Origin: Alphaproteobacteria bacterium
Lineage (GTDB): Bacteria > Pseudomonadota > Alphaproteobacteria > Rhodobacterales > Rhodobacteraceae
Length of the DNA stretch: 64,000 bases
Direction: 5' to 3'
Assembly: GCA_030427145.1 (NCBI GenBank)
Contig: JAUHWT010000005.1
Span: 186,001-250,000 of the forward strand
Shown: in pieces, positions 1 through 64,000 of the stretch
Numbering within the stretch: the stretch's first letter is position 1
Layout: each line of letters opens with the position of its first letter
Notes under the pieces: generated by a model
Database searches by the model: none
Told to the model about the DNA's origin: nothing
The model's input: only the letters and a program-made list of their open reading frames with translations
Translations under genes and position numbers: made by a program

Positions 1-1
1 A

Positions 2-877
2 GGTGACGATCCGACCAAAATCATGCTTCTGTGCCATATGGATGAGATCGGTTTTCTCGTCAGCCATGTATCGGAACAGGGGTTCATCTATCTCAACCCC
101 GTTGGCGGCTTTGATCCGCGCAACCTGTTTTCGAGAAGGGTCATGGTCTGCACCGATACCGGTGACATAAAAGGCGTGATGAACCCCGGTGGACCACCCG
201 TTCACATCGCCTCCCCCGAAGACCGCAAGAAGGTTCCGGAGGTTACACAGTTCTTCGTGGATGTGGGCCTCGGGGATAAAACCCGTGACGTGGTGAAGGT
301 CGGTGACATGGTGGTCATGGACGAGCCCTTCATCGAAATTGGCGACAAAATCGTCAGCAAAGCGCTCGACAACCGTATCGCCTGCTGGCTGGGCATCGAG
401 GCCATACGCGGCCTTGGCAAAACCAAGCACACAAGCGAAATCCACGTGGCCTTTACATGTCAGGAAGAGGTTGGGCTGCGCGGCGCGCGCACCTCATCCT
501 TTGCCATTCGCCCGGATATCGGCATCGGGGTGGACACGACGCTCGCCTGCGACACGCCCGGCGTACCGGAACAGGACCGGACGACGAAACAGGGCGAGGG
601 TTTTGGCCTGCACGTGCGCGACAGTTCCTTCATCGCGGACCGCGAACTGGTTAAGGAATTTGAGGCACTCGCGCTCAAAAAGAACATCCCTTTCCAGCGC
701 ACCATGCTTCGCGCGGGCGGACAGGACGGCGCCGCGGCCCAGCAGTCGGCCGCGGGAGCCCGGGCCATCGGGATTGTGGTCGGCACCCGTTACATTCATA
801 CGGTTACCGAGATGATCCACAAATCCGATCTGGAGGCCGCAAGGGACATCCTAGTCGCCTATCTCAAGCAGAGCTGA
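2..877 (+). CDS. M42 family aminopeptidase, 5' end outside window
   Basis: This is a zinc (or cobalt) aminopeptidase of the M42 family (glutamyl aminopeptidase/endoglucanase M-like), a cytosolic enzyme that trims N-terminal residues from peptides. The reading frame is open from base 2, before the first ATG at 23, and begins inside the conserved core, so the N-terminal part lies upstream of the window. All family metal and catalytic residues expected in the visible part are there: the His and Asp of LLCHMDEIG, the Asp of SKALDNRIA, the paired Glu of CQEEVGLRGA, the Asp of GIGVDTT and the His of RYIHTVTEMI. It converges on the lipoprotein gene that ends 5 bases further on. Confidence 0.93.
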   Translation, partial: GDDPTKIMLLCHMDEIGFLVSHVSEQGFIYLNPVGGFDPRNLFSRRVMVCTDTGDIKGVMNPGGPPVHIASPEDRKKVPEVTQFFVDVGLGDKTRDVVKVGDMVVMDEPFIEIGDKIVSKALDNRIACWLGIEAIRGLGKTKHTSEIHVAFTCQEEVGLRGARTSSFAIRPDIGIGVDTTLACDTPGVPEQDRTTKQGEGFGLHVRDSSFIADRELVKEFEALALKKNIPFQRTMLRAGGQDGAAAQQSAAGARAIGIVVGTRYIHTVTEMIHKSDLEAARDILVAYLKQS

Positions 878-882
878 CACGG

Positions 883-1419
883 CTAAAACCGGGTCCGTGT
901 GACATAGGGACTGATGAAACCGACCTCGCGGGCAACACCCAGCGCTTGGTCCAAAGCGCCCTGCGACGTAAACGGACCGATGAAAACCCGCCGTCCCAGT
1001 TGCATGACACCTTCCGTCCGAACGCCGTAGCCAAGTGTCAGGAATATGGTCTTGGCTTTTGCCGATGTTTCAAGGCCATTGACCACACCGGCCTGAATGG
1101 CGGTCGGCGGTATACTGCGCTCATCATTCCGGATGGCGAAACCGTCCTGAATTTCCTCCAGCTGATCGGGCAGCACAAGGTCCTCAAACCGCGTGATACA
1201 CCCCTCAGTGACGGTTTTTTGGATCTGACGCGAAAGTTGTGGTGGGTGCTCCCACGATTCGGATGCGTAATCGAACCGAAGCTGGGCGGTAGAACGTCCG
1301 ATCCGTTCCAGCCGCTCGAAATTGGCCAGGCACACTTCCGGATCACGGAACGGACGGGAGTAGCTGCATCCGATAAGAATGGCGGCCAAGGCAGCAAGAA
1401 AACAGGCATTCCGTTTCAT
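883..1419 (-). CDS. SPOR-like lipoprotein, paralogue 1
   Basis: This is a 178-residue predicted lipoprotein of no family I can name. A short hydrophobic leader ends in a lipobox (LIGC, Cys about 18), so it is probably anchored in a membrane facing the periplasm. The last 70 residues look like a SPOR-type repeat domain (RRVFIGPFTSQGALDQALG), a fold that in other proteins binds peptidoglycan. It is closely related to the next gene, which ends or begins 2 bases away: both share the middle AGVV motif and the C-terminal GRR-hydrophobic-GPF core. The pair looks like a tandem duplication transcribed together away from argB. SPOR assignment is by motif only. Confidence 0.8.
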   Translation of the reverse strand: MKRNACFLAALAAILIGCSYSRPFRDPEVCLANFERLERIGRSTAQLRFDYASESWEHPPQLSRQIQKTVTEGCITRFEDLVLPDQLEEIQDGFAIRNDERSIPPTAIQAGVVNGLETSAKAKTIFLTLGYGVRTEGVMQLGRRVFIGPFTSQGALDQALGVAREVGFISPYVTRTRF

Positions 1420-1421
1420 GG

Positions 1422-1955
1422 TCAGAACCTTGCCGGATAGGGGGCGACAAAGCCGGCCTGCCGGGCGAGATCCATGGCCTGGTCCAGTTCCTCACGCGTG
1501 TCGAAAGGTCCGAGGTAAATTCGGCGGCCAAGCCCGGCAGCGCCGACGGAGCGGGCGCGGATGCCGCGATCGATGAAAAACTGTTTGGCCTGATCATCCA
1601 CCGCCATGTCGGTCACGACACCGGCATGCACGCTGATTGGACTGATGGGGGTGGCGCCGCTAACAGGCGCCGGGTCGGGAAGCGAAGCCGCACCGGCCAG
1701 ATCATCCGCATTCGTCAGGCAACCGGCCTGGCGCAGACGGTTCGCCTCAAAGGCCAGTTCCGGCTGCACGGTCATGCGATCGCGAAAACCCGATGGCGTG
1801 GACATGGTGTCCTCGACCAGATCGTAGTTCCGGAACAGAAACTCGCAGCCGCCCGTACCCGCCGGAGGCGGTGGCCCGCCCTCTCCGCCGGGTGTCACGG
1901 TGCAGGCTCCAAGTCCAATACAGACCATAACGGACGGTATTACGCTGCTCTTCAT
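1422..1955 (-). CDS. SPOR-like lipoprotein, paralogue 2
   Basis: This 177-residue predicted lipoprotein is the upstream member of a tandem pair. The leader ends in GLGAC (Cys about 18), followed by a Gly/Pro-rich linker that is common after a lipidated cysteine. The C-terminal 70 residues carry a SPOR-like core (GRRIYLGPFDTREELDQAM) that lines up with paralogue 1. Two cysteines in the middle (around GGCEF and AGCLTN) are matched by cysteines in the paralogue and could form a disulfide in the periplasm. It is transcribed divergently from argB across about 100 bases. Function is unknown; an envelope or cell-wall role is inferred from the lipobox and SPOR-like end. Confidence 0.8.
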   Translation of the reverse strand: MKSSVIPSVMVCIGLGACTVTPGGEGGPPPPAGTGGCEFLFRNYDLVEDTMSTPSGFRDRMTVQPELAFEANRLRQAGCLTNADDLAGAASLPDPAPVSGATPISPISVHAGVVTDMAVDDQAKQFFIDRGIRARSVGAAGLGRRIYLGPFDTREELDQAMDLARQAGFVAPYPARF

Positions 1956-2063
1956 GGCTCAGGCCTCCTTGTCCTGATGTCACGGGAGTAGTATTCCGCC
2001 TCATCGCTGCAAGGGCAACTCGCAATAACGGCATCGGCACAGAACATGAATTTGGGGAACGGT

Positions 2064-2963
2064 ATGGAAAAATCCGGGTCGGACTGGGAAACAAATGTGG
2101 CGACGGCCAAAACACTGGCGGAAGCCCTGCCCTACCTGCAGCGCTATGACGGCGAAACGATTGTCGTGAAATTCGGCGGCAACGCCATGAAGGACGACGA
2201 TACGCTCAGCAACTTCGCCCGGGACATTGTCCTGATGAAACAGTGCAATATCCATCCGATTGTCGTTCACGGCGGCGGGCCGATGATCAATGACATGCTG
2301 GAACGGCTGAACATCAAGTCGGAATTCATCGACGGCAAACGCGTCTCCGATGAGCGGGTTGTGGAGATTGCCGAGATGGTTCTGTCCGGCCGGGTCAATA
2401 AACGCATAGTTCAGGCCATCAATGACGAGGGCGGCCAGGGTGTCGGCCTGTCCGGAAAGGATGCGAACCTGATGATCTGCGAAAAGGACATCCGCACCGA
2501 TATCCGCGACGGCAAGGAGGTTGGCATCGACCTCGGTTTTGTTGGCAAACCGGTAGAGATCAACCCGGGTATCCTTGAGGAATTTCTGCATTCCGACTTC
2601 ATCCCCGTGGTCGCGCCGATAGGGATGGGGCGCGAGGGTGAGACCTATAACGTCAATGGCGACACCGCCGCCGGTGCAATTGCCGCCGGGCTCAAGGCCG
2701 CGCGGTTCCTGCTGCTGACGGATGTGGCGGGTGTGAAGGATTCCGATGGGAATGTCCTGACACACCTCACGGCGGATGACGTGCGGACCCTCACCTCAAC
2801 CGGTGTGATTTCCGGCGGCATGATTCCCAAGACCCAAACCGCACTCGCCGCCATTGAGGGTGGTGTTCGGGCGGTGGTGATTTTGGACGGGCGCACGCCC
2901 CATGCCACGCTGCTGGAGCTGTTTACGGAACATGGCGCCGGGACCCTGATCAGGGGAAGTTGA
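2064..2963 (+). CDS. argB: Acetylglutamate kinase
   Basis: ArgB phosphorylates N-acetyl-L-glutamate with ATP, the second step of arginine biosynthesis. The amino-acid-kinase motifs are clear: KFGGNAM at about 36-42, HGGGP at 69-73, [16 protein letters not shown], and the nucleotide-binding end DVAGVKD and SGGMIPK. The 299 residues match the family. I chose the ATG at 2064 over the in-frame ATG at 2046 because GGGGAACGG lies just upstream and homologues begin close to this residue. The gene stands alone, divergent from the lipoprotein pair, and is followed 45 bases later by the hydroxylase gene on the same strand. Confidence 0.96.
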
Positions 2964-3008
2964 ACCCGCGTGTATTGACCTGGCCCCGTTCTTGGGGACT
3001 TTGACAGG

Positions 3009-3803
3009 ATGGAAAACGAAGCTGTCATTCGTCTGGGTGTGTTTCTGGGACTGTTTGTCATTCTGGCATCGGTGGAGACCTTTGCTCCCCGGCGGCCCCG
3101 CAAACAGACCAGGGCGCGGCGCTGGTTCACAAACTGGGGCATCGTCATTTTGGACAGCCTGACGCTCCGCCTGATGGCTTTTGCCCTGCCACTCCTGGCG
3201 GTAGGGGCAGCGCTTGACGCATCGGCGCGCGGCTGGGGGCTGTTCAACGCGCTCGACTGGCCGCAGGCGGTTGAGGTTCTGATCTGTGTGCTCGCCCTGG
3301 ATCTCGCCATCTGGGCACAGCATCTGGCAACGCACAAGATACCGCTGCTCTGGCGTCTGCATCAGGTGCATCATGCGGATGTGGATATCGACGTGACCAG
3401 CGCGATCCGGTTTCACCCCATTGAAATCGCTTTGTCGATGCTGCTGAAAATCGGGCTTGTCTACCTTTTGGGCGCGTCGGCGCTGGCCGTCATTCTTTTT
3501 GAGATCATGCTCAATGGTATGGCCATGTTCAATCATTCGAACATTAAACTGCCCGACCGCGTGGACCGGGTGCTGCGCCAGGTGGTGGTGACGCCGGACA
3601 TGCACCGCGTTCACCACTCGGTTCATCGCGACGAGCACGACAGCAATTACGGATTTTCGCTCTCGATCTGGGACCGCATGTTCCGCACCTACATACCGCA
3701 GCCGCGCGAGGGGCATGAAGGGATGAAGACCGGCCTGCGTTGGCAGGATGACCGGCCGGGCCGTTTGGGCTGGTCCCTCATGCTGCCGTTCCGGTCAAAA
3801 TGA
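3009..3803 (+). CDS. Sterol desaturase/fatty acid hydroxylase family membrane protein
   Basis: This 264-residue membrane enzyme belongs to the fatty acid hydroxylase superfamily, di-iron proteins that hydroxylate or desaturate lipids. Histidine boxes are in family order: HLATH (105-109), LHQVHH (118-122), FHP (135-137), FNHSN (175-179) and HRVHH followed by H206 and H210. Hydrophobic segments lie near 8-24, 52-70, 88-105 and 145-172. The substrate cannot be read from the sequence; ornithine lipid, carotenoid or fatty acid are possible. Its stop overlaps the start of the ferredoxin-like gene by ATGA, so the two are translationally coupled. Confidence 0.88.
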   Translation: MENEAVIRLGVFLGLFVILASVETFAPRRPRKQTRARRWFTNWGIVILDSLTLRLMAFALPLLAVGAALDASARGWGLFNALDWPQAVEVLICVLALDLAIWAQHLATHKIPLLWRLHQVHHADVDIDVTSAIRFHPIEIALSMLLKIGLVYLLGASALAVILFEIMLNGMAMFNHSNIKLPDRVDRVLRQVVVTPDMHRVHHSVHRDEHDSNYGFSLSIWDRMFRTYIPQPREGHEGMKTGLRWQDDRPGRLGWSLMLPFRSK

Positions 3804-4453
3804 ATCTGACGGAAATTACGGAAGCCGCGAACAATAGCGGGCTCGATGTGCTCGGCGTTTTTCATGTGCGGGATGATGACCCCGTTCCAGAGGGTTCAAA
3901 GAGTATGGTCATGCTCGGGCCAAACGGACGTGAATTCTGGGATGTCTTTAGCGCCTCGGCGGAATACCTGGACGGTCAGGCGGACCCGGTGGACAGATGG
4001 TCCCTGCGCGTCATCGGAGGGCTGGCGGACAACCTCGGGGGCAGCGCTCTTTTTCCCTTTGGGGGCCCGCCCTGGCTTCCGTTCATTTCCTGGGCACAAC
4101 GGGCCGGAGCCTGGTCATCGCCGGTCGGGCTCCTTGTCCATCACCGCTACGGGCTCTTCGTCTCCTATCGCGGGGCCCTCGCGTTACCTTACGAAATCGA
4201 CATTCCGGCTGAGCCCGTCCGACCGTGCGACACCTGCGGGAAGCCCTGTCTGACCGCCTGTCCCGTTTCGGCATTAACGGAGGACGGTTATGACACTGAG
4301 GCCTGCCACGCCTGGCTCGATCAGCCGGAGGGACACGATTGCATGTCGAGGGGCTGCGCCGTGCGCCGCGCCTGTCCGGTCGGACAATATCGACGGCAGG
4401 ACGCACAATCAGCCTTCCACATGGCCGCATTTCATGGCACGGAAGGCACATGA
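3800..4453 (+). CDS. 4Fe-4S ferredoxin-like protein
   Basis: This 217-residue protein carries one clear iron-sulfur motif, CxxCxxxCxxxCP, at C143, C146, C150 and C154, followed by further cysteines at C169, C181, C186 and C192 that could bind a second cluster (GCAVRRACPVG resembles the end of a second set). The arrangement resembles the C-terminal half of epoxyqueuosine reductase-type proteins, but the B12-binding part is absent. The N-terminal 140 residues show no motif I recognise. It overlaps the hydroxylase upstream and the phosphatase downstream by 4 bases each, so it may be an electron donor or partner of one of these. Role inferred only from context. Confidence 0.8.
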   Translation: MNLTEITEAANNSGLDVLGVFHVRDDDPVPEGSKSMVMLGPNGREFWDVFSASAEYLDGQADPVDRWSLRVIGGLADNLGGSALFPFGGPPWLPFISWAQRAGAWSSPVGLLVHHRYGLFVSYRGALALPYEIDIPAEPVRPCDTCGKPCLTACPVSALTEDGYDTEACHAWLDQPEGHDCMSRGCAVRRACPVGQYRRQDAQSAFHMAAFHGTEGT

Positions 4454-4956
4454 AACGTCTTATTCTCGTACGACATGCCAAGTCGAGCTGGGTCAATCCC
4501 GACCAGCGCGACATCGACCGCCCGCTGAACAAACGTGGTGTCCGCAGTGCCGGCCTGATCGGCCGCTGGCTGAAGAAAAAAGGCCACCTGCCCCAGAATG
4601 CGGTGGTTTCGTCAGCGCAGAGGACACGCCAGACGTGGGATGGCATTACGGCTGAGATCGGCGAGGTTCCGGCGGAATATTCACCGGAACTCTACCACTG
4701 CACCGCGGAAAAAATTCTTGAGCACCTGCGCGGGCAAACAGCTGACACGGTTCTGCTTCTGGCCCATCAGCCTGGGATAGGGGATTTCGCCCAGCGCGCC
4801 CTGCCCGAGCATCCCAAAGACGGGGAGTTCCATCGTTATCCAACCGGAGCAACGTCCATCATCGATTTCGATGTGAAGAACTGGTCGAAAATCGATTGGG
4901 AAAGTGGCGTTCTTGTCGACTTCATCTATCCGCGGGCGCTCGATAAATCGCGTTAG
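4450..4956 (+). CDS. SixA-type histidine phosphatase
   Basis: This 168-residue protein is a small histidine-phosphatase-superfamily member like SixA, which in E. coli removes phosphate from phosphohistidine proteins. The catalytic RHA motif is at residues 8-10 (LILVRHAKSSW), the second Arg is in SSAQRTRQTW, and the second catalytic His is in LLLAHQPGIGDF. The start at 4450 gives an ATGA overlap with the ferredoxin-like gene; longer readings would run through that gene in another frame. The substrate is unknown. It sits third in a run of four co-directional genes with almost no spacing. Confidence 0.9.
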   Translation: MKRLILVRHAKSSWVNPDQRDIDRPLNKRGVRSAGLIGRWLKKKGHLPQNAVVSSAQRTRQTWDGITAEIGEVPAEYSPELYHCTAEKILEHLRGQTADTVLLLAHQPGIGDFAQRALPEHPKDGEFHRYPTGATSIIDFDVKNWSKIDWESGVLVDFIYPRALDKSR

Positions 4957-4971
4957 GGCAACAGGGGTTTC

Positions 4972-6174
4972 ATGAAACCTCCCAAAACCTGTGACACCCT
5001 GATCATCGGCGCCGGGGCGGCTGGAATGATGTGCGCGGCCCATGCGGCGGCACGCGGCGCCCACGTGGCCCTGATCGATCATGCCAAATCGCCTGGAGAG
5101 AAGATCCGTATCTCCGGCGGGGGGCGGTGTAATTTCACCAACCTGAACTGTGGGCCAGGCAATTTTATCTCCCGCAACCGCCACTTCGCCAAATCGGCGC
5201 TGCGCCGGTATACCCAACACGATTTTGTGGCTCTTGTTCGCGACTACGGCATTGCCTTCCACGAGAAGAAACTCGGCCAGCTTTTTTGCGACAGTTCCGC
5301 GAGGGACATCATCTCCATGCTGCGCCAGGAGATGGAAAAAACCGGCGCGCAACTCATCCTGAACTGTCCCGTGCAGGACGTGCAGCGCAGTGGCGACGGC
5401 TGGGCAGTATCCACGGGACAGGGGCAAATCACCTGCCGGCATCTGGTGATCGCGACGGGAGGCAAATCCATTCCCAAAATGGGCGCAACGGATTTCGGTT
5501 ACCGGATTGCGACGAAGTTCGGGCTGGATATCGTGCCCACGGCAGCGGGGCTCGTGCCTCTCACATTCGGGCCTGATTTTCTCGACAGTTTCAAACCACT
5601 AGCCGGTGTGGCGCTCGACGCGCGTGCCAGTAGTGGCCGGACCGCGTTTGAAGAAGCGGTCTTATTCACCCACCGCGGGCTTTCCGGCCCGGCGATTCTG
5701 CAGATCTCCTCATATTGGCACGAAGGCGATCCGTTTCAGATCGATCTCCTGCCCGGCCATGACGCCTTCGAACTCTTGCGTCGCGACCGGCAGGCCCAAG
5801 GAGGCAAGACGCTTTCGAATGTCCTTGCCCGGCATCTGCCCAACCGCCTGGCCGCACATCTTGGGGAAGGCCACGGCCGTATCGGCGACCTCGGCAACGA
5901 CCGTTTGCGCGTGATTGCGGACGATCTGAACCGCTGGGTTATCCGGCCCACGGGTTCGGAAGGCTACCGCACCGCCGAGGTTACCCTGGGCGGCGTCGAC
6001 ACGAGGGGGCTCAATTCAAACACAATGGAAGCGACCTCTGTCCCCAATCTCTATTTCATCGGAGAGGTTGTGGATGTGACCGGCTGGCTCGGTGGTTACA
6101 ACTTCCAGTGGGCCTGGTCCTCCGGCTGGGCGGCGGGCACGGCCATCGCTGAAAAGTGCCAAGCCGCGCTGTAG
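4972..6174 (+). CDS. HI0933/YhiN family FAD-dependent flavoprotein
   Basis: This 400-residue protein is a flavoprotein of the HI0933/BaiN family. The FAD Rossmann motif is at about 10-20 (LIIGAGAAGMM), followed by the family signature SGGGRCNFTN near residue 50 and the C-terminal FAD-closing motif GYNFQWAWSSGWAAG. Length is normal for the family. The physiological reaction of this family is poorly defined in Proteobacteria; one gut homologue (BaiN) acts on bile-acid intermediates, which should not be transferred here. It follows the phosphatase gene by 15 bases and is probably the last gene of the cluster that starts at 3009. Confidence 0.92.
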   Translation: MKPPKTCDTLIIGAGAAGMMCAAHAAARGAHVALIDHAKSPGEKIRISGGGRCNFTNLNCGPGNFISRNRHFAKSALRRYTQHDFVALVRDYGIAFHEKKLGQLFCDSSARDIISMLRQEMEKTGAQLILNCPVQDVQRSGDGWAVSTGQGQITCRHLVIATGGKSIPKMGATDFGYRIATKFGLDIVPTAAGLVPLTFGPDFLDSFKPLAGVALDARASSGRTAFEEAVLFTHRGLSGPAILQISSYWHEGDPFQIDLLPGHDAFELLRRDRQAQGGKTLSNVLARHLPNRLAAHLGEGHGRIGDLGNDRLRVIADDLNRWVIRPTGSEGYRTAEVTLGGVDTRGLNSNTMEATSVPNLYFIGEVVDVTGWLGGYNFQWAWSSGWAAGTAIAEKCQAAL

Positions 6175-6262
6175 AAATCCTGAGAGATCTGGCCGAAAAA
6201 CAACCTTTGAAAACATGATGCTTTACGGCATAAGCACGGCACCCTGAATTGAGGACCAGAAA

Positions 6263-7555
6263 ATGCACGATATACGCGCAATTCGCGAGACACCGGACGC
6301 ATTCGATGCGGCTTTGAGACGACTGGGCGCACAGCCCATGTCCGAAACAATTCTGTCTCTGGACGAATCGCGCCGGTCCAAAATCCGGGCGGCGGAACAG
6401 GCACTTGCCGACCGCAACGCCGCGTCAAAGCAGGTGGGTGCCGCCAAAGCCCGTGGGGACGAGGATGAGTTCCAGCGGCTGCGTGCCATCGTTCAGGACA
6501 GCAAGACGGAAATCGCCCGCCTGGAGGAAGAGGCAAAGACCGAGGACACACGGCTGAACGAGCTGCTCATGGGCCTGCCCAACCTGCCGATGGATGATGT
6601 TCCGGACGGTGAGGACGAAAACGACAACGTGGAAATCCACCGCTGGGGCAACCCGCGCAATTTCGATTTCGATCCGGTGGAGCATTTTGAAATCCCAGGC
6701 GCAAAGCCCGGTTTCGATTTCGACGCCGCGGGCCGCCTTTCGGGGAGCCGGTTCGTGGTTTTGAAAGGCGCTATGATCCGTCTGCACCGTGCGCTCGCGC
6801 AGTTCATGCTCGACACCCATGTCGACACTCATGGCCTGACTGAGGTCTGGACACCCGTGCTCGTGCGCGAGGAAGCGATGTACGGCACTGGACAGTTGCC
6901 GAAGTTTGGCGAGGACAGCTATCAGACCACCAATGGCTGGTGGCTGATTCCGACGTCCGAGGTCACGCTGACAAACCTTGTGGCGGGCCAGATCCTTGAG
7001 GATGCGCAGCTGCCAATGCGAATGACCACGCACAGCCAATGCTTCCGCTCGGAAGCGGGCAGCGCCGGACGCGATACAGCCGGAATGCTGCGTCAGCATC
7101 AGTTCGAGAAGGTCGAAATGGTTTCGATCACGCGCCCGGAAAACAGCCGCGCGGAACTCGACCGGATGACGGAATGCGCCCAGGCCATTCTGGAGGCGCT
7201 GGAACTGCCCTACCGAACGGTGGTTCTTGCCACGGGGGATATGGGTTTCGGATCAAGGCGCACCCACGACATTGAGGTCTGGCTGCCCGGACAGAACACC
7301 TATCGCGAGATCAGTTCCTGCTCCGTCTGCGGCGATTTTCAGGCCCGTCGCATGAACGCCCGTTTCCGCCGCGAGGAAGGAGCAAAACCGGAATTCGTCC
7401 ACACGCTCAACGGCTCCGGCGTTGCGGTCGGTCGCTGTCTGATTGCGGTTCTGGAAAATGGCCAGCAGGCGGATGGTTCGATCACGCTGCCTGCGGCGTT
7501 GCACCGCTATCTCGGCGGCAAGACGGGCATTAACGCGGATGGCAACCTGATCTGA
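6263..7555 (+). CDS. serS: Seryl-tRNA synthetase
   Basis: SerS charges tRNA-Ser (and tRNA-Sec) with serine in the cytoplasm. The 430-residue protein has the N-terminal antiparallel coiled-coil arm (about 30-100, rich in Arg, Ala and Glu) that grips the long variable arm of tRNA-Ser, then a class II catalytic core with motif 2 ([20 protein letters not shown]) and motif 3 ([19 protein letters not shown]). The start is the first ATG and is followed by the usual [11 protein letters not shown] beginning. The gene stands alone, with an 88-base upstream gap containing no sign of a T-box, and its end faces the DUF2306 gene. Confidence 0.97.
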
Positions 7556-7602
7556 ACGGACACTTGGAGGCGGTCGGCGGGACATCGCGCCGTACGCACC
7601 CG

Positions 7603-8226
7603 TCACTCCAGACTGCGCGCGATCGGCACCGGTCGGCGCCGGATAAGCCATTGCGCAAGGACAAGGTTCGGCAGCCAGCACAACCAGGCAACCCAGTTCG
7701 ACGCCTCGGCATATGTCATTCCGAACCCGAAAAAGAAAACCGGCAGCATCAACCGGAGGGTCACCGCCGCAAATGTGAGCGCGAAGGAACGCATCATCCA
7801 TTTGCGGTGTTCGCTGAAGTTGCGCGTCCGTGCCTGAAATATCCCAAACGCCGTCGTTGCCAACCAGGCCAGAGCAAGCGTCCCGAAACCGAGCGCGGCA
7901 ACAGGCCGGTTCGCGGCGCCCCCCACTGACAGCACCAGGCCACCCACACCTCCGGCCAGAACCACAAATCCGTAAATGCGCCCGTTCCAGCGGTGCAACC
8001 AGGGGCGGCCTGTCCGAAGTTCCGGGAAAAACTGCATCGCCCCGGTCGCCAGCGCCACTGGTGCGGCAACCACATGAGCGGCAAACGCCGTCCCGCGCAG
8101 ATCAATATGCCCGATCATGTCCGGGAACGCGCCCGACAGTCCAAGTGCCACAAACCTGTAGGAAACCAGCGCCACCAGAAAACTGAGCGCAGCCATAAGT
8201 CGCATGGGGAAAAGCGCGGGTTTCAT
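7603..8226 (-). CDS. DUF2306 family membrane protein
   Basis: This 207-residue integral membrane protein matches the DUF2306 pattern: about five or six hydrophobic segments, a conserved His in the second (FAAHVVAAP), the motif RPWLHRWNGRIYGF between helices, and NFSEHRKWMMRSFALT near the fourth. The histidines could bind haem or metal, but the family is uncharacterised. It is transcribed divergently from the TetR regulator at 8305, and the gap between them holds two matched inverted repeats. The likely reading is that the TetR protein represses this gene and itself. The signal the regulator responds to is unknown. Confidence 0.85.
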   Translation of the reverse strand: MKPALFPMRLMAALSFLVALVSYRFVALGLSGAFPDMIGHIDLRGTAFAAHVVAAPVALATGAMQFFPELRTGRPWLHRWNGRIYGFVVLAGGVGGLVLSVGGAANRPVAALGFGTLALAWLATTAFGIFQARTRNFSEHRKWMMRSFALTFAAVTLRLMLPVFFFGFGMTYAEASNWVAWLCWLPNLVLAQWLIRRRPVPIARSLE

Positions 8227-8241
8227 GGTCGAACCTCCATC

Positions 8242-8285
8242 AACTTGACAGTGTCAATATTGGATTTACTTGACACTGTCAAGTT
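8242..8285. promoter_or_regulatory. Double TetR-type operator between divergent genes
   Basis: Two 16-bp sequences, AACTTGACAGTGTCAA (8242-8257) and TTGACACTGTCAAGTT (8270-8285), are exact reverse complements of each other, 28 bp apart centre to centre. Each is itself a palindrome (TTGACA-N-TGTCAA). This is the form expected for two operator sites for a dimeric TetR repressor. The right site ends 19 bases before the regulator's ATG, the left site 15 bases before the membrane protein's ATG, so both could be blocked together. Assignment to the neighbouring TetR is inferred from position. Confidence 0.85.
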
Positions 8286-8304
8286 ATTTGGGGAAACGGG
8301 CCTT

Positions 8305-8904
8305 ATGACCGCATCAACCGACAAAAAACCGCATCATCATGGAGACCTCCGACGCGCCCTTGTGAAAGCCGGCATGGAACTGATCCGGGAAAAGGGCCGC
8401 GCCGGCCTGAGCCTTCGGGCCTGCGCGGCGCGGGTTGGCGTGTCCCACGCGGCGCCAAAACACCATTTCGGCAACCTGTCAGGCCTGCTCGGCGCCATCG
8501 CGCTTCAGGGCTTCGAGGATTTTTCGAAAAGCATGATTGAAGCGCGGGAAAAGGCCAGCGGCAATCCCCGCGACCGCCTGATTGCAATCGCGCACGGATA
8601 CGAAGCGTTTGCGGAGGAAAACCCCGACCTGCTTCAGCTCATGTTCAGCGGCGAGGTCACATTTCCCGACACGCCACGTCTGCAACCTCCCGCCTTTGAC
8701 GTTCTGGTGGAACCCTGTGCCCCGTTTGAACCGGTATCCGACACACCTTACAGCACCGAGATCATGATCTGGTCCCTTGTCCACGGGCTGGTGATGCTCG
8801 GCCGGGGTCGCGGGTTTTCGCCCGCGAAATTGCCAGGCGGCAGACCCTCGTTCGCCGATATTCTGCCCGATCTGAAATTGCGCGATCCTGAAAGTCGAAA
8901 CTGA
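8305..8904 (+). CDS. TetR/AcrR family regulator
   Basis: This 199-residue protein is a TetR-type transcription regulator. The N-terminal helix-turn-helix is clear at about 10-55 (GDLRRALVKAGMELI, then GLSLRACAARVGVSHAAPKHHFG), and the C-terminal part resembles the WHG-type ligand domain (IAIAHGYEAFAEENPDLLQLMFSG). The reading frame is open further upstream, but the ATG at 8305 gives a normal N-terminus and leaves the operator pair outside the coding region. It probably represses itself and the divergent DUF2306 gene. Its ligand cannot be predicted from sequence. Confidence 0.93.
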   Translation: MTASTDKKPHHHGDLRRALVKAGMELIREKGRAGLSLRACAARVGVSHAAPKHHFGNLSGLLGAIALQGFEDFSKSMIEAREKASGNPRDRLIAIAHGYEAFAEENPDLLQLMFSGEVTFPDTPRLQPPAFDVLVEPCAPFEPVSDTPYSTEIMIWSLVHGLVMLGRGRGFSPAKLPGGRPSFADILPDLKLRDPESRN

Positions 8905-8908
8905 AAAA

Positions 8909-9910
8909 TCAGACCGCCGCAGCCAGTTCTTTCAGATCCGACAGCACTTCGGCGGCCATATTGAACGACCGCACCCGTGCCTCATGATCGTGGATCATGC
9001 CCGTAACCATCAGTTCATCCGGCTGATACCGCTCGACAATCCATCGAAGCTGATCCCTGACCGTCGCCTTTGACCCGGTGGCCGAACAGGACAGAGCGTG
9101 GTTGACCTGTTCCAGCACCATCGGCGGCACCTCTTCGGTCACGTCGTCAACCGGCTTCGGTAGCGGTCCGGGATTGCCCGTGCGCAGGCGCGAAAACGCG
9201 AGGATCTGGGAAGAGCGCAACCGGTTTGCCTCCGCGTCTGTCTCCGCCGCGCAAACGCCAGCCGCGACCATCAGATACGGCCGCGACAGTGTCTTGGACG
9301 GGCGAAATGTCGTGCGATACATGGTTATGGCCTGCTCCAGCATCGCCGGTGCAAAATGCGACGCAAACGCGTAGGGCAAACCGAGATAGGCCGCCAACTG
9401 CGCTCCGTAGAGGCTCGATCCCAGGATCCACACCGGCACATGCGTCCCGGTGCCGGGAACAGCACGCACCGGACCGGGGTCATCCCCGAAGTACTCCATC
9501 AATTCCTGGACATCCTGCGGGAACGTGTCTTCCTGGGACAGGTTGCGACGCAGCGCACGGGCGGTCGGCATATCAGTTCCCGGAGCCCTGCCCAGACCAA
9601 GATCAATGCGTCCGGGGTAAAGCGTGGCCAGCGTCCCGAACTGTTCCGCGATCATCAAGGGCGCATGGTTTGGCAGCATGATGCCACCGGCGCCGACCCG
9701 CATGGTCCTCGTGGCACCGGCCACGTGACCGATCACAACGGATGTCGCGGCACTGGCGATGCCAGGCATATTGTGATGTTCCGCCAGCCAGTAGCGGTGA
9801 TAGCCCGCCACTTCAGCCGCACGGGCAAGATCGACCGTGTTTGACAATGCGTCGGACGCGGTGCCGCCCTCCGGGATGGGGGACAGGTCAAGTAATGAAA
9901 AATGCTGCAT
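8909..9910 (-). CDS. LLM class flavin-dependent oxidoreductase
   Basis: This 333-residue enzyme belongs to the bacterial luciferase-like (LLM) family, MsnO8-type subgroup, which uses reduced FMN for monooxygenase-like reactions. Typical features are the N-terminal strand [17 protein letters not shown], the [10 protein letters not shown] motif near residue 45, [20 protein letters not shown] and [12 protein letters not shown] chose the ATG at 9910 because a strong ribosome site (GGAGG) lies 5 bases upstream; the longer reading has no such site. The substrate is unknown. The gene converges with the TetR gene, with 4 bases between their ends. Confidence 0.9.
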
Positions 9911-9948
9911 TGAATGCCTCCGTTGAGAGGCACCTATGCATTCCGCGG

Positions 9949-9974
9949 TCCGGGGCCAAGGCTGCGACCCCGGA
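9949..9974 (-). terminator. Possible terminator hairpin after prs
   Basis: A 7-bp stem (TCCGGGG and CCCCGGA) with a 12-base loop lies just past the prs stop codon and upstream of the LLM gene. There is no run of T after it, so it may stabilise the mRNA end or act only weakly as a terminator. Confidence 0.4.
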
Positions 9975-9985
9975 AACTTCACACG

Positions 9986-11005
9986 CTACTCGGCGGTCGG
10001 ATACAGGGCCTCATAAATCGGCTCGAGCGTTTCGGACTTGAAGAGTGACGAGACGCTGGTGCCGTTGGCGATATTCAGAATGGCCTGCCCGAAGAAAGGC
10101 GCCATGGGAACGATGCGGATGTTCTTGGCCTTTTTGACCGCCTCGGTCGGCTGGATCGAATCGGTGATCACCAAGCTCTTCATGCTGGACTTGGTCACGC
10201 GCTCAACCGCTGGACCGGACAGAACTCCGTGGGTGATGTAGGCATGAACCTCCGCCGCACCCTGGGATTTCAGCAGGTCGGCGGCCTTCACCAGAGTGCC
10301 GGCCGTATCGCAAATGTCGTCAACGATGATACAGATGCGGTCCTTCACCTCACCAATGACAGTCATGGAATCTACCACGCCCGGTGCGGAGCGGCGTTTG
10401 TCCACGATGGCAAGGTCCGCATCAATACGCTCGGCAAGTTCACGGGCACGGGCCACGCCGCCAACGTCGGGCGAGACAACGGTTATCCGCTTGAGATCCT
10501 TGAAGTGGTGACGGATATCCAACGCGAAAACCGGAGAGGCGTAGAGGTTGTCCACCGGAACATCGAAGAAGCCCTGAATCTGCGCGGCGTGCAGATCCAT
10601 GGTCAGAATGCGTTCAATGCCGGCCTGGGTCAGCAGGTTTGCCACCAGTTTCGCGCTGATCGGTGTACGGGCCTTTGTACGGCGATCCTGGCGGGCATAG
10701 CCGAAATACGGGATAACTGCGGTGATGCGATAGGCTGACGAGCGGCGCAGGGCGTCGCACATGATCAGCAGTTCCATCAGGTTGTCATTCGCCGGGTTCG
10801 AGGTCGACTGAATAATGAACATGTCCTCACCACGGACATTTTCATAGACCTCAACGAAGATCTCGGCGTCGTTGAACCTTTCCACCCGCGTATCGACCAA
10901 AGAGACGGGTTCGCCCCGGTGGATCGAAATGCGCCGGGCTATTCCCTTGGCCAGCGGCTGGTTGGAATTTCCCGCGATGAGCTTGGGCCGGAAGAGCTGG
11001 TGCAT
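9986..11005 (-). CDS. prs: Ribose-phosphate pyrophosphokinase (PRPP synthetase)
   Basis: Prs makes PRPP from ribose 5-phosphate and ATP, supplying purine, pyrimidine, histidine, tryptophan and NAD synthesis. The 339 residues include the flexible-loop region ([20 protein letters not shown]), [12 protein letters not shown], and the PRPP-binding signature [11 protein letters not shown] near 230-240. The start [13 protein letters not shown] is typical of alphaproteobacterial members. It is divergent from the isomerase gene at 11126 and is followed by a weak hairpin. The gene is essential in nearly all bacteria that have it. Confidence 0.96.
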
Positions 11006-11125
11006 GGATGGCGGACCTTTGGCAGTTGCGCTCTGGAGTTGCCAGGTGGGGTATCAGGGGAATCGGGCCTTGCAAAGCCCCTGAATACCCAGAACATTGC
11101 CTGCAACTTCATTCAGGAGCCCTCC

Positions 11126-11728
11126 ATGACCGAGATCGACTATTATTACTTTCCACTGTCACCCTACTGCTACGCTGCGGGCCTCGGCCTTGAGGAAATT
11201 GCGGCGCGGCATGGTGCAAAGATCAATTACCGCCCGTTCAATCTGATCCGCCTGTTTCAAGAAACCGGGACGGCGATGCCAAAAGACAGGCCCATTGCGC
11301 GGCAGAAATACCGCCTGAAAGACATTGCACGCTCCGCGAAAATGGCCGGTCTGCCGGTGAACGTTCAGCCCGCGCACTGGCCGACCAATCCGGTACCGGC
11401 CAGCAGCGCCATTATCGTTGCGGACAGTGTAGGCGGAGGCGATACGGGGAAACTGTGCCACGGTTTTTGCCGGGCCGTTTGGGCGGAGGAAAAGAACATC
11501 GCGGATGAGGAAGTGGTCGCCTCATGCCTTGAGGCTGCGGGATTTGACGCCAATCAGGATCCGGCCGCACTTGAGGCCGCTTCAAAGACCATTGAGGCAA
11601 ATACGGATGAAGCCCTGAAAAACCACGTGTTCGGTGCGCCCACGTATATCGTCGGGGATGAACTGTTTTGGGGGAACGACCGCCTGGCGTTCCTCGATGC
11701 CCATCTGGCGGAATTGAAGGCCGGTTAA
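11126..11728 (+). CDS. 2-hydroxychromene-2-carboxylate isomerase family (DsbA-like)
   Basis: This 200-residue protein has the DsbA/kappa-GST thioredoxin fold of the 2-hydroxychromene-2-carboxylate isomerase family. The usual CxxC is replaced by SPYC (PLSPYCYAAGLGLEE, residues about 10-24), as in glutathione-dependent isomerases where a Ser binds the glutathione. FGAPTYIVGDELFWGNDRL near the C-terminus is the cis-Pro region and family signature. The ATG at 11126 follows an AGGAG site. Its reaction here is not known; no naphthalene-degradation genes are nearby. It converges with ycgN, leaving 4 bases between the stops. Confidence 0.85.
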   Translation: MTEIDYYYFPLSPYCYAAGLGLEEIAARHGAKINYRPFNLIRLFQETGTAMPKDRPIARQKYRLKDIARSAKMAGLPVNVQPAHWPTNPVPASSAIIVADSVGGGDTGKLCHGFCRAVWAEEKNIADEEVVASCLEAAGFDANQDPAALEAASKTIEANTDEALKNHVFGAPTYIVGDELFWGNDRLAFLDAHLAELKAG

Positions 11729-11732
11729 AAGC

Positions 11733-12218
11733 TCACCCGAAATCCTCGATGACGTGGTCCTCCCAGTCATCCTCGTCGACCTCATACTCCGGCACGGTTT
11801 TTGCGGGCAGAGATTTGCCCGCCCGTGCCACCGAATTGCGGTCCCCTGAGATTAACGGATGCCACGGTTCCAGGTCGTGGCCATCAAACACCAGACGATA
11901 GGCGCAGGTGTGCGGCATCCACTGCAGCACCTCCTCCATATTGTCACGGGTCAGCACAACGCAGCCTGCCACAAGCTGACGACGCAGCGGGTAGTTTCCA
12001 CACCGGCACGCACCAGTATCGAGGAGCCGGCAGGAGATATTGGTGTAATGCACTTCACCGCTGTCCTCGTCCTCCAGTTTCACAAGACAGCATTTTGCGC
12101 ATCCGTCGCACAGCGCCTCCCACTCCCGACGCGGAAGCTCATCAAGTGGGTACCGCCGCCAGAATTCGGGCCGCAAACCAGTGCGGTCTATTGGATCGCT
12201 GTCATCCTTACGCGTCAT
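11733..12218 (-). CDS. YcgN/UPF0260 family cysteine-cluster protein
   Basis: This 161-residue protein belongs to the YcgN (UPF0260, zinc/iron-chelating) family. Cysteines are arranged as CDGCAKCC near residues 37-44, then C63 in NISCRLL, C70-R-C72 (GACRCGNYP) and one in MPHTCAYRL, consistent with metal binding. The biochemical role is unknown. It overlaps the end of ribF by ATGA and is therefore translationally coupled to it. Confidence 0.9.
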   Translation of the reverse strand: MTRKDDSDPIDRTGLRPEFWRRYPLDELPRREWEALCDGCAKCCLVKLEDEDSGEVHYTNISCRLLDTGACRCGNYPLRRQLVAGCVVLTRDNMEEVLQWMPHTCAYRLVFDGHDLEPWHPLISGDRNSVARAGKSLPAKTVPEYEVDEDDWEDHVIEDFG

Positions 12219-13159
12219 GGCAAAAAGGGCGTTGTGGTGGCGCGCGCCTTTTGCACGTCGAGTGCCATCTGGGATTTCAGTGCCTCGACATCATCAAACT
12301 TCCATTCCGACCGCTGGTAGTCCACCAGTGCTACGGAAACGAGTTCTCCGTAGAGATCACCACTGAAATCCAGCAGATACACTTCAATGTTTGGTGCGTT
12401 TTTCCCAAAGGTGGGCCGTTCGCCAAAGGAGGCCGCACCAGCATAGGTGCCGACATGTGATCCGGTCAGAACATCGACGAGCACGCTGTAGACGCCATAT
12501 TTCGGTATGTGCAGACCGTCCGGATCGAGATTGATGGTGGGAAACCCGAGGTTGCGGCCACGTTTGTCACCGTGCTGGACCTGACCCTCCATCCGGTGCC
12601 AGTGGCCAAGGATACGGCGGGCGGTCGCCGGGTCGCCATCAGCCAGCGCGTTGCGGATGGCTGTCGAGGAATAATCCCCCTCCCCGTCTGAGACAAGTGG
12701 AGCGACCGTGACGTCAAAGCCGAATTTCGCCCCTGCAGTCTTCAGGAAATCAACATCTCCCGTGCGCCCCTTGCCGAACCGGAAATCCGCACCGGCAACC
12801 AGATGCACAATGCCCAGCGCACCAACGAGAATATCCTCTACGAACTGGTCCGCCGTTAGACTGGCAAGATCGGCATTGAAGGGAATTTCATATAGCTGTT
12901 CGACACCAAGCTTCTCAAGACGCCTTGCACGAACATCGGCCGTCATGAGGCGGAACGGCGGTGCGTCCTTTTGGAAAAAGCTGCGCGGATGCGGCTCAAA
13001 CGTCACGACCCCAAACGGGGCGTCATGACTGACGGCCGCGGCGCGGGCGAGAGCCAGTACCGACTGATGGCCGAGGTGAACACCGTCAAAATTACCGATG
13101 GCAACCGCAGCTCCGCGGTCGTCCCAAGACAGGTTTCTGTAGTCAAGCTGTCGTTTCAT
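12215..13159 (-). CDS. ribF: Bifunctional riboflavin kinase/FAD synthetase
   Basis: RibF converts riboflavin to FMN and FMN to FAD. The N-terminal adenylyltransferase domain starts with AIGNFDGVHLGHQSVL (about 20-35) and the C-terminal kinase domain carries GDKRGRNLGFPTINLD. The 314 residues fit the family. The ATG at 13159 is preferred to the longer frame because MKRQLDYRNL begins just before the domain. Downstream it overlaps ycgN by 4 bases; upstream the MaoC gene ends 26 bases away, so the three genes may form one transcript. Confidence 0.95.
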   Translation of the reverse strand: MKRQLDYRNLSWDDRGAAVAIGNFDGVHLGHQSVLALARAAAVSHDAPFGVVTFEPHPRSFFQKDAPPFRLMTADVRARRLEKLGVEQLYEIPFNADLASLTADQFVEDILVGALGIVHLVAGADFRFGKGRTGDVDFLKTAGAKFGFDVTVAPLVSDGEGDYSSTAIRNALADGDPATARRILGHWHRMEGQVQHGDKRGRNLGFPTINLDPDGLHIPKYGVYSVLVDVLTGSHVGTYAGAASFGERPTFGKNAPNIEVYLLDFSGDLYGELVSVALVDYQRSEWKFDDVEALKSQMALDVQKARATTTPFLP

Positions 13160-13185
13160 TGCCCTTATCGGGCCGGAACGACCCT

Positions 13186-13641
13186 TCAGTCTGCGGCCTT
13201 GGCCGGTGCGAGAACCAGGGCATCGCCCTTTAAAACCACCGTATCGCCCACGCGGCATTTGCATTCAAGGGTAACCCTGCTGCGCCGGTGGTCAATTTCC
13301 GCAACGGTAACCGTGGCCTCAACCCGGTCATTCGGCCGGACAGGGGCGAAGAAGGTCAGGTTCTGCTTGAGATAGATCGTACCGTGGCCCGGCAACTGCT
13401 GACCAATGATGGCGGAAATCAGCCCGGCAGTAAGCATTCCGTGGGCGATGCGGCCACCGAAGATCGTGCCGCTCGCGTAGTCGTCGCACATGTGCACCGG
13501 GTTATGGTCGGAGGACAGATCCGCGAACATGCCAATCTCCCGATCGGTTATGGTTTTCACGAGCCGGCGGCTCATGCCAACCGTCAAATCCTCAATATGT
13601 ATCGTGCCAACTGGCAGATCACGACATTCACCGTCCAACAT
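13186..13641 (-). CDS. MaoC/PhaJ-like (R)-enoyl-CoA hydratase
   Basis: This 151-residue hot-dog-fold protein has the hydratase-2 active-site pattern D-x4-H (DHNPVH, D45 and H50) and the following FGGRIAHGML motif. PhaJ-type members hydrate crotonyl-CoA to (R)-3-hydroxybutyryl-CoA, linking beta-oxidation to PHA synthesis; other MaoC proteins act in different acyl-CoA pathways. I chose the ATG at 13641; a TTG at 13653 is an alternative. A TTGCACTGCAACAT sequence 27 bases upstream also lies in the phasin promoter, which supports a PHA role. It is followed by ribF on the same strand. Confidence 0.85.
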   Translation of the reverse strand: MLDGECRDLPVGTIHIEDLTVGMSRRLVKTITDREIGMFADLSSDHNPVHMCDDYASGTIFGGRIAHGMLTAGLISAIIGQQLPGHGTIYLKQNLTFFAPVRPNDRVEATVTVAEIDHRRSRVTLECKCRVGDTVVLKGDALVLAPAKAAD

Positions 13642-13667
13642 CGCCGTATCCAATCATCCGTTACGCA

Positions 13668-13681
13668 TTGCACTGCAACAT
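13668..13681 (-). promoter_or_regulatory. Probable PhaR-type operator upstream of maoC
   Basis: TTGCACTGCAACAT occurs here and again, base for base, in the phasin promoter at 29602-29615. Its core TTGCA-C-TGCAA is a palindrome. Known PhaR sites in Paracoccus and Rhodobacter are TGC-rich with a CTGC/GCAG dyad, so a PhaR operator is a reasonable inference, not shown directly. Confidence 0.6.
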
Positions 13682-13848
13682 TCTTTAGGGCAGTGGAATT
13701 TCAAAATCAATACCCTTGCGCAACTTATATCACAAAATGACTCAGTTTGGATAACTTTATTGCTTTTTGGTTTCGAGAATTGGAAGCAGCGGGACGCCAA
13801 CACTTGCCCCATACAAACGGAAACAACGTAACCCATTGGTATTATAAA

Positions 13849-13878
13849 CGAAAAGAAAACGCCCCTCACAGAGGGGCG
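13849..13878 (-). terminator. Rho-independent terminator of pyk
   Basis: Read on the minus strand, CGCCCCTC-TGT-GAGGGGCG is followed by GTTTTCTTTT. The 8-bp GC stem with a T-rich tail lies about 70 bases past the pyk stop. The rest of the 306-base gap between maoC and pyk (13642-13947) is AT-rich, holds the operator above and presumably the maoC promoter, and shows no further gene. Confidence 0.85.
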
Positions 13879-13947
13879 CGAAACATTCTTAGCCGAAATT
13901 TTCGAGGATTACCGCTTAAACCGAACGGAAACCCGGGCCGGAGGGAA

Positions 13948-15405
13948 TTAATCCTCTTCCCAGCCCTCGTAGATCGCCTTTTCATTGCACACTGCAACAC
14001 GAAGAATGTTGGTCGAACCAGGCGTGCTGAACGGCACACCGGCCATGATCACGATGCGTTCGCTCTCGGTCGCGAATCCGTCGCGCCGGGCGGACCGGGC
14101 TGCGTTCACAACCGCTTCCTTAAAGCGGCCAACAACATCCGTTACGACGCAGTGCAGCCCCCAGGAGAGGCTGAGCCGCCGTGCGGTTCCAGCCAGCGGT
14201 GTCAGGGCAATGATCGGCACGCGCGGACGCTCGCGGGCCGCAAGCAGTGCCGTGGTGCCGGTTTCGGTAAAACAGCAGATCGCCTTGATGTTGGTGGCTT
14301 CCGCAACTTCACGGGCGGCGGAGGTGATCGCATCGGCAACACTCTCGCGGTGCGGCGTACGGGACGCCTCAATCACCTGTCGGTAGATGTCATCGCTCTC
14401 GACGGACAGGGCGACATTGTCCATGGTGGTAACGGCCTCAACCGGATAACTGCCCGCAGCACTTTCGGCCGACAGCATAACGGCGTCGGCGCCCTCGTAA
14501 ATTGCCGCCGCAACGTCGGCAACTTCGGCCCGTGTTGGAACCGGGCTCTCGATCATGCTCTCCATCATCTGGGTCGCGACGATCACGGGCTTACCCATGG
14601 ACCGGGCGCTGCGGATCAGACGCTTTTGAATCGGCGGCAGGCTGGTAACGGGAAGTTCCACGCCTAGGTCACCACGGGCAACCATGATGCCGTCAGAAGC
14701 CCGCAGGATTTCGCCGTAAGCGTCAACCGCCGCGGGCTTTTCGATCTTCGACAGGATTGCGGCGCGGCCTTTGGCAAGCTCCCGGGCCTGCTGAACATCC
14801 GCGGCGCGCTGCACGAAGCTCAGCGCCAGCCAGTCGACGCCAAGTTCACAGACAAACTCCAGATCGCTGATGTCCTTCGGCGAAAGGGCCGCCAGTGGCA
14901 AAACCACGTCAGGGACATTGACGCCCTTGCGGTTGGAAATCTCGCCCCCGACCAGCACCTCGGTTGTCGCGTGGTTCTCAGAACAGTCCGTCACCTTCAG
15001 GCGAATTTTGCCGTCATTTACAAGGAGGGTCGATCCCGGCTTCAGGGCCTGGAAGATTTCCGGATGCGGGAGGCATACGCGGGTTTCGTCACCTTCGACA
15101 TCGTCCAGGTCGAACCGGAAGGAGGCGCCCTCCTCCAGCATCTCGCTGCCGTTTTTGAAAACGCCGCAACGCAGTTTTGGCCCCTGAAGGTCCGCCAGAA
15201 TACAGATCGGCCGCCCGACCTCCTCCTCAACCTCGCGGATGGTCGCGTGGCGTTTGGCGATCTCTTCCTGTGAACCGTGGCTCATGTTGAGGCGGAAGAC
15301 GTCCGCGCCCGCGAGGAAGAGTGCCTTCACCATCTCCCGGGACTCCGATGCCGGTCCGAGGGTTGCTACGATCTTCAGATTTCGCTGCCTGCGTAGTGGT
15401 GCCAT
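13948..15405 (-). CDS. pyk: Pyruvate kinase
   Basis: Pyruvate kinase transfers phosphate from phosphoenolpyruvate to ADP, the last step of glycolysis. Motifs are complete: KIVATLGPAS near the start, FRLNMSHG, the B-domain, the catalytic ILSKIEKP with its Lys, MVARGDLGVELP, and VATQMMESM-x-ESPVPTRAEVADVA. At 485 residues the length is normal. The ATG at 15405 has AGGGGCAGGA just upstream and is preferred to a TTG at 15420. The gene has its own terminator and is divergent from the amidohydrolase gene across 290 bases, which contain no other coding sequence I can support. Confidence 0.97.
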   Translation of the reverse strand: MAPLRRQRNLKIVATLGPASESREMVKALFLAGADVFRLNMSHGSQEEIAKRHATIREVEEEVGRPICILADLQGPKLRCGVFKNGSEMLEEGASFRFDLDDVEGDETRVCLPHPEIFQALKPGSTLLVNDGKIRLKVTDCSENHATTEVLVGGEISNRKGVNVPDVVLPLAALSPKDISDLEFVCELGVDWLALSFVQRAADVQQARELAKGRAAILSKIEKPAAVDAYGEILRASDGIMVARGDLGVELPVTSLPPIQKRLIRSARSMGKPVIVATQMMESMIESPVPTRAEVADVAAAIYEGADAVMLSAESAAGSYPVEAVTTMDNVALSVESDDIYRQVIEASRTPHRESVADAITSAAREVAEATNIKAICCFTETGTTALLAARERPRVPIIALTPLAGTARRLSLSWGLHCVVTDVVGRFKEAVVNAARSARRDGFATESERIVIMAGVPFSTPGSTNILRVAVCNEKAIYEGWEED

Positions 15406-15695
15406 GTCCTGCCCCTGCAAAATTCGCTAAGTGCAGTTAACGGGATTCGGCCCTGTGCGCAAACCCAATATGTTCAGTATGATCAAATTCGAAAACGAAA
15501 ACGAACATTTTCGCAACCGCACATCGAACCGACAAACCAGTTGTCAGACGCATGGGAATACACACCAAAAGGCAGCATTACTTCCTTCTAAGACCACCCA
15601 GGCAGATGAAACCGACAGCTTAACCGGCTGTTCGACTGAAGCGCCGTAGCAGCTTGCATCTGGTGCAGCACGGCAAAAGGCCATATATCCGCGCC

Positions 15696-16490
15696 ATGCC
15701 AGATGATTTGAGACCGAATCTCCGCGAGGAGCCGTATGAAGTCGTTAATGGAGATGTACGCTCCGGAACGCTTATCCTGTGTGACCACGCCTCGAACATC
15801 GTGCCACAGGACGTGAATGGTGGTACGCTTGGCCTGCCGGACGCGGATATGAACAGGCATATTGCCTGGGATATCGGAGCGGCCGGTGTGTCGGTTGAGT
15901 TGGCCCGGCTGATGAACGCCCCTGCAATCCTGTCGCGGTTTTCGCGGCTGGTGATCGATCCCAACCGGGGCGAGGACGATCCGACGCTGGTGATGCGGCT
16001 TTATGATGGCACGATCATCCCCGGCAACCGTCAAGTTAATCCCGAGGATGTGGAATATCGGCTGAACCGGTTCCACCGCCCCTACCATGACGAGGTCACG
16101 CGTCTGATCGACCGGGCCGAGGAGTTTCACCCGCAGCCCGCACTGATATCCGTTCACTCCTATACGCCCCAGCTGAAGGGACGTGGCCTGCGCCCATGGC
16201 ATGTGGGCGTGCTTTGGGACGCGGATGGACGAATTGCCGAACCGCTCATTGAAAGACTTCGTCAGGAGGACGATCTTTGTATTGGGGACAATCAGCCATA
16301 TTCGGGTCAGCTGAAGGGCGACACCATGAGCCGCCACGGAACCGATCGCGGTTTTCCCCATGTTTTGATTGAGCTGCGCCACGATCTCATCGACACGGCT
16401 TCAACCCAGAAGGCCTGGGCCGCAAGACTGGCACCGATTTTGGGAACGATCATTGATGAGACGCGGGCAAGGGAGAGCGAAAATGGATAA
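15696..16490 (+). CDS. N-formylglutamate amidohydrolase family protein
   Basis: This 264-residue protein belongs to the N-formylglutamate deformylase (HutG-like) family, zinc amidohydrolases. Supporting motifs are CDHASNIVP near residue 28, HIAWDIGA, RLVIDPNR, the SVHSYTP strand and GFPHVLIELRHDLI. True HutG acts in histidine breakdown, but no hut genes are near, so the substrate is uncertain. The ATG at 15696 is preferred to the longer frame. Its last 8 bases overlap the DUF1244 gene, with which it is clearly coupled. Confidence 0.88.
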   Translation: MPDDLRPNLREEPYEVVNGDVRSGTLILCDHASNIVPQDVNGGTLGLPDADMNRHIAWDIGAAGVSVELARLMNAPAILSRFSRLVIDPNRGEDDPTLVMRLYDGTIIPGNRQVNPEDVEYRLNRFHRPYHDEVTRLIDRAEEFHPQPALISVHSYTPQLKGRGLRPWHVGVLWDADGRIAEPLIERLRQEDDLCIGDNQPYSGQLKGDTMSRHGTDRGFPHVLIELRHDLIDTASTQKAWAARLAPILGTIIDETRARESENG

Positions 16491-16773
16491 ACAGACCGAA
16501 ACCGAACTTGAGGCCGCCGCATTCCGCGCGCTGCGGGACCACCTGCGTGAGCGGACCGACGTTCAGAATATCGATATGATGAACCTCGCGGGCTTTTGCC
16601 GGAACTGTCTGAGCCGCTGGTATCAGGAAGCCGCAAACGCCAGGGACATCCATATGGACAAGGCGCAGGCGCGCGAGATCGTCTACGGCATGCCCTTTGA
16701 CGAATGGCGCGACAAATATCAAACGGAAGCCTCCGACGAGGCGAAAGCAAAGTTCGCGGATACGCATTCCTGA
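16483..16773 (+). CDS. DUF1244 family protein
   Basis: This 96-residue cytosolic protein matches the DUF1244 family: LRERTDVQNIDMMNLAGF, CRNCLSRWY and YGMPFDEWRDKYQ are its conserved blocks. The CRNC pair could bind a metal or be redox-active. No function is established for the family. The ATG overlaps the end of the amidohydrolase gene by 8 bases, and a terminator follows 8 bases after the stop. Confidence 0.9.
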   Translation: MDKQTETELEAAAFRALRDHLRERTDVQNIDMMNLAGFCRNCLSRWYQEAANARDIHMDKAQAREIVYGMPFDEWRDKYQTEASDEAKAKFADTHS

Positions 16774-16781
16774 TGTAAAAA

Positions 16782-16802
16782 CGCCGGGCGTCCTGCCCGG
16801 CG
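16782..16802. terminator. Terminator between DUF1244 and HAD genes
   Basis: CGCCGGGC-GTCCT-GCCCGGCG forms a perfect 8-bp stem with a 5-base loop, with A-rich sequence before and T-rich sequence (TTTCATTTT) after it, so it can serve the two convergent genes in both directions. Confidence 0.85.
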
Positions 16803-16822
16803 CTTTCATTTTGTGCGGGCTG

Positions 16823-17701
16823 TTACCGCAAGAAGCCCATGGCATATTTGGGTGACAGTTTGGCCTCCGCCAAAAACCGGTCCAGCAGTTTCGGGTCGGG
16901 GCCCGAAGAGGGAGTAGTTTCCGTTTCCTCCGCGGCCAGGCCACCGGTGACAAATATCGCATCGAGGGACTCACCCATCGCACCCGTTATGTCCGTGAAT
17001 ATACCGTCCCCGATGCAGACAATGTCCATCCCATCCCGGTCCATTCCCTTTTCGTTTTCCAAACGCCGCCGGGCCAGATCATAAATGGGGGCGTGAGGTT
17101 TGCCGAAGTAGTAACTCTGTCCGCCCGCCTCGGTATAGGCCGCCGCAATGGCTCCCGCGCAATAGATCCGGGTCTCACCCACATCGACGATAACATCCGG
17201 ATTGGCGCAGAGAAGTTTCAGACCTTTGTTTACGCCATAGAGGATGGTGGCGCGGTAATCCTCCGGGGTTTCGGACCGGTCATCGAAAAGCCCGGTGCAA
17301 ACGATACCTTCGGCCTCCTCCAGCGGAACGAGTTCCACATCAAATGGTTTGCCGTTCTCGTCCTTGAAAAAGACGAGATCCTTTTCAGGACCAACATGAT
17401 AGACCTTGCGACCCACAAAACCATCGGCCATGGCGGTCTGCGCGGCATCCCCGGACGTGACGATCAGGTCCCAGCATTCGCGTGAGGCGCCGAGGCGGTC
17501 GATCTGCGTTCGGACCGAGCGCCAGGGACGCGGGGCATTGGTGAGAAGGACCACCCTGCCTCCGCCCGAGCGAAATTTTTCAAGCGCCGCAACAGCATCG
17601 GGAAATGCGGCTTTGCCATTATGCAGGCAGCCCCACAGGTCGCAGAAGAGTACGTTGTACCCCGGATCGACCTCATCAAGGGATTGAATTATCTGGGTCA
17701 T
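16823..17701 (-). CDS. HAD-superfamily hydrolase, TIGR01459 type
   Basis: This 292-residue HAD hydrolase belongs to class IIA (NagD-like). Motif I is FCDLWGCLHNG (residues about 19-29; the second Asp of the usual DxD is replaced by Trp-Gly as in this subfamily), motif II VVLLTNAPRP, the cap domain follows, and the end carries GKPHAPIYDLARRRL and motif III/IV CIGDGIFTDITGA. These proteins dephosphorylate small phosphorylated metabolites; the substrate is unknown. It is divergent from groES. Confidence 0.88.
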   Translation of the reverse strand: MTQIIQSLDEVDPGYNVLFCDLWGCLHNGKAAFPDAVAALEKFRSGGGRVVLLTNAPRPWRSVRTQIDRLGASRECWDLIVTSGDAAQTAMADGFVGRKVYHVGPEKDLVFFKDENGKPFDVELVPLEEAEGIVCTGLFDDRSETPEDYRATILYGVNKGLKLLCANPDVIVDVGETRIYCAGAIAAAYTEAGGQSYYFGKPHAPIYDLARRRLENEKGMDRDGMDIVCIGDGIFTDITGAMGESLDAIFVTGGLAAEETETTPSSGPDPKLLDRFLAEAKLSPKYAMGFLR

Positions 17702-17795
17702 TGCGGCTCCGGCAAAAGTTGGTTACAACGCGCCCGCCTCTAGCGGAAAACACGCCGAACATAAAGTCCGGTCGCTAAAATTTCCCCGAAGCTTT

Positions 17796-17827
17796 CCCTT
17801 GACTCGTCGAGACCCCCTTCATAAATA
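17796..17827 (+). promoter_or_regulatory. groESL promoter, sigma-32/sigma-70-like
   Basis: CCCTTGACT starts at 17796 and CCCCCTTCATAAATA ends at 17827. TTGACT and TAAATA are 17 bases apart, which fits a sigma-70 promoter, but CCCTTGA followed by a CCCC-rich extended -10 also resembles heat-shock sigma-32 (RpoH) promoters. The CIRCE element begins 8 bases downstream. Confidence 0.7.
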
Positions 17828-17834
17828 AGCCTTG

Positions 17835-17861
17835 TTAGCACTCCACCAAGTGGAGTGCTAA
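17835..17861. promoter_or_regulatory. CIRCE element (HrcA operator)
   Basis: A canonical CIRCE: TTAGCACTC, 9-base spacer, GAGTGCTAA, with no mismatch in either arm. HrcA binds this site and represses groESL until heat stress titrates it. It lies between the promoter and groES, so it would be in the 5' leader or at the transcript start. Confidence 0.97.
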
Positions 17862-17918
17862 AGGGAAAACGCAAACCGTTCCGTGAGGGAACGGAAAGCA
17901 ACAAGGAGCAACTCCGAA

Positions 17919-18230
17919 ATGCAATTTACGCCTCTGCATGACCGTGTACTGGTACGTCGCATTGAAAGCGAGGAGACCACCAAAGGTGGCCTTATCATCC
18001 CCGACAGCGCGAAGGAAAAGCCTTCCGAGGGTGAAATCGTTGCCGTTGGCGAAGGCGCACGCAAGGACTCCGGCGAGCTCATCGCAATGTCCGTCAAGGC
18101 TGGCGACCGCATCCTGTTCGGCAAATGGTCCGGCACCGAAGTCAAGATCGACGGTGAAGACCTGCTGATCATGAAGGAAAGCGACATCCTGGGCATTCTG
18201 TCCGCGTCCGCCGCTGCCGCTGCCGCCTGA
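17919..18230 (+). CDS. groES: Co-chaperonin GroES
   Basis: GroES is the heptameric lid of the GroEL folding chamber. The 103-residue protein shows the standard start [14 protein letters not shown], the mobile loop [14 protein letters not shown] and the roof region [11 protein letters not shown]. It ends in an unusual run of alanines (SASAAAAAA), a common feature of alphaproteobacterial GroES. ATG at 17919 follows an AAGGAG site; the frame is open 36 bases further upstream. It lies 40 bases before groEL under CIRCE control. Confidence 0.98.
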
Positions 18231-18258
18231 TCGACCAACACACCAGACAAGTTTTTAG

Positions 18259-19923
<1,665 letters not shown>

Positions 19924-19949
19924 GCCGACCCATACGGTCAATTATAAGG

Positions 19950-19979
19950 AACGGGGGCCTTCGGGCTCCCGTTTTTTTT
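19950..19979 (+). terminator. groESL terminator
   Basis: AACGGGgGCC-TTC-GGGCtCCCGTT followed by eight T residues, 27 bases after the groEL stop; a typical strong intrinsic terminator. Confidence 0.95.
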
Positions 19980-20185
19980 GCGCTTTATCCCAACCGTAGA
20001 ATCTGTTTCGAATTCTATGCACTTGACCCTTCCTACTCGCAAATCGGGGAGCCCTACGCGGTTCGGTCATTGTTGAGGATGTCGATTGAACCATCCCAGC
20101 CGGCACGGAATTTCTTGACGTAACATCGACGACGGGTCAGTTTCGGCGTAACAAATTAGTTGCCGAGAAAAACCGGGAGAGACCA

Positions 20186-20527
20186 ATGGGCAAACGGGAC
20201 GATCTGATTGAAATGTATGCGTCCGAACTAAAGGACAAATGCGGCGTGAGCGCCGATATGGATCTGCTCAAGAAGGTCGTGATCGGACTTGGGCCGTCAA
20301 TCTATAACGCTGACGCAGCCACGGTCGCAGCGTCCCAGAAATCGGAACTCGACACCATCCGCAACAATTTCCTCATCAAGAAACTCGGCCTGTCAGAGGG
20401 ACCGGAACTCGATGCGGGAATTGATGCGGCGATTGAGACCTACGGCAAATCCAACCGGAACAAGTACCGGGCGGTGATCTACTATCTCCTCACCAAACAC
20501 TTCGGCAAGGAAAACGTCTACGGCTGA
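20186..20527 (+). CDS. DUF2853 family protein
   Basis: This 113-residue soluble protein matches DUF2853: a start rich in Lys/Asp (MGKRDDLIEMYASELKDKCG), a central VIGLGPSIYNADAATVA, the block SELDTIRNNFLIKKLGL and the tail YLLTKHFGKE. The family has a solved fold of helices but no known function. The 262-base gap behind groEL holds its promoter region and a small inverted repeat (TAGAAT at 19997 and ATTCTA at 20012), and nothing else I can support. GGGAGAG precedes the ATG. It converges with purK. Confidence 0.88.
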   Translation: MGKRDDLIEMYASELKDKCGVSADMDLLKKVVIGLGPSIYNADAATVAASQKSELDTIRNNFLIKKLGLSEGPELDAGIDAAIETYGKSNRNKYRAVIYYLLTKHFGKENVYG

Positions 20528-20532
20528 ACCGG

Positions 20533-21597
20533 TCAGGTCCGTGGCGTGATGCGGTTGACGTGCCCCATTTTGCGCCCGGGCCGTGCCTCGGCCTTGCCAT
20601 AGAGATGGAGCGCCGCGCCGGTGAGTGTCGGCGCGGTGAACACGTCATCCCCCAGCAGGTTCAGCATCTCCGCATTTGAATGCCGCTGTCCGTCGCCGAG
20701 CGGCCAGCCGCAGACGGCACGGATGTGATTTTCAAACTGGTCTGTCAGACAGGCGTCCTGGGTCCAGTGACCGGAATTGTGGACACGCGGCGCGAACTCG
20801 TTGACGATCAGACCCTGATTTGTGGCGAACATTTCCACACCGATCACACCAACATAATCAAGCGCATTGAGGACGCGACCAGCAGTGAGCACCGCGTCCT
20901 GGGCGAGGCTTGCGCTGATATTCGCAGGCACCGTGGTGGTGTGGAGAATGCCGTCGCGGTGGACATTTTCACCGGGATCGTAGGAACTGACCTCCCCTGC
21001 AAGCGACCGGGCGGCAATGACAGAAATCTCGCGGTCAAAATCGACAAAACCCTCCAGCACCGAAGGGGCGCCCTTCACCTCCTCCCACGCGCCAGCGGCG
21101 TCCTCGGGCGATTTGATGCGGGCCTGACCTTTGCCGTCGTAACCGAAGCGACGGGTCTTGAGGATCGCGGGTGTACCGATCTCAGTGATGGCCTCCCGGA
21201 GGTCATCGAGGCTGGAGACGTGCCGGAACGGCGCGGGACTCAGGCCTATACCCGCAAGGAACTCCTTCTCGGCAATACGGTCCTGAGCGACCTCGAGGGC
21301 GCGGCGACCAGGTCTCACGGGCACGATCGGTTCCAGCACGTCCACAGCTGAGAGTTCGACGTTTTCGAATTCGTATGTCACGACATCGACGGAGCGGGCG
21401 AACGCTTCCAGTGCGGCCACATCTTCATAGCCCGCCTGCGTCACTCTGTCCGCCACATGAGCGGCGGGCGGGTTTACTCCAGGCTCAAAAATGTGGGTTG
21501 TCATTCCAAGGCGGGATGCCGCGACCGAAAGCATACGGCCCAGTTGTCCGCCGCCTAGGATGCCTACGCGGCTGCCGGTGGGAAGTGCGTCAGTCAC
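20533..21597 (-). CDS. purK: 5-(carboxyamino)imidazole ribonucleotide synthase
   Basis: PurK carboxylates AIR to N5-CAIR with ATP and bicarbonate in purine synthesis. The 354-residue ATP-grasp protein starts with [16 protein letters not shown] and carries [32 protein letters not shown], and [14 protein letters not shown]. The start is a GTG at 21597 that overlaps the purE stop by 8 bases; a longer frame would lie fully inside purE. purE-purK order and coupling are standard. Confidence 0.95.
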
Positions 21598-22078
21598 GGG
21601 TCGGCTCCTCCGCAATGCTTTCGGTCTGCGCGGCACGCCATGCGTCGAGACGTTCGGCCAGTGTCGGATCGTTTACCGCAATCACGGCTGCCGCGGACAG
21701 CGCCGCATTTCCGGCGCCAGCCGGCCCGATGGCGAAGGTGGCGACCGGAATACCCTTGGGCATCTGAACAATCGAGAGCAGGGAATCCAGTCCGGAGAGA
21801 GCCTTGGAACGCACCGGCACACCGAATACAGGTATGCGGGTTTTTGAGGCCAGCATACCGGGCAGATGGGCGGCTCCGCCTGCCCCTGCGATAATAACGT
21901 TCACGCCTCGCTGCGCCGCCGTTTCAGCGTAGGAAAACATGCGGTCCGGTGTACGATGGGCGGAGATGATTTTGGTCTCATAGGGGACTTCCAGCGCCTC
22001 AAGGATGTCCACGGCAACGGCCATGGTTTCCCAGTCGGACTGGCTGCCCATTACGACGCCTACCAAAGGTTTGTTCAT
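21590..22078 (-). CDS. purE: N5-carboxyaminoimidazole ribonucleotide mutase
   Basis: PurE moves the carboxyl group of N5-CAIR to C4, giving CAIR. The 162-residue protein shows [13 protein letters not shown] near the start, [11 protein letters not shown] with the catalytic His, [13 protein letters not shown] and [14 protein letters not shown]. The ATG at 22078 is supported by homologous starts ([12 protein letters not shown]); 13 extra upstream codons are unlikely. It overlaps purK by 8 bases. Confidence 0.96.
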
Positions 22079-22144
22079 TCCGTGGACGCTCCTCACCGCC
22101 AAAAAGGCGCTATACAATCAGGAGCGTATGGGTGCAATCCGGGT

Positions 22145-22363
22145 TCAGGCAATGATGTCGGGGAAAATCTCGTCCTGGATACGCTGAATCTCGTCCTTCA
22201 ACGCCAGTTTGCGCTTTTTCAGCCGACGCACGGCAAGCGGGTCGGCCCGCCCTTCCGTGTCCAGTGCGGCGATCGCCTCGTCCAGGTCACGGTGTTCGCG
22301 CTGAAGCATGTCCAGCCGAATGCGCAATACGTCCGCGCGCTGCATCGTGGGAGGATTGTTCAT
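22145..22363 (-). CDS. DUF465 (YdcH-like) small protein
   Basis: This 72-residue, highly charged, helical protein belongs to the DUF465 family (YdcH/SlyX-like size). The motif LRIRLDMLQREHRDLDEAIAAL and the basic RRLKKRKLALKDEI predict a coiled-coil hairpin. Function is unknown. The ATG at 22363 (MNNPPT) is chosen; two codons further upstream another ATG is possible. It lies just upstream of purE on the same strand, with a 66-base gap. Confidence 0.88.
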   Translation of the reverse strand: MNNPPTMQRADVLRIRLDMLQREHRDLDEAIAALDTEGRADPLAVRRLKKRKLALKDEIQRIQDEIFPDIIA

Positions 22364-22468
22364 GTGCATGATCCTGGCAATACCGCGTGAAGTATAACGA
22401 TCATTTAATGCGCGGCAACGGTGGCAGCCCGGGTGAAGACCTTGTTTTTTGGGGAAATCAATACCATC

Positions 22469-22533
22469 TTTGATGCAGTTGGTCGCCGTAAGGGGCCATC
22501 AAAACAGAGTCGCTTTTGCAAGGACTTGGATGA
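22469..22533 (+). promoter_or_regulatory. ROSE-like RNA thermometer in the hsp20 leader
   Basis: The last 26 bases of the leader fold as AGUC-G-CUU-(UUGC)-AAG-GACU (22508-22526). The ribosome site AAGGA (22520-22524) is paired to UCGCU with a single bulged G (22512), which is the hallmark U(U/C)GCU anti-Shine-Dalgarno of ROSE elements that control hsp20 genes in alphaproteobacteria. Upstream, TTTGATG (22469-22475) and CATCAAA (22497-22503) form a second stem. Heating would melt the weak stem and free the site. Assignment is by structure read by eye. Confidence 0.65.
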
Positions 22534-22953
22534 ATGACCAAGGTAACTTTCGCCTCCCATCCCTATTTGCTGGGGTTTGAGAATCTCGACCGGCTGGTCG
22601 AACGGACGGTCAAAACCGGCAATGAGGGCTACCCTCCGTACAATATCGAACAGAGGGATGAGGCGACGTATTGCGTCACGCTCGCCGTGGCCGGATTTGC
22701 CGAAGAAGATCTGACCATTACCGTCGAATCGAACCAGCTGGTGATCCGTGGTCGCCAGAAGGACGACGAGGGTGAACGGATATTTCTGCACCGGGGAATC
22801 GCAGGCAGACAGTTTCAGCGCAGTTTCGTCCTCGCCGATGGCGTGGACGTGACGGGAGCGCATCTTGAAAACGGCCTCCTGCACGTCGAACTCAAAAGGG
22901 TAGAGCCTGAGAGCATCGTCCAGACAATCAAGATCAACGGCAAGAGCAGTTGA
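22534..22953 (+). CDS. Small heat shock protein, Hsp20/IbpA family
   Basis: This 139-residue protein is a small heat shock protein that holds unfolding proteins for refolding by other chaperones. The alpha-crystallin domain runs from about 33 to 125 (YNIEQRDEATYCVTLAVAGF through GVDVTGAHLENGLLHVEL, with the conserved A-x-L-x-N-G-L-L box). The N-terminus FASHPYLLGFENLDRLVERT is typical of IbpA-like alphaproteobacterial members. It is followed 16 bases later by DUF1150. Its leader looks like a ROSE thermometer; a possible heat-shock promoter is CTTG at 22441 with CCATCTT at 22464. Confidence 0.95.
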   Translation: MTKVTFASHPYLLGFENLDRLVERTVKTGNEGYPPYNIEQRDEATYCVTLAVAGFAEEDLTITVESNQLVIRGRQKDDEGERIFLHRGIAGRQFQRSFVLADGVDVTGAHLENGLLHVELKRVEPESIVQTIKINGKSS

Positions 22954-22969
22954 CAGTCAGGAGGTCAAA

Positions 22970-23197
22970 ATGACTGATTACCCTAGCTTTCCCGATCAGG
23001 GAGACAAATCGATCGTTTACGTTCGCGACGTCAAGGCAACCGATCTGCCGCAGGAAATCCGCAACCAAATAGGCGGCCTGGCCAAAGTGTACGCCGTTCA
23101 TGCCGAATCCGGAGAGGTTTTGGCACTGGTCGGTGACAGAGATCAGGCGTTCGTCATGGCACGACGCAACGAATTTTCACCGGTAAGCGTTCACTGA
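22970..23197 (+). CDS. DUF1150 family protein
   Basis: This 75-residue protein matches DUF1150, which in alphaproteobacteria is usually encoded next to an Hsp20 gene, as here. Conserved features are IVYVRDVKATDLP, YAVHAESGEVLALVGDR and the tail FVMARRNEFSPVSVH. Role unknown; co-transcription with hsp20 and a shared terminator suggest a part in heat or protein-stress response. A clear AGGAGG site precedes the ATG. Confidence 0.92.
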   Translation: MTDYPSFPDQGDKSIVYVRDVKATDLPQEIRNQIGGLAKVYAVHAESGEVLALVGDRDQAFVMARRNEFSPVSVH

Positions 23198-23200
23198 TAC

Positions 23201-23236
23201 AAAAAAAGGGCAGGAAAAACTCCTGCCTTTTTTTTG
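23201..23236. terminator. Bidirectional terminator between hsp20 operon and trxB
   Basis: Seven A, then GGGCAGGA-AAAAC-TCCTGCC-like stem, then eight T. The symmetry allows it to end both the hsp20-DUF1150 transcript and the convergent trxB transcript. Confidence 0.93.
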
Positions 23237-23243
23237 TGCCGGA

Positions 23244-24305
<1,062 letters not shown>

Positions 24306-24389
24306 TTAAGTGATCTGCGCGAAATATTATTGCGTTTCCGCACGCACGATTATAACCAACAGGGAGATGACGTATGGATATCACTGAGT

Positions 24390-24893
24390 ATGCCCACCTT
24401 CAAGCTTGATCCCATTGACCGGAAAATCCTCGCGGAACTGCAGGGGGATGGACGGATGACCAATGTTGAACTGTCGCGCAGGGTTGGGATATCAGCCCCG
24501 CCCTGTCTGCGACGTGTCCGGACACTGGAGGAGCAGGGATTCATTCGCGGATACCATGCGGATGTGGATGCCCGGGAGCTTGGGTTTGAGGTACAGGTTT
24601 TTGCCATGGTTGGCCTTTCAAGCCAGGCGGAGTGCGACCTGTCGGCATTTGAGAAACGCGCCAATTCCTGGCCGCTCGTGCGGGAATGCCACATGCTCAA
24701 TGGTGAGATTGATTTCATACTGAAATGCGTGGCACCCGACCTGTCAACATTTCAGAATTTCCTGACACACGACCTGACCTCCGCGCCAAACGTCGCAAGT
24801 GTGAAGACCAGCCTTGTGATACGCTGTGCAAAGGACACCCCTGGCATTCCCTTTGAGGTGTATGACGCGCGCGTTTCCGACGCGCAGGAATAG
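24390..24893 (+). CDS. Lrp/AsnC family transcription regulator
   Basis: This 167-residue regulator has the AsnC-type helix-turn-helix (LDPIDRKILAELQGDGRMTN then VELSRRVGISAPPCLRRVRTLE) and the C-terminal RAM ligand domain (VFAMVGLSSQAECDLSAFE through FILKCVAPDLSTFQNF). Such proteins sense amino acids and form octamers. The ATG at 24390 is used because residues before it do not resemble the family; its ribosome site is poor. The gene is divergent from trxB and its end faces pgeF, 3 bases apart. Confidence 0.9.
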   Translation: MPTFKLDPIDRKILAELQGDGRMTNVELSRRVGISAPPCLRRVRTLEEQGFIRGYHADVDARELGFEVQVFAMVGLSSQAECDLSAFEKRANSWPLVRECHMLNGEIDFILKCVAPDLSTFQNFLTHDLTSAPNVASVKTSLVIRCAKDTPGIPFEVYDARVSDAQE

Positions 24894-24896
24894 TCC

Positions 24897-25655
24897 CTAG
24901 AGAACGATGGCGGATATCAGGCGGCCGTAATCGGGCTGCTTGAGATGCGTCGAGCGGCGGTAAGAATAAAATCGGTCCGGCTCGGCATAGGTGCAGGCTC
25001 CGATCCAAATGGCGTCATCAACTCCAGCCGTTCGCAGTTTCGCAACCACGAAAGATGGCAGGTCGAACTGATAGTGGCCGTCACGTCCATTGACGAAAAA
25101 CATGGAATAGGCCGGATTTTCTTCGAGGAAGGTCTCCATAAACTCCTGGCTGACTTCGTAGTTGCGCTGGCTGATGGTGGGACCGACCGCGGCCTGTATG
25201 CCGTCCCGGTTGGCGCCCAGCGCGACCATCGCATCGATGGTGTTGTCCGTGACGCCATCAAGAGCACCGCGCCATCCGGCGTGTGCAGCCCCAATTACGC
25301 CGTTATCGGGATCAGCCAGCAAAACCGGCGCGCAGTCTGCGGTCAGGACTGAGAGGGCAATACCGGGTTCGTCTGTTACGATGGCGTCGGCCCTGGGGCG
25401 GACGGGAAAATTGTCCGGGTCGACGGTCACGACTGTTGAAGAGTGAATCTGATGCAGGGACAGAAGATTTGTGGAGTGGACCCGCATGGCCTCCGCCACC
25501 ATGGACCGATTCAGGGAGACGACACCGCTTTGGTCACCCGACCCATATCCGCAGTTCAGCCCGGAATATATACCGGAGGACGCCCCTCCGCGCCGGGTGA
25601 AGAAGCCGTGCCGGATGTTGCCCAGGCTTTCGCCGGTCAAAATTTCCAGTGTCAT
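24897..25655 (-). CDS. pgeF: PgeF/YfiH multicopper (laccase-domain) protein
   Basis: This 252-residue protein belongs to the YfiH/PgeF (DUF152) family. In E. coli PgeF corrects peptidoglycan precursors carrying L-Ser; other members act as purine nucleoside phosphorylases or phenol oxidases. Metal-site residues are visible: His in LSLHQIHSS, Cys in LTADCAPVLL and His in AAHAGWRGALDG. Length fits. It starts 3 bases after the midA stop, making it the third gene of lgt-midA-pgeF. A cell-wall role fits the lipoprotein gene upstream but the reaction is not fixed by sequence. Confidence 0.9.
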   Translation of the reverse strand: MTLEILTGESLGNIRHGFFTRRGGASSGIYSGLNCGYGSGDQSGVVSLNRSMVAEAMRVHSTNLLSLHQIHSSTVVTVDPDNFPVRPRADAIVTDEPGIALSVLTADCAPVLLADPDNGVIGAAHAGWRGALDGVTDNTIDAMVALGANRDGIQAAVGPTISQRNYEVSQEFMETFLEENPAYSMFFVNGRDGHYQFDLPSFVVAKLRTAGVDDAIWIGACTYAEPDRFYSYRRSTHLKQPDYGRLISAIVL

Positions 25656-25658
25656 GTG

Positions 25659-26717
25659 CTAAAATCCAGGCGGCGCCGGTGCCGCGTTTGGCGTGAGTCC
25701 CATTACCTGAAAATGGTTCCCCATTTCATCCGGGTGGGTCAAGCGGCGATGCGCGGTGACAATGGAATTGTGTGCCTCGCCGCATTGTTTGGCTGCGAGA
25801 GCCTGGGCTCGGGCCGTAATGCCGAGACGCTCAAGAAACACTCCCTGGGGGACGGGGCCGTGAATTTTTGCGCCGGTAGCCATATCCGCCAATCCCTTGA
25901 AGCGGACATGAGCGGTGATGTCGGCCTGCCCAGGGGCAAAGAGCGGGTCCGTCGGGGCATGACCTGCAAGGGCCTGTAAGGTGTCGCCCGTGCCGTCCCA
26001 CGTACCGTAATCAACGATCAGTGCGCCGCCACCGGAATTCGCGATCCGTTCCGAGAGTTTGAACATGATCCGTTCTCCTGCGGGACAGACTTCAACAATG
26101 GTCCCATCGGCTGCGTGGGGGAAACGCGCGTTGAGGCGAGATTCCGTTTTTGGCTCAGACCACGTGAGTTGGAGGCCGCCATCTCTTAGGAAAACGAGAC
26201 GTTCACGCCAGAGCGCATCCGTGCGCTGGAACTGATGAACCGGCAGCGCGTCAAAGAACTCGTTGGCCACGAGGAATGCTGGGCCGCTTGGCAGATCGTC
26301 CAGTGATCCGCACCAAGTGATGTCGTGGCCCTTCAGCGTCTCAGCCTGAATGTCACGAAGGGTTGGACTGATCTCGATCAGATGGATGTGCGCGCCCTCG
26401 AGGAACCTGGGCAGAATCGCGGCAACGCGTAGGATGTCGCGCATGAGCGTACCCCGGCCTGGGCCGGCTTCGGCGAGAACGAATGGAGTTGGTCGCCCGT
26501 GATCCACCCAGGTCTGCATCAGCCAGGCGCCCAGCATCTCGCCAAACATCTGGCTGATTTCCGGAGAGGTGGTGAAATCGCCACGCACCCCCAGCGGGTC
26601 GCGGGTCATGTAGTAGCCATGCTCGGGATGTCCAAGACAATGGCTCATGTACTCGGCCATACTGATCGGCCCGCTGGTTGCTATTTTTGATCTGATCAGT
26701 TCGGCCAGAACGGTCAT
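25659..26717 (-). CDS. MidA-like class I SAM-dependent methyltransferase
   Basis: This 352-residue protein is a member of the MidA/NDUFAF7 methyltransferase family (DUF185). In mitochondria NDUFAF7 dimethylates an arginine in complex I subunit NDUFS2; bacterial members may do the same, but this is not proven. Family blocks are ISMAEYMSHCLGHPEHGYY, GDFTTSPEISQMFGEMLGAW and the SAM motif LAEAGPGRGTLMRDILR. The ATG at 26717 overlaps the lgt stop by ATGA; upstream codons in frame are inside lgt. Confidence 0.9.
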   Translation of the reverse strand: MTVLAELIRSKIATSGPISMAEYMSHCLGHPEHGYYMTRDPLGVRGDFTTSPEISQMFGEMLGAWLMQTWVDHGRPTPFVLAEAGPGRGTLMRDILRVAAILPRFLEGAHIHLIEISPTLRDIQAETLKGHDITWCGSLDDLPSGPAFLVANEFFDALPVHQFQRTDALWRERLVFLRDGGLQLTWSEPKTESRLNARFPHAADGTIVEVCPAGERIMFKLSERIANSGGGALIVDYGTWDGTGDTLQALAGHAPTDPLFAPGQADITAHVRFKGLADMATGAKIHGPVPQGVFLERLGITARAQALAAKQCGEAHNSIVTAHRRLTHPDEMGNHFQVMGLTPNAAPAPPGF

Positions 26718-27589
26718 GCCCGGCGTCCCGTCCAGATCAGAACAATTATCCCGGCAAACAGCATCGGTAAGGACAGAACCTGCCCCATTGTCAGCCCCCA
26801 ATCCGCGCCAAAACGAATGACATGACCAAACGGGTTCTCGGCCGAAATGTACTGGGCGTCGGCCCGCCGATAGGCTTCAACGATGACGCGGGAAAGACCA
26901 TAGCCCGCAAGGAATATGCCGATAACGCGACCTGGTTTCGTGAGTGCACCACGTCGAATCGCCCAAAGGATGACGAGGAAAAGGACTGCGCCCTCCAGCC
27001 CCGCCTCATAAAGCTGGGACGGGTGACGGGCGCAGGGGCCAATCCACGTATCCGGGCATGAGCCCGCGGCCTCGCCAGGGAAAACAACTCCCCAGGGAAC
27101 GGTCGTTGGACGCCCCCAAAGTTCCGCGTTGATGAAGTTGGCGATACGTCCAAAAAAAAGTCCAATCGGAGCCGCGGCGGCCACGGCGTCGCCAATGCGA
27201 ATGGGATTGAGCCCTCGCGCTAAGGCGAACAGCAGGATACCTGCTACCACACCCAGGAAACCGCCATGGAACGACATGCCCCCGTTCCACACCGCAAGGA
27301 TCTCTCCGGGATTCGCAAGGTAGTAGCCAGGCTGATAGAACAGCACGTAACCCAGACGCCCACCGAGAATAACACCGAGGATCATCCACGTCAGCAGATC
27401 ATCGACCTGCTCGCGGGCCATGGGAGACCGGCCGCCCCAGAGGTCAGGGTTTCGGCACAGCGAAATCACATACCGCCAGCCCAGCAGCAGCCCAACAATG
27501 TAGGCCAGCGCATACCAGCGCAAAGCAATCTGAACCCCGAACAGGTCGACCGCGAAAATGACCGGGTCGATATCTGGGAAAGTGATCAT
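26714..27589 (-). CDS. lgt: Prolipoprotein diacylglyceryl transferase
   Basis: Lgt adds diacylglycerol from phosphatidylglycerol to the lipobox cysteine of prolipoproteins in the inner membrane. The 291-residue protein has about seven hydrophobic segments, the catalytic region GGMSFHGGFLGVV and the family signature GRIANFINAELWGRPT, followed by HPSQLYEAGLEG. It would process the lipoproteins encoded elsewhere in this window (883-1955, 38382, 56442). It heads the lgt-midA-pgeF operon and is divergent from ubiK. Confidence 0.96.
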   Translation of the reverse strand: MITFPDIDPVIFAVDLFGVQIALRWYALAYIVGLLLGWRYVISLCRNPDLWGGRSPMAREQVDDLLTWMILGVILGGRLGYVLFYQPGYYLANPGEILAVWNGGMSFHGGFLGVVAGILLFALARGLNPIRIGDAVAAAAPIGLFFGRIANFINAELWGRPTTVPWGVVFPGEAAGSCPDTWIGPCARHPSQLYEAGLEGAVLFLVILWAIRRGALTKPGRVIGIFLAGYGLSRVIVEAYRRADAQYISAENPFGHVIRFGADWGLTMGQVLSLPMLFAGIIVLIWTGRRA

Positions 27590-27728
27590 CCGGAAAGGTC
27601 CACCCGTGGCTGTTTCGTCGGCACTGCATTCCAGGGGCGCGGATCGAAGTCAAGGCGCAGTTTTCAGCCGGTTGGCAAACGCCGTAAGCATCGCCATATA
27701 GGTATGAACGGCAAAACGGAGATACCCG

Positions 27729-27974
27729 ATGCAGACGCGAAACAAGGTTCTGGATGACGTTGCACAGCTGATGTCAAACGCGATGGGCGTGGCACAGGGC
27801 GCAAAAACCGAGGCCGAAACGGCAATGAAGGGCATGCTGGACCGCTGGCTGGCGGACCGCGACCTGGTAACACGCGACGAGTTTGAGGCGGTGCGCGCCA
27901 TGGCTCAGAAAGCGCGCGAAGAGAACGAGGCACTGAAAGCCCGGCTGGAGGCTCTGGAATCAAAAACGCCCTAA
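27729..27974 (+). CDS. UbiK-type accessory factor (BMFP domain)
   Basis: This 81-residue protein matches the UbiK/YqiC (BMFP) family, a membrane-associated trimeric coiled coil that helps ubiquinone biosynthesis in E. coli. It has the N-terminal amphipathic helix (NKVLDDVAQLMSNAMGVAQG) and the C-terminal coiled coil (VTRDEFEAVRAMAQKAREEN). It is divergent from lgt; ybjN follows after a structured 205-base gap. Whether it acts in ubiquinone synthesis here is inference. Confidence 0.88.
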   Translation: MQTRNKVLDDVAQLMSNAMGVAQGAKTEAETAMKGMLDRWLADRDLVTRDEFEAVRAMAQKAREENEALKARLEALESKTP

Positions 27975-28014
27975 AAAGCGTCACCCACAATCGATGCTAA
28001 TTTTTCGATAATCC

Positions 28015-28159
28015 GGTGGATGATTTAATTAACCTGGCAAAAATATTTTTCTTTACAGGTTCCGGATCATCCACCACCATATGTGGTAGGTCAGTTGGAG
28101 AGTTCACTGACCAGTTGTTGTTCTCACGCCCCCAAGCGGGGGATCCCCGCCCTGGGGGC
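28015..28159 (+). promoter_or_regulatory. Structured leader upstream of ybjN
   Basis: Three inverted repeats follow one another before ybjN. GGTGGATGAT (28015-28024) pairs with ATCATCCACC (28066-28075); GGTCAG (28089-28094) pairs with CTGACC (28107-28112); and a GC-rich hairpin spans 28128-28159 (GCCCCCA with TGGGGGC, inner GCGGGG with CCCCGC). The last ends 21 bases before the ATG and is not followed by T. The set could be a cis-acting RNA leader or an upstream terminator plus operator; no known riboswitch is recognised. Confidence 0.45.
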
Positions 28160-28179
28160 CTTAAAGAGAGGCGCCGGGT

Positions 28180-28683
28180 ATGAGCATTGTAGAACGTGAC
28201 TTCGATTGCGAGGATATCCACCCCATCGACATCGTTGAGACACTCGCTGAGGAGCGGGAGTGGGATTTCGACCGCATTGCGGACGATCAGATTGCGATGG
28301 CAATTGAGGGTGGCTGGAGCACCTACTCCGTAACTCTGGCACTTTCACAGGAAGATGAATCACTGCGCCTGATCTGTGCCTTTGAAATGGATCCCGACGA
28401 CAAATGCCTTGGTGAGCTTTACAAATCCATGGGAATGGCAAATGATAAATGTTGGTCCGGCGCGTTCACCTATTGGCCGGAACAGCGTTTGATGGCGTAT
28501 CGGTACAGTCTCAATCTCGCTGGAGGTGCCCTGGCGTCCTCCGCGCAGATCAACGATATGGTCCGCGCGGCGGTAGCTACGAGCGAATGCTTTTATCCAG
28601 CGTTCCAGCTTGTGGCCGGAAACAGTGACAGCGCGGAAAACGCGCTTGGAATTGTGATCTCCGAAGCCTACGGTCGCGCCTGA
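28180..28683 (+). CDS. YbjN domain-containing protein
   Basis: This 167-residue acidic soluble protein has the YbjN domain, which has the fold of type III secretion chaperones. The pattern HPIDIVETLAEEREWDFDRI, WSTYSVTLALSQEDESLRLICAFEM and LVAGNSDSAENALGIV is typical of alphaproteobacterial members placed before proC. Function unknown; E. coli YbjN affects motility and stress responses. A long structured leader precedes it. Confidence 0.88.
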   Translation: MSIVERDFDCEDIHPIDIVETLAEEREWDFDRIADDQIAMAIEGGWSTYSVTLALSQEDESLRLICAFEMDPDDKCLGELYKSMGMANDKCWSGAFTYWPEQRLMAYRYSLNLAGGALASSAQINDMVRAAVATSECFYPAFQLVAGNSDSAENALGIVISEAYGRA

Positions 28684-28691
28684 TACCGGCC

Positions 28692-28727
28692 CCCCCTTTC
28701 CGGGTCCTTATGGGGTCGGAAAGGGGG
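28692..28727. terminator. Hairpin between ybjN and proC
   Basis: CCCCCTTTCCG and CGGAAAGGGGG form a perfect 11-bp stem with a 14-base loop, starting 8 bases after the ybjN stop. No T run follows, so it may attenuate or protect mRNA between the two genes and not end transcription. It ends 8 bases before the proC ATG, so its 3' arm (AAGGGGG) could also act as the proC ribosome site and be masked by the fold. Confidence 0.6.
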
Positions 28728-28735
28728 TTATTCGA

Positions 28736-29557
28736 ATGGACTTTTCTGAAATTTCCGATCGCGGACTCGTGCTTGTGGGCTGCGGTAAGATGGGTACGGC
28801 CCTGCTCGATGGATGGCTGAGACAGGGTCTGGAGCCAAATTGCTTTACCGTTATTGACCCCAAGCCGTCCGATCGTCTTAAAAATCTGGCCAAGGATGGT
28901 CTCCAGCTGAACGCCGAGATGCCGCCGAATCCCGTGATCGCGGTTCTGGCGGTGAAACCGCAAATGATGGGCGAGGTTCTTCCACAGCTCTCCGCACTCG
29001 GCGGAGGACAGACCGTGTTCCTGTCAATCGCGGCCGGAACGCCCATTTCGCGGTTCGAGGAAAGCCTTGGCGGAAACTCGCGGATTATTCGGGCCATGCC
29101 CAACACGCCGTCGGCTATTGGCGAGGGAATTACGGCTCTAGTCGGAAACGCCCAGGTTGATCCTGGCGACCTCGTTCTTGCCGACAAACTGATGCAGGCC
29201 GTGGGCAAAACGGTCCGGCTCGAAAATGAGAACCAGATGGACGCGGTAACCGGCGTGTCCGGGTCCGGGCCTGCTTACGTGTTTCTGATGATGGAAGCGA
29301 TGACGAGCGCCGGCGTTGCGCAGGGTCTGCCGGAAGATCTTGCTCTTGAGCTGGCACGTACTACGGTCGCCGGTGCCGGTGCGTTGGCAAACTCGGGTGA
29401 CATAAAACCGGAACAACTTCGCATTAATGTCACCAGTCCGAAAGGAACGACAGAGGCCGCCCTCAAAGTGCTTATGCGTGAGGGCAACGGGCTCACCGAA
29501 CTAATGGAGGAAGCCGTGGCGGCTGCCGCGGACAGGGGGCGGGAACTGGCCAAATAG
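28736..29557 (+). CDS. proC: Pyrroline-5-carboxylate reductase
   Basis: ProC reduces pyrroline-5-carboxylate to proline with NAD(P)H. The 273-residue protein has the Rossmann motif LVGCGKMGTALLDGW (about 12-26), AVKPQMMGEVLP, IIRAMPNTPSAIGEGITAL and the signature GVSGSGPAYVFLMMEAM. Its ribosome site is part of, or next to, the strong hairpin at 28692-28727. It follows ybjN and precedes the phasin gene, which has its own promoter. Confidence 0.96.
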   Translation: MDFSEISDRGLVLVGCGKMGTALLDGWLRQGLEPNCFTVIDPKPSDRLKNLAKDGLQLNAEMPPNPVIAVLAVKPQMMGEVLPQLSALGGGQTVFLSIAAGTPISRFEESLGGNSRIIRAMPNTPSAIGEGITALVGNAQVDPGDLVLADKLMQAVGKTVRLENENQMDAVTGVSGSGPAYVFLMMEAMTSAGVAQGLPEDLALELARTTVAGAGALANSGDIKPEQLRINVTSPKGTTEAALKVLMREGNGLTELMEEAVAAAADRGRELAK

Positions 29558-29570
29558 AAAAAGAAATTTG

Positions 29571-29613
29571 TGCAGTGCAGCATTGAACTCTTGACTTTTT
29601 GTTGCACTGCAAC
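29571..29613 (+). promoter_or_regulatory. Probable PhaR operators at the phasin promoter
   Basis: Two TGC-rich dyads lie here: TGCAGTGCAGCA (29571-29582) and GTTGCA-C-TGCAAC (29601-29613). The second is a perfect palindrome and sits inside the spacer between the -35 and -10 boxes, so a bound protein would block RNA polymerase. Fourteen bases of it recur upstream of maoC. PhaR from the gene at 47641 is the likely ligand; this is inferred from known TGC-rich PhaR sites in relatives. Confidence 0.7.
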
Positions 29614-29620
29614 ATATAGA
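29591..29620 (+). promoter_or_regulatory. phaP promoter
   Basis: TTGACT (29591-29596) and TATAGA (29615-29620) are 18 bases apart, a good sigma-70 match 42 bases before the phasin ATG. Confidence 0.75.
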
Positions 29621-29661
29621 GAGCGGGAAGCAAAACAAACCCACAACCAAGGAGACGTACA

Positions 29662-30147
29662 ATGTTCGACCCGAAAAGCATGTTTGACCCGAAAGCCTTC
29701 TCCTTCGACGCGGAGAAGATGGTGGAATTCTTCAAGCAGAACGACTTCACCAAACAGCTGTCCGAATTCAAAATGCCTGGCGTAGACCCTGAATCCATCA
29801 TGGCCGCCCAGCAGAAGAATATGGATGCGCTGGTTGAAGCCAACAAAGCTGCTGCTGCCGGTTACCAGGACCTCTTCAAAAAGCAGATCGCAATTTTTGA
29901 GGAAACCATGTCCGAGGCACGCAAGCACATGTCCGGCCTCGACAACGCCAAACTCGACCCGGAAACCGCCAAGGCACAGGGCGAGCTTGCAAAGGCAGCT
30001 TTTGAGAAAGCACTCGCCAACATGCAAGAACTGGCTGAGACCGCTCAGAAAGCCAACTCCTCCGCCTACGAGATCGTGTCCGCACGCGTTCAGGAAGGCA
30101 TGAAGGAACTCGGCGATCTGGCAGCGAAAGCCACCACGAAAGCCTGA
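29662..30147 (+). CDS. phaP: Phasin (PHA granule-associated protein)
   Basis: This 161-residue protein is a phasin, the small amphipathic helical protein that coats PHA granules and limits their size. It has a phasin-2-type pattern: a Phe/Lys-rich start (MFDPKSMFDPKAFSFDAEKM), then long Ala/Glu/Lys helices (ESIMAAQQKNMDALVEANKA, IFEETMSEARKHM), no signal peptide and no cysteine. Codon use is biased as in highly expressed genes, with an AAGGAG site. It stands apart from the other pha genes but has probable PhaR operators and its own terminator. Confidence 0.92.
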   Translation: MFDPKSMFDPKAFSFDAEKMVEFFKQNDFTKQLSEFKMPGVDPESIMAAQQKNMDALVEANKAAAAGYQDLFKKQIAIFEETMSEARKHMSGLDNAKLDPETAKAQGELAKAAFEKALANMQELAETAQKANSSAYEIVSARVQEGMKELGDLAAKATTKA

Positions 30148-30180
30148 TACCGGCCTTTTTCGGACAGGCATAATTACGAA

Positions 30181-30218
30181 ACCGCTTGCCCCCATTGGGG
30201 CAGGCGGTTTTTTTTGTG
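30181..30218 (+). terminator. phaP terminator
   Basis: ACCGCtTGCCCC-CATT-GGGGCAgGCGGT followed by eight T residues, 33 bases after the phasin stop. Confidence 0.95.
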
Positions 30219-30242
30219 TCCGAAGATAACAAAGGGCCAGAC

Positions 30243-30581
30243 ATGACTGAAATTACTTTTGACGACTTCATGAAGGTCGACATCCGCGTTGGCAAAATTG
30301 TCCGCGCTGAAGAGTTCCCCGAGGCACGCAAGCCGGCATTCAAACTTTGGGTCGATCTTGGCCCGGAGATCGGTGAGAAAAAATCGTCAGCCCAGATTAC
30401 CAAGCACTACACGCCCGAGGAACTTGAAGGCCGCAGGGTCCTGGCAGTGGTCAATTTCCCGCCGCGCCAAATCGGCCCCATCCGCTCGGAAATCCTCGTG
30501 CTGGGCGTCCCGGATGAGGATGGTGAAGTTGTTCTACTGGCACCGGATCAGGACGTTCCCCTTGGCGGGCGGATGTTCTAA
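30243..30581 (+). CDS. CsaA-like tRNA-binding-domain protein
   Basis: This 112-residue protein consists of one EMAP/Arc1p-type tRNA-binding OB-fold, as in CsaA and YgjH. Markers are FMKVDIRVGKIVRAEEFPEA, QITKHYTPEELEGRRVLAVV and the end LLAPDQDVPLGGRMF. CsaA has been proposed as a secretion-related chaperone in Bacillus; tRNA binding is another documented activity, and the role here is open. It lies between the phaP terminator and pepF, probably with its own promoter. Confidence 0.9.
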   Translation: MTEITFDDFMKVDIRVGKIVRAEEFPEARKPAFKLWVDLGPEIGEKKSSAQITKHYTPEELEGRRVLAVVNFPPRQIGPIRSEILVLGVPDEDGEVVLLAPDQDVPLGGRMF

Positions 30582-30697
30582 TCAGCATTCGCCCTCTTGA
30601 GTTGACGCAGGATTGCTTTACCTGATCAGGACAAACGAGTTTCCGGACCGCGTGACAGGCTTTCATGTGAACCGGACAAACATTCAGAAGGATTCCC

Positions 30698-32512
30698 ATG
30701 TCCCACCCACTTCATGACGCGCGCGACCCGGCTTCGGGAAACGAATTCGGAAACCTCCCGGAATGGGATTTGACAGATCTCTACGCCGGGCCGGACGCGC
30801 CGGAACTGACGCGGGACCTGGACTGGCTGAAATCGGAATGTGCGGCCTTCGCGGGTGAATATGAGGGAAAGCTGGCCGACCTGGACGCGGCTGGCCTGCT
30901 GAAATGCATTCAACGGTATGAGCGCATTCAGTCGGTTTCGGGCCGGATCATGTCCTATGCCGGGCTGAGATACTATCAAAACACCACGGATGCGGAGCTC
31001 GGCAAGTTTCTGGGAGACCGTCAGGCGCAGCTGACGGAGTTTTCCACACCGCTGGTTTTTTTCAGCCTCGAGATGAACCGGGTGGATGACGCCCGACTGG
31101 ATGCCCTGCTCAACGAAAACGAGGAACTGGCGCGGTATCGTCCGGTGCTTGAGCGTCTGCGGGCCATGAAGCCGTATCAGCTGTCGGATGAACTTGAGAA
31201 GTTCCTGCATGACCAGTCGGTGGTCGGTGCCGCTGCGTGGAACCGCCTGTTTGATGAAACAATGGCCGGGCTCGAATTCGAGGTCGACGGCGAAATGCTG
31301 CCGCTTGAAGCGACTCTGAACCTGCTGTCGGAGCAGGACAGATCGAAACGTCAGGCGGGCGCGGAAGCCCTGGTGGCGGTCTTCCGCAAAAACCTGCCAC
31401 TGTTCACGCGGATCACAAACACTCTGGCTCAGGAGAAGGCCATTGAGGACCGGTGGCGCAAGCTGCCAACACCACAGGCGTCGCGCCACCTTGCGAACCA
31501 TGTTGAGCCGGAAGTGGTTGAAGCCCTGCGCAATGCCGTGGTGAAGGCCTATCCCCGCCTGTCTCACCGGTACTACGCGTTGAAGGCAAAATGGCTTGGC
31601 CTCGAGAAAATGGAGGTCTGGGACCGCAACGCGCCGCTCCCCCAGAAGGACGACAAGAAAATCGGCTGGGACGAGGCGCGGAAGACTGTAATTGATGCGT
31701 ATGCCGGGTTTGATCCGAAAATGGCGGAAATCGCACAGCAGTTCTTTGAGAAGGGCTGGATTGACGCGCCGGTTAAGCCGGGCAAGGCACCTGGCGCGTT
31801 TGCGCACCCGACGGTTACGGATGTACACCCCTATGTTCTCCTGAACTACCTCGGCAAGCAGAGGGACGTAATGACCCTCGCCCATGAGCTTGGACACGGC
31901 GTGCATCAGGTTCTCGCGGCGGATCAGGGCGAGTTGCTGTCGTCAACGCCTCTGACGCTGGCCGAAACCGCGTCAGTGTTTGGCGAGATGCTGACGTTTC
32001 AGAAACTGCTTGATGCCGCGCCGGATCAGGCTGCGCGGAAAATCCTTCTGGCCGGCAAGGTCGAGGACATGATCAACACGGTCGTACGGCAGATCGCTTT
32101 CTATGACTTTGAATGCAAGCTGCACGCGGCCCGTGCGAATGGTGAGTTGACGCCTGATGACATAAACGCGCTGTGGATGTCGGTGCAGGCCGAGAGCCTT
32201 GGGCCGGTGTTCAACTTCATGGACGGCTATGAGACCTTCTGGTCCTACATCCCTCATTTCATCCATTCGCCGTTCTACGTGTATGCCTATGCCTTCGGTG
32301 ATGGTCTCGTGAATGCGCTTTATGCGGTCTACCGAGAGGGCGACGCGGACTTTACGGACAAGTATTTTGAGATGCTGCGCGCTGGCGGCTCGAAACATCA
32401 CAGGGAACTGCTGGCACCGTTCGGTCTTGATGCCAGCGATCCAAAGTTCTGGGACAAGGGACTTTCACTGATCAGTTCGATGATCGACGAACTGGAAGCG
32501 ATGGAAAGCTGA
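30698..32512 (+). CDS. M3 family oligoendopeptidase F
   Basis: This 604-residue zinc peptidase is of the PepF type, a cytosolic enzyme that cuts short peptides. The zinc motif HELGH is near residue 396 (TLAHELGHGVHQV) and the third ligand Glu is in TLAETASVFGEML about 27 residues later. The N-terminal helical region and the C-terminal YAYAFGDGLVNALY complete the family pattern. The ATG at 30698 follows GAAGGA. It converges with the glycosyltransferase gene over a shared hairpin. Confidence 0.93.
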   Translation: MSHPLHDARDPASGNEFGNLPEWDLTDLYAGPDAPELTRDLDWLKSECAAFAGEYEGKLADLDAAGLLKCIQRYERIQSVSGRIMSYAGLRYYQNTTDAELGKFLGDRQAQLTEFSTPLVFFSLEMNRVDDARLDALLNENEELARYRPVLERLRAMKPYQLSDELEKFLHDQSVVGAAAWNRLFDETMAGLEFEVDGEMLPLEATLNLLSEQDRSKRQAGAEALVAVFRKNLPLFTRITNTLAQEKAIEDRWRKLPTPQASRHLANHVEPEVVEALRNAVVKAYPRLSHRYYALKAKWLGLEKMEVWDRNAPLPQKDDKKIGWDEARKTVIDAYAGFDPKMAEIAQQFFEKGWIDAPVKPGKAPGAFAHPTVTDVHPYVLLNYLGKQRDVMTLAHELGHGVHQVLAADQGELLSSTPLTLAETASVFGEMLTFQKLLDAAPDQAARKILLAGKVEDMINTVVRQIAFYDFECKLHAARANGELTPDDINALWMSVQAESLGPVFNFMDGYETFWSYIPHFIHSPFYVYAYAFGDGLVNALYAVYREGDADFTDKYFEMLRAGGSKHHRELLAPFGLDASDPKFWDKGLSLISSMIDELEAMES

Positions 32513-32519
32513 GTTTCCA

Positions 32520-32551
32520 GGCGGATCCCAGTTTCAGACCTGGGGTCCGCC
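32520..32551. terminator. Hairpin between pepF and the glycosyltransferase
   Basis: GGCGGATCCCAG and CTGGGGTCCGCC form a 12-bp stem with one G-T pair and an 8-base loop. It starts just after the pepF stop and runs into the last codons of the convergent glycosyltransferase gene. There is no T run; termination is inferred from position. Confidence 0.5.
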
Positions 32552-33754
32552 AGCCATATCAGAGATCAGCCCAATGAGCTTTTTGCGGCAGTCGGTCAGG
32601 GCGTAGCGGTCGAGTACGGTCTGACGGGCGTTGGCGCGCATATCCGCCGTCCCTTTTCCCCGGTCCAGCACATCCGCGAGCGTATTGGCGAGATTGACCG
32701 GATCAAAGAAGTCTACGAGCACCCCGTTGACGCCGTCTTTCACAACCTCCTGAACTGGCGCGGTTGCCGAACCGACGAGAGCCACACCGGACGCCATTGC
32801 CTCCAGCATCGACCAGGACAGGACGAAGGGATAAGTCAGGTACGTGTGGGCGGCTGAAACCTGGAGGACGCGCAGGTAGTCCGAGTATGCGACCCGTCCC
32901 AGGAAGTGAACCCGTTCGAGAGGAGGCTTAACCTCCTCAATCAGTATTTCGCGATAAGTCTTGCCGTCAGGCGGCGTGCGTCCGTAGCTGACGTCATTAC
33001 CGCCAACCACTACGACACGCGCATCCGGCCGACGCTCGAACAGGTGCGGCAGACAGCGAACGAAGGTATGGAACCCGCGGTAGGGTTCGAGATTACGGGC
33101 GACATATGTCACCACGGGGTCGCCGGGGCGAAGTGTGACGCCACTCTGGAGTTTGATCTCCGCGTCCGGGTTGGGTTTCGCCAGGTCGCAGTCAATCCCG
33201 TCATGGATCACTGAAATCTTCGAATGGTATTCGGTCGGGAACTGTTTCTTCTGCCATTCAGTCGGGGAATAGCCGTGATCCGCGGCCTCAAGCGACAGGA
33301 GGTGATAGGCGTTTCGGGTGCGGGTCTGACATTCAGAGTTCAGATCTGACGGGTATTCCGGATCAAACCCGACGTCAGCCCCCTGCCCATGATAGTAGAA
33401 CTCGCAGAACGACAGAAGCGGGACATCAGGGAACACATCCTTGAGATAGAGGCCTTCGCCCCAACCCGGATGGGAGACCATAACATCGGGGCGAAAGCCC
33501 GAGTTTTTTAAATCAAGTGCCTTGCCGGCAGCCCCTTGCCCGTTAATCACGGCCGTTTCCGTACTGCGCAGGTAGTGATGTATGCCCTCCGTCGCGCCCC
33601 GGTGGGGTTTGTATTCGACCTTTCGCACCCCCTTCATAGTGGGACGGTCCGGTTGGGTGATAAAAACAACCTGATTTTTGGGGTCAGCCGCCAGCGTTTT
33701 GGCCACGTGCCTGAATTGTGCAGGAAAATTCTGATGTACAAACAGGATGTTCAA
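32534..33754 (-). CDS. Family 4-type glycosyltransferase
   Basis: This 406-residue protein is a GT-B fold glycosyltransferase of the GT4 type. The N-terminal [19 protein letters not shown] is typical of a bacterial subgroup that builds surface polysaccharide, the middle has [20 protein letters not shown], and the nucleotide-sugar site [20 protein letters not shown] carries the E-x7-E motif. Acceptor and sugar are unknown. No other polysaccharide genes lie beside it. It is divergent from kbl and converges with pepF. Confidence 0.9.
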
Positions 33755-33943
33755 AAAAACCGCTCCCTTTCAGCCAAATATCGGGAGATTGCGCGGGTGG
33801 CGGGCGTCAGATCAACCCTAAATATCGGCATCGCCCTTTCCACCTTGATGTTACCCTGTATTCTCGTGACAGAAGGTGCCGGTTTCCGATATCGCGGATG
33901 TGCGGCAGTTCGCGGCAATCGGCAACTGCGAAGGAGTTGTTTC

Positions 33944-35152
33944 ATGAACGAAAAGTTCCTCGGTCACGTCAACGACATACTGGACGGGCTGGAAGATGAC
34001 GGTCTCTACAAGCACGAACGTATGATCACCTCGCCGCAGGCCGGACGGATTTCCGTCACGACCGATGATCAGACACATGATCGGGTGGTCAACCTCTGTG
34101 CGAACAACTACCTCGGTCTTGCCAATGATCCCCGACTGGCCGAAGCCGCGAAAGCCGGGCTCGACAGCAACGGATATGGCATGGCGTCGGTTCGCTTCAT
34201 TTGCGGGACACAGGACCTTCACCGGGGACTGGAACAACGATTGGCGCGGTTCCTGGGCAAGGATGACGCCATTTTGTTTGCGGCATGTTTTGATGCAAAT
34301 GGGGGATTGTTTGAGCCCTTGCTGGGACCGGAGGACGCGATTGTCTCCGATGCGCTCAACCACGCATCAATCATCGACGGAATCAGGCTCTGCAAAGCCC
34401 GGCGCTATCGGTACGCGAACAACGACATGGCCGACCTTGAGGCCCGCCTGATCCAGGCCAGGGAGGATGACGCGCGGTTTATCATGATCGCAACGGATGG
34501 CGTGTTCTCGATGGACGGGTATCTGGCGAACCTGCCGGGCATTGTGGAACTGGCGGATAAATATGACGCGATGGTGATGGTCGATGACTGCCACGCCACG
34601 GGCTTTATGGGTCCGCAGGGACGGGGCACCCACGCCCATCACGGGGTTGCGGACGGTGTGGATATTTTGACCGGCACCCTTGGCAAAGCCCTCGGCGGCG
34701 GCATCGGGGGATATACGGCGGGTCCACAGGCGGTGATTGACCTGCTGCGGCAGCGGGCACGGCCCTATCTTTTTTCAAATTCAATTCCACCTTCAATAGC
34801 TACCGCTTCTCTGGCCGCGCTGGATATTGTTGAAAACGGCGACGACCTTCGAGAACAGCTGTTTTCGAACACGGAGTACTGGCGCCACGGCTTGACAGAG
34901 CTTGGTTTTGAACTGCTGCCGGGGGAACATCCGATTGTTCCGATCATGTTGGGCGATGCCCGGCTGTCACAGGATATGGCAGCAGAGCTTTTTAAGCTCG
35001 ACGTGTTTGTAGCGGGGTTCTTTTTCCCTGTGGTCCCCAAGGGCAAAGCGCGCATTAGGACGCAGATGAATTCCGCCCTGACGCGTGAGGACCTCGATTT
35101 TGCACTTGATGCTTTTGGGCGGGCCGGACGGACAACGGGAGTGCTCAAATGA
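33944..35152 (+). CDS. kbl: Glycine C-acetyltransferase (2-amino-3-ketobutyrate CoA ligase)
   Basis: Kbl cleaves 2-amino-3-oxobutyrate with CoA to glycine and acetyl-CoA, following Tdh in threonine breakdown. The 402-residue PLP enzyme has [12 protein letters not shown], the D-D-C-H motif [17 protein letters not shown] and the PLP Lys in [15 protein letters not shown] (about K248). The ATG at 33944 follows GAAGGAG; the frame is open far upstream but there overlaps the glycosyltransferase gene. It overlaps tdh by ATGA, so the two form an operon. Confidence 0.96.
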
Positions 35153-36186
35153 CCAACGGCATGAAGGCGCTCGTTAAGGCCAAAGCGGAACCCGGCCTTT
35201 GGATGGAGCATCGCGATGTGCCGGAACCTGGCCCGGATGACGTTCTGATCCGCATAAACAAAACCGGGATCTGCGGCACCGATATTCACATCTGGAACTG
35301 GGATGAATGGGCGCAAAAGACCGTGCCCGTTCCGCTAGTGACCGGGCACGAGTTCGCCGGTGAAATCGTGGAGGTCGGACGTAACGTTGCGGATCTGGAA
35401 ATCGGTCAGCGCTGCTCCGGAGAGGGTCATTTGATCGGAAAGACCTCGCGGCAGTCGCGGGCTGGCCGGTTTCATCTGGACCCGGATACTCGCGGCATTG
35501 GCGTGAATGAACCCGGCGCATTCGCGGAATTCCTGCGGCTTCCGGCATTCAATGTCGTACTGCTGCCGGATTCGATTGACGACGAGATTGGCGCCATTCT
35601 TGATCCCTTGGGGAATGCCGTTCACACCGCGCTCAGTTTTGATCTGATCGGCGAAGATGTGCTTGTCACCGGAGCAGGGCCAATCGGGATTATGGCGGCG
35701 GCCGTTGCGCGCCACGTGGGTGCCCGACACGTCGTCATAACGGACGTGAACCCGGACAGGCTGGCTCTCGCCGGTCGGGTGGCGGATGTGGTCCCCGTCA
35801 ATGTGGCGGAGCGGGACCTTGACGAGGTCAATGGAGAACTGGGCCTGAAGGAAGGGTTCGACGTCGGGCTTGAGATGTCGGGCAACCAGAGGGCGCTCGA
35901 TCAGATGGTCGAGGCGCTGGTGATGGGAGGGCGTATCGCCCTGCTTGGAATACCACCCGGAAAATCTCCTGTGGACTGGTCGCGGATCGTGTTCAAGGCC
36001 ATCACCATCAAGGGTGTTTACGGTCGGGAGATTTTCGAGACCTGGTACAAGATGATTGCCATGCTGGAAAACGGCCTCGACGTTTGCAATGTAATCACCC
36101 ACCGCTTTGACGTGGATGATTTTGAGCAGGGTTTTGAGACCATGCGGAGCGGTCAGAGTGGCAAGGTGGTTTTAAGCTGGAGATAG
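35149..36186 (+). CDS. tdh: L-threonine 3-dehydrogenase lacking structural zinc ligands
   Basis: Tdh oxidises L-threonine to 2-amino-3-oxobutyrate with NAD+. The 345-residue medium-chain dehydrogenase keeps the catalytic zinc residues C42 (GICGTD), H67 and E68 (GHEFAG), and the NAD motif [20 protein letters not shown]. The structural zinc lobe is altered: where E. coli Tdh has Cys 93, 96, 99 and 107, this protein has G97, S100, S103 and D111 (the segment [18 protein letters not shown]). The rest aligns without gaps. It is coupled to kbl, so threonine catabolism remains the likely role. Confidence 0.95.
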
Positions 36187-36193
36187 GTGCCTG

Positions 36194-37003
36194 CTATTTT
36201 CCAGTTATCAGATGCCACGCCCTATCGATATCCGCGATCCTGAATTGATGAGTGCCCTCAAACAGGCAGAGTTCGAGGAAATGTCCGTCTGGTGACGTTC
36301 GACGCTCACAATCCAGCTCGTCATCCGAAAAGTACAAACCGGGACCGTAGCCACCGCTGTCGGCCATCATGGACACGGCCTCGTTCACATCGCCCTGATA
36401 TGTATCCGCAATTTTGCGACCGATGATGGGCACCACCGTGTCGGAGGTGCCATGGTAGTGGACGAGGCTCACCGGGGCACCGGCGCATTGCCCGGGGATC
36501 GGATCCCAAAAGGTTCCGGAAAGCGGGATAAAGCCGGAGAATGCACTGTCCGTCTCACAGGCGAGGTTCCATGTCAGCATTCCACCAGCGGAAAAACCGG
36601 CCATGACGAGTTCGTCCTCATTGAGCTGGAAACGCGTAGAGAGGTCGGAAATCACGTCATCTACGTAGGCCGGTTCATCAGTATCCGCCTTGTTTTCAGC
36701 CCCCGGTGAGCCGGGCAGAGCCCAATCATCAGCCGCCGACTGAAGCGCCACAACAGCGACGCCGAGACGCTTCCCGAGATCAATCAGATTTTGATTGCGC
36801 ATGACATCTGCAGCCGTTCCGCGGTAGCCATGAGCAAAAATGAGGGCGCCCGTAGGGCTTTCCGTATCATGACCTTCGGGCAGCGCCATCCGGTAGGTTC
36901 GGTCGCCAACCACGCAATCGGTTTCGACACCGCAGGCGGAAGCATGTGTCGCCAGGCCCGATGAGATCGCGGCCAGCAGGAACAAAGCAGTCAGTCGATC
37001 CAT
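36194..37003 (-). CDS. Secreted PHB-depolymerase-like esterase (LpqC family)
   Basis: This 269-residue alpha/beta hydrolase resembles the LpqC/esterase-PHB depolymerase family. A signal peptide is clear (residues 1-23, cut near ASA-C). The nucleophile is the Ser of GFSAGG, the oxyanion region is FAHGYRGTA, and an Asp (GTSDTVVP) and His (EGTHQFR) complete the triad. Several cysteines suit a periplasmic or exported protein. Relatives include PHB depolymerases and feruloyl esterases; the substrate is not fixed. It is convergent with tdh and downstream of cysK on the same strand. Confidence 0.85.
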   Translation of the reverse strand: MDRLTALFLLAAISSGLATHASACGVETDCVVGDRTYRMALPEGHDTESPTGALIFAHGYRGTAADVMRNQNLIDLGKRLGVAVVALQSAADDWALPGSPGAENKADTDEPAYVDDVISDLSTRFQLNEDELVMAGFSAGGMLTWNLACETDSAFSGFIPLSGTFWDPIPGQCAGAPVSLVHYHGTSDTVVPIIGRKIADTYQGDVNEAVSMMADSGGYGPGLYFSDDELDCERRTSPDGHFLELCLFEGTHQFRIADIDRAWHLITGK

Positions 37004-37018
37004 TGGAGTTGCCGACCC

Positions 37019-38113
37019 CTAACCCATTTGAAAACCGGGAGTGGATTTGGAAATGGCCGTTTCCTCCTCATTCATCTCCGCGCCAAAAGGCTCAAAGAGT
37101 GGAGTTGAGAGGTAACGTTCGCCCGTATCCGGCAGCATTGCCAAAATCACGGAACCGGGTTCAGCCTGTTCCGCAAGCTGCATCGCAATCGCGAATGTCG
37201 ACCCTCCCGAGATGCCGGTGAAGATGCCTTCCTTCGCCGCGAGCTGCTGCGCCCATTTGATGCCTTCGGCTCCGGCTACGGGGATCAGCTCATCGTAATA
37301 GTCGCCGTCGATGGCCTCCTGAAGAACCGACGGAATAAAATCCGGAGTCCAGCCCTGAATGGGGTGTGGCTCAAAGGCCGGGTGACTGGCGGACGGGCCG
37401 TTGTCTGCCCCCCGCTCCTGCGGTGTTCCCGACCCAACAAGCTGGGCATTCGCGGGCTCAGACAGAATGATTTTCGTATCAGGTCTTGCCGAGCGAAGGA
37501 CACGACCGAGGCCCGAGACCGTTCCTCCGGTGCCATAACCGGTCACGATCATATCAAGCCTGCTGCCCTCAAAGTCCGCAACGACCTCCCGGGCCGTGGT
37601 GTTCTCATGAATGTCGGCGTTCGCGTCCGTCTCAAACTGGCGCGCCAGAAACCAGCCATTTTGTTCGGCAAGTTCCTTTGCTTTCTGGTACATGCCAAAG
37701 CCCTTTTCAGCACGGGGCGTCAGAACAACTTTGGCACCCAGATAGCGCATGACCTGTCGGCGCTCCACGGAGAAGCTGTCGGCCATCGTAACCACCAGCG
37801 GATAGCCCTTGGCGGCGCAGGCCATTGCAAGGCCCACACCGGTGTTGCCGCTTGTGGCCTCAACGACCGTCTGCCCTGGTTTGAGGGTGCCATCACGTTC
37901 AGCCGCTTCCAGAATATTAATGGCCAGACGATCCTTCACCGACGACGCCGGATTGAAGAACTCGGCCTTGACGTAAATAGTAACGTTGTCCGGTGCGAGG
38001 CGGTTGATCCGGATGCATGGCGTGTTGCCCATGGTGTCGAGAATGCTGTCGTAAAGTTTTCCGCGACCTTCAGTCCGGCGAATTTCTCCACCGTTTCCGC
38101 TGCTTGTCCCCAT
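37019..38113 (-). CDS. cysK: Cysteine synthase A
   Basis: CysK makes cysteine from O-acetylserine and sulfide. The 364-residue PLP enzyme has the PLP Lys at 60 (NPASSVKDRLA), the substrate loop EATSGNTGVGLAMA, the phosphate loop TGYGTGGTVSGLG, and GISGGSTFAIAM. It is longer than usual at both ends: about 17 extra N-terminal residues and a C-terminal tail ending in KSTPGFQMG. The only supported start is the ATG at 38113, preceded by GAGGGA. Upstream (38114-38381) there is no gene I can support. Confidence 0.94.
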   Translation of the reverse strand: MGTSSGNGGEIRRTEGRGKLYDSILDTMGNTPCIRINRLAPDNVTIYVKAEFFNPASSVKDRLAINILEAAERDGTLKPGQTVVEATSGNTGVGLAMACAAKGYPLVVTMADSFSVERRQVMRYLGAKVVLTPRAEKGFGMYQKAKELAEQNGWFLARQFETDANADIHENTTAREVVADFEGSRLDMIVTGYGTGGTVSGLGRVLRSARPDTKIILSEPANAQLVGSGTPQERGADNGPSASHPAFEPHPIQGWTPDFIPSVLQEAIDGDYYDELIPVAGAEGIKWAQQLAAKEGIFTGISGGSTFAIAMQLAEQAEPGSVILAMLPDTGERYLSTPLFEPFGAEMNEEETAISKSTPGFQMG

Positions 38114-38381
38114 GTCTCAGTCCCTCCCGCATTATGTTCCGTTGCGATCACGCAGCGCCCGAAAAAATGCGGGTATCTACTGCGCCATGTGACAGTGCGA
38201 CAGGACTGGCGGTGCATGTCAACATGACAATGGACACGGAAACGCGAGCCGCGGTGGTATATCCAGAAGTCCCCCGAAAAAACGACACCCTGGCCCGGGC
38301 GCGCAAGCGTCTCCGGACCAGGGGCTCCAGTCGTACCTCGATAAATTCAGTTTGTGTGGAACTGCCGTTGGGGCAGAGCGT

Positions 38382-39026
38382 CTACATCACGACGACTTTT
38401 GCACCCATCTCCACGCGCTCATACAGGTCGATCACATCCTGATTGAGCATCCGGAAACATCCCGACGACGCGGCGTACCCAATACTGTTGGGCGCATCGG
38501 TACCGTGGATCCGGTATCCGGAGTCGTGGTTGCCAAAGTTGATGTAGAGCGCCCGTGCACCCAACGGATTGTTCACCCCTCCAGGCATTCCCTTGGCCCA
38601 TTTGGCCAGTTCCGGCGAACGTTTGATCATTGCCGGCGGAGGAGTCCAGCGCGGCCACCGTGCCTGACGTGAGATGTAGCCGGTCCCCGTCCAGCCAAAT
38701 CCCTCACGTCCTATTGCCACCCCGTAGCGCAGTGCCTTGCCGTTCTCCTCCACCAGGTACAGGAAAGGTCCCTTTGTATCGACAACAATGGTTCCCGGCA
38801 CCTCCTCCGTCTCGTAATCCACTCGGTTCTGCAGAAGCGCGGGATGAAATGCCTCCGTGTCGATGGCCGCGACGACCCGACCGTGGTCGGTTCTTGCCGA
38901 GTAATGCGACGGATCTACGGGCTGCGGATCGGACGCCGCCCGTGTCACGTCCATATCTTCCATCATGCAGCCTGAAACGAGGGCCGCACCCGTAAGCAAA
39001 GAAATCAATCGTACCGGCATGGACAT
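38382..39026 (-). CDS. L,D-transpeptidase (YkuD domain) lipoprotein
   Basis: This 214-residue envelope protein has an N-terminal lipobox (LVSGC, near residue 20) and a C-terminal YkuD domain with the catalytic motif IHGTDAPNSIGYAASSGCFRM split as HGT and SSGC-R. YkuD enzymes form 3-3 peptidoglycan crosslinks or attach proteins to the wall. The alphaproteobacterial ErfK/YbiS-type block PGGVNNPLGARALY is present. The ATG at 39026 is preferred for its GGGGGA site. It stands alone; the 250 bases upstream hold no supported gene except its promoter region. Confidence 0.92.
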   Translation of the reverse strand: MSMPVRLISLLTGAALVSGCMMEDMDVTRAASDPQPVDPSHYSARTDHGRVVAAIDTEAFHPALLQNRVDYETEEVPGTIVVDTKGPFLYLVEENGKALRYGVAIGREGFGWTGTGYISRQARWPRWTPPPAMIKRSPELAKWAKGMPGGVNNPLGARALYINFGNHDSGYRIHGTDAPNSIGYAASSGCFRMLNQDVIDLYERVEMGAKVVVM

Positions 39027-39276
39027 ACCAGAGGTCCCCCTTATCGCAGGTTGCATTTCAACTGTGTGTGAAAAGTGCCTTCTGGCGGTGGCAGCAGAAT
39101 CACGATTCGCTGCCCATGTAGGAACACATAGAGAACAAAGGTTGCGGTTCGCTAAAAACGGAATTTACCACGTTGAAAGGAATCGCGCGGAACACACCTT
39201 CCCGGCGCAGGCACCGCTTGTTTTGCACCCCAAACACCGGCTACCGTGGGAGTTGAGCTGACGGTGGAGGCGAAGG

Positions 39277-39561
39277 GTGCGGATATTTCGGGTAGTGTTC
39301 TGGGTGTTCCTGGTCCTTTACGCCCTTGCGATGGCGGTTTTTGTTGTGGGCTGGTTCGGTCTTTTTGGATTTTCCCACGATCCGCTGGCCGGTGTATTTC
39401 TGATCCCGCTCGGTCTTCCCTGGAACTTTGCCGGCGATCTGTTCCCTCTCGCGATGCAGCCCTATGTTTCACTGGCGGCACCGCTGATTACGCTCGAAAT
39501 TTTGCGGCGTCTGTCAAAGCCAAAAAGGCGGAAAGCGCAGACGGAACACGGTGGAGTGTGA
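39277..39561 (+). CDS. Small membrane protein, unknown
   Basis: This 94-residue protein starts at a GTG behind a GAGGCGAAGG site. It has two hydrophobic stretches (about 5-30, FWVFLVLYALAMAVFVVGWF, and a looser one 38-75) and a basic tail (RRLSKPKRRKAQ). I do not recognise a family. Codon use looks coding, but no homology-based support is available from sequence alone; it could be spurious. Confidence 0.45.
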   Translation: MRIFRVVFWVFLVLYALAMAVFVVGWFGLFGFSHDPLAGVFLIPLGLPWNFAGDLFPLAMQPYVSLAAPLITLEILRRLSKPKRRKAQTEHGGV

Positions 39562-39776
39562 ACCTCCTTTCTCTCGCCAAACGATTAGCCAATTAACCAG
39601 ACACACACGCAGCTGTGGAAAATTTGACGTTTATTGCGCTAAAAAATCCCGACAAATCGACATCAGTTGACGGGACCACAGTAATGACGCTTTTTCTCAT
39701 CTACATGTTTTTGAAGAACCGTCGGCTGTCCCGGCAATAAAGTTCAGTCGCAACACTTCTGCGAACGTCGAATAAA

Positions 39777-40625
39777 TTGGCATTTCAGTTACATAAACTT
39801 CCAGGCGGAGGGGTTGTTCGATCCTTCCACTACGGTAGCGGCAGGCCGGTCCTTGCCCTGCACGGATCACCCGGCAACGGCCACATGTTCGCCTCCTGGG
39901 AGGCAGTCGCGCGGGATCTCGGTGTCGAAATCATGGCACCTGACCGGCCAGGGTGGGGATCATCCGACATACTCGGCCTGGACCACGCCGGTTTTGCCGC
40001 ATGGCTGGCAGATGTGATGGACGTGCTGAAGATCGAGCATGCCCCGGTTATCGGCGTGTCCTGCGGAGCCCAGTGGGCAATCGCAGCGGCAGCTGGCCTT
40101 CCCGACCGTATCAGCGGTTTGGGTGTGGTTGGAGCCATGGGACAATGCGATTCCCGTGAAGCGTTGTCCGGCATGTTGGCCGGGAACAAACTACTCTTAG
40201 GATTGGCGAGGGTTGCACCGCAACTGCTGACGCCGGTCCTCGAACCGGTCATGCGATTGGCCCGCTTCAACCCTTCGGCCACGATCAGGAGATTCGCAGC
40301 CAGCAGCATAGAGCCGGATCGGGTTCTATTACTCCACCGGCCCCACAGGCACGCCTACCAGGGAGCGGTCGAGCATCTTGCACCGGATTGCGCGCGGGCG
40401 ATGGCGCGGGATCATATTCTACCCGCGTCCCAATGGAGCATTGACGCGACGCGCATTACACAGGCCGCGACTCTGTGGCACGGCACACGGGACGTTTCCG
40501 TGCCGAGGCATCACTCGAAACGTCTCGCCAACTGGCTGCCGAACGCACGGTTAAACGAAATCCCGGGAGCAGGCCATTTGATTAATCTGTCCCACGGGCG
40601 GCAAATTATTGAGGCGGTTCTCTGA
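39777..40625 (+). CDS. Alpha/beta hydrolase
   Basis: This 282-residue alpha/beta hydrolase has the oxyanion motif ALHGSPGNGHMF near residue 28, PDRPGWGSSD, the nucleophile elbow GVSCGAQ with Ser, an Asp in GTRDVSVP and a final His in GAGHLINLS. The substrate is unknown. No ATG is available near the N-terminus; I take the TTG at 39777 (after a stop at 39738), with a CTG at 39759 as alternative. The ribosome site is weak, so expression may be low. The upstream 215 bases show no other gene. Confidence 0.8.
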   Translation: MAFQLHKLPGGGVVRSFHYGSGRPVLALHGSPGNGHMFASWEAVARDLGVEIMAPDRPGWGSSDILGLDHAGFAAWLADVMDVLKIEHAPVIGVSCGAQWAIAAAAGLPDRISGLGVVGAMGQCDSREALSGMLAGNKLLLGLARVAPQLLTPVLEPVMRLARFNPSATIRRFAASSIEPDRVLLLHRPHRHAYQGAVEHLAPDCARAMARDHILPASQWSIDATRITQAATLWHGTRDVSVPRHHSKRLANWLPNARLNEIPGAGHLINLSHGRQIIEAVL

Positions 40626-40643
40626 CGGCGCAGCGGTTGTCCA

Positions 40644-40910
40644 CTACATGCCCAGCGCTTCCTTGTACAACTCGAGGACGGCTTCCTCTTCGCTGATTTC
40701 CTGCGAATCCCGTTTGCGCAATGCGATCAGTTTGCGCAGCACCTTGACGTCGTATCCCCGGCCTTTTGCTTCGGCCATCACCTCTTTCTGGGCGCTGGCG
40801 ATGTCCGCCTTCTCCTGATCCAGACGCTCATAACGCTCTACAAACTGGCGCAGTTCCCCTGCTGTAACACGGTATTGCGTCTGCTGTTCGTCCTCGACTA
40901 CGTCTTCCAT
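40644..40910 (-). CDS. gapR: GapR family nucleoid-associated protein (DUF2312)
   Basis: This 88-residue protein matches DUF2312, the GapR family. In Caulobacter GapR binds overtwisted DNA and supports replication and chromosome organisation. Conserved are VTAGELRQFVERYERLDQEK, the basic GRGYDVKVLRKLIALRKRD and the acidic EEEAVLELYKEALGM. The protein is helical and dimerises or tetramerises in known members. It is divergent from the small membrane gene at 40990. Confidence 0.93.
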   Translation of the reverse strand: MEDVVEDEQQTQYRVTAGELRQFVERYERLDQEKADIASAQKEVMAEAKGRGYDVKVLRKLIALRKRDSQEISEEEAVLELYKEALGM

Positions 40911-40989
40911 GAAACGTTCCTGTTCTAATGTGGTGCCCGGTGTCCTACCCGTGACCGGCGCTGACTTGCAACCCCTGGCGCACCGGAGT

Positions 40990-41232
40990 ATGCCGGATCA
41001 GATAATTCTGGAGAAGCCATTGATTTTTATATCCATTGTCGGCGGCGTTTTTGTCCTGGCCGGGCTGTTCGGGCTTGGTTACTGCATCCGTGAAGGAATC
41101 AGGATCCGTGGCGCCCAGCTCGCGCCTGAGGAAATCAACGCGAGACTCCAGAAACTGGTCGGGATCAACCTGGGATCGGTTGCACTGGCGGCACTTGGAC
41201 TTGGGCTTGTTGTCGTCGGACTGATGCTTTGA
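40990..41232 (+). CDS. Small two-helix membrane protein
   Basis: This 80-residue protein has two clear membrane segments (about 8-30, LIFISIVGGVFVLAGLFGLG, and 58-79, SVALAALGLGLVVVGLML) joined by a charged cytosolic or periplasmic loop (REGIRIRGAQLAPEEINARL). I do not recognise a family. The ATG at 40990 follows GGAG. It is divergent from gapR and precedes the SDR gene by 24 bases, with which it may be co-transcribed. Confidence 0.7.
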   Translation: MPDQIILEKPLIFISIVGGVFVLAGLFGLGYCIREGIRIRGAQLAPEEINARLQKLVGINLGSVALAALGLGLVVVGLML

Positions 41233-41256
41233 GACCACCCAAACTCGAGAGCCGCC

Positions 41257-41946
41257 ATGGAGGCTGACTTGAACAACACCATCCTCATCACCGGTGGAAG
41301 CCGCGGCATAGGCCGGGAACTGGCGCTTCAGGCAGAGGCGCGGGGTGATACCGTTATCGTCACCGTGCGTAACACGGACGCGGACCACCGGCTGCCCGCC
41401 TCCATCCGGGTCGAGCAACTCGACGTAAAGCGACCTGAGGAAAGTGCGGCCCTCGCAGCTTCGCTTGACGGGATCGCGATTGATACCCTCGTGTGCAACG
41501 CGGGCATCTTCCCGTCCCGCGGCGGCATTCGGGAAGCGGACTATTCCGTGGAGGACTGGGTGCAGGGTATGATGACAAACGTGGCCGGGCCGTTCTACGT
41601 GGTCAGGGCGCTCTTGCCTAATCTAACCGCATCCAGATCACCGAAAGTCGCAATGATCTCGTCCTCCATGGGGTCATCCACAAATGCCGCGGGTGGATCC
41701 TATATCTACCGGGCGTCAAAGGCGGCGGTCACCAATCTGGCCTGCAATCTCGCGGTAGAACTTGCGCCGCAACGGATAGCGGTGGGAGCTTTCGATCCCG
41801 GCTGGGTCAAAACCGATATGGGAACCGACGCCGCACCATTGAACGTATCCAACAGTGTGGCGGGCCTTCTTGAACGTATCGATGGGCTGCATCCCGATAA
41901 TACAGGTATATTCGAGACGTGGATGGGCGACCGGATGCCCTTCTAA
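41257..41946 (+). CDS. Short-chain dehydrogenase/reductase
   Basis: This 229-residue SDR has the cofactor motif TGGSRGIGREL near 10-20, LVCNAGIF, the catalytic Ser (SSS in VAMISSSMGS) and the YRASK motif (Y-x3-K). It resembles carbonyl-reductase-like (CsgA-type) SDRs. The substrate is unknown. The ATG at 41257 is used, but a TTG at 41269 has a better-placed GGAGG and begins MNNTILITGG. It converges with the amidotransferase gene. Confidence 0.87.
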   Translation: MEADLNNTILITGGSRGIGRELALQAEARGDTVIVTVRNTDADHRLPASIRVEQLDVKRPEESAALAASLDGIAIDTLVCNAGIFPSRGGIREADYSVEDWVQGMMTNVAGPFYVVRALLPNLTASRSPKVAMISSSMGSSTNAAGGSYIYRASKAAVTNLACNLAVELAPQRIAVGAFDPGWVKTDMGTDAAPLNVSNSVAGLLERIDGLHPDNTGIFETWMGDRMPF

Positions 41947-41953
41947 GCCAAGG

Positions 41954-42694
41954 TCAGGCGGCCGCTCGTGACGCCGCTTTCCTGCGCAGAAAATCGACTA
42001 TCGTTTTAGCCCAGTTGTCCGCGTGCAGCGGGCCATCGAGGTTTTCGAGGGCTTCGTCCACGAAAGACGACGGAATAGGCTTATCCCTGCGGAGCCTCAA
42101 AAGCTCATCCATGAACTTAGGTCCGAATTCGGGATGGGGCTGGACCGTGATCGCATCGGGGTCCTCAATATCGCCATATGCCAGCGCCGCGTATTCGCAA
42201 TGGGAATTCACGGCAAGAACGGACGAATTCGGCGCCAGTTTGGTCACCTGATCCTGATGAAGCGCCAGAACGAAATAATGATCCGGGACCTGCGTCATCC
42301 ACTCAGGCCGTTGAACGACTGCATAATTCTGACGTCCAAGACGCCATCCCCTGTCCGACTTTTCCGCTTTTCCTCCCATGGCCTCAGCGAGAATTTGGTG
42401 ACCGAAACAGATTCCGACGACCGGAACTTTTTGCTCCATGCAATCGCGCAAAAACGCCTTGAGAGGCTCAATCCACGGCAAATCATCATAAACCCCGTGA
42501 CGCGAGCCGGTAACGAGCCATGCGTCCGCCTGATCAGGCGATTCCGGCATTTCACCAGCCACCACATGTACCGTTTCAAACTCAATCGCCGGGTCGGCAT
42601 CTGAAAGCAGAGCGCGAAACATGGCGGGGTAATCCCCATGACGGGCGGCAAGATCCGGAACCACATCACCAGCTTCAAGAATACCCAGTTTCAT
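41954..42694 (-). CDS. Type 1 glutamine amidotransferase domain protein
   Basis: This 246-residue protein is a class I glutamine amidotransferase-like protein of the GMP synthase-like stand-alone type. The nucleophile Cys is in VGICFGHQILAEAMGG and the His-Glu pair in VQPHPEFGP; VTGSRHGVYDDLPW precedes. Stand-alone members include gamma-glutamyl hydrolases of polyamine conjugates, so the reaction is not certain. The ATG at 42694 follows GAGGAAAG. It lies just downstream of the LysR gene on the same strand (19 bases). Confidence 0.88.
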   Translation of the reverse strand: MKLGILEAGDVVPDLAARHGDYPAMFRALLSDADPAIEFETVHVVAGEMPESPDQADAWLVTGSRHGVYDDLPWIEPLKAFLRDCMEQKVPVVGICFGHQILAEAMGGKAEKSDRGWRLGRQNYAVVQRPEWMTQVPDHYFVLALHQDQVTKLAPNSSVLAVNSHCEYAALAYGDIEDPDAITVQPHPEFGPKFMDELLRLRRDKPIPSSFVDEALENLDGPLHADNWAKTIVDFLRRKAASRAAA

Positions 42695-42713
42695 CGTCTT
42701 TCCTCTCACAGGC

Positions 42714-43655
42714 CTACCGGTCCTGACCTATCTCAATCTTTTCGAACCCGTCGCCAAGAGAGCGGTCCTTGTCGATCTCCTCTCTGGCCCAGTTCCTGAA
42801 CAATGCCACGGCAGGGCGGTTCTCGGTGCCGGCGGGACAGACAATCCGGTACTGAACAGGCGCGGTCAATGCAATCCGAAACGGCGCCACCAACTGGCCG
42901 GCGCGCAGATGTCTAGCGGTAATTGATGCGCGGCCCATGACCACCCCGTTACCTTCAAGCGCGAGATCAACTGCATGATCCGCCTGGCTGAAACGTGGTC
43001 CCTTCAGAGGCGCGTGCTCAACCCCCACGGCCTCGAACCAACGATCCCAGTTGGGCGGGTTCGGCAGAAACGACAGGCTGTCGTCGTGAATCAGCGTTTC
43101 ACTCAGGAGATCGGACGGCTTCGTGAGACGGGTCGCCACGTCGGGGTGCATCATCGGAGTGATGAAACCCTCGTAGAGCATTTCCGAGAACAGCCCGGGA
43201 TCCTCTCCCTGTCCAAACCGGATGGCGATATCCACATCATCCCTGGCAAAATCCACCAGCTTGAGCGTCGCGATGAAACGCAACTCAAGATCGGGATGCT
43301 TCTCCGCGAAATGGAACATGCGCGGGGCAAGCCATTTGGCGGTAAAAGACGGCCCGGCAGTAATGGTAAGGCGGGACGGATCCACGAACCGTTTAGCCGC
43401 ATTCCATGCCCCCCGCATATCCTGAAATGCGGTCGACAGACCAGGCAGCAAAATGCGCCCGGCCTCCGTCAGCTCAACCGCCCTGTTCAACCTGTGAAAC
43501 AGCGGCGCTCCCATATCAGCCTCAAGACTTTTGATTTGGTAGCTCAGCGCAGCAGGCGTGACCGACAGTTCATTGGCGGCCTGCGCGAAACTTATATGCC
43601 TGGCTGCGGCCTCAAACGCGCGTAGCGCCACAAGCGATGGAAGTCTGTCCGGCAT
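42714..43655 (-). CDS. LysR family regulator, GcvA-like
   Basis: This 313-residue LysR-type regulator starts with the usual LPSLVALRAFEAAARHISF and has the winged HTH AANELSVTPAALSYQIKSLE. The effector domain includes ITAGPSFTAKWLAPRM, typical of the GcvA subgroup that controls glycine cleavage or beta-lactamase genes. The target is unknown; the amidotransferase gene downstream may be co-regulated, and the divergent 47-residue gene is another candidate. Confidence 0.92.
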   Translation of the reverse strand: MPDRLPSLVALRAFEAAARHISFAQAANELSVTPAALSYQIKSLEADMGAPLFHRLNRAVELTEAGRILLPGLSTAFQDMRGAWNAAKRFVDPSRLTITAGPSFTAKWLAPRMFHFAEKHPDLELRFIATLKLVDFARDDVDIAIRFGQGEDPGLFSEMLYEGFITPMMHPDVATRLTKPSDLLSETLIHDDSLSFLPNPPNWDRWFEAVGVEHAPLKGPRFSQADHAVDLALEGNGVVMGRASITARHLRAGQLVAPFRIALTAPVQYRIVCPAGTENRPAVALFRNWAREEIDKDRSLGDGFEKIEIGQDR

Positions 43656-43740
43656 GTTGCAGTTCAGTTTTTTTTAAGTGACCTCAAAAAAGTCTCGTTT
43701 GTAGATGACCCGATAAATTCGGACATTCAAGGTCGGAGAT

Positions 43741-43755
43741 CGGTCAAATTGACCG
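43741..43755. promoter_or_regulatory. Palindrome before the 47-residue gene
   Basis: CGGTCAA-A-TTGACCG is a perfect 7+1+7 palindrome 23 bases before the ATG at 43779. It could be an operator for the divergent LysR protein or a hairpin in the leader; it does not show the classic T-N11-A with long spacing. Confidence 0.4.
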
Positions 43756-43778
43756 GCAGACAGTCAAGGAATGTGGAA

Positions 43779-43922
43779 ATGGACTTCATTATGCCTACAC
43801 AGCGGCAAATCGATCAGGCCGTCCAGCGTGCCCACACCGAACGCAGCCGGGCCATACGTGAATTTTTTCGAAGTGGGCCGCACTTTTTAGTCTTGGCCTA
43901 CCGCGCACCAGACGCCAGCTGA
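43779..43922 (+). CDS. Small protein resembling the RSP_7527 family
   Basis: A 47-residue gene: MDFIMPTQRQIDQAVQRAHT begins it, followed by a helical stretch with ERSRAIREFF. The start resembles short Rhodobacterales proteins annotated as RSP_7527 family (MPT-Q-QID-x-x-V-x-x-AH-x-x-R). It has a GGAA site and a terminator after it. The C-terminal residues SGPHFLVLAYRAPDAS do not resemble anything I know. Function unknown. Confidence 0.65.
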   Translation: MDFIMPTQRQIDQAVQRAHTERSRAIREFFRSGPHFLVLAYRAPDAS

Positions 43923-43943
43923 GAATGCGCAGCGCATAAGGAA

Positions 43944-43979
43944 TGCAAAAGGGCGGGTCGATTGACCCGCCCTTTTGCA
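43944..43979. terminator. Bidirectional terminator between small gene and phaB
   Basis: TGCAAAAGGGCGGGTC-GATT-GACCCGCCCTTTTGCA is a perfect 16-bp stem with a 4-base loop; A and T blocks within the stem let it end transcripts from both sides. Confidence 0.93.
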
Positions 43980-43999
43980 ATTTCCTCCTGAATTTTCGT

Positions 44000-44725
44000 T
44001 CAGGAGAAGAACTGAGCGCCGTTCGGCGAAAGGGTCGAACCGGAGAAGAATCCGGCGTCGTCCGACGCGAGGAACACAACCGCGCGCGCGATTTCCTCAG
44101 GTTCACCGAGACGGCCAACCGGGATCTGCGGAATGATACGCTCGTTGAGAACCTTCTCGTCAATCGCACGGACCATTTCGGTGCCGATGTATCCCGGACA
44201 AATAGCATTCACGGTAATACCGGCGCGCGCGCCTTCCTGAGCCAGAGCGCGGGTGATCCCGATATCACCGGCTTTGGCGGCGGAGTAGTTTGCCTGACCA
44301 GCCTGACCCTTCTGACCGTTCACGGAAGAAATGTTGATCACGCGGCCGAACTTGCGCTCGCGCATACCCGGCCAGATCGGGTGGGTCATGTTGAATACAC
44401 CGCTGAGGTTGGTATTGATTACCTCGGACCACTGCTCCGGCGTCATGCGGTGGAACATTGCGTCGCGCGTAATGCCCGCATTGTTTACCAGAACCTCGAC
44501 CGGACCAAGTTCAGCTTCGACCTTGGCGATACCATCCTTACAGGCGTCATAGTCAGCGACGGACCATTTCCAGGTCTTGATCCCGGTGTCTTCCGTGAAT
44601 TTGGCAGCGGCCTCATCATTACCGGCATAGTTGGCTGCCACGGTGTAACCGGCATCTTTCAGAGCAATCGAAATAGCGGCGCCAATTCCGCGTGTACCGC
44701 CTGTGACCAGTGCGACTCTTCCCAT
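44000..44725 (-). CDS. phaB: Acetoacetyl-CoA reductase
   Basis: PhaB reduces acetoacetyl-CoA to (R)-3-hydroxybutyryl-CoA with NADPH, the second PHA step. The 241-residue SDR starts RVALVTGGTRGIGAAIS, has NNAGITRDAMFHRM, the catalytic Ser in INISSVNGQKGQAG and YSAAKAGD, and GYIGTEMVRAIDEKVL. The FabG-like PhaB subgroup is supported by the phaA gene 94 bases upstream. The two are probably co-transcribed, with a strong terminator behind phaB. Confidence 0.95.
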   Translation of the reverse strand: MGRVALVTGGTRGIGAAISIALKDAGYTVAANYAGNDEAAAKFTEDTGIKTWKWSVADYDACKDGIAKVEAELGPVEVLVNNAGITRDAMFHRMTPEQWSEVINTNLSGVFNMTHPIWPGMRERKFGRVINISSVNGQKGQAGQANYSAAKAGDIGITRALAQEGARAGITVNAICPGYIGTEMVRAIDEKVLNERIIPQIPVGRLGEPEEIARAVVFLASDDAGFFSGSTLSPNGAQFFS

Positions 44726-44819
44726 GTTTCCATCCCCCTACAAGGTTAGACTTTTGATATCGATTAAATTTCTGTAGCGATGGCGGGCCAACAGTCATAC
44801 CGTTTCCCGCCATGCCGTA

Positions 44820-45995
44820 TCAGTTGCGTTCAACGCAAAGGGCAACGCCCATTCCACCGCCGATGCAGAGCGTTGCGAGGCCCTTCTTCGCATCGCGACG
44901 CTTCATCTCGAAGAGCAGCGTGTTCAGCACGCGACAGCCCGACGCACCGATCGGATGACCGATCGCGATCGCACCACCATTCACGTTCACGATCGACGGA
45001 TCCCAGCCCATGTCCTTGTTCACAGCACAGGCCTGTGCGGCAAACGCCTCGTTGGCCTCAACCAGATCAAGGTCACCAACAGACCAACCGGCTTTTTCCA
45101 AAGCTTTGCGGCTCGCGTAGATCGGGCCAACACCCATAATGGATGGATCAAGGCCCGCGGTAGCGTAGGATGCAATACGTGCCATCGGTTCGATACCGCG
45201 TTTTTCAGCGTTTTCGGCCGTCATGAGAAGCGTGACGGCCGCACCATCGTTCAGGCCGGAGGCGTTGGCAGCGGTCACGGAACCATCCTTGGTGAAAGCC
45301 GGGCGCAGCTTCTGCATGGCTTCCATGGTTGCGCCGTGACGGATGTATTCGTCCTTCTCGACCACAATATCGCCTTTACGGGTTTTGACCGTAAACGGAG
45401 CGATCTCGTCATCGAACTTTCCGGCCTTTTGCGCCGCTTCAGCCTTGTTCTGCGATGCGACGGCAAACTCGTCCTGCTGGTCGCGGGAAATCTGCCATTT
45501 TTCGGCCACGTTTTCCGCGGTCTGGCCCATGTGGTAGTTGTTAAAAGCGTCCCAGAGACCATCCTTAATCATGGTGTCGGTCAGCTTCATGTCGCCCATT
45601 TTCTGTCCACCACGCAGGTTCTGCGCATGGGGGCTCAAAGACATGCTTTCCTGACCACCGGCGACCACAATGTCCGCATCCCCAAGCATGATGTGCTGGG
45701 CGCCCAGCGCAACAGCGCGAAGACCGGACCCGCAAACCTGGTTGATGCCCCACGCGGCGCTTTCCTGTGGCAGACCAGCGTTCACATGCGCCTGCCGTGC
45801 CGGGTTCTGCCCCTGACCGGCGGTCAGAACCTGCCCGAGGATCGTCTCGGATACCTCTCCAGCATCCACGCCCGCGCGATCGAGCACCGCCTTGATGGCT
45901 GTGGTCCCAAGATCATGGGCAGGGGTGTTGGCAAAGCTCCCCAGAAAGCTTCCAACCGCTGTACGTGCGGCCGATGCGATCACGATGTTCGTCAT
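44820..45995 (-). CDS. phaA: Acetyl-CoA C-acetyltransferase (beta-ketothiolase)
   Basis: PhaA condenses two acetyl-CoA into acetoacetyl-CoA. The 391-residue thiolase has the acylated Cys in [13 protein letters not shown] (about C88), the His motif [17 protein letters not shown] and the second Cys in CIGGGMG at the end. The ATG at 45995 follows GGAGGA; nine codons upstream are not needed. It heads the phaA-phaB pair. Confidence 0.96.
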
Positions 45996-46108
45996 TACAG
46001 TCCTCCAAATCGGCTCCCCCACGAGCCGGCCCCGGTAAGAGCGTCACGTTTGGAACGAATCACGCAAACGCAACGCGCCTACTTTCGTCGCATAACTGGG
46101 GAATACCC

Positions 46109-47353
46109 TCAACTGTTATGGGTTAGCAGGAATTCCGCGAGTGGTTTCCAAACCGCATTACGTGCGTCCCCTCCGACAACCATTCCGACATGTCCCGTAT
46201 CGGGAAGCATGACCGCACCGCCCGGAATGGCCTGCGGCAACGCTTCGGCCAGAGGCGGAGGTGCGATCGTGTCACGCCTTCCACAAAACGAAATCGTGGG
46301 AATACGAATGTTGCGGGCATCAACCCGCGAGCCCAAAAACTCCCATTTGCCCAGTGCAGGCGCATTGCGAATTTGCCAGTCAACCAAGAGATCCTCTGCC
46401 GCTGGAGCCGCCATGCAAACACCATCAGACAGCCAGTCCTCAAGTCCCACAAACAGCTTCGCTTCCATCCCATTCGGATCCAGTGAGGCGAACCGGCGAA
46501 ACTTGATTGAGGCCTGCATTGGATTGACCATGGAGAAAAGCGTCTGAAACAGGATTACTGGAATAAAGCCGAAAGCTTCTCCCATACCACGGAGAAGCCG
46601 CACCACATGTTCCGGCCCGTTGGCGCGGATCATTGCGCGCAACGCTCCCGCGATGCCGACCGTCGAGTTGAAATTCCACGGGGCTCCGATTGTGACAAGA
46701 TTGGCCACACCTTCCGGCCGGTTCGCGGCCAGGCCGGCAGCCAGGGTGCCGCCCATACAATAGCCAAGCACCGACACATCACGACCGGTCATGCTGCAAA
46801 CATGCTGCAGCGCGGGAATCAGTCGCTTTCTTCCGTAATCCTCCATGGAGAAATCGGCTTCGTCCTGCGTCGGTCCGGCCCAGTCCAGCAGAAGGGGCCG
46901 CACTCCCTGCCCCGCCAGCCAGCGCAGCATGGACCGCTCTGGGACCAAATCCAGAATGTAGTGTTTGTTGATGAGACTGGGAACGACCAGCACAGGAAGG
47001 CCATTTGGATCGGTCGACTCCGGTATTTCGCCATAGTCCAAAAGCCGCGCGGACCCCGCCCGCCAGATACACTCCGGATCCTGCAACTGGCGTCGGTAGG
47101 GGTGCCTCTGCCACATTTCCATGCCTTCGACCATGGTATGCAGACGTCGGGCCACCTCCAGGCCAACCTCAATGCGGTCTATCGCGGGAGACAGGCCAGC
47201 AGCGGCACCACGCAATTCAGGGCGCCACGGAAAGTTGGCGCTACTGGCGCGCGGAGAGGCGAGCAGCGCCTGGCTGTAGGACACCAGCGCGGCTCCAAGA
47301 TGGAAGACGACAGGGCTGGGCTCTCCCTGTCTTAGTGTGGGAATTTCACTCAT
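46109..47353 (-). CDS. phaC: Short PHA synthase-like protein (PhaC)
   Basis: This 414-residue protein is related to PHA synthases, which polymerise hydroxyacyl-CoA. It has the PhaC lipase-like box with Cys nucleophile (GYCMGG, C199), then D361 (CGRRDTIAPP) and H388 (DTGHVGMVVGG), and the family blocks PLLLDWAGP and ASIKFRR. It is shorter than class I enzymes (about 560-600 residues): the N-terminal domain is reduced to roughly 100 residues. It also differs from class III/IV, which need PhaE or PhaR subunits. Its start overlaps a 61-residue gene by ATGA. Polymerase activity is likely but the possibility of a PHA or hydroxyacyl thioesterase-like role remains. Confidence 0.85.
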   Translation of the reverse strand: MSEIPTLRQGEPSPVVFHLGAALVSYSQALLASPRASSANFPWRPELRGAAAGLSPAIDRIEVGLEVARRLHTMVEGMEMWQRHPYRRQLQDPECIWRAGSARLLDYGEIPESTDPNGLPVLVVPSLINKHYILDLVPERSMLRWLAGQGVRPLLLDWAGPTQDEADFSMEDYGRKRLIPALQHVCSMTGRDVSVLGYCMGGTLAAGLAANRPEGVANLVTIGAPWNFNSTVGIAGALRAMIRANGPEHVVRLLRGMGEAFGFIPVILFQTLFSMVNPMQASIKFRRFASLDPNGMEAKLFVGLEDWLSDGVCMAAPAAEDLLVDWQIRNAPALGKWEFLGSRVDARNIRIPTISFCGRRDTIAPPPLAEALPQAIPGGAVMLPDTGHVGMVVGGDARNAVWKPLAEFLLTHNS

Positions 47354-47535
47354 CCGTTCCAGATCCGCCGGAACTCCCGGCCGGTCAGATCGTCCTTGAC
47401 CGCCGCTTCACGTAACTGGATTTCCCAGAGGTCGAGATAAATTTTAGCGCGAACCCGATCCGGAACCGTCTCAGCTTCGGTATTGGTTTCCGGTTGAAGT
47501 GTTTCGGTATCGCTCGCGCAGCGGTTCATCCCCAT
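47350..47535 (-). CDS. Small protein coupled to phaC
   Basis: This 61-residue protein has an acidic, Thr/Glu-rich N-terminal half (TETLQPETNTEAETV) and a helical, charged second half (DRVRAKIYLDLWEIQLREAA). I recognise no family. It overlaps phaC by ATGA, so the two are translated together, and it could be a PhaC partner, but it is far smaller than the known PhaE. ATG at 47535 is chosen for its AAGGGG site; ATG at 47529 is the alternative. The gene is divergent from phaR. Confidence 0.65.
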   Translation of the reverse strand: MGMNRCASDTETLQPETNTEAETVPDRVRAKIYLDLWEIQLREAAVKDDLTGREFRRIWNG

Positions 47536-47640
47536 GTGCCCCTTCTACCATTCGCATGTGCAAAAAATAAGCCTTTTCGCGCCCGGTGGACGCGGCTAAC
47601 ATCAGGCAGGGTGGAAATTAAATAGCCAGGAGACATGTGC

Positions 47641-48243
47641 GTGGCTGAGAACCAGGATAAAGCGGCCGAACCGATCATTATCAAAAAGTACGCCAATCGC
47701 CGACTCTATAACACGGCCAAATCAAGTTACGTAACGCTCGACCATCTGGCACAGATGGTGCGCGACGGCGAGGACTTTGTTGTCAACGATGCAAAGTCAG
47801 GTCAGGATATTACCCGATCCGTATTGGCACAGATCATTTTCGACGAGGAAGCCAAAGGGCACACGATGCTGCCGGCAAATTTCCTGCGCCAACTGATCCG
47901 TCTATACGGTGATACCCTGCAGGGTTTTGTTCCGGGATATCTCGAGGCGTCCATGGACACATTTGCCCGAAACCAGGATCAGATGCGAAGCCACGTGCAG
48001 AAGGCGTTTGAGGCAAATCCGGCGCTTGCCAACTTTGAGGCGCTGGCCCGCTCGAACATGGAATGGTTTGAAAACGCCATGCGCATGTTCGCTCCCTTTG
48101 CCAATAATATTGGGGCACAACAGGGAGAATCCGGCGAGACGCCCAAAGACGGTGAAACAAAAAAGGATGTTGAACTGGACGAACTGAAGCAGCAGCTGGC
48201 CGAAATGCAGTCTCAGCTCGCCAAGATCGTCAAGGACAAGTAG
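47641..48243 (+). CDS. phaR: PHA synthesis repressor PhaR
   Basis: PhaR binds both PHA and DNA and represses phasin and its own gene until granules form. The 200-residue protein has the N-terminal DNA-binding domain (IIKKYANRRLYNTAKSSYVT, about 12-31), the polymer-binding region (SVLAQIIFDEEAKGHTMLPA, then FLRQLIRLYGDTLQGFVPGY) and a C-terminal coiled coil. I prefer the GTG at 47641, 8 bases behind AGGAG, to the ATG at 47635. Its likely targets in this window are the TTGCACTGCAA sites at phaP and maoC. Its last 31 bases overlap the antisense EAL gene. Confidence 0.94.
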   Translation: MAENQDKAAEPIIIKKYANRRLYNTAKSSYVTLDHLAQMVRDGEDFVVNDAKSGQDITRSVLAQIIFDEEAKGHTMLPANFLRQLIRLYGDTLQGFVPGYLEASMDTFARNQDQMRSHVQKAFEANPALANFEALARSNMEWFENAMRMFAPFANNIGAQQGESGETPKDGETKKDVELDELKQQLAEMQSQLAKIVKDK

Positions 48244-49124
48244 CGCTGCTGCCCACCCAGGTTCGGATCACCCGGCCGCACGCGCCTGTTGTCAGGATTG
48301 TGCGGCGACTCTGCCGCGGCGGATGGACGACCGAACAGGTATCCCTGCATGCAGTCCACTCCATTTGCGGTAAGCCACTCCGCATCCTGCACGCATTCGA
48401 CCCGCTCTGCGATGCAGAGCATCTCGAAGTGCTTTGCGAGCTTCAAAAGGCATCCGATAAGAACCTGGGAATCCGGCGACCTGTGAACACCCTGCACAAA
48501 CGAACCGTCAATCTTCACCATGTCAAAGCGGAACCTGCTGAAATGGCGAAACCCAGTCGCCCCTGCCCCGAAATCGTCGAGCGCGAAAGCCGGACCCATT
48601 GAACGCACAAAATTCATGAACTCGATGGTCTGATCGGCTTCGGAGATCGCAGCGGTCTCGGTAATCTCAAGTATCAGTCGACCACATACACCGGTACCGC
48701 CGCGATGTGCGGCGGTTAGAATCGATAGCCACTGTTCATCGCCCATGGAAAGCGGCGAAAGATTCACGGACAGGCGAAGACCAGGATTATTTGCGAGAAC
48801 ACTCAATGAATGTTCCAGCGCTGCCCGGTCAACTGCCCGCCCGAGTTCAGTCGCTTCGATCGTAGGCAAAAACGCACCCGCTGGCAAAATCTGTCCGTTC
48901 GGCATGCGAATGCGTGCCAGCATCTCGTGAAACGCAGCAAAGCCTGGGTTATCTGAAAGAACGACGGGTTGGTAATGGAAACCCAAACGCCCCTGTGACA
49001 GGGCCTGAGCGACGGTGAACCGCACCCTTGCATTGGCCTCGACCCGTCCCATCAGTTCCTGCCGGCCATTGCCCGCAGGATCATTCATCAACCGGAATGC
49101 GTCGATGGCTGGAACGGTTTTCAT
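48213..49124 (-). CDS. EAL domain cyclic-di-GMP phosphodiesterase-like protein
   Basis: This 303-residue protein is essentially a lone EAL domain, which breaks down cyclic-di-GMP. The signature is EML (E67) in place of EAL, with N121 (SVNLSP), E153 (LEITET), D183-D184 (LDDFGAG), K204 (VKIDG), the Glu of AERVE and Q260 (MQGYLFGRP) all kept, so activity is plausible. No sensor, GGDEF or membrane segment is seen; the first 40 residues are unassigned. It converges with phaR and its last ten codons lie opposite the phaR end. Confidence 0.92.
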   Translation of the reverse strand: MKTVPAIDAFRLMNDPAGNGRQELMGRVEANARVRFTVAQALSQGRLGFHYQPVVLSDNPGFAAFHEMLARIRMPNGQILPAGAFLPTIEATELGRAVDRAALEHSLSVLANNPGLRLSVNLSPLSMGDEQWLSILTAAHRGGTGVCGRLILEITETAAISEADQTIEFMNFVRSMGPAFALDDFGAGATGFRHFSRFRFDMVKIDGSFVQGVHRSPDSQVLIGCLLKLAKHFEMLCIAERVECVQDAEWLTANGVDCMQGYLFGRPSAAAESPHNPDNRRVRPGDPNLGGQQRYLSLTILAS

Positions 49125-49179
49125 GGCACGGACTCAACATCATGGTTTCAATTCAGTAACCATGATTGGCAAATGTTCA

Positions 49180-50256
49180 CTAAGAGTTTGTGAACAAACC
49201 CGAAACATTTCGGATCCCGCGCTCCACCATCCCCTCACCGGGACCATAAAACAACGCACGATCACTCAGTGTTTCACACACCTTTTGGTGTATCATTTCG
49301 AACACGTCAATCGGCAGTCGCTCAAAGACGGGATGTGCCTCAGCCGGCTCCGGGAACAAATCCATCTCCCGTTCAGCGAAAAACTCACTTACAATCCATT
49401 TTAAATCTTCCTCGTATTGGCCCATGATTTCCCGCCTCCGCGTGAGACCAAGGAACGCCATTTTGCGTGTCATCCAATCGAATTCGCCCGCACGCTGTAT
49501 TTCCAACAGCCTTTCGATCAGGTTTTTTAACTGAGCTGGCGGGAGTTTCTGATAATTCATCAGTCGCTTGTACTCCGTCAGGTAGGCATGCAGGCTTGTG
49601 TTCCTGCGCTCCGGAGGACTGGCAAGAGCCACGTTGAGGCCCAACCCACGCAATAGTGCCATTTCCGGACCATCGGGGGCCTGAATCAAGTCTTCGTAGA
49701 TAAAAACGTTTACGCGTTCGAAAGCCTTCTGGAACAGGCGCAACTGGAACCTGTAGTCCAATCGCATTCGCACTCCCGGAGAGTCCCAAAAAGACTGAAT
49801 GGTATCAGTGCGATTGGTTTTTTTGATGGTTTCCTGATAGCTGGATTCAGCATAGCTGTCCGGGCGCCGAAGAACGATGGCAACTTCAGTATCTGCGCCA
49901 AATGTCTCGGCAAGCAGATTCACAAAGTTCCGGCGGCGCTGCCGTGGCTTCTCGTCCTTTTTCAGGCCTATAGCATGCCGATAGCAACGCTCGGAACTGA
50001 TCAGCAAAGCCGCATCGTCATCCGCTGTTGAACTGAAACTTTTGATTACGCGCGAAGCAACGCTTCGTCCTTTTTCCGGCTTGCTCGCCAAGAGGCCGAT
50101 GAGCGAATGGTGGCCCACCGAATCGTGAAGTCCGACCTTCGACAGGTCGGGGAATATTAGCCCCTGCTTAAGCAGATCAGCGCGATTATTTCTAAGACAG
50201 GCCTGAAATGAGGTCGTTGCGGTTTTGTGAGTTCCGACGTGCAAGATTTTCCGCAT
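49180..50256 (-). CDS. Sulfotransferase-like protein
   Basis: This 358-residue protein looks like a P-loop sulfotransferase. The 5'-phosphosulfate loop is at residues 5-18 (LHVGTHKTATTSFQ), the 3'-phosphate motif region is LRRPDSYAESSYQE, with ISSERCYRH before it. The C-terminal third is helical and unassigned. Such enzymes move sulfate from PAPS onto sugars, lipids or proteins; none of those genes adjoin it. The ATG at 50256 is chosen over a TTG at 50262. It stands alone, downstream of tRNA-Pro on the same strand. Confidence 0.78.
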   Translation of the reverse strand: MRKILHVGTHKTATTSFQACLRNNRADLLKQGLIFPDLSKVGLHDSVGHHSLIGLLASKPEKGRSVASRVIKSFSSTADDDAALLISSERCYRHAIGLKKDEKPRQRRRNFVNLLAETFGADTEVAIVLRRPDSYAESSYQETIKKTNRTDTIQSFWDSPGVRMRLDYRFQLRLFQKAFERVNVFIYEDLIQAPDGPEMALLRGLGLNVALASPPERRNTSLHAYLTEYKRLMNYQKLPPAQLKNLIERLLEIQRAGEFDWMTRKMAFLGLTRRREIMGQYEEDLKWIVSEFFAEREMDLFPEPAEAHPVFERLPIDVFEMIHQKVCETLSDRALFYGPGEGMVERGIRNVSGLFTNS

Positions 50257-50395
50257 TGCCAACTTTCAGTCTTTCCGTGGTAAAACACCCCAGGTTCGAG
50301 CGCCTTTGTGCGGTTTATCGATCATTTTCCTGGGATGTGCCAGCCGGAAGACAGCGCGAAAAAGCACCACCGTTTCAAAAAACCGGAAGAAAAAA

Positions 50396-50472
50396 TGGTC
50401 GGGGCGATAGGATTCGAACCTACGACCTACGGTTCCCAAAACCGCCGCGCTACCAGGCTGCGCTACGCCCCG
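50396..50472 (-). tRNA. tRNA-Pro (anticodon TGG)
   Basis: A 77-base cloverleaf with encoded CCA. Acceptor CGGGGCG pairs with CGCCCCG; D-stem GCGC; anticodon stem GCGGT with loop TTTGGGA (TGG at 34-36); T-arm GTAGG-TTCGAAT-CCTAT. The TGG anticodon reads CCA, CCG and, when modified, other Pro codons. Confidence 0.97.
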
Positions 50473-50551
50473 ACGCGGCACCGTCTAGCGCGGCTTCCGG
50501 TCCAAGGAAAGCGAAATTTGCAAACAGCCTAAAAAACGGGATGCGATACGG

Positions 50552-51037
50552 TCAATCGCAGGGCCAGGCGGCTCTTTCCTGGTCGATGGATGGGTGCCGC
50601 AATTCAGCCCCCTCATCGATACCAAGCGTGGACGTCATGCCTCCGTTGATTTCGAGAACGTACTGAATGCGATTTCCACCCGGTATCGGCGTTTCGTCAA
50701 GGGGAACCGCGTTTTCGTGAAAGGAGACCAGAGCCCCGGTTTCGTCAAAGAACAGCATGTCGAGAGGAATAAGGGTGTTCCGCATCCAAAAGCTGACCGG
50801 CTGCGGGTAGTCATATACAAACAACATTCCCGCAAAACGGCCAAGGCTCTCGCGGTGCATCATGCCACGCGCGCGCTCCGCTCGGTCGTCCATAACCTCA
50901 ACGTCGAAGCGATAGGTGGATTCACCCAACCTGATATCTAGCGCATCGTCCTGACACTCGGCGGCCAGCGCAAATGCGGGAAGGAACAACGCTAAAGTAA
51001 GCGAAGAGCCGAAGATCCTAGGCATTGTCGTATTCAT
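50552..51037 (-). CDS. DUF192 family exported protein
   Basis: This 161-residue protein has a signal peptide (IFGSSLTLALFLPAFALAAE) and a DUF192 domain: RARGMMHRESLGRFAGMLFV, SFWMRNTLIPLDMLFFD and RIQYVLEINGGMT. The family occurs across bacteria and archaea with no settled function. The start is ambiguous: ATG at 51037 (used) or 51025, both overlapping the end of the cold-shock gene by up to 20 bases, so the two are coupled. Confidence 0.88.
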   Translation of the reverse strand: MNTTMPRIFGSSLTLALFLPAFALAAECQDDALDIRLGESTYRFDVEVMDDRAERARGMMHRESLGRFAGMLFVYDYPQPVSFWMRNTLIPLDMLFFDETGALVSFHENAVPLDETPIPGGNRIQYVLEINGGMTSTLGIDEGAELRHPSIDQERAAWPCD

Positions 51038-51533
51038 TCGCGCGCGCCACGTAATCCCAGCTCCTAACCTCGTAGACCATCGGCCCGCGTGGGCCTGCCG
51101 TGATGCGAACGGCCAGAACGTCACCGGCCACAACCTCGCCGTATCCATACTGACGCAGTGTTTCCATGTGCAGGAAAACGTCATCCGACCTGCCAAAGAT
51201 GTTTACAAAACCAAAGCCCTTGACGCGGTCGAACCATTTGACCCTGGCGGGCTCAAGTTCGCTGGCATGGTCTCCGGAAGGTGCGGGTGAGGTGCCCGGG
51301 TCGGCTTCGACATCTGACACCTCAGGGACGATCTCCACGACTTCGACGGCCTGTCGCCCCCTTTCAGTCGACTGAACCATTAGAACAATGGACGCACCTT
51401 CAGCCACGGACGTGAAACCGTAGGCCCGAAGAACGTTTCCATGGAGCAAAATATCGCCCTCGCCATCATCCGTGACGACGAAGCCGTAGCCCTTGGTCGT
51501 ATCGAACCACTTTACATTGCCACGGACCAGCAT
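51018..51533 (-). CDS. Protein with two cold-shock domains
   Basis: This 171-residue protein has two CspA-type cold-shock domains, at about 1-65 (RGNVKWFDTTKGYGFV, DILLHGNVLRAYG) and 98-165 (ARVKWFDRVKGFGFVNIFG, DVFLHMETLRQYG), joined by an acidic Pro/Ser-rich linker. Both keep the RNP1-like KGYGFV/KGFGFV motif; RNP2 is DILLH and DVFLH. It probably binds RNA or single-stranded DNA. ATG at 51533 begins the first domain. It overlaps DUF192. Confidence 0.92.
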   Translation of the reverse strand: MLVRGNVKWFDTTKGYGFVVTDDGEGDILLHGNVLRAYGFTSVAEGASIVLMVQSTERGRQAVEVVEIVPEVSDVEADPGTSPAPSGDHASELEPARVKWFDRVKGFGFVNIFGRSDDVFLHMETLRQYGYGEVVAGDVLAVRITAGPRGPMVYEVRSWDYVARANEYDNA

Positions 51534-51785
51534 TCCAAATAGCCATTTACACAAGGCGGGTCCCGAAGAGGACCGGCGAACATCAAACCAGAAAAACTGC
51601 TATACAAATTCCATATAGCCGCCCACCTGTCCAAGGGTAACGTCTCTGCCGCGCAACGCAACAAAGATCGTTAAAAACGGGTTACATTAATTCATGAACC
51701 ACGCCACAAATTTGAACGAAATGGCATGTATTGTCACGCAAATTCCCGAAAAACGTCATCCGGATTGAGGCAAAGGCGACCCAGG

Positions 51786-52520
51786 TTATACATGTTGGCC
51801 ACCATTAATCTCGACCTCCACTCCGGAGACATACGAGCTTTCCTCGGAACAGAGGAAAAAGATCGTGCGGGCCACTTCTTCCGGCAGGCCAAGGCGCCGC
51901 AGTGGTATCTTTTCGGCAAGTAATTCGCTGCCCGGCGAGAGGATCGCCGTCTCGATTTCACCCGGCGCGATTGCGTTTACCCGAACCCCGCGCGGACCAA
52001 AATCATGCGCCATTTCTCTCGTCAATGCGGCCAGAGCGGCCTTCGACGTTGAATAGGCTGCACCCGCAAAGGGATGAACCCGCGAACCGGCAATGGACGT
52101 GACGTTGACGATGGCGCCCTGAGCCGCCGACAGTTCCTCGACAAGCCCGCGGGCCAGCACAACGGTTGCAAAAAAATTAACGTGGAACACACGCCCCCAG
52201 TCCCGCAGGTCGGTGGTGAATGTGTTCAGCCGCTCACCGTCCGGCCCCTTCGGAGAGATACCGGCGTTATTGACCAGCGCCTCCAGCCGATTGCCCGGAA
52301 GCCGCTCGCGAATGGTTTCAACCGCGCGCATGGTGTCATTGGGATCCGAAAGATCGACCTGGATGTGATCCTCCTCACCCGCGTCCCAGGGGCAGTTCTC
52401 CGGGAATGGATGTCTGGAGCAGGTCAGGACGCGCCAACCCTGGTTGGCGAAGTGCTGGACTGTTGCGTGGCCAATTCCCCGGCTCGCCCCCGTCAGCAAT
52501 AGGGTTTTTCTGTCTGGCAT
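51786..52520 (-). CDS. Short-chain dehydrogenase/reductase
   Basis: This 244-residue classical SDR has LLTGASRGIGHATVQ near the start, NNAGISPKG, the catalytic Ser in VNVTSIAGS and YSTSKAALAAL, followed by PGEIETAI and the end YVSGVEVEINGG. The substrate is unknown. The ATG at 52520 begins just before the cofactor strand. The gap to the cold-shock gene (51534-51785) holds an inverted repeat (GCTATA 51599, TATAGC 51614) and its promoter region, no other gene. Confidence 0.88.
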   Translation of the reverse strand: MPDRKTLLLTGASRGIGHATVQHFANQGWRVLTCSRHPFPENCPWDAGEEDHIQVDLSDPNDTMRAVETIRERLPGNRLEALVNNAGISPKGPDGERLNTFTTDLRDWGRVFHVNFFATVVLARGLVEELSAAQGAIVNVTSIAGSRVHPFAGAAYSTSKAALAALTREMAHDFGPRGVRVNAIAPGEIETAILSPGSELLAEKIPLRRLGLPEEVARTIFFLCSEESSYVSGVEVEINGGQHV

Positions 52521-52619
52521 CGGACCATCTCTAAGGTATGGGAGTCCGAGCGACTTTAGGGGCTGTGCACGGCGACACAAGTTGAATGATCGCGCAGCCG
52601 TACCAATTCTTTGCCGGTT

Positions 52620-52715
52620 TCAGATACCGCCAGCCAGTTTGCCGTCGAGGTCACCGAGGCTAAATCCGCGCTGCGCCGGCTTTCTGGTCTCTTTCTTTGA
52701 TGCCTTTCTGGTCAT
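52620..52715 (-). CDS. Possible 31-residue basic protein
   Basis: A short reading frame behind a GGGAG site: MTRKASKKETRKPAQRGF at the N-terminus is strongly basic, and the rest is SLGDLDGKLAGGI. The codon pattern looks coding and the stop is clean. It lies between pdxH and the SDR gene on the same strand. No family is recognised; it could be a small nucleic-acid-binding peptide or chance. Confidence 0.4.
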   Translation of the reverse strand: MTRKASKKETRKPAQRGFSLGDLDGKLAGGI

Positions 52716-52833
52716 GGCGTTTCTCCCTTTTCAGAATGGTGATCTCTTTTCTGAAACCAGGATAAGCCTGAATGCGGAATCAGTTCTGTGATCGCCGTCA
52801 CTCAGCCGAAACCTCGCAAAATCGGGCCGTTAT

Positions 52834-53445
52834 TCAGGGATACAGCCGAGTGACAGACCAGCCACCGGCGTCGTTTCTCGTCCAGCGGAACCTGTCGTGG
52901 AGGCGGTGGGCCCCGTCGGCCCAGAATTCCATTTCCTGCGGCACGATCCGATACCCGCCCCAAAACGGTGGCCGATCCGGATTGAGACCCTTACTGGCTG
53001 TCACGCGCGCGACGTCAGCCACCAACTGACCACGCGACGACAGAGGCCGCGACTGTTTGGAAGCCCACGCGCCGAGGCGACTCTTGAGGCTGCGGGAACG
53101 GAAGTAGGCGTCCGCGGACGGGCCTTCCTCTTTTTCAACCGTGCCTCTCACCCTGATCTGACGACGCAAAGATTTCCAGTGCAGGACAAATGCGGCCTTC
53201 CCTGCGCCATAAATCTCTCCAGCTTTGACGCTCTCGTAGTTTGTGAAAAACACAAACCCGTCATCCTCAACATCCTTCAGGAGAACCATCCGCACATTCG
53301 GCATTCCCGTCGCATCGACCGTGGCAAGCGCGATCGCATTTGGATCGTTTGGCTCAGAAGACTCAGCCTCTTTCAGCCACCTGCGCACGGTTTCCATGGG
53401 GTTGTCACCGGCAAAAACCGGATTGTTTCCCTGATCTTCAGACAT
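52834..53445 (-). CDS. pdxH: Pyridoxamine 5'-phosphate oxidase
   Basis: PdxH makes pyridoxal 5'-phosphate from PNP or PMP with FMN and oxygen. The 203-residue protein has [53 protein letters not shown]-like sequence ([16 protein letters not shown]), and the C-terminal signature [12 protein letters not shown]. The ATG at 53445 follows GGATGAG; a GTG at 53451 is an alternative. Adjacent PLP enzymes (Kbl, CysK) are elsewhere in the window. Confidence 0.95.
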
Positions 53446-53542
53446 TGCCACTCATCCACATCAAAGGTTCACGGTCGAAAGTGACATATCCCGAAGAGAA
53501 ATCGAAATGCAGCGAAAACGTCGAAACTGATGACGATTTGAT

Positions 53543-54838
53543 CTACGAGGCTCCACGGGCTTTGCGGTTACCGGACTGGCCATTCCGATTTTTGTTGGCC
53601 CCCTGCCGCCCGGCGGAGCGGCTTCTGCGACGGCGGTTCCCTGGTTTGGCCCCACGCGGCTTGGCGGCATTTGCCGGCGACGACGACTGTGGAATTTCCG
53701 GAATGCTGAAACCATCAGGCAGATCGAGAACCTCGACCTTTTGCCGGGTCAGTTTTTCGATGTCACGCATGTAGGGACGTTCATCGTTGGCGACAAACGA
53801 GATCGCCAGTCCATCAGCTCCGGCCCGCGCGGTCCTGCCGATCCTGTGGACGTACTGCTCAGGCACATTCGGAATTTCATAATTGATGACATGGCTCACA
53901 CCAGGCACATCCACACCCCGTGCGGCAATGTCGGTCGCCACGAGAACCTTGCAATATCCCGACCGAAATGCAGCCAAAGCACGTTCGCGTTGTGGCTGGC
54001 TTTTGTTGCCATGAATCGCGGCGGAGGAAATTCCCGCCTGTTCGAGTTTTCGCACAACCTTGTCCGCGCCATGTTTCGTCCGGGTGAAAACCAGCACACG
54101 GTCGTAATCCAGATCGCCCAGCGTCTTGACCAAAAGTGCATGCTTGTCACCCGGGTTCACGTAAAACGCCTGTTGAGTCACGCGTTCCGCAGTGGTGGCA
54201 GCGGGCGCAACGGATACCTTTGCCGGATCCTTAAGATACTGGCCCGCGAGGTCCGCAATTGATTTCGGCATGGTCGCCGAGAAAAACAGAGTCTGACGTC
54301 GGCGCGGAAGCAGGGGGACAATGCGACGCAGCGCATGAATGAAGCCCAGATCCAACATCTGGTCCGCCTCGTCCAACACAAGCACCTCAACATGATCAAG
54401 GTTCATGGCCTTTCGGTCGATCAGGTCAATCAGTCGGCCTGGCGTTGCCACCAGCACATCGGTTCCCTTCTGCATCTGACGGATATGCCGGTTGATAGGC
54501 ACGCCACCAAACACCGTCCCGACAGTCAGTTTCAGGAACTGGCCGTACTTTTTGAAGTTTACGGCAATCTGACCAGCCAGTTCACGGGTCGGGGCAAGGA
54601 TCAGCACACGTGTACTCATGTGCGGCGGCCGTCCGGGCTTGCGGCTCAGCCTGTCGAGGATCGGCAGGGCAAACGCTGCCGTCTTCCCCGTACCGGTCTG
54701 GGCGATACCGAGCAGGTCACGGCCTTCCAGAACCTGCGGAATGGCCTGCACCTGAATTGGTGTTGGCTTCGTGTAGCCGGTGGCTTCCAATGCTTCGGCA
54801 ATTGGTTTCGCCAGCGGAATTTTCGAAAAATCGTTCAT
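53543..54838 (-). CDS. rhlE: DEAD-box RNA helicase, RhlE type
   Basis: This 431-residue ATP-dependent RNA helicase shows the full motif set: Q-motif (GYTKPTPIQVQAIP), I (AQTGTGKTAAF), Ia (PTRELAGQ), Ib (TPGRLIDL), II (DEAD in VLDEADQML), III (SAT), IV (VLVFTRTKHG), V (ATDIAARGVD) and VI (HRIGRTARAG). The C-terminal 50 residues are basic (RRRRSRSAGRQGANKNRNGQ), typical of RhlE. Such helicases act in ribosome assembly and RNA decay, often at low temperature. The ATG at 54838 begins MNDFSKIPLA. Confidence 0.95.
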   Translation of the reverse strand: MNDFSKIPLAKPIAEALEATGYTKPTPIQVQAIPQVLEGRDLLGIAQTGTGKTAAFALPILDRLSRKPGRPPHMSTRVLILAPTRELAGQIAVNFKKYGQFLKLTVGTVFGGVPINRHIRQMQKGTDVLVATPGRLIDLIDRKAMNLDHVEVLVLDEADQMLDLGFIHALRRIVPLLPRRRQTLFFSATMPKSIADLAGQYLKDPAKVSVAPAATTAERVTQQAFYVNPGDKHALLVKTLGDLDYDRVLVFTRTKHGADKVVRKLEQAGISSAAIHGNKSQPQRERALAAFRSGYCKVLVATDIAARGVDVPGVSHVINYEIPNVPEQYVHRIGRTARAGADGLAISFVANDERPYMRDIEKLTRQKVEVLDLPDGFSIPEIPQSSSPANAAKPRGAKPGNRRRRSRSAGRQGANKNRNGQSGNRKARGAS

Positions 54839-55280
54839 TACAACCTGTAAAAGCACATTGGGCACCGCGCCATCGGCGCGTTGCTGCGGGCTCCCTAAGA
54901 GACGGCCCGCGCGAATCAGGACGTAGTTAAAAATCGTGCCTTGTCGACCGGGACTCACGGAGACCCATATCAGCCCCCGGCTTCACGCCGTCCTGACCAG
55001 AAGGTGTTATCCAACCGGCACCGGGACGATATGGCTCCGACCTCGTCAAAAGTCAACCTAACCGGGCGAAGGATCGAGCGCACTTCAGCTTCATGGCATT
55101 TCTAATGATCGGAGTGACTTCGAAATCCTTGTCAGAACGCCGTCACTCGCCTAAACCCTTGCCACCTATTTTGAAAGATACGGCCAAACATCATGGTGCA
55201 ATCGACGGACCAACAGCCAATACTGTCGAACGCCCCCTGTCCGTTGGCTTTGGCCGGCACGTGATACGGGGGAACACCAC
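54839..55280. other. Gap between rhlE and gpt
   Basis: This 442-base gap holds the divergent promoters of rhlE and gpt. A hairpin CGCGCC-ATC-GGCGCG lies at 54866-54880, within the rhlE leader on the minus strand. Short open frames present (for example 55093-55284) have no supporting features. I see no RNA gene. Confidence 0.5.
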
Positions 55281-55787
55281 ATGACCGAACAACTGCCCCA
55301 TGAAAAAGGCTTCCATATTTCCTGGGACCAGATTCACAGGGACAGCCGGGCGCTCGCCTGGCGGCTCGACAAAAAGGGTCCCGGCGAAGACGGATCATGG
55401 CGGGCAATTGTCGCAATCACCCGTGGCGGTATGGCGCCGGCCATGATAATCGCCCGTGAACTTGACGTGCGCACCGTCGATACGATTTCGGTCAAATCTT
55501 ACGACTGGCAGATGCAGTCCCGCGCGCAGGTCCTCAAACATCCAAGCCCGGAGGTCATGGGGAATGAGGGAGAGGGCGTACTCATCATCGATGATCTAGT
55601 CGACACTGGCAAAACCCTCGAACTGGTACGGCAGATGTACCCCAAAGCCCATTTTGCCACGGTATACGCCAAGCCCCACGGCCGCCCGATGGTGGAGACC
55701 TTCATAACGGAGGTCAGCCAGGACACCTGGATATTCTTCCCCTGGGACATGGCCCTTCAGTACGTTCGCCCCTATCGCGGCGATTGA
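55281..55787 (+). CDS. gpt: Xanthine-guanine phosphoribosyltransferase
   Basis: Gpt salvages xanthine and guanine with PRPP to form XMP and GMP. The 168-residue protein has [20 protein letters not shown], the PRPP-binding motif [14 protein letters not shown] (about 100-113), and [13 protein letters not shown] near the end. Length and start are typical. It is followed by a terminator shared with the convergent kinase-like gene. Confidence 0.95.
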
Positions 55788-55800
55788 TGGCCGACAGGAC

Positions 55801-55829
55801 AGTCCCGCACGCTTGCCGCAGGCGGGACT
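55801..55829. terminator. Terminator hairpin after gpt
   Basis: AGTCCCGC and GCGGGACT form a perfect 8-bp stem with a 13-base loop between the convergent gpt and kinase-like genes. There is no strong T run. Confidence 0.65.
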
Positions 55830-55835
55830 AAGCCA

Positions 55836-56384
55836 TCACCCGTCCAGCGCATGTTCAACGGTTGTAACCAAGCGCGCGACGGGTTGATCTCCATCCACCT
55901 TCACCACCGGGCAGTTCAAACTCCCCAGCCAGATTTCATGACGGTGCAGGCTCCGCCGGGACAGACCGCCGGTTTCGTAGTTGTCCGCCCATTTCAGAAA
56001 CGACAGCACATCGCTTCCCGCTTCGTCCAGCAACTGCTCCCTCCGTATCCCCAGTCGCTTCGCCTCCCGATGCAGGAGGCGCTTCATGCGTACGTTTCCT
56101 TCAGTACGTACAAACACGACAAGATCGAAATAGGGCACGAGCGAATTCCCCCAGCTCTCGAGCGCTCCACTCAGGACCCAGGCCGGGCGATCAAGGAAAA
56201 TCTCGTTCATCAAACGCAGACGGTCATGTATCGGTCGGCGATCCCGATACGGCGGATTCGTCGGCTTCCAGAAATAGTCGTCCGTGTCGTGATGCGGGAT
56301 GGCAAACCTCGTCGCGAGCGCCCGCCCGAGGGTGGTCACGCCAGCCCCCGACGCACCAGTCACATGAATTCTGCGCGTCACCAT
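55836..56384 (-). CDS. P-loop NTPase, adenylate kinase-like
   Basis: This 182-residue protein resembles small nucleotide kinases of the FlaR/topology-modulation type. The P-loop is GASGAGVTTLG (residues 10-20), where the usual Lys is Val; related alphaproteobacterial proteins have the same change as far as I recall. HHDTDDYFWKPTNPPYRDRR follows as in the family, and a lid region KRLLHREAKRLG is present. Whether it binds ATP as a kinase is open. Confidence 0.75.
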   Translation of the reverse strand: MVTRRIHVTGASGAGVTTLGRALATRFAIPHHDTDDYFWKPTNPPYRDRRPIHDRLRLMNEIFLDRPAWVLSGALESWGNSLVPYFDLVVFVRTEGNVRMKRLLHREAKRLGIRREQLLDEAGSDVLSFLKWADNYETGGLSRRSLHRHEIWLGSLNCPVVKVDGDQPVARLVTTVEHALDG

Positions 56385-56441
56385 CAGCGCCGGATAACCC
56401 TCTCAAACCCTGCCCGGTCGAAACGGGCGCCCGTTCGCATA

Positions 56442-56876
56442 TTATCCACAGTTAACCGGAGGACGAACGGCAATAAACGTCCTTGCCAAGGGGGCACCAT
56501 CCGGGTCCACAATCAGGTCCAGCCGGGACGGCCCAACGCTGACCACCGACGCACGAATTGTGCCTCCGTCTTCCACGTCTTCCCAAACCACGGTGGCCTC
56601 ATCCACCCAGCGCCAGGCCGTCAGGCGAAATGGCCCACCGCAACTGCCATTCATCAATGTCCCGTCCGAAAAGAATGCCAGCACTTCTGCGGCCCGGTCA
56701 GGCTGCGACGCATCCAGCCAAACCCTGTTTTCGACCAGTGCTTCCATACCTTCATTGGATGATCCTACTCCGGGCAAATCGACAGAAGGCACGCGCATGG
56801 AACCGCAGCCCGAAAGGATCAGGAAACCAAAACAGAATAGAAAATATATGCGCAGTGCGATCAAATTGCGGTGCAT
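56442..56876 (-). CDS. Lipoprotein, unknown
   Basis: This 144-residue predicted lipoprotein has a signal sequence ending in the lipobox LSGC (Cys about 24). The mature part has WLDASQPDRAAEVLAFFSDGTLMNGSCGGPFRLTAWRWV, a pattern suggesting a META- or lipocalin-like beta barrel with one disulfide (two Cys), but no family is certain. It is transcribed alone between tRNA-Leu and the kinase-like gene. Confidence 0.8.
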   Translation of the reverse strand: MHRNLIALRIYFLFCFGFLILSGCGSMRVPSVDLPGVGSSNEGMEALVENRVWLDASQPDRAAEVLAFFSDGTLMNGSCGGPFRLTAWRWVDEATVVWEDVEDGGTIRASVVSVGPSRLDLIVDPDGAPLARTFIAVRPPVNCG

Positions 56877-56975
56877 GATCCGACACTACAACAGGATCCA
56901 GAAAATCACAGAGTTTTCCGACCGTTTATCGGATTATGCCAAAGTTTCCTGAAACGGTATCAAAGTCTGGGAAAT

Positions 56976-57062
56976 TGGTGCGGCTGAGAAGACTCGAACT
57001 TCCACGGGAGTTACCCCACAGCGACCTCAACGCTGCGCGTCTACCAATTCCGCCACAGCCGC
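56976..57062 (-). tRNA. tRNA-Leu (anticodon GAG)
   Basis: An 87-base type II tRNA with a long variable arm and encoded CCA. Acceptor GCGGCTG pairs with CAGCCGC; anticodon stem CAGCG/CGCTG with loop TTGAGGT, anticodon GAG; T-arm contains GTTCGAGTC. It reads CTC and CTT. Confidence 0.97.
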
Positions 57063-57241
57063 ACTCACTTGTGGGGCGGCTTCTAGCAAAGCCATCTGAT
57101 CTCCACAAGGCCTGAAATGACCGCAAATCACCAATATTCGAAATACGTCAATGCGTCGTTTCAGGCCGGTGAACACGAGCAGTAAACTGGTCTCCATTCC
57201 CCGGCACGTGGCGTCCAATAATACGTCGCCCGACGGAATCC

Positions 57242-57267
57242 GGATCCGCAGGAATACCTGCGGATCC
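57242..57267 (-). terminator. Hairpin at the end of the CheB/CheR gene
   Basis: GGATCCGCAGG-(4 bases)-CCTGCGGATCC is a perfect 11-bp stem directly after the cheB/cheR stop codon. There is no T run after it, so it may protect the mRNA end or stop transcription with help. The 180 bases between it and tRNA-Leu hold nothing I can support. Confidence 0.6.
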
Positions 57268-60165
57268 TCAAGAATCCTCGAGGCTTACCGCTGCCAGATC
57301 CCTGATGCTTCCAGTGTCGGAAATGTCCGTGCCAACAACGAAGATCATTGGTGATTTTTCGTCCTTGCCCTCGTGCAGAAAACGACCGAACGTCAAAAGG
57401 AGTTTTTCACCCCGATGCTTGGTAGCAATGGCAACCTGAACGCGTTTGGAATCAGGCTCTCCTTCGATCAGCTGCCGGTCGACATCTTTCAACATGGGAA
57501 CGTGCTCAGGATCGACAAAATCGTAGTAGTTCTTGCCCTCAGCATCCGCCCTTGTCGTGCCCAGCGACTCGGCCATCTTTTCGCTGATCCGGATGATCGT
57601 GCCATCCGCCGTGTGGTTCATGATATGAAAGCTGGTCTGGTTCAGGATCACGTCCAGTTCCTGAACGATTCCCGGAAAGTCAGACACAACGATCGTTATC
57701 CCAAGAACCTGCCCCTTCATGTCGAAAAATGGCGAGCAGCTCAGCTTGTAACGCACGCCTTCCGAGGAAAATTCCCGCTCAGCCGGCTCACCCAGATGCA
57801 GAGCCTCGCTGCATATCGGCGCGAGCGCCGGGAAATTTTCTGGCAACACGCACTGGCTGACATGCGGCGACGCGATGGGCAGGCTTAGACCATACATTTT
57901 CACGGCAGCATTCGTGGCCTGTGAGACCTGGAGCGCTGTATCGAGGACCAAAATCGACAGAGGTGTGGTCTCGAGAACGGATACAAGTTCACCGGTCCGG
58001 CCACTGAGTTCAGCGGCCGTCACCTGAAGCTCCTCGTTAACGGTGATCAGTTCCTCATTGGTGGACTGCAACTCCTCATTTGAGGTTTCCAGTTCCTCGT
58101 TGGTCGCCTGAAGCTCCTCGTTGGTGGACTGAAGTTCCTCGTTCAGCGACTGAAGTTCCTCATTTGAAGTCTCAAGTTCCTCAATCGTTTGCTGCAGGGC
58201 CTCCCGGGTGGTTGCGACCTCATTTTCCAGCAGATTGATGTGATTGGATACCGGGTCGCCAGTGCCGTCTTCCACGGAAGCAGGGACGGTTTTGGAGAAA
58301 TCAATGGGCGTTTCCCGAATTACAAGCAGAGCAGCCCGCTCGTTAATGTTCTTCGCAACAATCGGATAGGCTTCGAGGCGCACTTCCGCGTCATCGCCGT
58401 TTGCCAGAAGGTGACGGACCCCCACCCTGTGCTCGCCATTTTTGAGAGCCATGGTGATGAGGCTTCTGGCTTCCTCCCGGAGCGGACGGCGCAACAGGTC
58501 GAGATGCATCTTGAGACTGCTGGTCTGATTCATCTCGATATATGGGCTTACGTCGCCGTAAACACGGGCGATCGAGTAATCGTCGGTAACGAGAAGCGAG
58601 TTCTTACCAAGCGACTTCGCTAGAGCTTCGAAAAGCTGCCTGTCAGTTGAGTTCCCGGAGTCCGATGTCTGGTCCCTTGATGGCAGTTGCCGCGACTGAT
58701 TGTTTGCACGAACACGCGAATAGGGCGTGATCTCCGGTCGACGGATCGATCGCTTGCGGTAGATATGCGAGGAGTGCCGCTCGGGGATGAAAAGCTCATC
58801 TGAGCCGGCTACCGTCTCGGCAGTTCCGAGGAACAGGAGCGACGAGTTGGTCATCGCATAGTGGAACCGGGCCATGACCTTCTGTTGCAGGCTGTTGCCG
58901 AAATAGATGAGCAGGTTGCGACAACAGAGAAGATCCACCTTCTGGAACGGCGGATCCTGGCAGACATTGTGATCAGAAAAAAGGATTGCTGACCGAAGTG
59001 AGTCCACGACCCGAACACTGTCCGCCTGACGCACCAGGTACTTATCCGCGAGCTTTTTGGGAATATCGTTCAGAGCGGCCAGGCCGTAAACGCCTTTGCG
59101 CGCAATCTGAATGGCGTCCTTGTCGATGTCCGTGGCAAAAATCTGAACCCGGTCCTTCAGCGACACCTGCGGACCGCCCAGAGCCTCTGACAACAGCATG
59201 GCAATGGAATACGCCTCCTCGCCTGTCGCACATCCTGCGATCCAGACCCGCATCTGGCGGCCACTGCATTTCACGATCAGTTCGGGAATGAGACGTTCGA
59301 GATGCTCGAATTCAGGCTTATCCCTGAAGAACCGCGTCACGGAAATCAGCAGGTCCTTAAACAGCGCATCAACCGCATGGGGATTGTCCCGACAAAAACG
59401 CGTGTATTCCTCCTTCGTGTCGATCCCGAGCGCAATCATACGCCGCTCAATTCGTCGACCAATAGTGGTCTGTTTGTAATCACGGAAATCGACGCGTGTT
59501 CGCGCGAGCAGGATCTGGAGAAGGTCGGAATTCGGCGACTGTTCGAGGTTATCCTTGCGGAACTCGTCAAAATCGCGGGGTGACGTCAGAATTTTCTGCA
59601 GATGGGTTCCGATGGCCTGCGGGCTCAGAATGAGGTCAACGCATCCGGATTGAATGGCCGATGTAGGCATTCCGTCGTACTTTGCAGTCTCCCCATCCTG
59701 AGCGATGGTAATGCCGCCTGCTTCGCGAATCGCCTGTACGCCATACGCGCCGTCGGTTCCCGTTCCCGATAGAATGATCGCCATCGATTTTGCGCCATGC
59801 TTGTCCGCGAGACTGAGCAAAAACCTATCGACCGAAGGCTTGGGCGACGCCACCTCCGAACTTGGATCCACCAGACGCAGACTGGTGCCGTCGTAGATAA
59901 CATCCGTATTTGGCGGTGTAATATAGATGACATTCGGTTCCGGCACGATACCGTCCGTGACGTCCTTCACCTGAAGCGAGGTCTGCCGGCCGACAAGTTC
60001 CGTCATCAGACTTTTGTGATGCGGCGACATGTGCTGCACGACGACATATGATACCGGCAGGTCCACCGGGAGGGTCGAGACAAGTTCGCGTATCGCCTCC
60101 AACCCGCCTGCAGACGAACCGACAGCAATAATTGTTAGCTTTTCCTTAACAGCCGTTTCCAGCAT
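57268..60165 (-). CDS. CheB-CheR-PAS fusion signalling protein
   Basis: This 965-residue cytosolic protein joins a CheB methylesterase domain (about 10-190: GSSAGGLEAI with S17/S18, VVQHMSPHH, LSGTGTDGAYG), a CheR methyltransferase domain (about 205-480: DYKQTTIGRRIERRM, IAGCATGEEAYS), a PAS-like region, a coiled coil of seven exact heptads (NEEL repeats, about 665-712) and two further PAS domains. It ends after the last PAS without the histidine kinase that many such fusions carry. There are no other chemotaxis genes, so it probably signals in another pathway. It is divergent from the unknown paralogue pair. Confidence 0.9.
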   Translation of the reverse strand: MLETAVKEKLTIIAVGSSAGGLEAIRELVSTLPVDLPVSYVVVQHMSPHHKSLMTELVGRQTSLQVKDVTDGIVPEPNVIYITPPNTDVIYDGTSLRLVDPSSEVASPKPSVDRFLLSLADKHGAKSMAIILSGTGTDGAYGVQAIREAGGITIAQDGETAKYDGMPTSAIQSGCVDLILSPQAIGTHLQKILTSPRDFDEFRKDNLEQSPNSDLLQILLARTRVDFRDYKQTTIGRRIERRMIALGIDTKEEYTRFCRDNPHAVDALFKDLLISVTRFFRDKPEFEHLERLIPELIVKCSGRQMRVWIAGCATGEEAYSIAMLLSEALGGPQVSLKDRVQIFATDIDKDAIQIARKGVYGLAALNDIPKKLADKYLVRQADSVRVVDSLRSAILFSDHNVCQDPPFQKVDLLCCRNLLIYFGNSLQQKVMARFHYAMTNSSLLFLGTAETVAGSDELFIPERHSSHIYRKRSIRRPEITPYSRVRANNQSRQLPSRDQTSDSGNSTDRQLFEALAKSLGKNSLLVTDDYSIARVYGDVSPYIEMNQTSSLKMHLDLLRRPLREEARSLITMALKNGEHRVGVRHLLANGDDAEVRLEAYPIVAKNINERAALLVIRETPIDFSKTVPASVEDGTGDPVSNHINLLENEVATTREALQQTIEELETSNEELQSLNEELQSTNEELQATNEELETSNEELQSTNEELITVNEELQVTAAELSGRTGELVSVLETTPLSILVLDTALQVSQATNAAVKMYGLSLPIASPHVSQCVLPENFPALAPICSEALHLGEPAEREFSSEGVRYKLSCSPFFDMKGQVLGITIVVSDFPGIVQELDVILNQTSFHIMNHTADGTIIRISEKMAESLGTTRADAEGKNYYDFVDPEHVPMLKDVDRQLIEGEPDSKRVQVAIATKHRGEKLLLTFGRFLHEGKDEKSPMIFVVGTDISDTGSIRDLAAVSLEDS
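58028..58174 (-). repeat. Tandem 21-bp repeat encoding NEEL heptads
   Basis: Seven 21-base units inside the CheB-CheR-PAS gene, each encoding x-N-E-E-L-x-x. They form the coiled coil between CheR and the final PAS domains and are a normal part of this protein family. Confidence 0.9.
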
Positions 60166-60395
60166 TTTTCAGGTTCCATCAACATAAGAGAATTCAACCC
60201 TAACGGGTTCAACCGCAATTGTCCTCTAAAATAAGGGGTTTTTGCCCCTCCCGGTCTTAATCAAATCCAAGGCAGCCAAACAACCGCGTTTTGCTGCACC
60301 TGCGTCAGCACAGGCTTTCGTTTACCATTTGTCAATAAAATCCCCATAAGACTAAATCTCCTAAAATTTTGTTCGAATTGCGAAGGACGGACATT

Positions 60396-61100
60396 GTGAC
60401 TTCAGACCTGACTTCGAATGACAAGCCACGTTACCTCACCCTCAATTTATTTCTGCGGGATGACGGCGGCATAAATGTACGATCCTGCGAAGTCGTGGGG
60501 CCCGGGTTTCGTAATCGAACGTCGTTTCAGGGCAAAAGCGAACTCGACCATGTCTTGGTATCCGAACTTTCTGGCGCGATTAGCAGCTGTCTGGATAAAA
60601 TCAAGGACGGCTCGCGGGCGCTCTCGCTGCCAGATTTTGTGGTCGAAATGCCCGGCCTGATTCTGGCCGGCGTAAGGGTTTTCGTGTCGCTGGCAGTCGA
60701 CGGTGTGAAAAACGTCATCTTCCGGTTCCTTGAGTTTGTTGGGGGCATCAACCACGCTTTTAAGGCGAGCGTTGGTCTCGAGATGTCCGCGACGAGCCAG
60801 ATGGAACGTCTGGCAATGAACATATTGTCCGACCTTTGCCTGCCACTCCTTAACCTCTGCAAGGCAGCGGAACTGGCTCAAATTGGTGATAACAGCCGCA
60901 TGTGCAAATATCTGGTGGAGCGGGCCAACGAAGTGGAGTTCCAGGCCGAACTTCTCAAACGGTTCGTTTTCAACAGTAGCGAGCCGGAACGGGTGGCGAT
61001 CAGCTCTTCAAGCGATTCGCGTCGGCGAAGCCGACCTTTGCAGCGCAGTGCGCAAAATCAGGTGCTGCACGAGGACGGCGAAATTCTGACCGACCAATGA
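60396..61100 (+). CDS. Unknown protein, paralogue A of a pair
   Basis: This 234-residue soluble protein belongs to no family I recognise. It begins (after a short polar N-terminus) with RYLTLNLFLRDDGGINVRS, then alternating strands and helices including PDFVVEMPGLILAGVRVFVS and IFRFLEFVG, a helical part (MERLAMNILSDLCLPLLNLC) and ends in a basic Ser/Arg tail (SDSRRRSRPLQRS). There is no signal peptide or membrane segment. It matches the next gene over about 185 residues, roughly half identical by eye. Start GTG at 60396 with AAGGACGG before it. Divergent from the CheB-CheR-PAS gene across 230 bases. Confidence 0.8.
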   Translation: MTSDLTSNDKPRYLTLNLFLRDDGGINVRSCEVVGPGFRNRTSFQGKSELDHVLVSELSGAISSCLDKIKDGSRALSLPDFVVEMPGLILAGVRVFVSLAVDGVKNVIFRFLEFVGGINHAFKASVGLEMSATSQMERLAMNILSDLCLPLLNLCKAAELAQIGDNSRMCKYLVERANEVEFQAELLKRFVFNSSEPERVAISSSSDSRRRSRPLQRSAQNQVLHEDGEILTDQ

Positions 61101-61264
61101 TCCATTCGGTTTAGGACAAACTTTTTTTCCATTTTGTATTATGGCGTGGCGGCAGTTTTCTAATTCCTCCCGCGCACATTGTTGTGCCCGCAAAATGGCC
61201 GGCTCCCCCCTTCAGTCCTGTATCCAAGGCGTACGAAAAAACCGTACGGTTTTGATTTGCGAAC

Positions 61265-61296
61265 CCCAACTCTCTCAAAAATTTGAGACACTTGGG
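61265..61296. promoter_or_regulatory. Large dyad between the paralogous genes
   Basis: CCCAA-CTC-TCTCAAA-AA-TTTGAGA-CAC-TTGGG is symmetrical over 32 bases with only a 3x3 internal mismatch. It lies 99 bases before paralogue B and could be an operator or a stable leader hairpin. A second dyad, CGTACG-N7-CGTACG with a T-rich tail, lies at about 61228-61250 and may end paralogue A. The rest of this 294-base gap is AT-rich and has no gene. Confidence 0.5.
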
Positions 61297-61394
61297 CTAA
61301 TCGCGGCTGCGGCGTTTATCTTTTGTAAACCAATTTAAAATAATTCCTAACATCGCATGAACAACATCTTAACAGCACGGAAGGGGCGGAACCG

Positions 61395-62051
61395 TTGGAC
61401 GTAGAAAACCATAACAGGGTGTCCGGGCGCTATATCACTCTGAACCTCGCCCTGAAGGATGATGAGAACATTGAGGTGCTGTCCTACGATGTGTTCACGG
61501 GCGGATTTCACAACACGACAATGTTCAACAAAAACAGCACCATCGATGAAGTCCTGGTCGATGAGCTTGCCAGTGCGATCAAGTACTGCACCAGACGCCT
61601 GAACGACGACCTGCAAATGCTGGTGTTACCGGACTTTCTGATTCAGATGCCCGGACTGGTCCTGTCCGGAGCCCGCGTCATCATATCGCAAACCAGAGAT
61701 GGCGCACGGACAGTCATTTTCCGGTTTAAGGATTTTGTTGGAAACGTTGCGGGCGCCTTCAAGAAAAATGTGGGGCTCGCATTGTCGGACACCAGCCAAT
61801 TCGAGTTGATGGCCGTCGACATTCTCTCAGATATCTGCAGCCCGCTCATTGATCTTTGCACCCGTCCGGAAGTTACCCAGGTGGGCCGCCAGAGCGGTGT
61901 TGGAAAGCAACTGTCCAGCATCGCGGCGGAAATAGAGTTTCAGCTCGATTTACTACGGCGTTTCGTGTTCCCGGAACCTCCTGCAGCAAAAAAGGCCCAG
62001 CGACGGCCACAGTTGGCATATCAACAGCAGGAGGCCCACCACGCGGGCTGA
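61395..62051 (+). CDS. Unknown protein, paralogue B of a pair
   Basis: This 218-residue soluble protein is the second copy of the family seen at 60396: RYITLNLALKDDENIEVLS, PDFLIQMPGLVLSGARVII, VIFRFKDFVGNVAGAFKKNV and IEFQLDLLRRFVF line up with the first copy. The tail is Ala/Gln/Lys-rich (PAAKKAQRRPQLAYQQQ) and not related. The most likely start is a TTG at 61395 behind AAGGGGCGG; no ATG fits. No cysteine pair or metal motif is apparent. The gap in front of it has its own dyads, so it may be separately regulated. Function unknown. Confidence 0.8.
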   Translation: MDVENHNRVSGRYITLNLALKDDENIEVLSYDVFTGGFHNTTMFNKNSTIDEVLVDELASAIKYCTRRLNDDLQMLVLPDFLIQMPGLVLSGARVIISQTRDGARTVIFRFKDFVGNVAGAFKKNVGLALSDTSQFELMAVDILSDICSPLIDLCTRPEVTQVGRQSGVGKQLSSIAAEIEFQLDLLRRFVFPEPPAAKKAQRRPQLAYQQQEAHHAG

Positions 62052-62109
62052 CGAAATCCTCCGATACCGTCCCTGTCCGTAGAGGCTTGAAAACAACCTT
62101 AGAGTTTGG

Positions 62110-62316
62110 TCACGCTTGCGTGGCCAACACATCACCCAGCCAGTCGTTGAATACCGCAAGGCGTCGTAGACCGGAGCTTCGCGTGAAATAGAGCGCAGTG
62201 ATTTAGAGGGGCTTTGCCTCAAGCTGACCTGGAAAAAGCTCAACCAGCCGCCCGTCTTAAATGTCCCGCGTTACAAGATAGTCCGAAAAACGCGAAATTC
62301 CCGTTGCGCACAGGAC
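62110..62316 (-). pseudogene. Remnant of a LysR-type regulator (C-terminal part)
   Basis: Read on the minus strand in one frame, these 69 codons spell ATGISRFSDYLVTRDI-stop-DGRLVELFPGQLEAKPL-stop-ITALYFTRSSGLRRLAVF and end with a natural stop, closely resembling the end of the LysR effector domain. Two TAA codons (62257-62259 and 62203-62205) interrupt it. Nothing resembling the HTH or the start is found upstream (62317-62617), so most of the gene is gone. The rest of the 566-base gap contains no supported gene other than the promoter region of the gene at 62618. Confidence 0.75.
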
Positions 62317-62617
62317 AACCAAAATTGCGCGAGCAGGCCCGCGTTCTGACGTCACCCCGCCTCCTACTTGTCTATCTTTATCACTGCCGTGGGTCACGGC
62401 GGCAATTTCAAATGCCACGAAATGCCCTTGGCTGAATCATTAATTCTGGCCGTCTGTTGATCGTACACACGCGGCGAAAAACTCACGGATGGCTTTCCAG
62501 TGGCGAAAAGTTTCGAAATGATCCGGGGTGGCTGAATCGCACGGCCATCCCTACATGGCGTGGGTGTCCGACCGGCACACAGTATGCAGGAACCCCAACT
62601 GACGTCAGGAACAGGCC

Positions 62618-63268
62618 ATGAGCACCCCAAACCCAATCCGTGTGGACATCGTATCGGACGTAATCTGTCCCTGGTGCGTCATAGGGTACCGCCAGTTGGC
62701 GAAAACGGCGGAAAAAACCGGTATTCCCATTGAGGTGCACTGGCATCCATTTGAACTCAATCCCGACATGGCCCCGGAGGGTGAGAACCTGCGAGAACAT
62801 ATCGCCGCCAAATACGGGACCACTCCCGAAGCCTCCCGTGAGGCACATGTCCGACTGACCGAACTTGGCGCGGCCCTTGGGTTTGAATTCAACTACACGG
62901 ATGACATGCGGATGGTTAACACTTTCCGCGCACACCAGTTGATTGACTGGGCCGAGGACGCGGGCAAAGGCCATGAGACCAATGCCGCGTTGATGGAAGC
63001 TTTCTTTACCCATCGGCGCAATCTCAACGATATTTCCGTTCTGGCCGAGGAAGCCGCAAAAATCGGTCTCGACCAAGATGCGGCGCGAACCATGCTTGAA
63101 AGCGGCGAAATGGCGGATATCGTTCGCGAGAAAGAACAGTTCTGGACGTCACGTGGTGTAACCGGAGTTCCCGGCACGATCTTTGCTCGGCAACATTTTG
63201 TGTCCGGCGCACAGGGCGAGGAAAACTATGGACGCATCCTCGAACTTCTTGCAAAGGAAGTTGCATGA
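62618..63268 (+). CDS. FrnE-like DsbA family oxidoreductase
   Basis: This 216-residue cytosolic DsbA-family protein has the active site CPWC (DVICPWCVIGYRQL, residues about 15-28) and the family block HWHPFELNPDMAPEGENL, plus VTGVPGTIFARQHFVSGAQ with the cis-Pro. FrnE-type proteins are disulfide oxidoreductases; their physiological partners are mostly unknown. The ATG follows AGGAACAGG. It overlaps the GNAT gene by ATGA, beginning an operon of three. Confidence 0.9.
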   Translation: MSTPNPIRVDIVSDVICPWCVIGYRQLAKTAEKTGIPIEVHWHPFELNPDMAPEGENLREHIAAKYGTTPEASREAHVRLTELGAALGFEFNYTDDMRMVNTFRAHQLIDWAEDAGKGHETNAALMEAFFTHRRNLNDISVLAEEAAKIGLDQDAARTMLESGEMADIVREKEQFWTSRGVTGVPGTIFARQHFVSGAQGEENYGRILELLAKEVA

Positions 63269-63543
63269 CTGAAATCCATCGCGCGGAAGGCGAAAGCAAA
63301 GGCCGCTACTGGCACGAAATTGATAGCCATGTGGCGGAACTGACCTACACCCGGGTGGGCAAAACTCAGATCATCATTGATCACACGGCGGTTCCCGATG
63401 CGCTTCGTGGACGCGGAGCCGGCGCAAAACTCGTGGAACGCGCGGTAAATGACGCCCGTGCCGAGGGTTTGAAGGTCATACCTCTCTGTCCCTTTGCGAA
63501 AGCGCAAATCTCACGACACACGGAGTGGCAGGACGTTCTATAG
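63265..63543 (+). CDS. Small GNAT-like N-acetyltransferase
   Basis: This 92-residue protein is a short GNAT of the YjdJ/COG2388 type: IIDHTAVPDALRGRGAGAKLV contains the acetyl-CoA loop (RGRGAG) and VIPLCPFAKAQISRHTE the end of the fold. Substrate unknown; the plant and human relative NATD1 is also unassigned. It overlaps the FrnE-like gene by 4 bases. Confidence 0.88.
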   Translation: MTEIHRAEGESKGRYWHEIDSHVAELTYTRVGKTQIIIDHTAVPDALRGRGAGAKLVERAVNDARAEGLKVIPLCPFAKAQISRHTEWQDVL

Positions 63544-63570
63544 AGCGCCTCCTGATCGAAGGAGACAGGC

Positions 63571-64000
63571 TTGGCCAAGGTCCTGCACATTTTCGCACAC
63601 CCCGGACAGGGCACGTCGCGCGTCAACCTGGCGCTCTGGAAAGCGGCCCAATCCGTCGACGGCATAACAGGCGTCGATTTGTATGCGGTTTATCCACGCT
63701 ACGACATCGACATTGATGTCGAGCAACAACGGCTTCTGGACCACGACGTGATCGTTTTGCAGTTTCCCCTGTTCTGGTACTCCTGCCCTGCCTTGGTGAA
63801 GGAATGGATCGATCTGACGTTCGAACACGGGTTTGCCTACGGACAGGACGGAGATTGCCTGAAGGGAAAACACCTGATGCTGGCCCTGACCACGGGCGGT
63901 CCGCACGGAGCCTACAGCCAGCAGGGTTACCAGCACTTCGAACTCCGTACCTTTTTGACGCCTTTTGAGCAGACCGCACGACTGTGTCAGATGGGCTTCC
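63571..64000 (+). CDS. NAD(P)H-dependent flavodoxin-fold oxidoreductase, 3' end outside window
   Basis: This reading frame starts at a TTG (63571) behind GAAGGAGA and is open to the last base of the window. The visible 143 residues are of the KefF/KefG/MdaB type (flavodoxin-like quinone reductase): VLHIFAHPGQGTSRVNLAL is the flavin phosphate loop, VIVLQFPLFWYSCPALVKEW the next strand and helix, and LALTTGGPHGAYS the second flavin loop. KefF-type proteins regulate potassium-efflux channels; others reduce quinones. It is 27 bases after the GNAT gene and probably in the same operon. The C-terminus lies downstream. Confidence 0.9.
   Translation, partial: MAKVLHIFAHPGQGTSRVNLALWKAAQSVDGITGVDLYAVYPRYDIDIDVEQQRLLDHDVIVLQFPLFWYSCPALVKEWIDLTFEHGFAYGQDGDCLKGKHLMLALTTGGPHGAYSQQGYQHFELRTFLTPFEQTARLCQMGF

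Follow-up and report, generated by a model that had tools for sequence, protein, structure and literature searches.

A kinase-less CheB-CheR-PAS protein and the family of small proteins encoded beside it in Rhodobacteraceae

Many bacterial genomes encode CheB-CheR-PAS fusions. How do such proteins signal, and what do they methylate? In a literature search, outside which most subscription journals lie, we found no paper that answers either question, nor one describing the small proteins reported here or their link to CheB-CheR. The window, i.e. the whole 64,000-nucleotide stretch of DNA that was analysed, has a member of a clade in which a small separate protein in the position of a kinase turns the question of CheB-CheR-PAS signalling into a two-protein biochemical one: does the fusion methylate itself or its partner, and does the partner read the methylation? 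Comparison of genomes reveals a gene family, its conserved adjacency to the fusion, the retention of the pair without chemoreceptors in three genomes, and a partner-or-kinase pattern.

The fusion protein and its two small neighbours

The gene at positions 57,268-60,165 of the reverse strand (ORF and Pfam) encodes a 965-residue protein in the order CheB, CheR, coiled coil, PAS, PAS. Its CheB methylesterase domain (residues 13-188; 59,602-60,129; PF01339, E 1.2e-53), in front of which there is no receiver domain, is followed on the same strand by the CheR N-terminal and SAM-binding domains (residues 215-460; 58,786-59,523; PF03705 and PF01739; CheR match E 9.9e-51), by a Glu/Gln-rich coiled coil with NEELQ repeats delineated by weak coiled-coil matches (residues 638-723; 57,997-58,254), and by two Pfam PAS domains, one of the PAS_10 type (residues 729-830; 57,676-57,981) and one C-terminal (residues 837-950; 57,316-57,657). 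CheB and CheR domains in one chain, with active-site residues retained, make this protein a CheB-CheR fusion. The part beyond CheR yielded no HisKA, HWE_HK or HATPase domain at E <= 0.001 (Pfam), in agreement with an earlier sequence-only reading that had described a CheB-CheR-PAS protein without a kinase.

Across an intergenic stretch presumed to contain the promoters of the divergent genes (60,166-60,395, from the coordinates), the forward strand carries two ORFs. Paralogue 1 (60,396-61,100; 234 residues) has a GTG start behind GAAGGA, and an in-frame TTG upstream at 60,369 would extend it to 243 residues; paralogue 2 (61,395-62,051; 218 residues) has a TTG start. Both have AlphaFold models (m12e4fa043650 and ma41e4e2c0c8d, respectively). 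The two align with 49% identity over residues 11-195 (E 7.6e-54), which matches the 185 or so alignable residues noted earlier, and they are each other's only matches in the window's genome at E <= 0.001. That these proteins fit no known family also held against Pfam, NCBIfam, PHROGs, PDB sequences and Foldseek. Neither has a Pfam match above cut-off or any NCBIfam match; the PDB sequence search returned a sole match at E 0.19, and none with the family alignment as the query; and among 11 members of the family searched against PHROGs, the best match (E 0.002) came from one member only. FANC_SAP (Pfam, 0.053), DUF6206 (Pfam, 0.012) and PHROG 14971 (0.002) as the family, and EfCdnE (PDB, 0.19) as a homologue, were dropped as weak matches of a single member each. 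The paralogues and their homologues, hereafter called partners, thus define a protein family that is absent from Pfam and NCBIfam.

Conservation of the pair

About 390 genomes of the window's bacterial family were sampled (388 for the CheB-CheR search and 394 for the partner search). CheB-CheR-PAS fusions are found in 92 of the 388, and a fusion of the window's type (E < 1e-170) in 30, of which 25 also have a clear partner. Partner matches occur in 29 of the 394 genomes, a count that includes a weak match in G293 (L069), unconfirmed by the improved profile, and a partner split over fragments in G156, both outside the 25. The two genes co-occur with a Fisher p of 2e-30, uncorrected for relatedness and with the two samples treated as one. 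Relatives of the 965-residue protein that are 38-70% identical to it adjoin homologues of the paralogues, and the survey found the conserved adjacency that the sequence-only reading had proposed to look for. Among the 24 fetched loci with both genes (window excluded), 14 are divergent, L019 being counted as such by eye, nine run in the same direction, and in one some 6.3 kb separates the genes; at the other 23, no more than 0.41 kb lies between the CheB-CheR frame and the closest partner frame. In the named genomes, 14 of 16 loci show the two genes diverging, their matches some 0.3 kb apart. Two partners stand in tandem in L056, and one stands on either side of the fusion in L052; the L066 partner is a shorter ORF. 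The flanking genes mostly vary among the 24 loci, where only an ABC ATPase-like component recurs widely (10/24), and no chemotaxis gene is among the recurring neighbours listed.

Partners are also encoded apart from a fusion, in G320, at a second locus of G328 and in G376; the latter has two copies, with no CheB-CheR protein at E <= 1e-60 and no MCP or CheW match. At L084, a partner is present and the CheB-CheR gene is absent from its 20 kb. A class-wide search of 385 genomes returned partners from two genomes, both belonging to the window's own family, and two further matches (L095 and L096) rejected as spurious because their frames lie opposite longer ORFs (440 residues, and a 323-residue ATPase-like ORF). 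Plasmid records gave no match to paralogue 1, and an initial contig scan of genomes with a single protein query found nothing. All pairs found belong to one bacterial family, and the paired CheB-CheR proteins form one clade.

A partner or a kinase

A kinase domain (E <= 0.001) is present in none of the 27 paired CheB-CheR proteins, including the window's and counting L087 and L089, whose partner matches are very weak (E 0.001 and 1.2), and L092, whose partner is about 6.3 kb away, versus 35 of 44 other CheB-CheR proteins (32 HWE and 3 HisKA; Fisher p 4e-12, uncorrected for relatedness). Each of the three members of the clade that lack a partner has a kinase, fused in L090 and L091 and, in L088, encoded by the next ORF downstream, with a second kinase upstream. 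Since these members bear a histidine kinase instead, the role of output or partner proposed for the paralogues is favoured, and the partner most likely substitutes for the kinase as the output module. Seven unpaired proteins outside the clade (L097, L109, L110, L117 and L133-L135, L135 being assigned by counts and motif alone) have no fused kinase, so a missing kinase need not imply a partner. On the side of kinase replacement, the second CheB-CheR protein of the window's genome, itself kinase-less, is divergent from an adjacent 765-residue ORF that resembles a hybrid kinase by eye. Partner and kinase labels change three times on the CheB-CheR clade, and because all pairs fall within one clade and one bacterial family, the pattern may rest on few events.

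The same confinement to one family and one clade would suit an adjacency that is merely inherited gene order devoid of functional coupling, an explanation that we consider very improbable given that the two genes stay together whether the partner is divergent, downstream or upstream, amid flanking genes that mostly differ, and that partner and kinase are mutually exclusive in the clade members examined. Nearly as improbable is that the pair serves ordinary flagellar chemotaxis as an accessory, for instance by adding to the enzymes that adapt chemoreceptors. In every well-studied case, CheB and CheR modify chemoreceptors, 24 of the 28 genomes examined show an MCP match above the Pfam cut-off, and the window's genome has chemotaxis genes elsewhere, namely eight MCPsignal matches on contigs other than C36 and two CheW-domain matches on C27; none is therefore inside the window, which had been described as free of receptors and CheW. 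A chemotaxis adaptation system would require receptors and CheA/CheW wherever its genes are kept. However, in three genomes that are 99-100% complete (G145, G149 and G302) the pair is still adjacent, yet no chemoreceptor match passes the Pfam cut-off and CheW-domain matches are lacking (CheA being assessed through its CheW domain only), so the unit is not simply one of chemotaxis adaptation. Co-occurrence and adjacency strongly favour the three genes being one unit. With these three genomes, they also support the proposal that it is a stand-alone signalling unit, which gains further from the lack of a confident family match for the paralogues.

How the pair could work

We lean, with slightly better than even confidence, towards the three genes being a small signalling unit independent of chemotaxis arrays, in which the paralogues are dedicated non-kinase output partners docking on the CheB-CheR-PAS sensor and enzyme. 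The fusion would be the sensing and catalytic half, with PAS domains responding to an intracellular cue and CheR and CheB sites that, judging from their conserved residues, may add and remove methyl groups. Ser18, His45 and Asp138 of CheB and Arg281, Glu316, Asp346, Asn417 and Tyr421 of CheR, whose catalytic role we take to be that of their counterparts in the Salmonella enzymes, are kept in 27 of 27 paired proteins (residue check). The methyl acceptor would most likely be the fusion's own coiled coil, in which the NEEL repeats are near-invariant and Glu/Gln nearly invariant across the 27. The small proteins would dock on the PAS/coiled-coil half, where most other sampled fusions bear an HWE or HisKA kinase, and would relay the signal by binding rather than by phosphotransfer. 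More tentatively, these genes could represent a signalling route that dispenses with both chemoreceptor and kinase: the fusion would write and erase methyl marks, with its own coiled coil as a possible site, and a small-protein family, perhaps of a new fold, would read this state and deliver the output, having displaced a histidine kinase in one clade.

Both partner models consist of strands, a helix and strands followed by two long helices, a predicted PAS-like beta domain plus helical hairpin of moderate confidence (mean pLDDT 73, helices about 55-80). Foldseek searches of PDB and BFVD gave no match at E <= 0.001; among the structures listed are a pilus-ATPase domain, PAS/LOV-kinase structures, flavin-binding proteins, GFP-like barrels and viral sensor kinases, of which only the PAS-kinase theme, itself not significant, fits the helix order of the partners. 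The strand/helix order of their N-terminal half is compatible with PAS, with no Pfam PAS match and with Foldseek PAS matches above E 0.001.

These recurring if insignificant matches, the strands and paired helices of the models, and the partner's position in a kinase's genomic place would fit a degenerate phospho-acceptor, in which a PAS-like domain is followed by a four-helix bundle of the HisKA or ChpT kind. Such a protein would either keep a role in a phosphorelay or use dimerisation to sequester kinases or response regulators. Helix 1 indeed carries a motif, L-x-D-I-x-x-P-L, that by eye resembles the H-box H-E-L-R-T-P-L. Yet only one of the 44 partner rows with a residue at the H-box-like position has His there (L056:5928-6650, L-H-D-I-C-I-P), 13 have Ala, neither of the window's two paralogues has His at this position, and no histidine column of the alignment exceeds 46% (weighted). 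Profile alignment with hhalign against HisKA (20 of the 26 domains matched in the window's genome) or ChpT (10 sequences, three of 13 loci, L138, L143 and L149, being left out because the motif filter missed their ORF) gave probabilities below 1%, whereas the positive control, ChpT versus HisKA, reached 94.5%. A HisKA or ChpT origin is accordingly not supported, and we deem a phospho-acceptor role doubtful; comparison with CheB, CheR_N and the post-CheR part of the fusion gave no match either. Less probable still, and in our view unlikely, is that the paralogues replace chemoreceptors as substrates methylated and demethylated by the fusion, as the sequence-only reading had also envisaged. The partner's tight linkage to CheB and CheR domains whose active sites are intact speaks for it, as do three helix 2 glutamates (E179, E181 and E185) conserved among close relatives, but divergent members replace them, and no Glu/Gln column across the 45 rows exceeds 69% (weighted), so a methylation target is not supported; the coiled coil of the fusion is the better candidate.

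The pair differs from each of the closest known systems. Like ChpT/HPTransfase (PF10090) and HisKA (PF00512), the partner would have an alpha-helical hairpin with a D-I-x-x-P motif and, like ChpT, it is a small stand-alone protein that could link sensor to output; unlike them, it has a beta domain before the helices in addition to the near absence of His at the H-box-like position and the lack of a profile match noted above. The eight checked residues are common to the CheB and CheR of chemotaxis, whereas the window's type is fused, lacks the CheB receiver and persists in the three genomes without receptor matches over cut-off. CheR-TPR fusions of the FrzF type, described in PMC3447774 as often belonging to pathways with non-motility functions, similarly join a methyltransferase to an added domain; unlike them, the window's gene is not within a chemosensory gene cluster, and no TPR domain is among the best 25 of 52 Pfam families for its product. 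Also close are the CheB-CheR-PAS-HWE kinase fusions of alphaproteobacteria, which share the CheB-CheR-coiled coil-PAS order and NEEL-type repeats. The window's protein belongs to another clade and ends with its PAS domains; in the kinase's position there is instead a small gene of its own.

A CheB-CheR-PAS protein and two members of an unnamed family

The 965-residue CheB-CheR-PAS protein (57268-60165, minus strand) comprises, in order, a CheB methylesterase, a CheR N-terminal domain, a CheR catalytic domain, a Glu/Gln-rich coiled coil and PAS domains. A domain scan of its post-CheR part revealed no histidine kinase domain at E <= 0.001, in agreement with the sequence-only reading. The two opposite-strand proteins that this reading had aligned over about 185 residues were likewise recovered: paralogue 1 (60396-61100, plus strand; 234 aa from GTG, 243 aa if an upstream TTG is used) and paralogue 2 (61395-62051, plus strand; 218 aa from TTG) are 49% identical across 185 residues and are each other's sole matches within the window's genome. 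That they match no known family also held, with nothing above cut-off in Pfam-A and NCBIfam, no significant match among PDB sequences, and only weak PHROGs matches, each in a single member. The paralogues are members of an unnamed protein family, hereafter the partner family. A tRNA-Leu (gag) gene (56976-57062, minus strand), a possible integration point, lies between the stop of the CheB-CheR gene and a 144-aa ORF (56442-56876, minus strand) that is lipoprotein-like by eye and has no Pfam match.

AlphaFold2 models of both paralogues, built on 19-sequence alignments (pLDDT 73.6 and 72.8), agree in predicting N-terminal strands (13-20, 26-35, 38 to 43-49), a helix (about 56-68), further strands (about 75-85, 88-100 and 105-116) and two long helices (about 132-161 and 167-194), with lower confidence in the helices. 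The modelled order of elements resembles a PAS domain followed by a helical hairpin, and Foldseek matches to PAS or PAS-kinase structures keep recurring, none of them reaching E 0.001. Mean hydropathy over 19 residues peaks at 1.5 in paralogue 2 and at 1.84 in paralogue 1, where the peak falls within predicted strands; both proteins are therefore probably but not certainly soluble.

Distribution and genomic context of the pair

Relatives of the partner were found in 10 of 198 genomes by protein search and in 29 of 394 same-family genomes by alignment search, the window's genome counted in both cases; the sequences of the first alignment (n = 11) share 22-45% identity with paralogue 2. A class-wide sample of 385 genomes held true matches in only two, both from the window's own family, and the named genomes with relatives belong to Roseobacter, Sulfitobacter, Shimia and an unclassified Rhodobacteraceae bacterium, which points to Rhodobacteraceae as the family sampled. 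CheB-CheR fusions, searched with at most two candidates scored per genome, reached E <= 1e-60 in 92 of 388 genomes, and by best match these form two groups, 30 genomes with E values of 1e-176 or lower and 62 with values of 8.5e-142 or higher. Twenty-five of these 30 belong to the 29 partner genomes, the other four partner genomes being G156 (fragments), G293 (unconfirmed), G320 and G376. Co-occurrence yields a Fisher value of 2e-30 when the 394- and 388-genome draws are treated as one sample and relatedness is ignored.

The CheB-CheR gene lay within the same 11-13 kb as the partner in all of the first nine other genomes. With 20 more regions fetched, and G342 fetched again with a longer flank, 24 loci besides the window hold both genes. 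Adjacency, as seen in the window, recurs in 23 of them: 14 are divergent (including L019, classed by eye, unlike its script label, its open frames overlapping by a few bases) and nine have both genes in the same direction, with the partner downstream in eight and upstream in L062. At the remaining locus (L092, genome G342) the genes are about 6.3 kb apart. Sixteen named loci, three of which (L080, L083 and L085) are presumed to duplicate G174, G266 and G342, comprise 14 divergent pairs, one pair at a distance (L085) and one locus without a CheB-CheR gene (L084). The fetched stretch also held no CheB-CheR gene at the partner loci L059 (second copy of G328), L064/L094 (G376, a whole 14-kb contig), L067 (G320), L070 (G156, a fragment) and L069 (unconfirmed). 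When every ORF of 110 aa or longer from the 24 loci was clustered, the CheB-CheR gene recurred in all 24 and the partner in 22 of them. Four more components (22, 11, 7 and 4 loci) have example ORFs that lie over the CheB-CheR gene in a different reading frame. An ABC ATPase-like component occurs in 10 loci, and the others among the 25 components listed occur in at most three. The pair therefore stays together while its arrangement and most of its surroundings vary.

Several loci depart from the simple pair. In L052 (G260), partner-family genes (4496-5218 and 8765-9466) stand on both sides of the CheB-CheR gene (5340-8621), and in L056 (G328, minus strand) tandem partners (5928-6650 and 6784-7470) follow it. 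Directly behind the CheB-CheR gene of L087 (G264) is a 393-aa open frame (3097-4275, minus strand). Three stretches of it match the partner profile weakly, it has no Pfam match, and it could represent a divergent partner that has become larger or been duplicated.

Models for MCPsignal (chemoreceptors) and CheW, which covered CheA only via its CheW-like domain, were run on 28 genomes, namely 26 with a partner match plus G264 and G002 with weak matches. MCP matches exceeded the cut-off in 24 of 28 and CheW matched in 23 of 28, and 7 of 14 control genomes gave a match in each search; in the window's genome, the chemoreceptor and CheW-domain genes lie on contigs other than the window's. Three genomes with an adjacent pair, G145 (99% complete), G149 (99%) and G302 (100%), gave no CheW match; G145 and G302 gave no MCP match either, and G149 a single one of 20 bits, below the 34.6 cut-off. 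The pair would accordingly not depend on chemotaxis. CheW was also unmatched in G264, a genome 77% complete. G376 has neither MCP nor CheW match and no CheB-CheR fusion at E <= 1e-60; its orphan partner-family genes are convergent (L094, contig C61; 11354-12001 and 12036-12587, the second a weak match), and there the partner might act by itself or together with a different protein.

A partner or a kinase

The post-CheR part was scanned for kinase domains in 27 CheB-CheR proteins paired with a partner (the window, the 24 two-gene loci, and L087 and L089, whose partner matches are very weak, E 0.001 and 1.2) and in 44 unpaired ones (L088, L090 and L091, which are of this same type, plus 41 proteins taken, mostly from its upper portion, out of a list of 80 more distant matches). 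No kinase domain was found in the 27 paired proteins; among the 44 unpaired ones HWE_HK was found in 32 and HisKA in three (L090, L091 and L118). In a quick maximum-likelihood tree built from the CheB-CheR portion, the 27 paired proteins join L088, L090 and L091 in one clade (SH-aLRT 99), and the partner label requires three changes versus a mean of 22 in shuffles; L068, which has a partner, clusters inside this clade with L090 and L091 (support 88). A kinase accompanies each of the three partner-less clade members. In L090 and L091 the CheB-CheR chain itself includes HisKA and HATPase domains; at L088 the first ORF downstream, which has the same orientation, is a HisKA-HATPase one, and a second such ORF lies upstream.

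Seven further kinase-less unpaired proteins (L097, L109, L110, L117 and L133-L135) fall outside the clade. So does the second CheB-CheR protein of the window's genome (L093, G000:C7:92000-108000; 6732-9275, 847 aa), in which one PAS domain and no kinase domain were found. Divergent beside its gene, mirroring the window's arrangement, is a 765-aa ORF (9809-12106), by eye a putative hybrid histidine kinase-like protein.

CheB-CheR-PAS-kinase fusions are a known kind of protein, and they also occur among the proteins scanned here. What appears new, no report having been found in the literature searched, is the separate partner family and the partner-or-kinase pattern built on this fusion type; the portions consulted of PMC6194562, PMC3447774 and PMC7020829 describe neither.

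Proposed roles of the fusion and its partner

The three CheB and five CheR residues examined, which are catalytic in these enzymes, are conserved in 27 of 27 paired proteins, and on this basis the fusion would be active in both adding and removing methyl groups, with input through its PAS domains. Since the partner holds the kinase's place in gene order and phylogenetic pattern, it probably serves as the output module. This combination, a sensor and methylation enzyme with a non-kinase output module, is the best overall explanation, and we hold it slightly more probable than its negation. The partner could instead be a degenerate phospho-acceptor, which we consider improbable. In a 45-row alignment of the partner family (four duplicate loci excluded; 218-aa numbering), the most conserved residues are G116, R110, P150, L90, F111, G103, F44 and R189, and no His column exceeds 46% weighted. 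The H-box-like position is occupied in 44 rows and is His in one of them (the L056 partner at 5928-6650, L-H-D-I-C-I-P); the other 43 lack it, and the window's two paralogues have Ser. That single histidine raises the probability of a phospho-acceptor a little and lowers that of the output-module explanation marginally, but there is no conserved acceptor His, and hhalign found no relation of the family to HisKA or to the phosphotransferase ChpT, a positive control having matched. Because no phospho-acceptor is conserved, an output-module partner would act by binding.

The sequence-only reading had also raised the paralogues as methylation or demethylation targets. No Glu/Gln column exceeds 69% weighted in the partner alignment, and the coiled coil of the CheB-CheR fusion has near-invariant Glu/Gln, making the fusion's own coiled coil a better candidate methyl acceptor than the partner.
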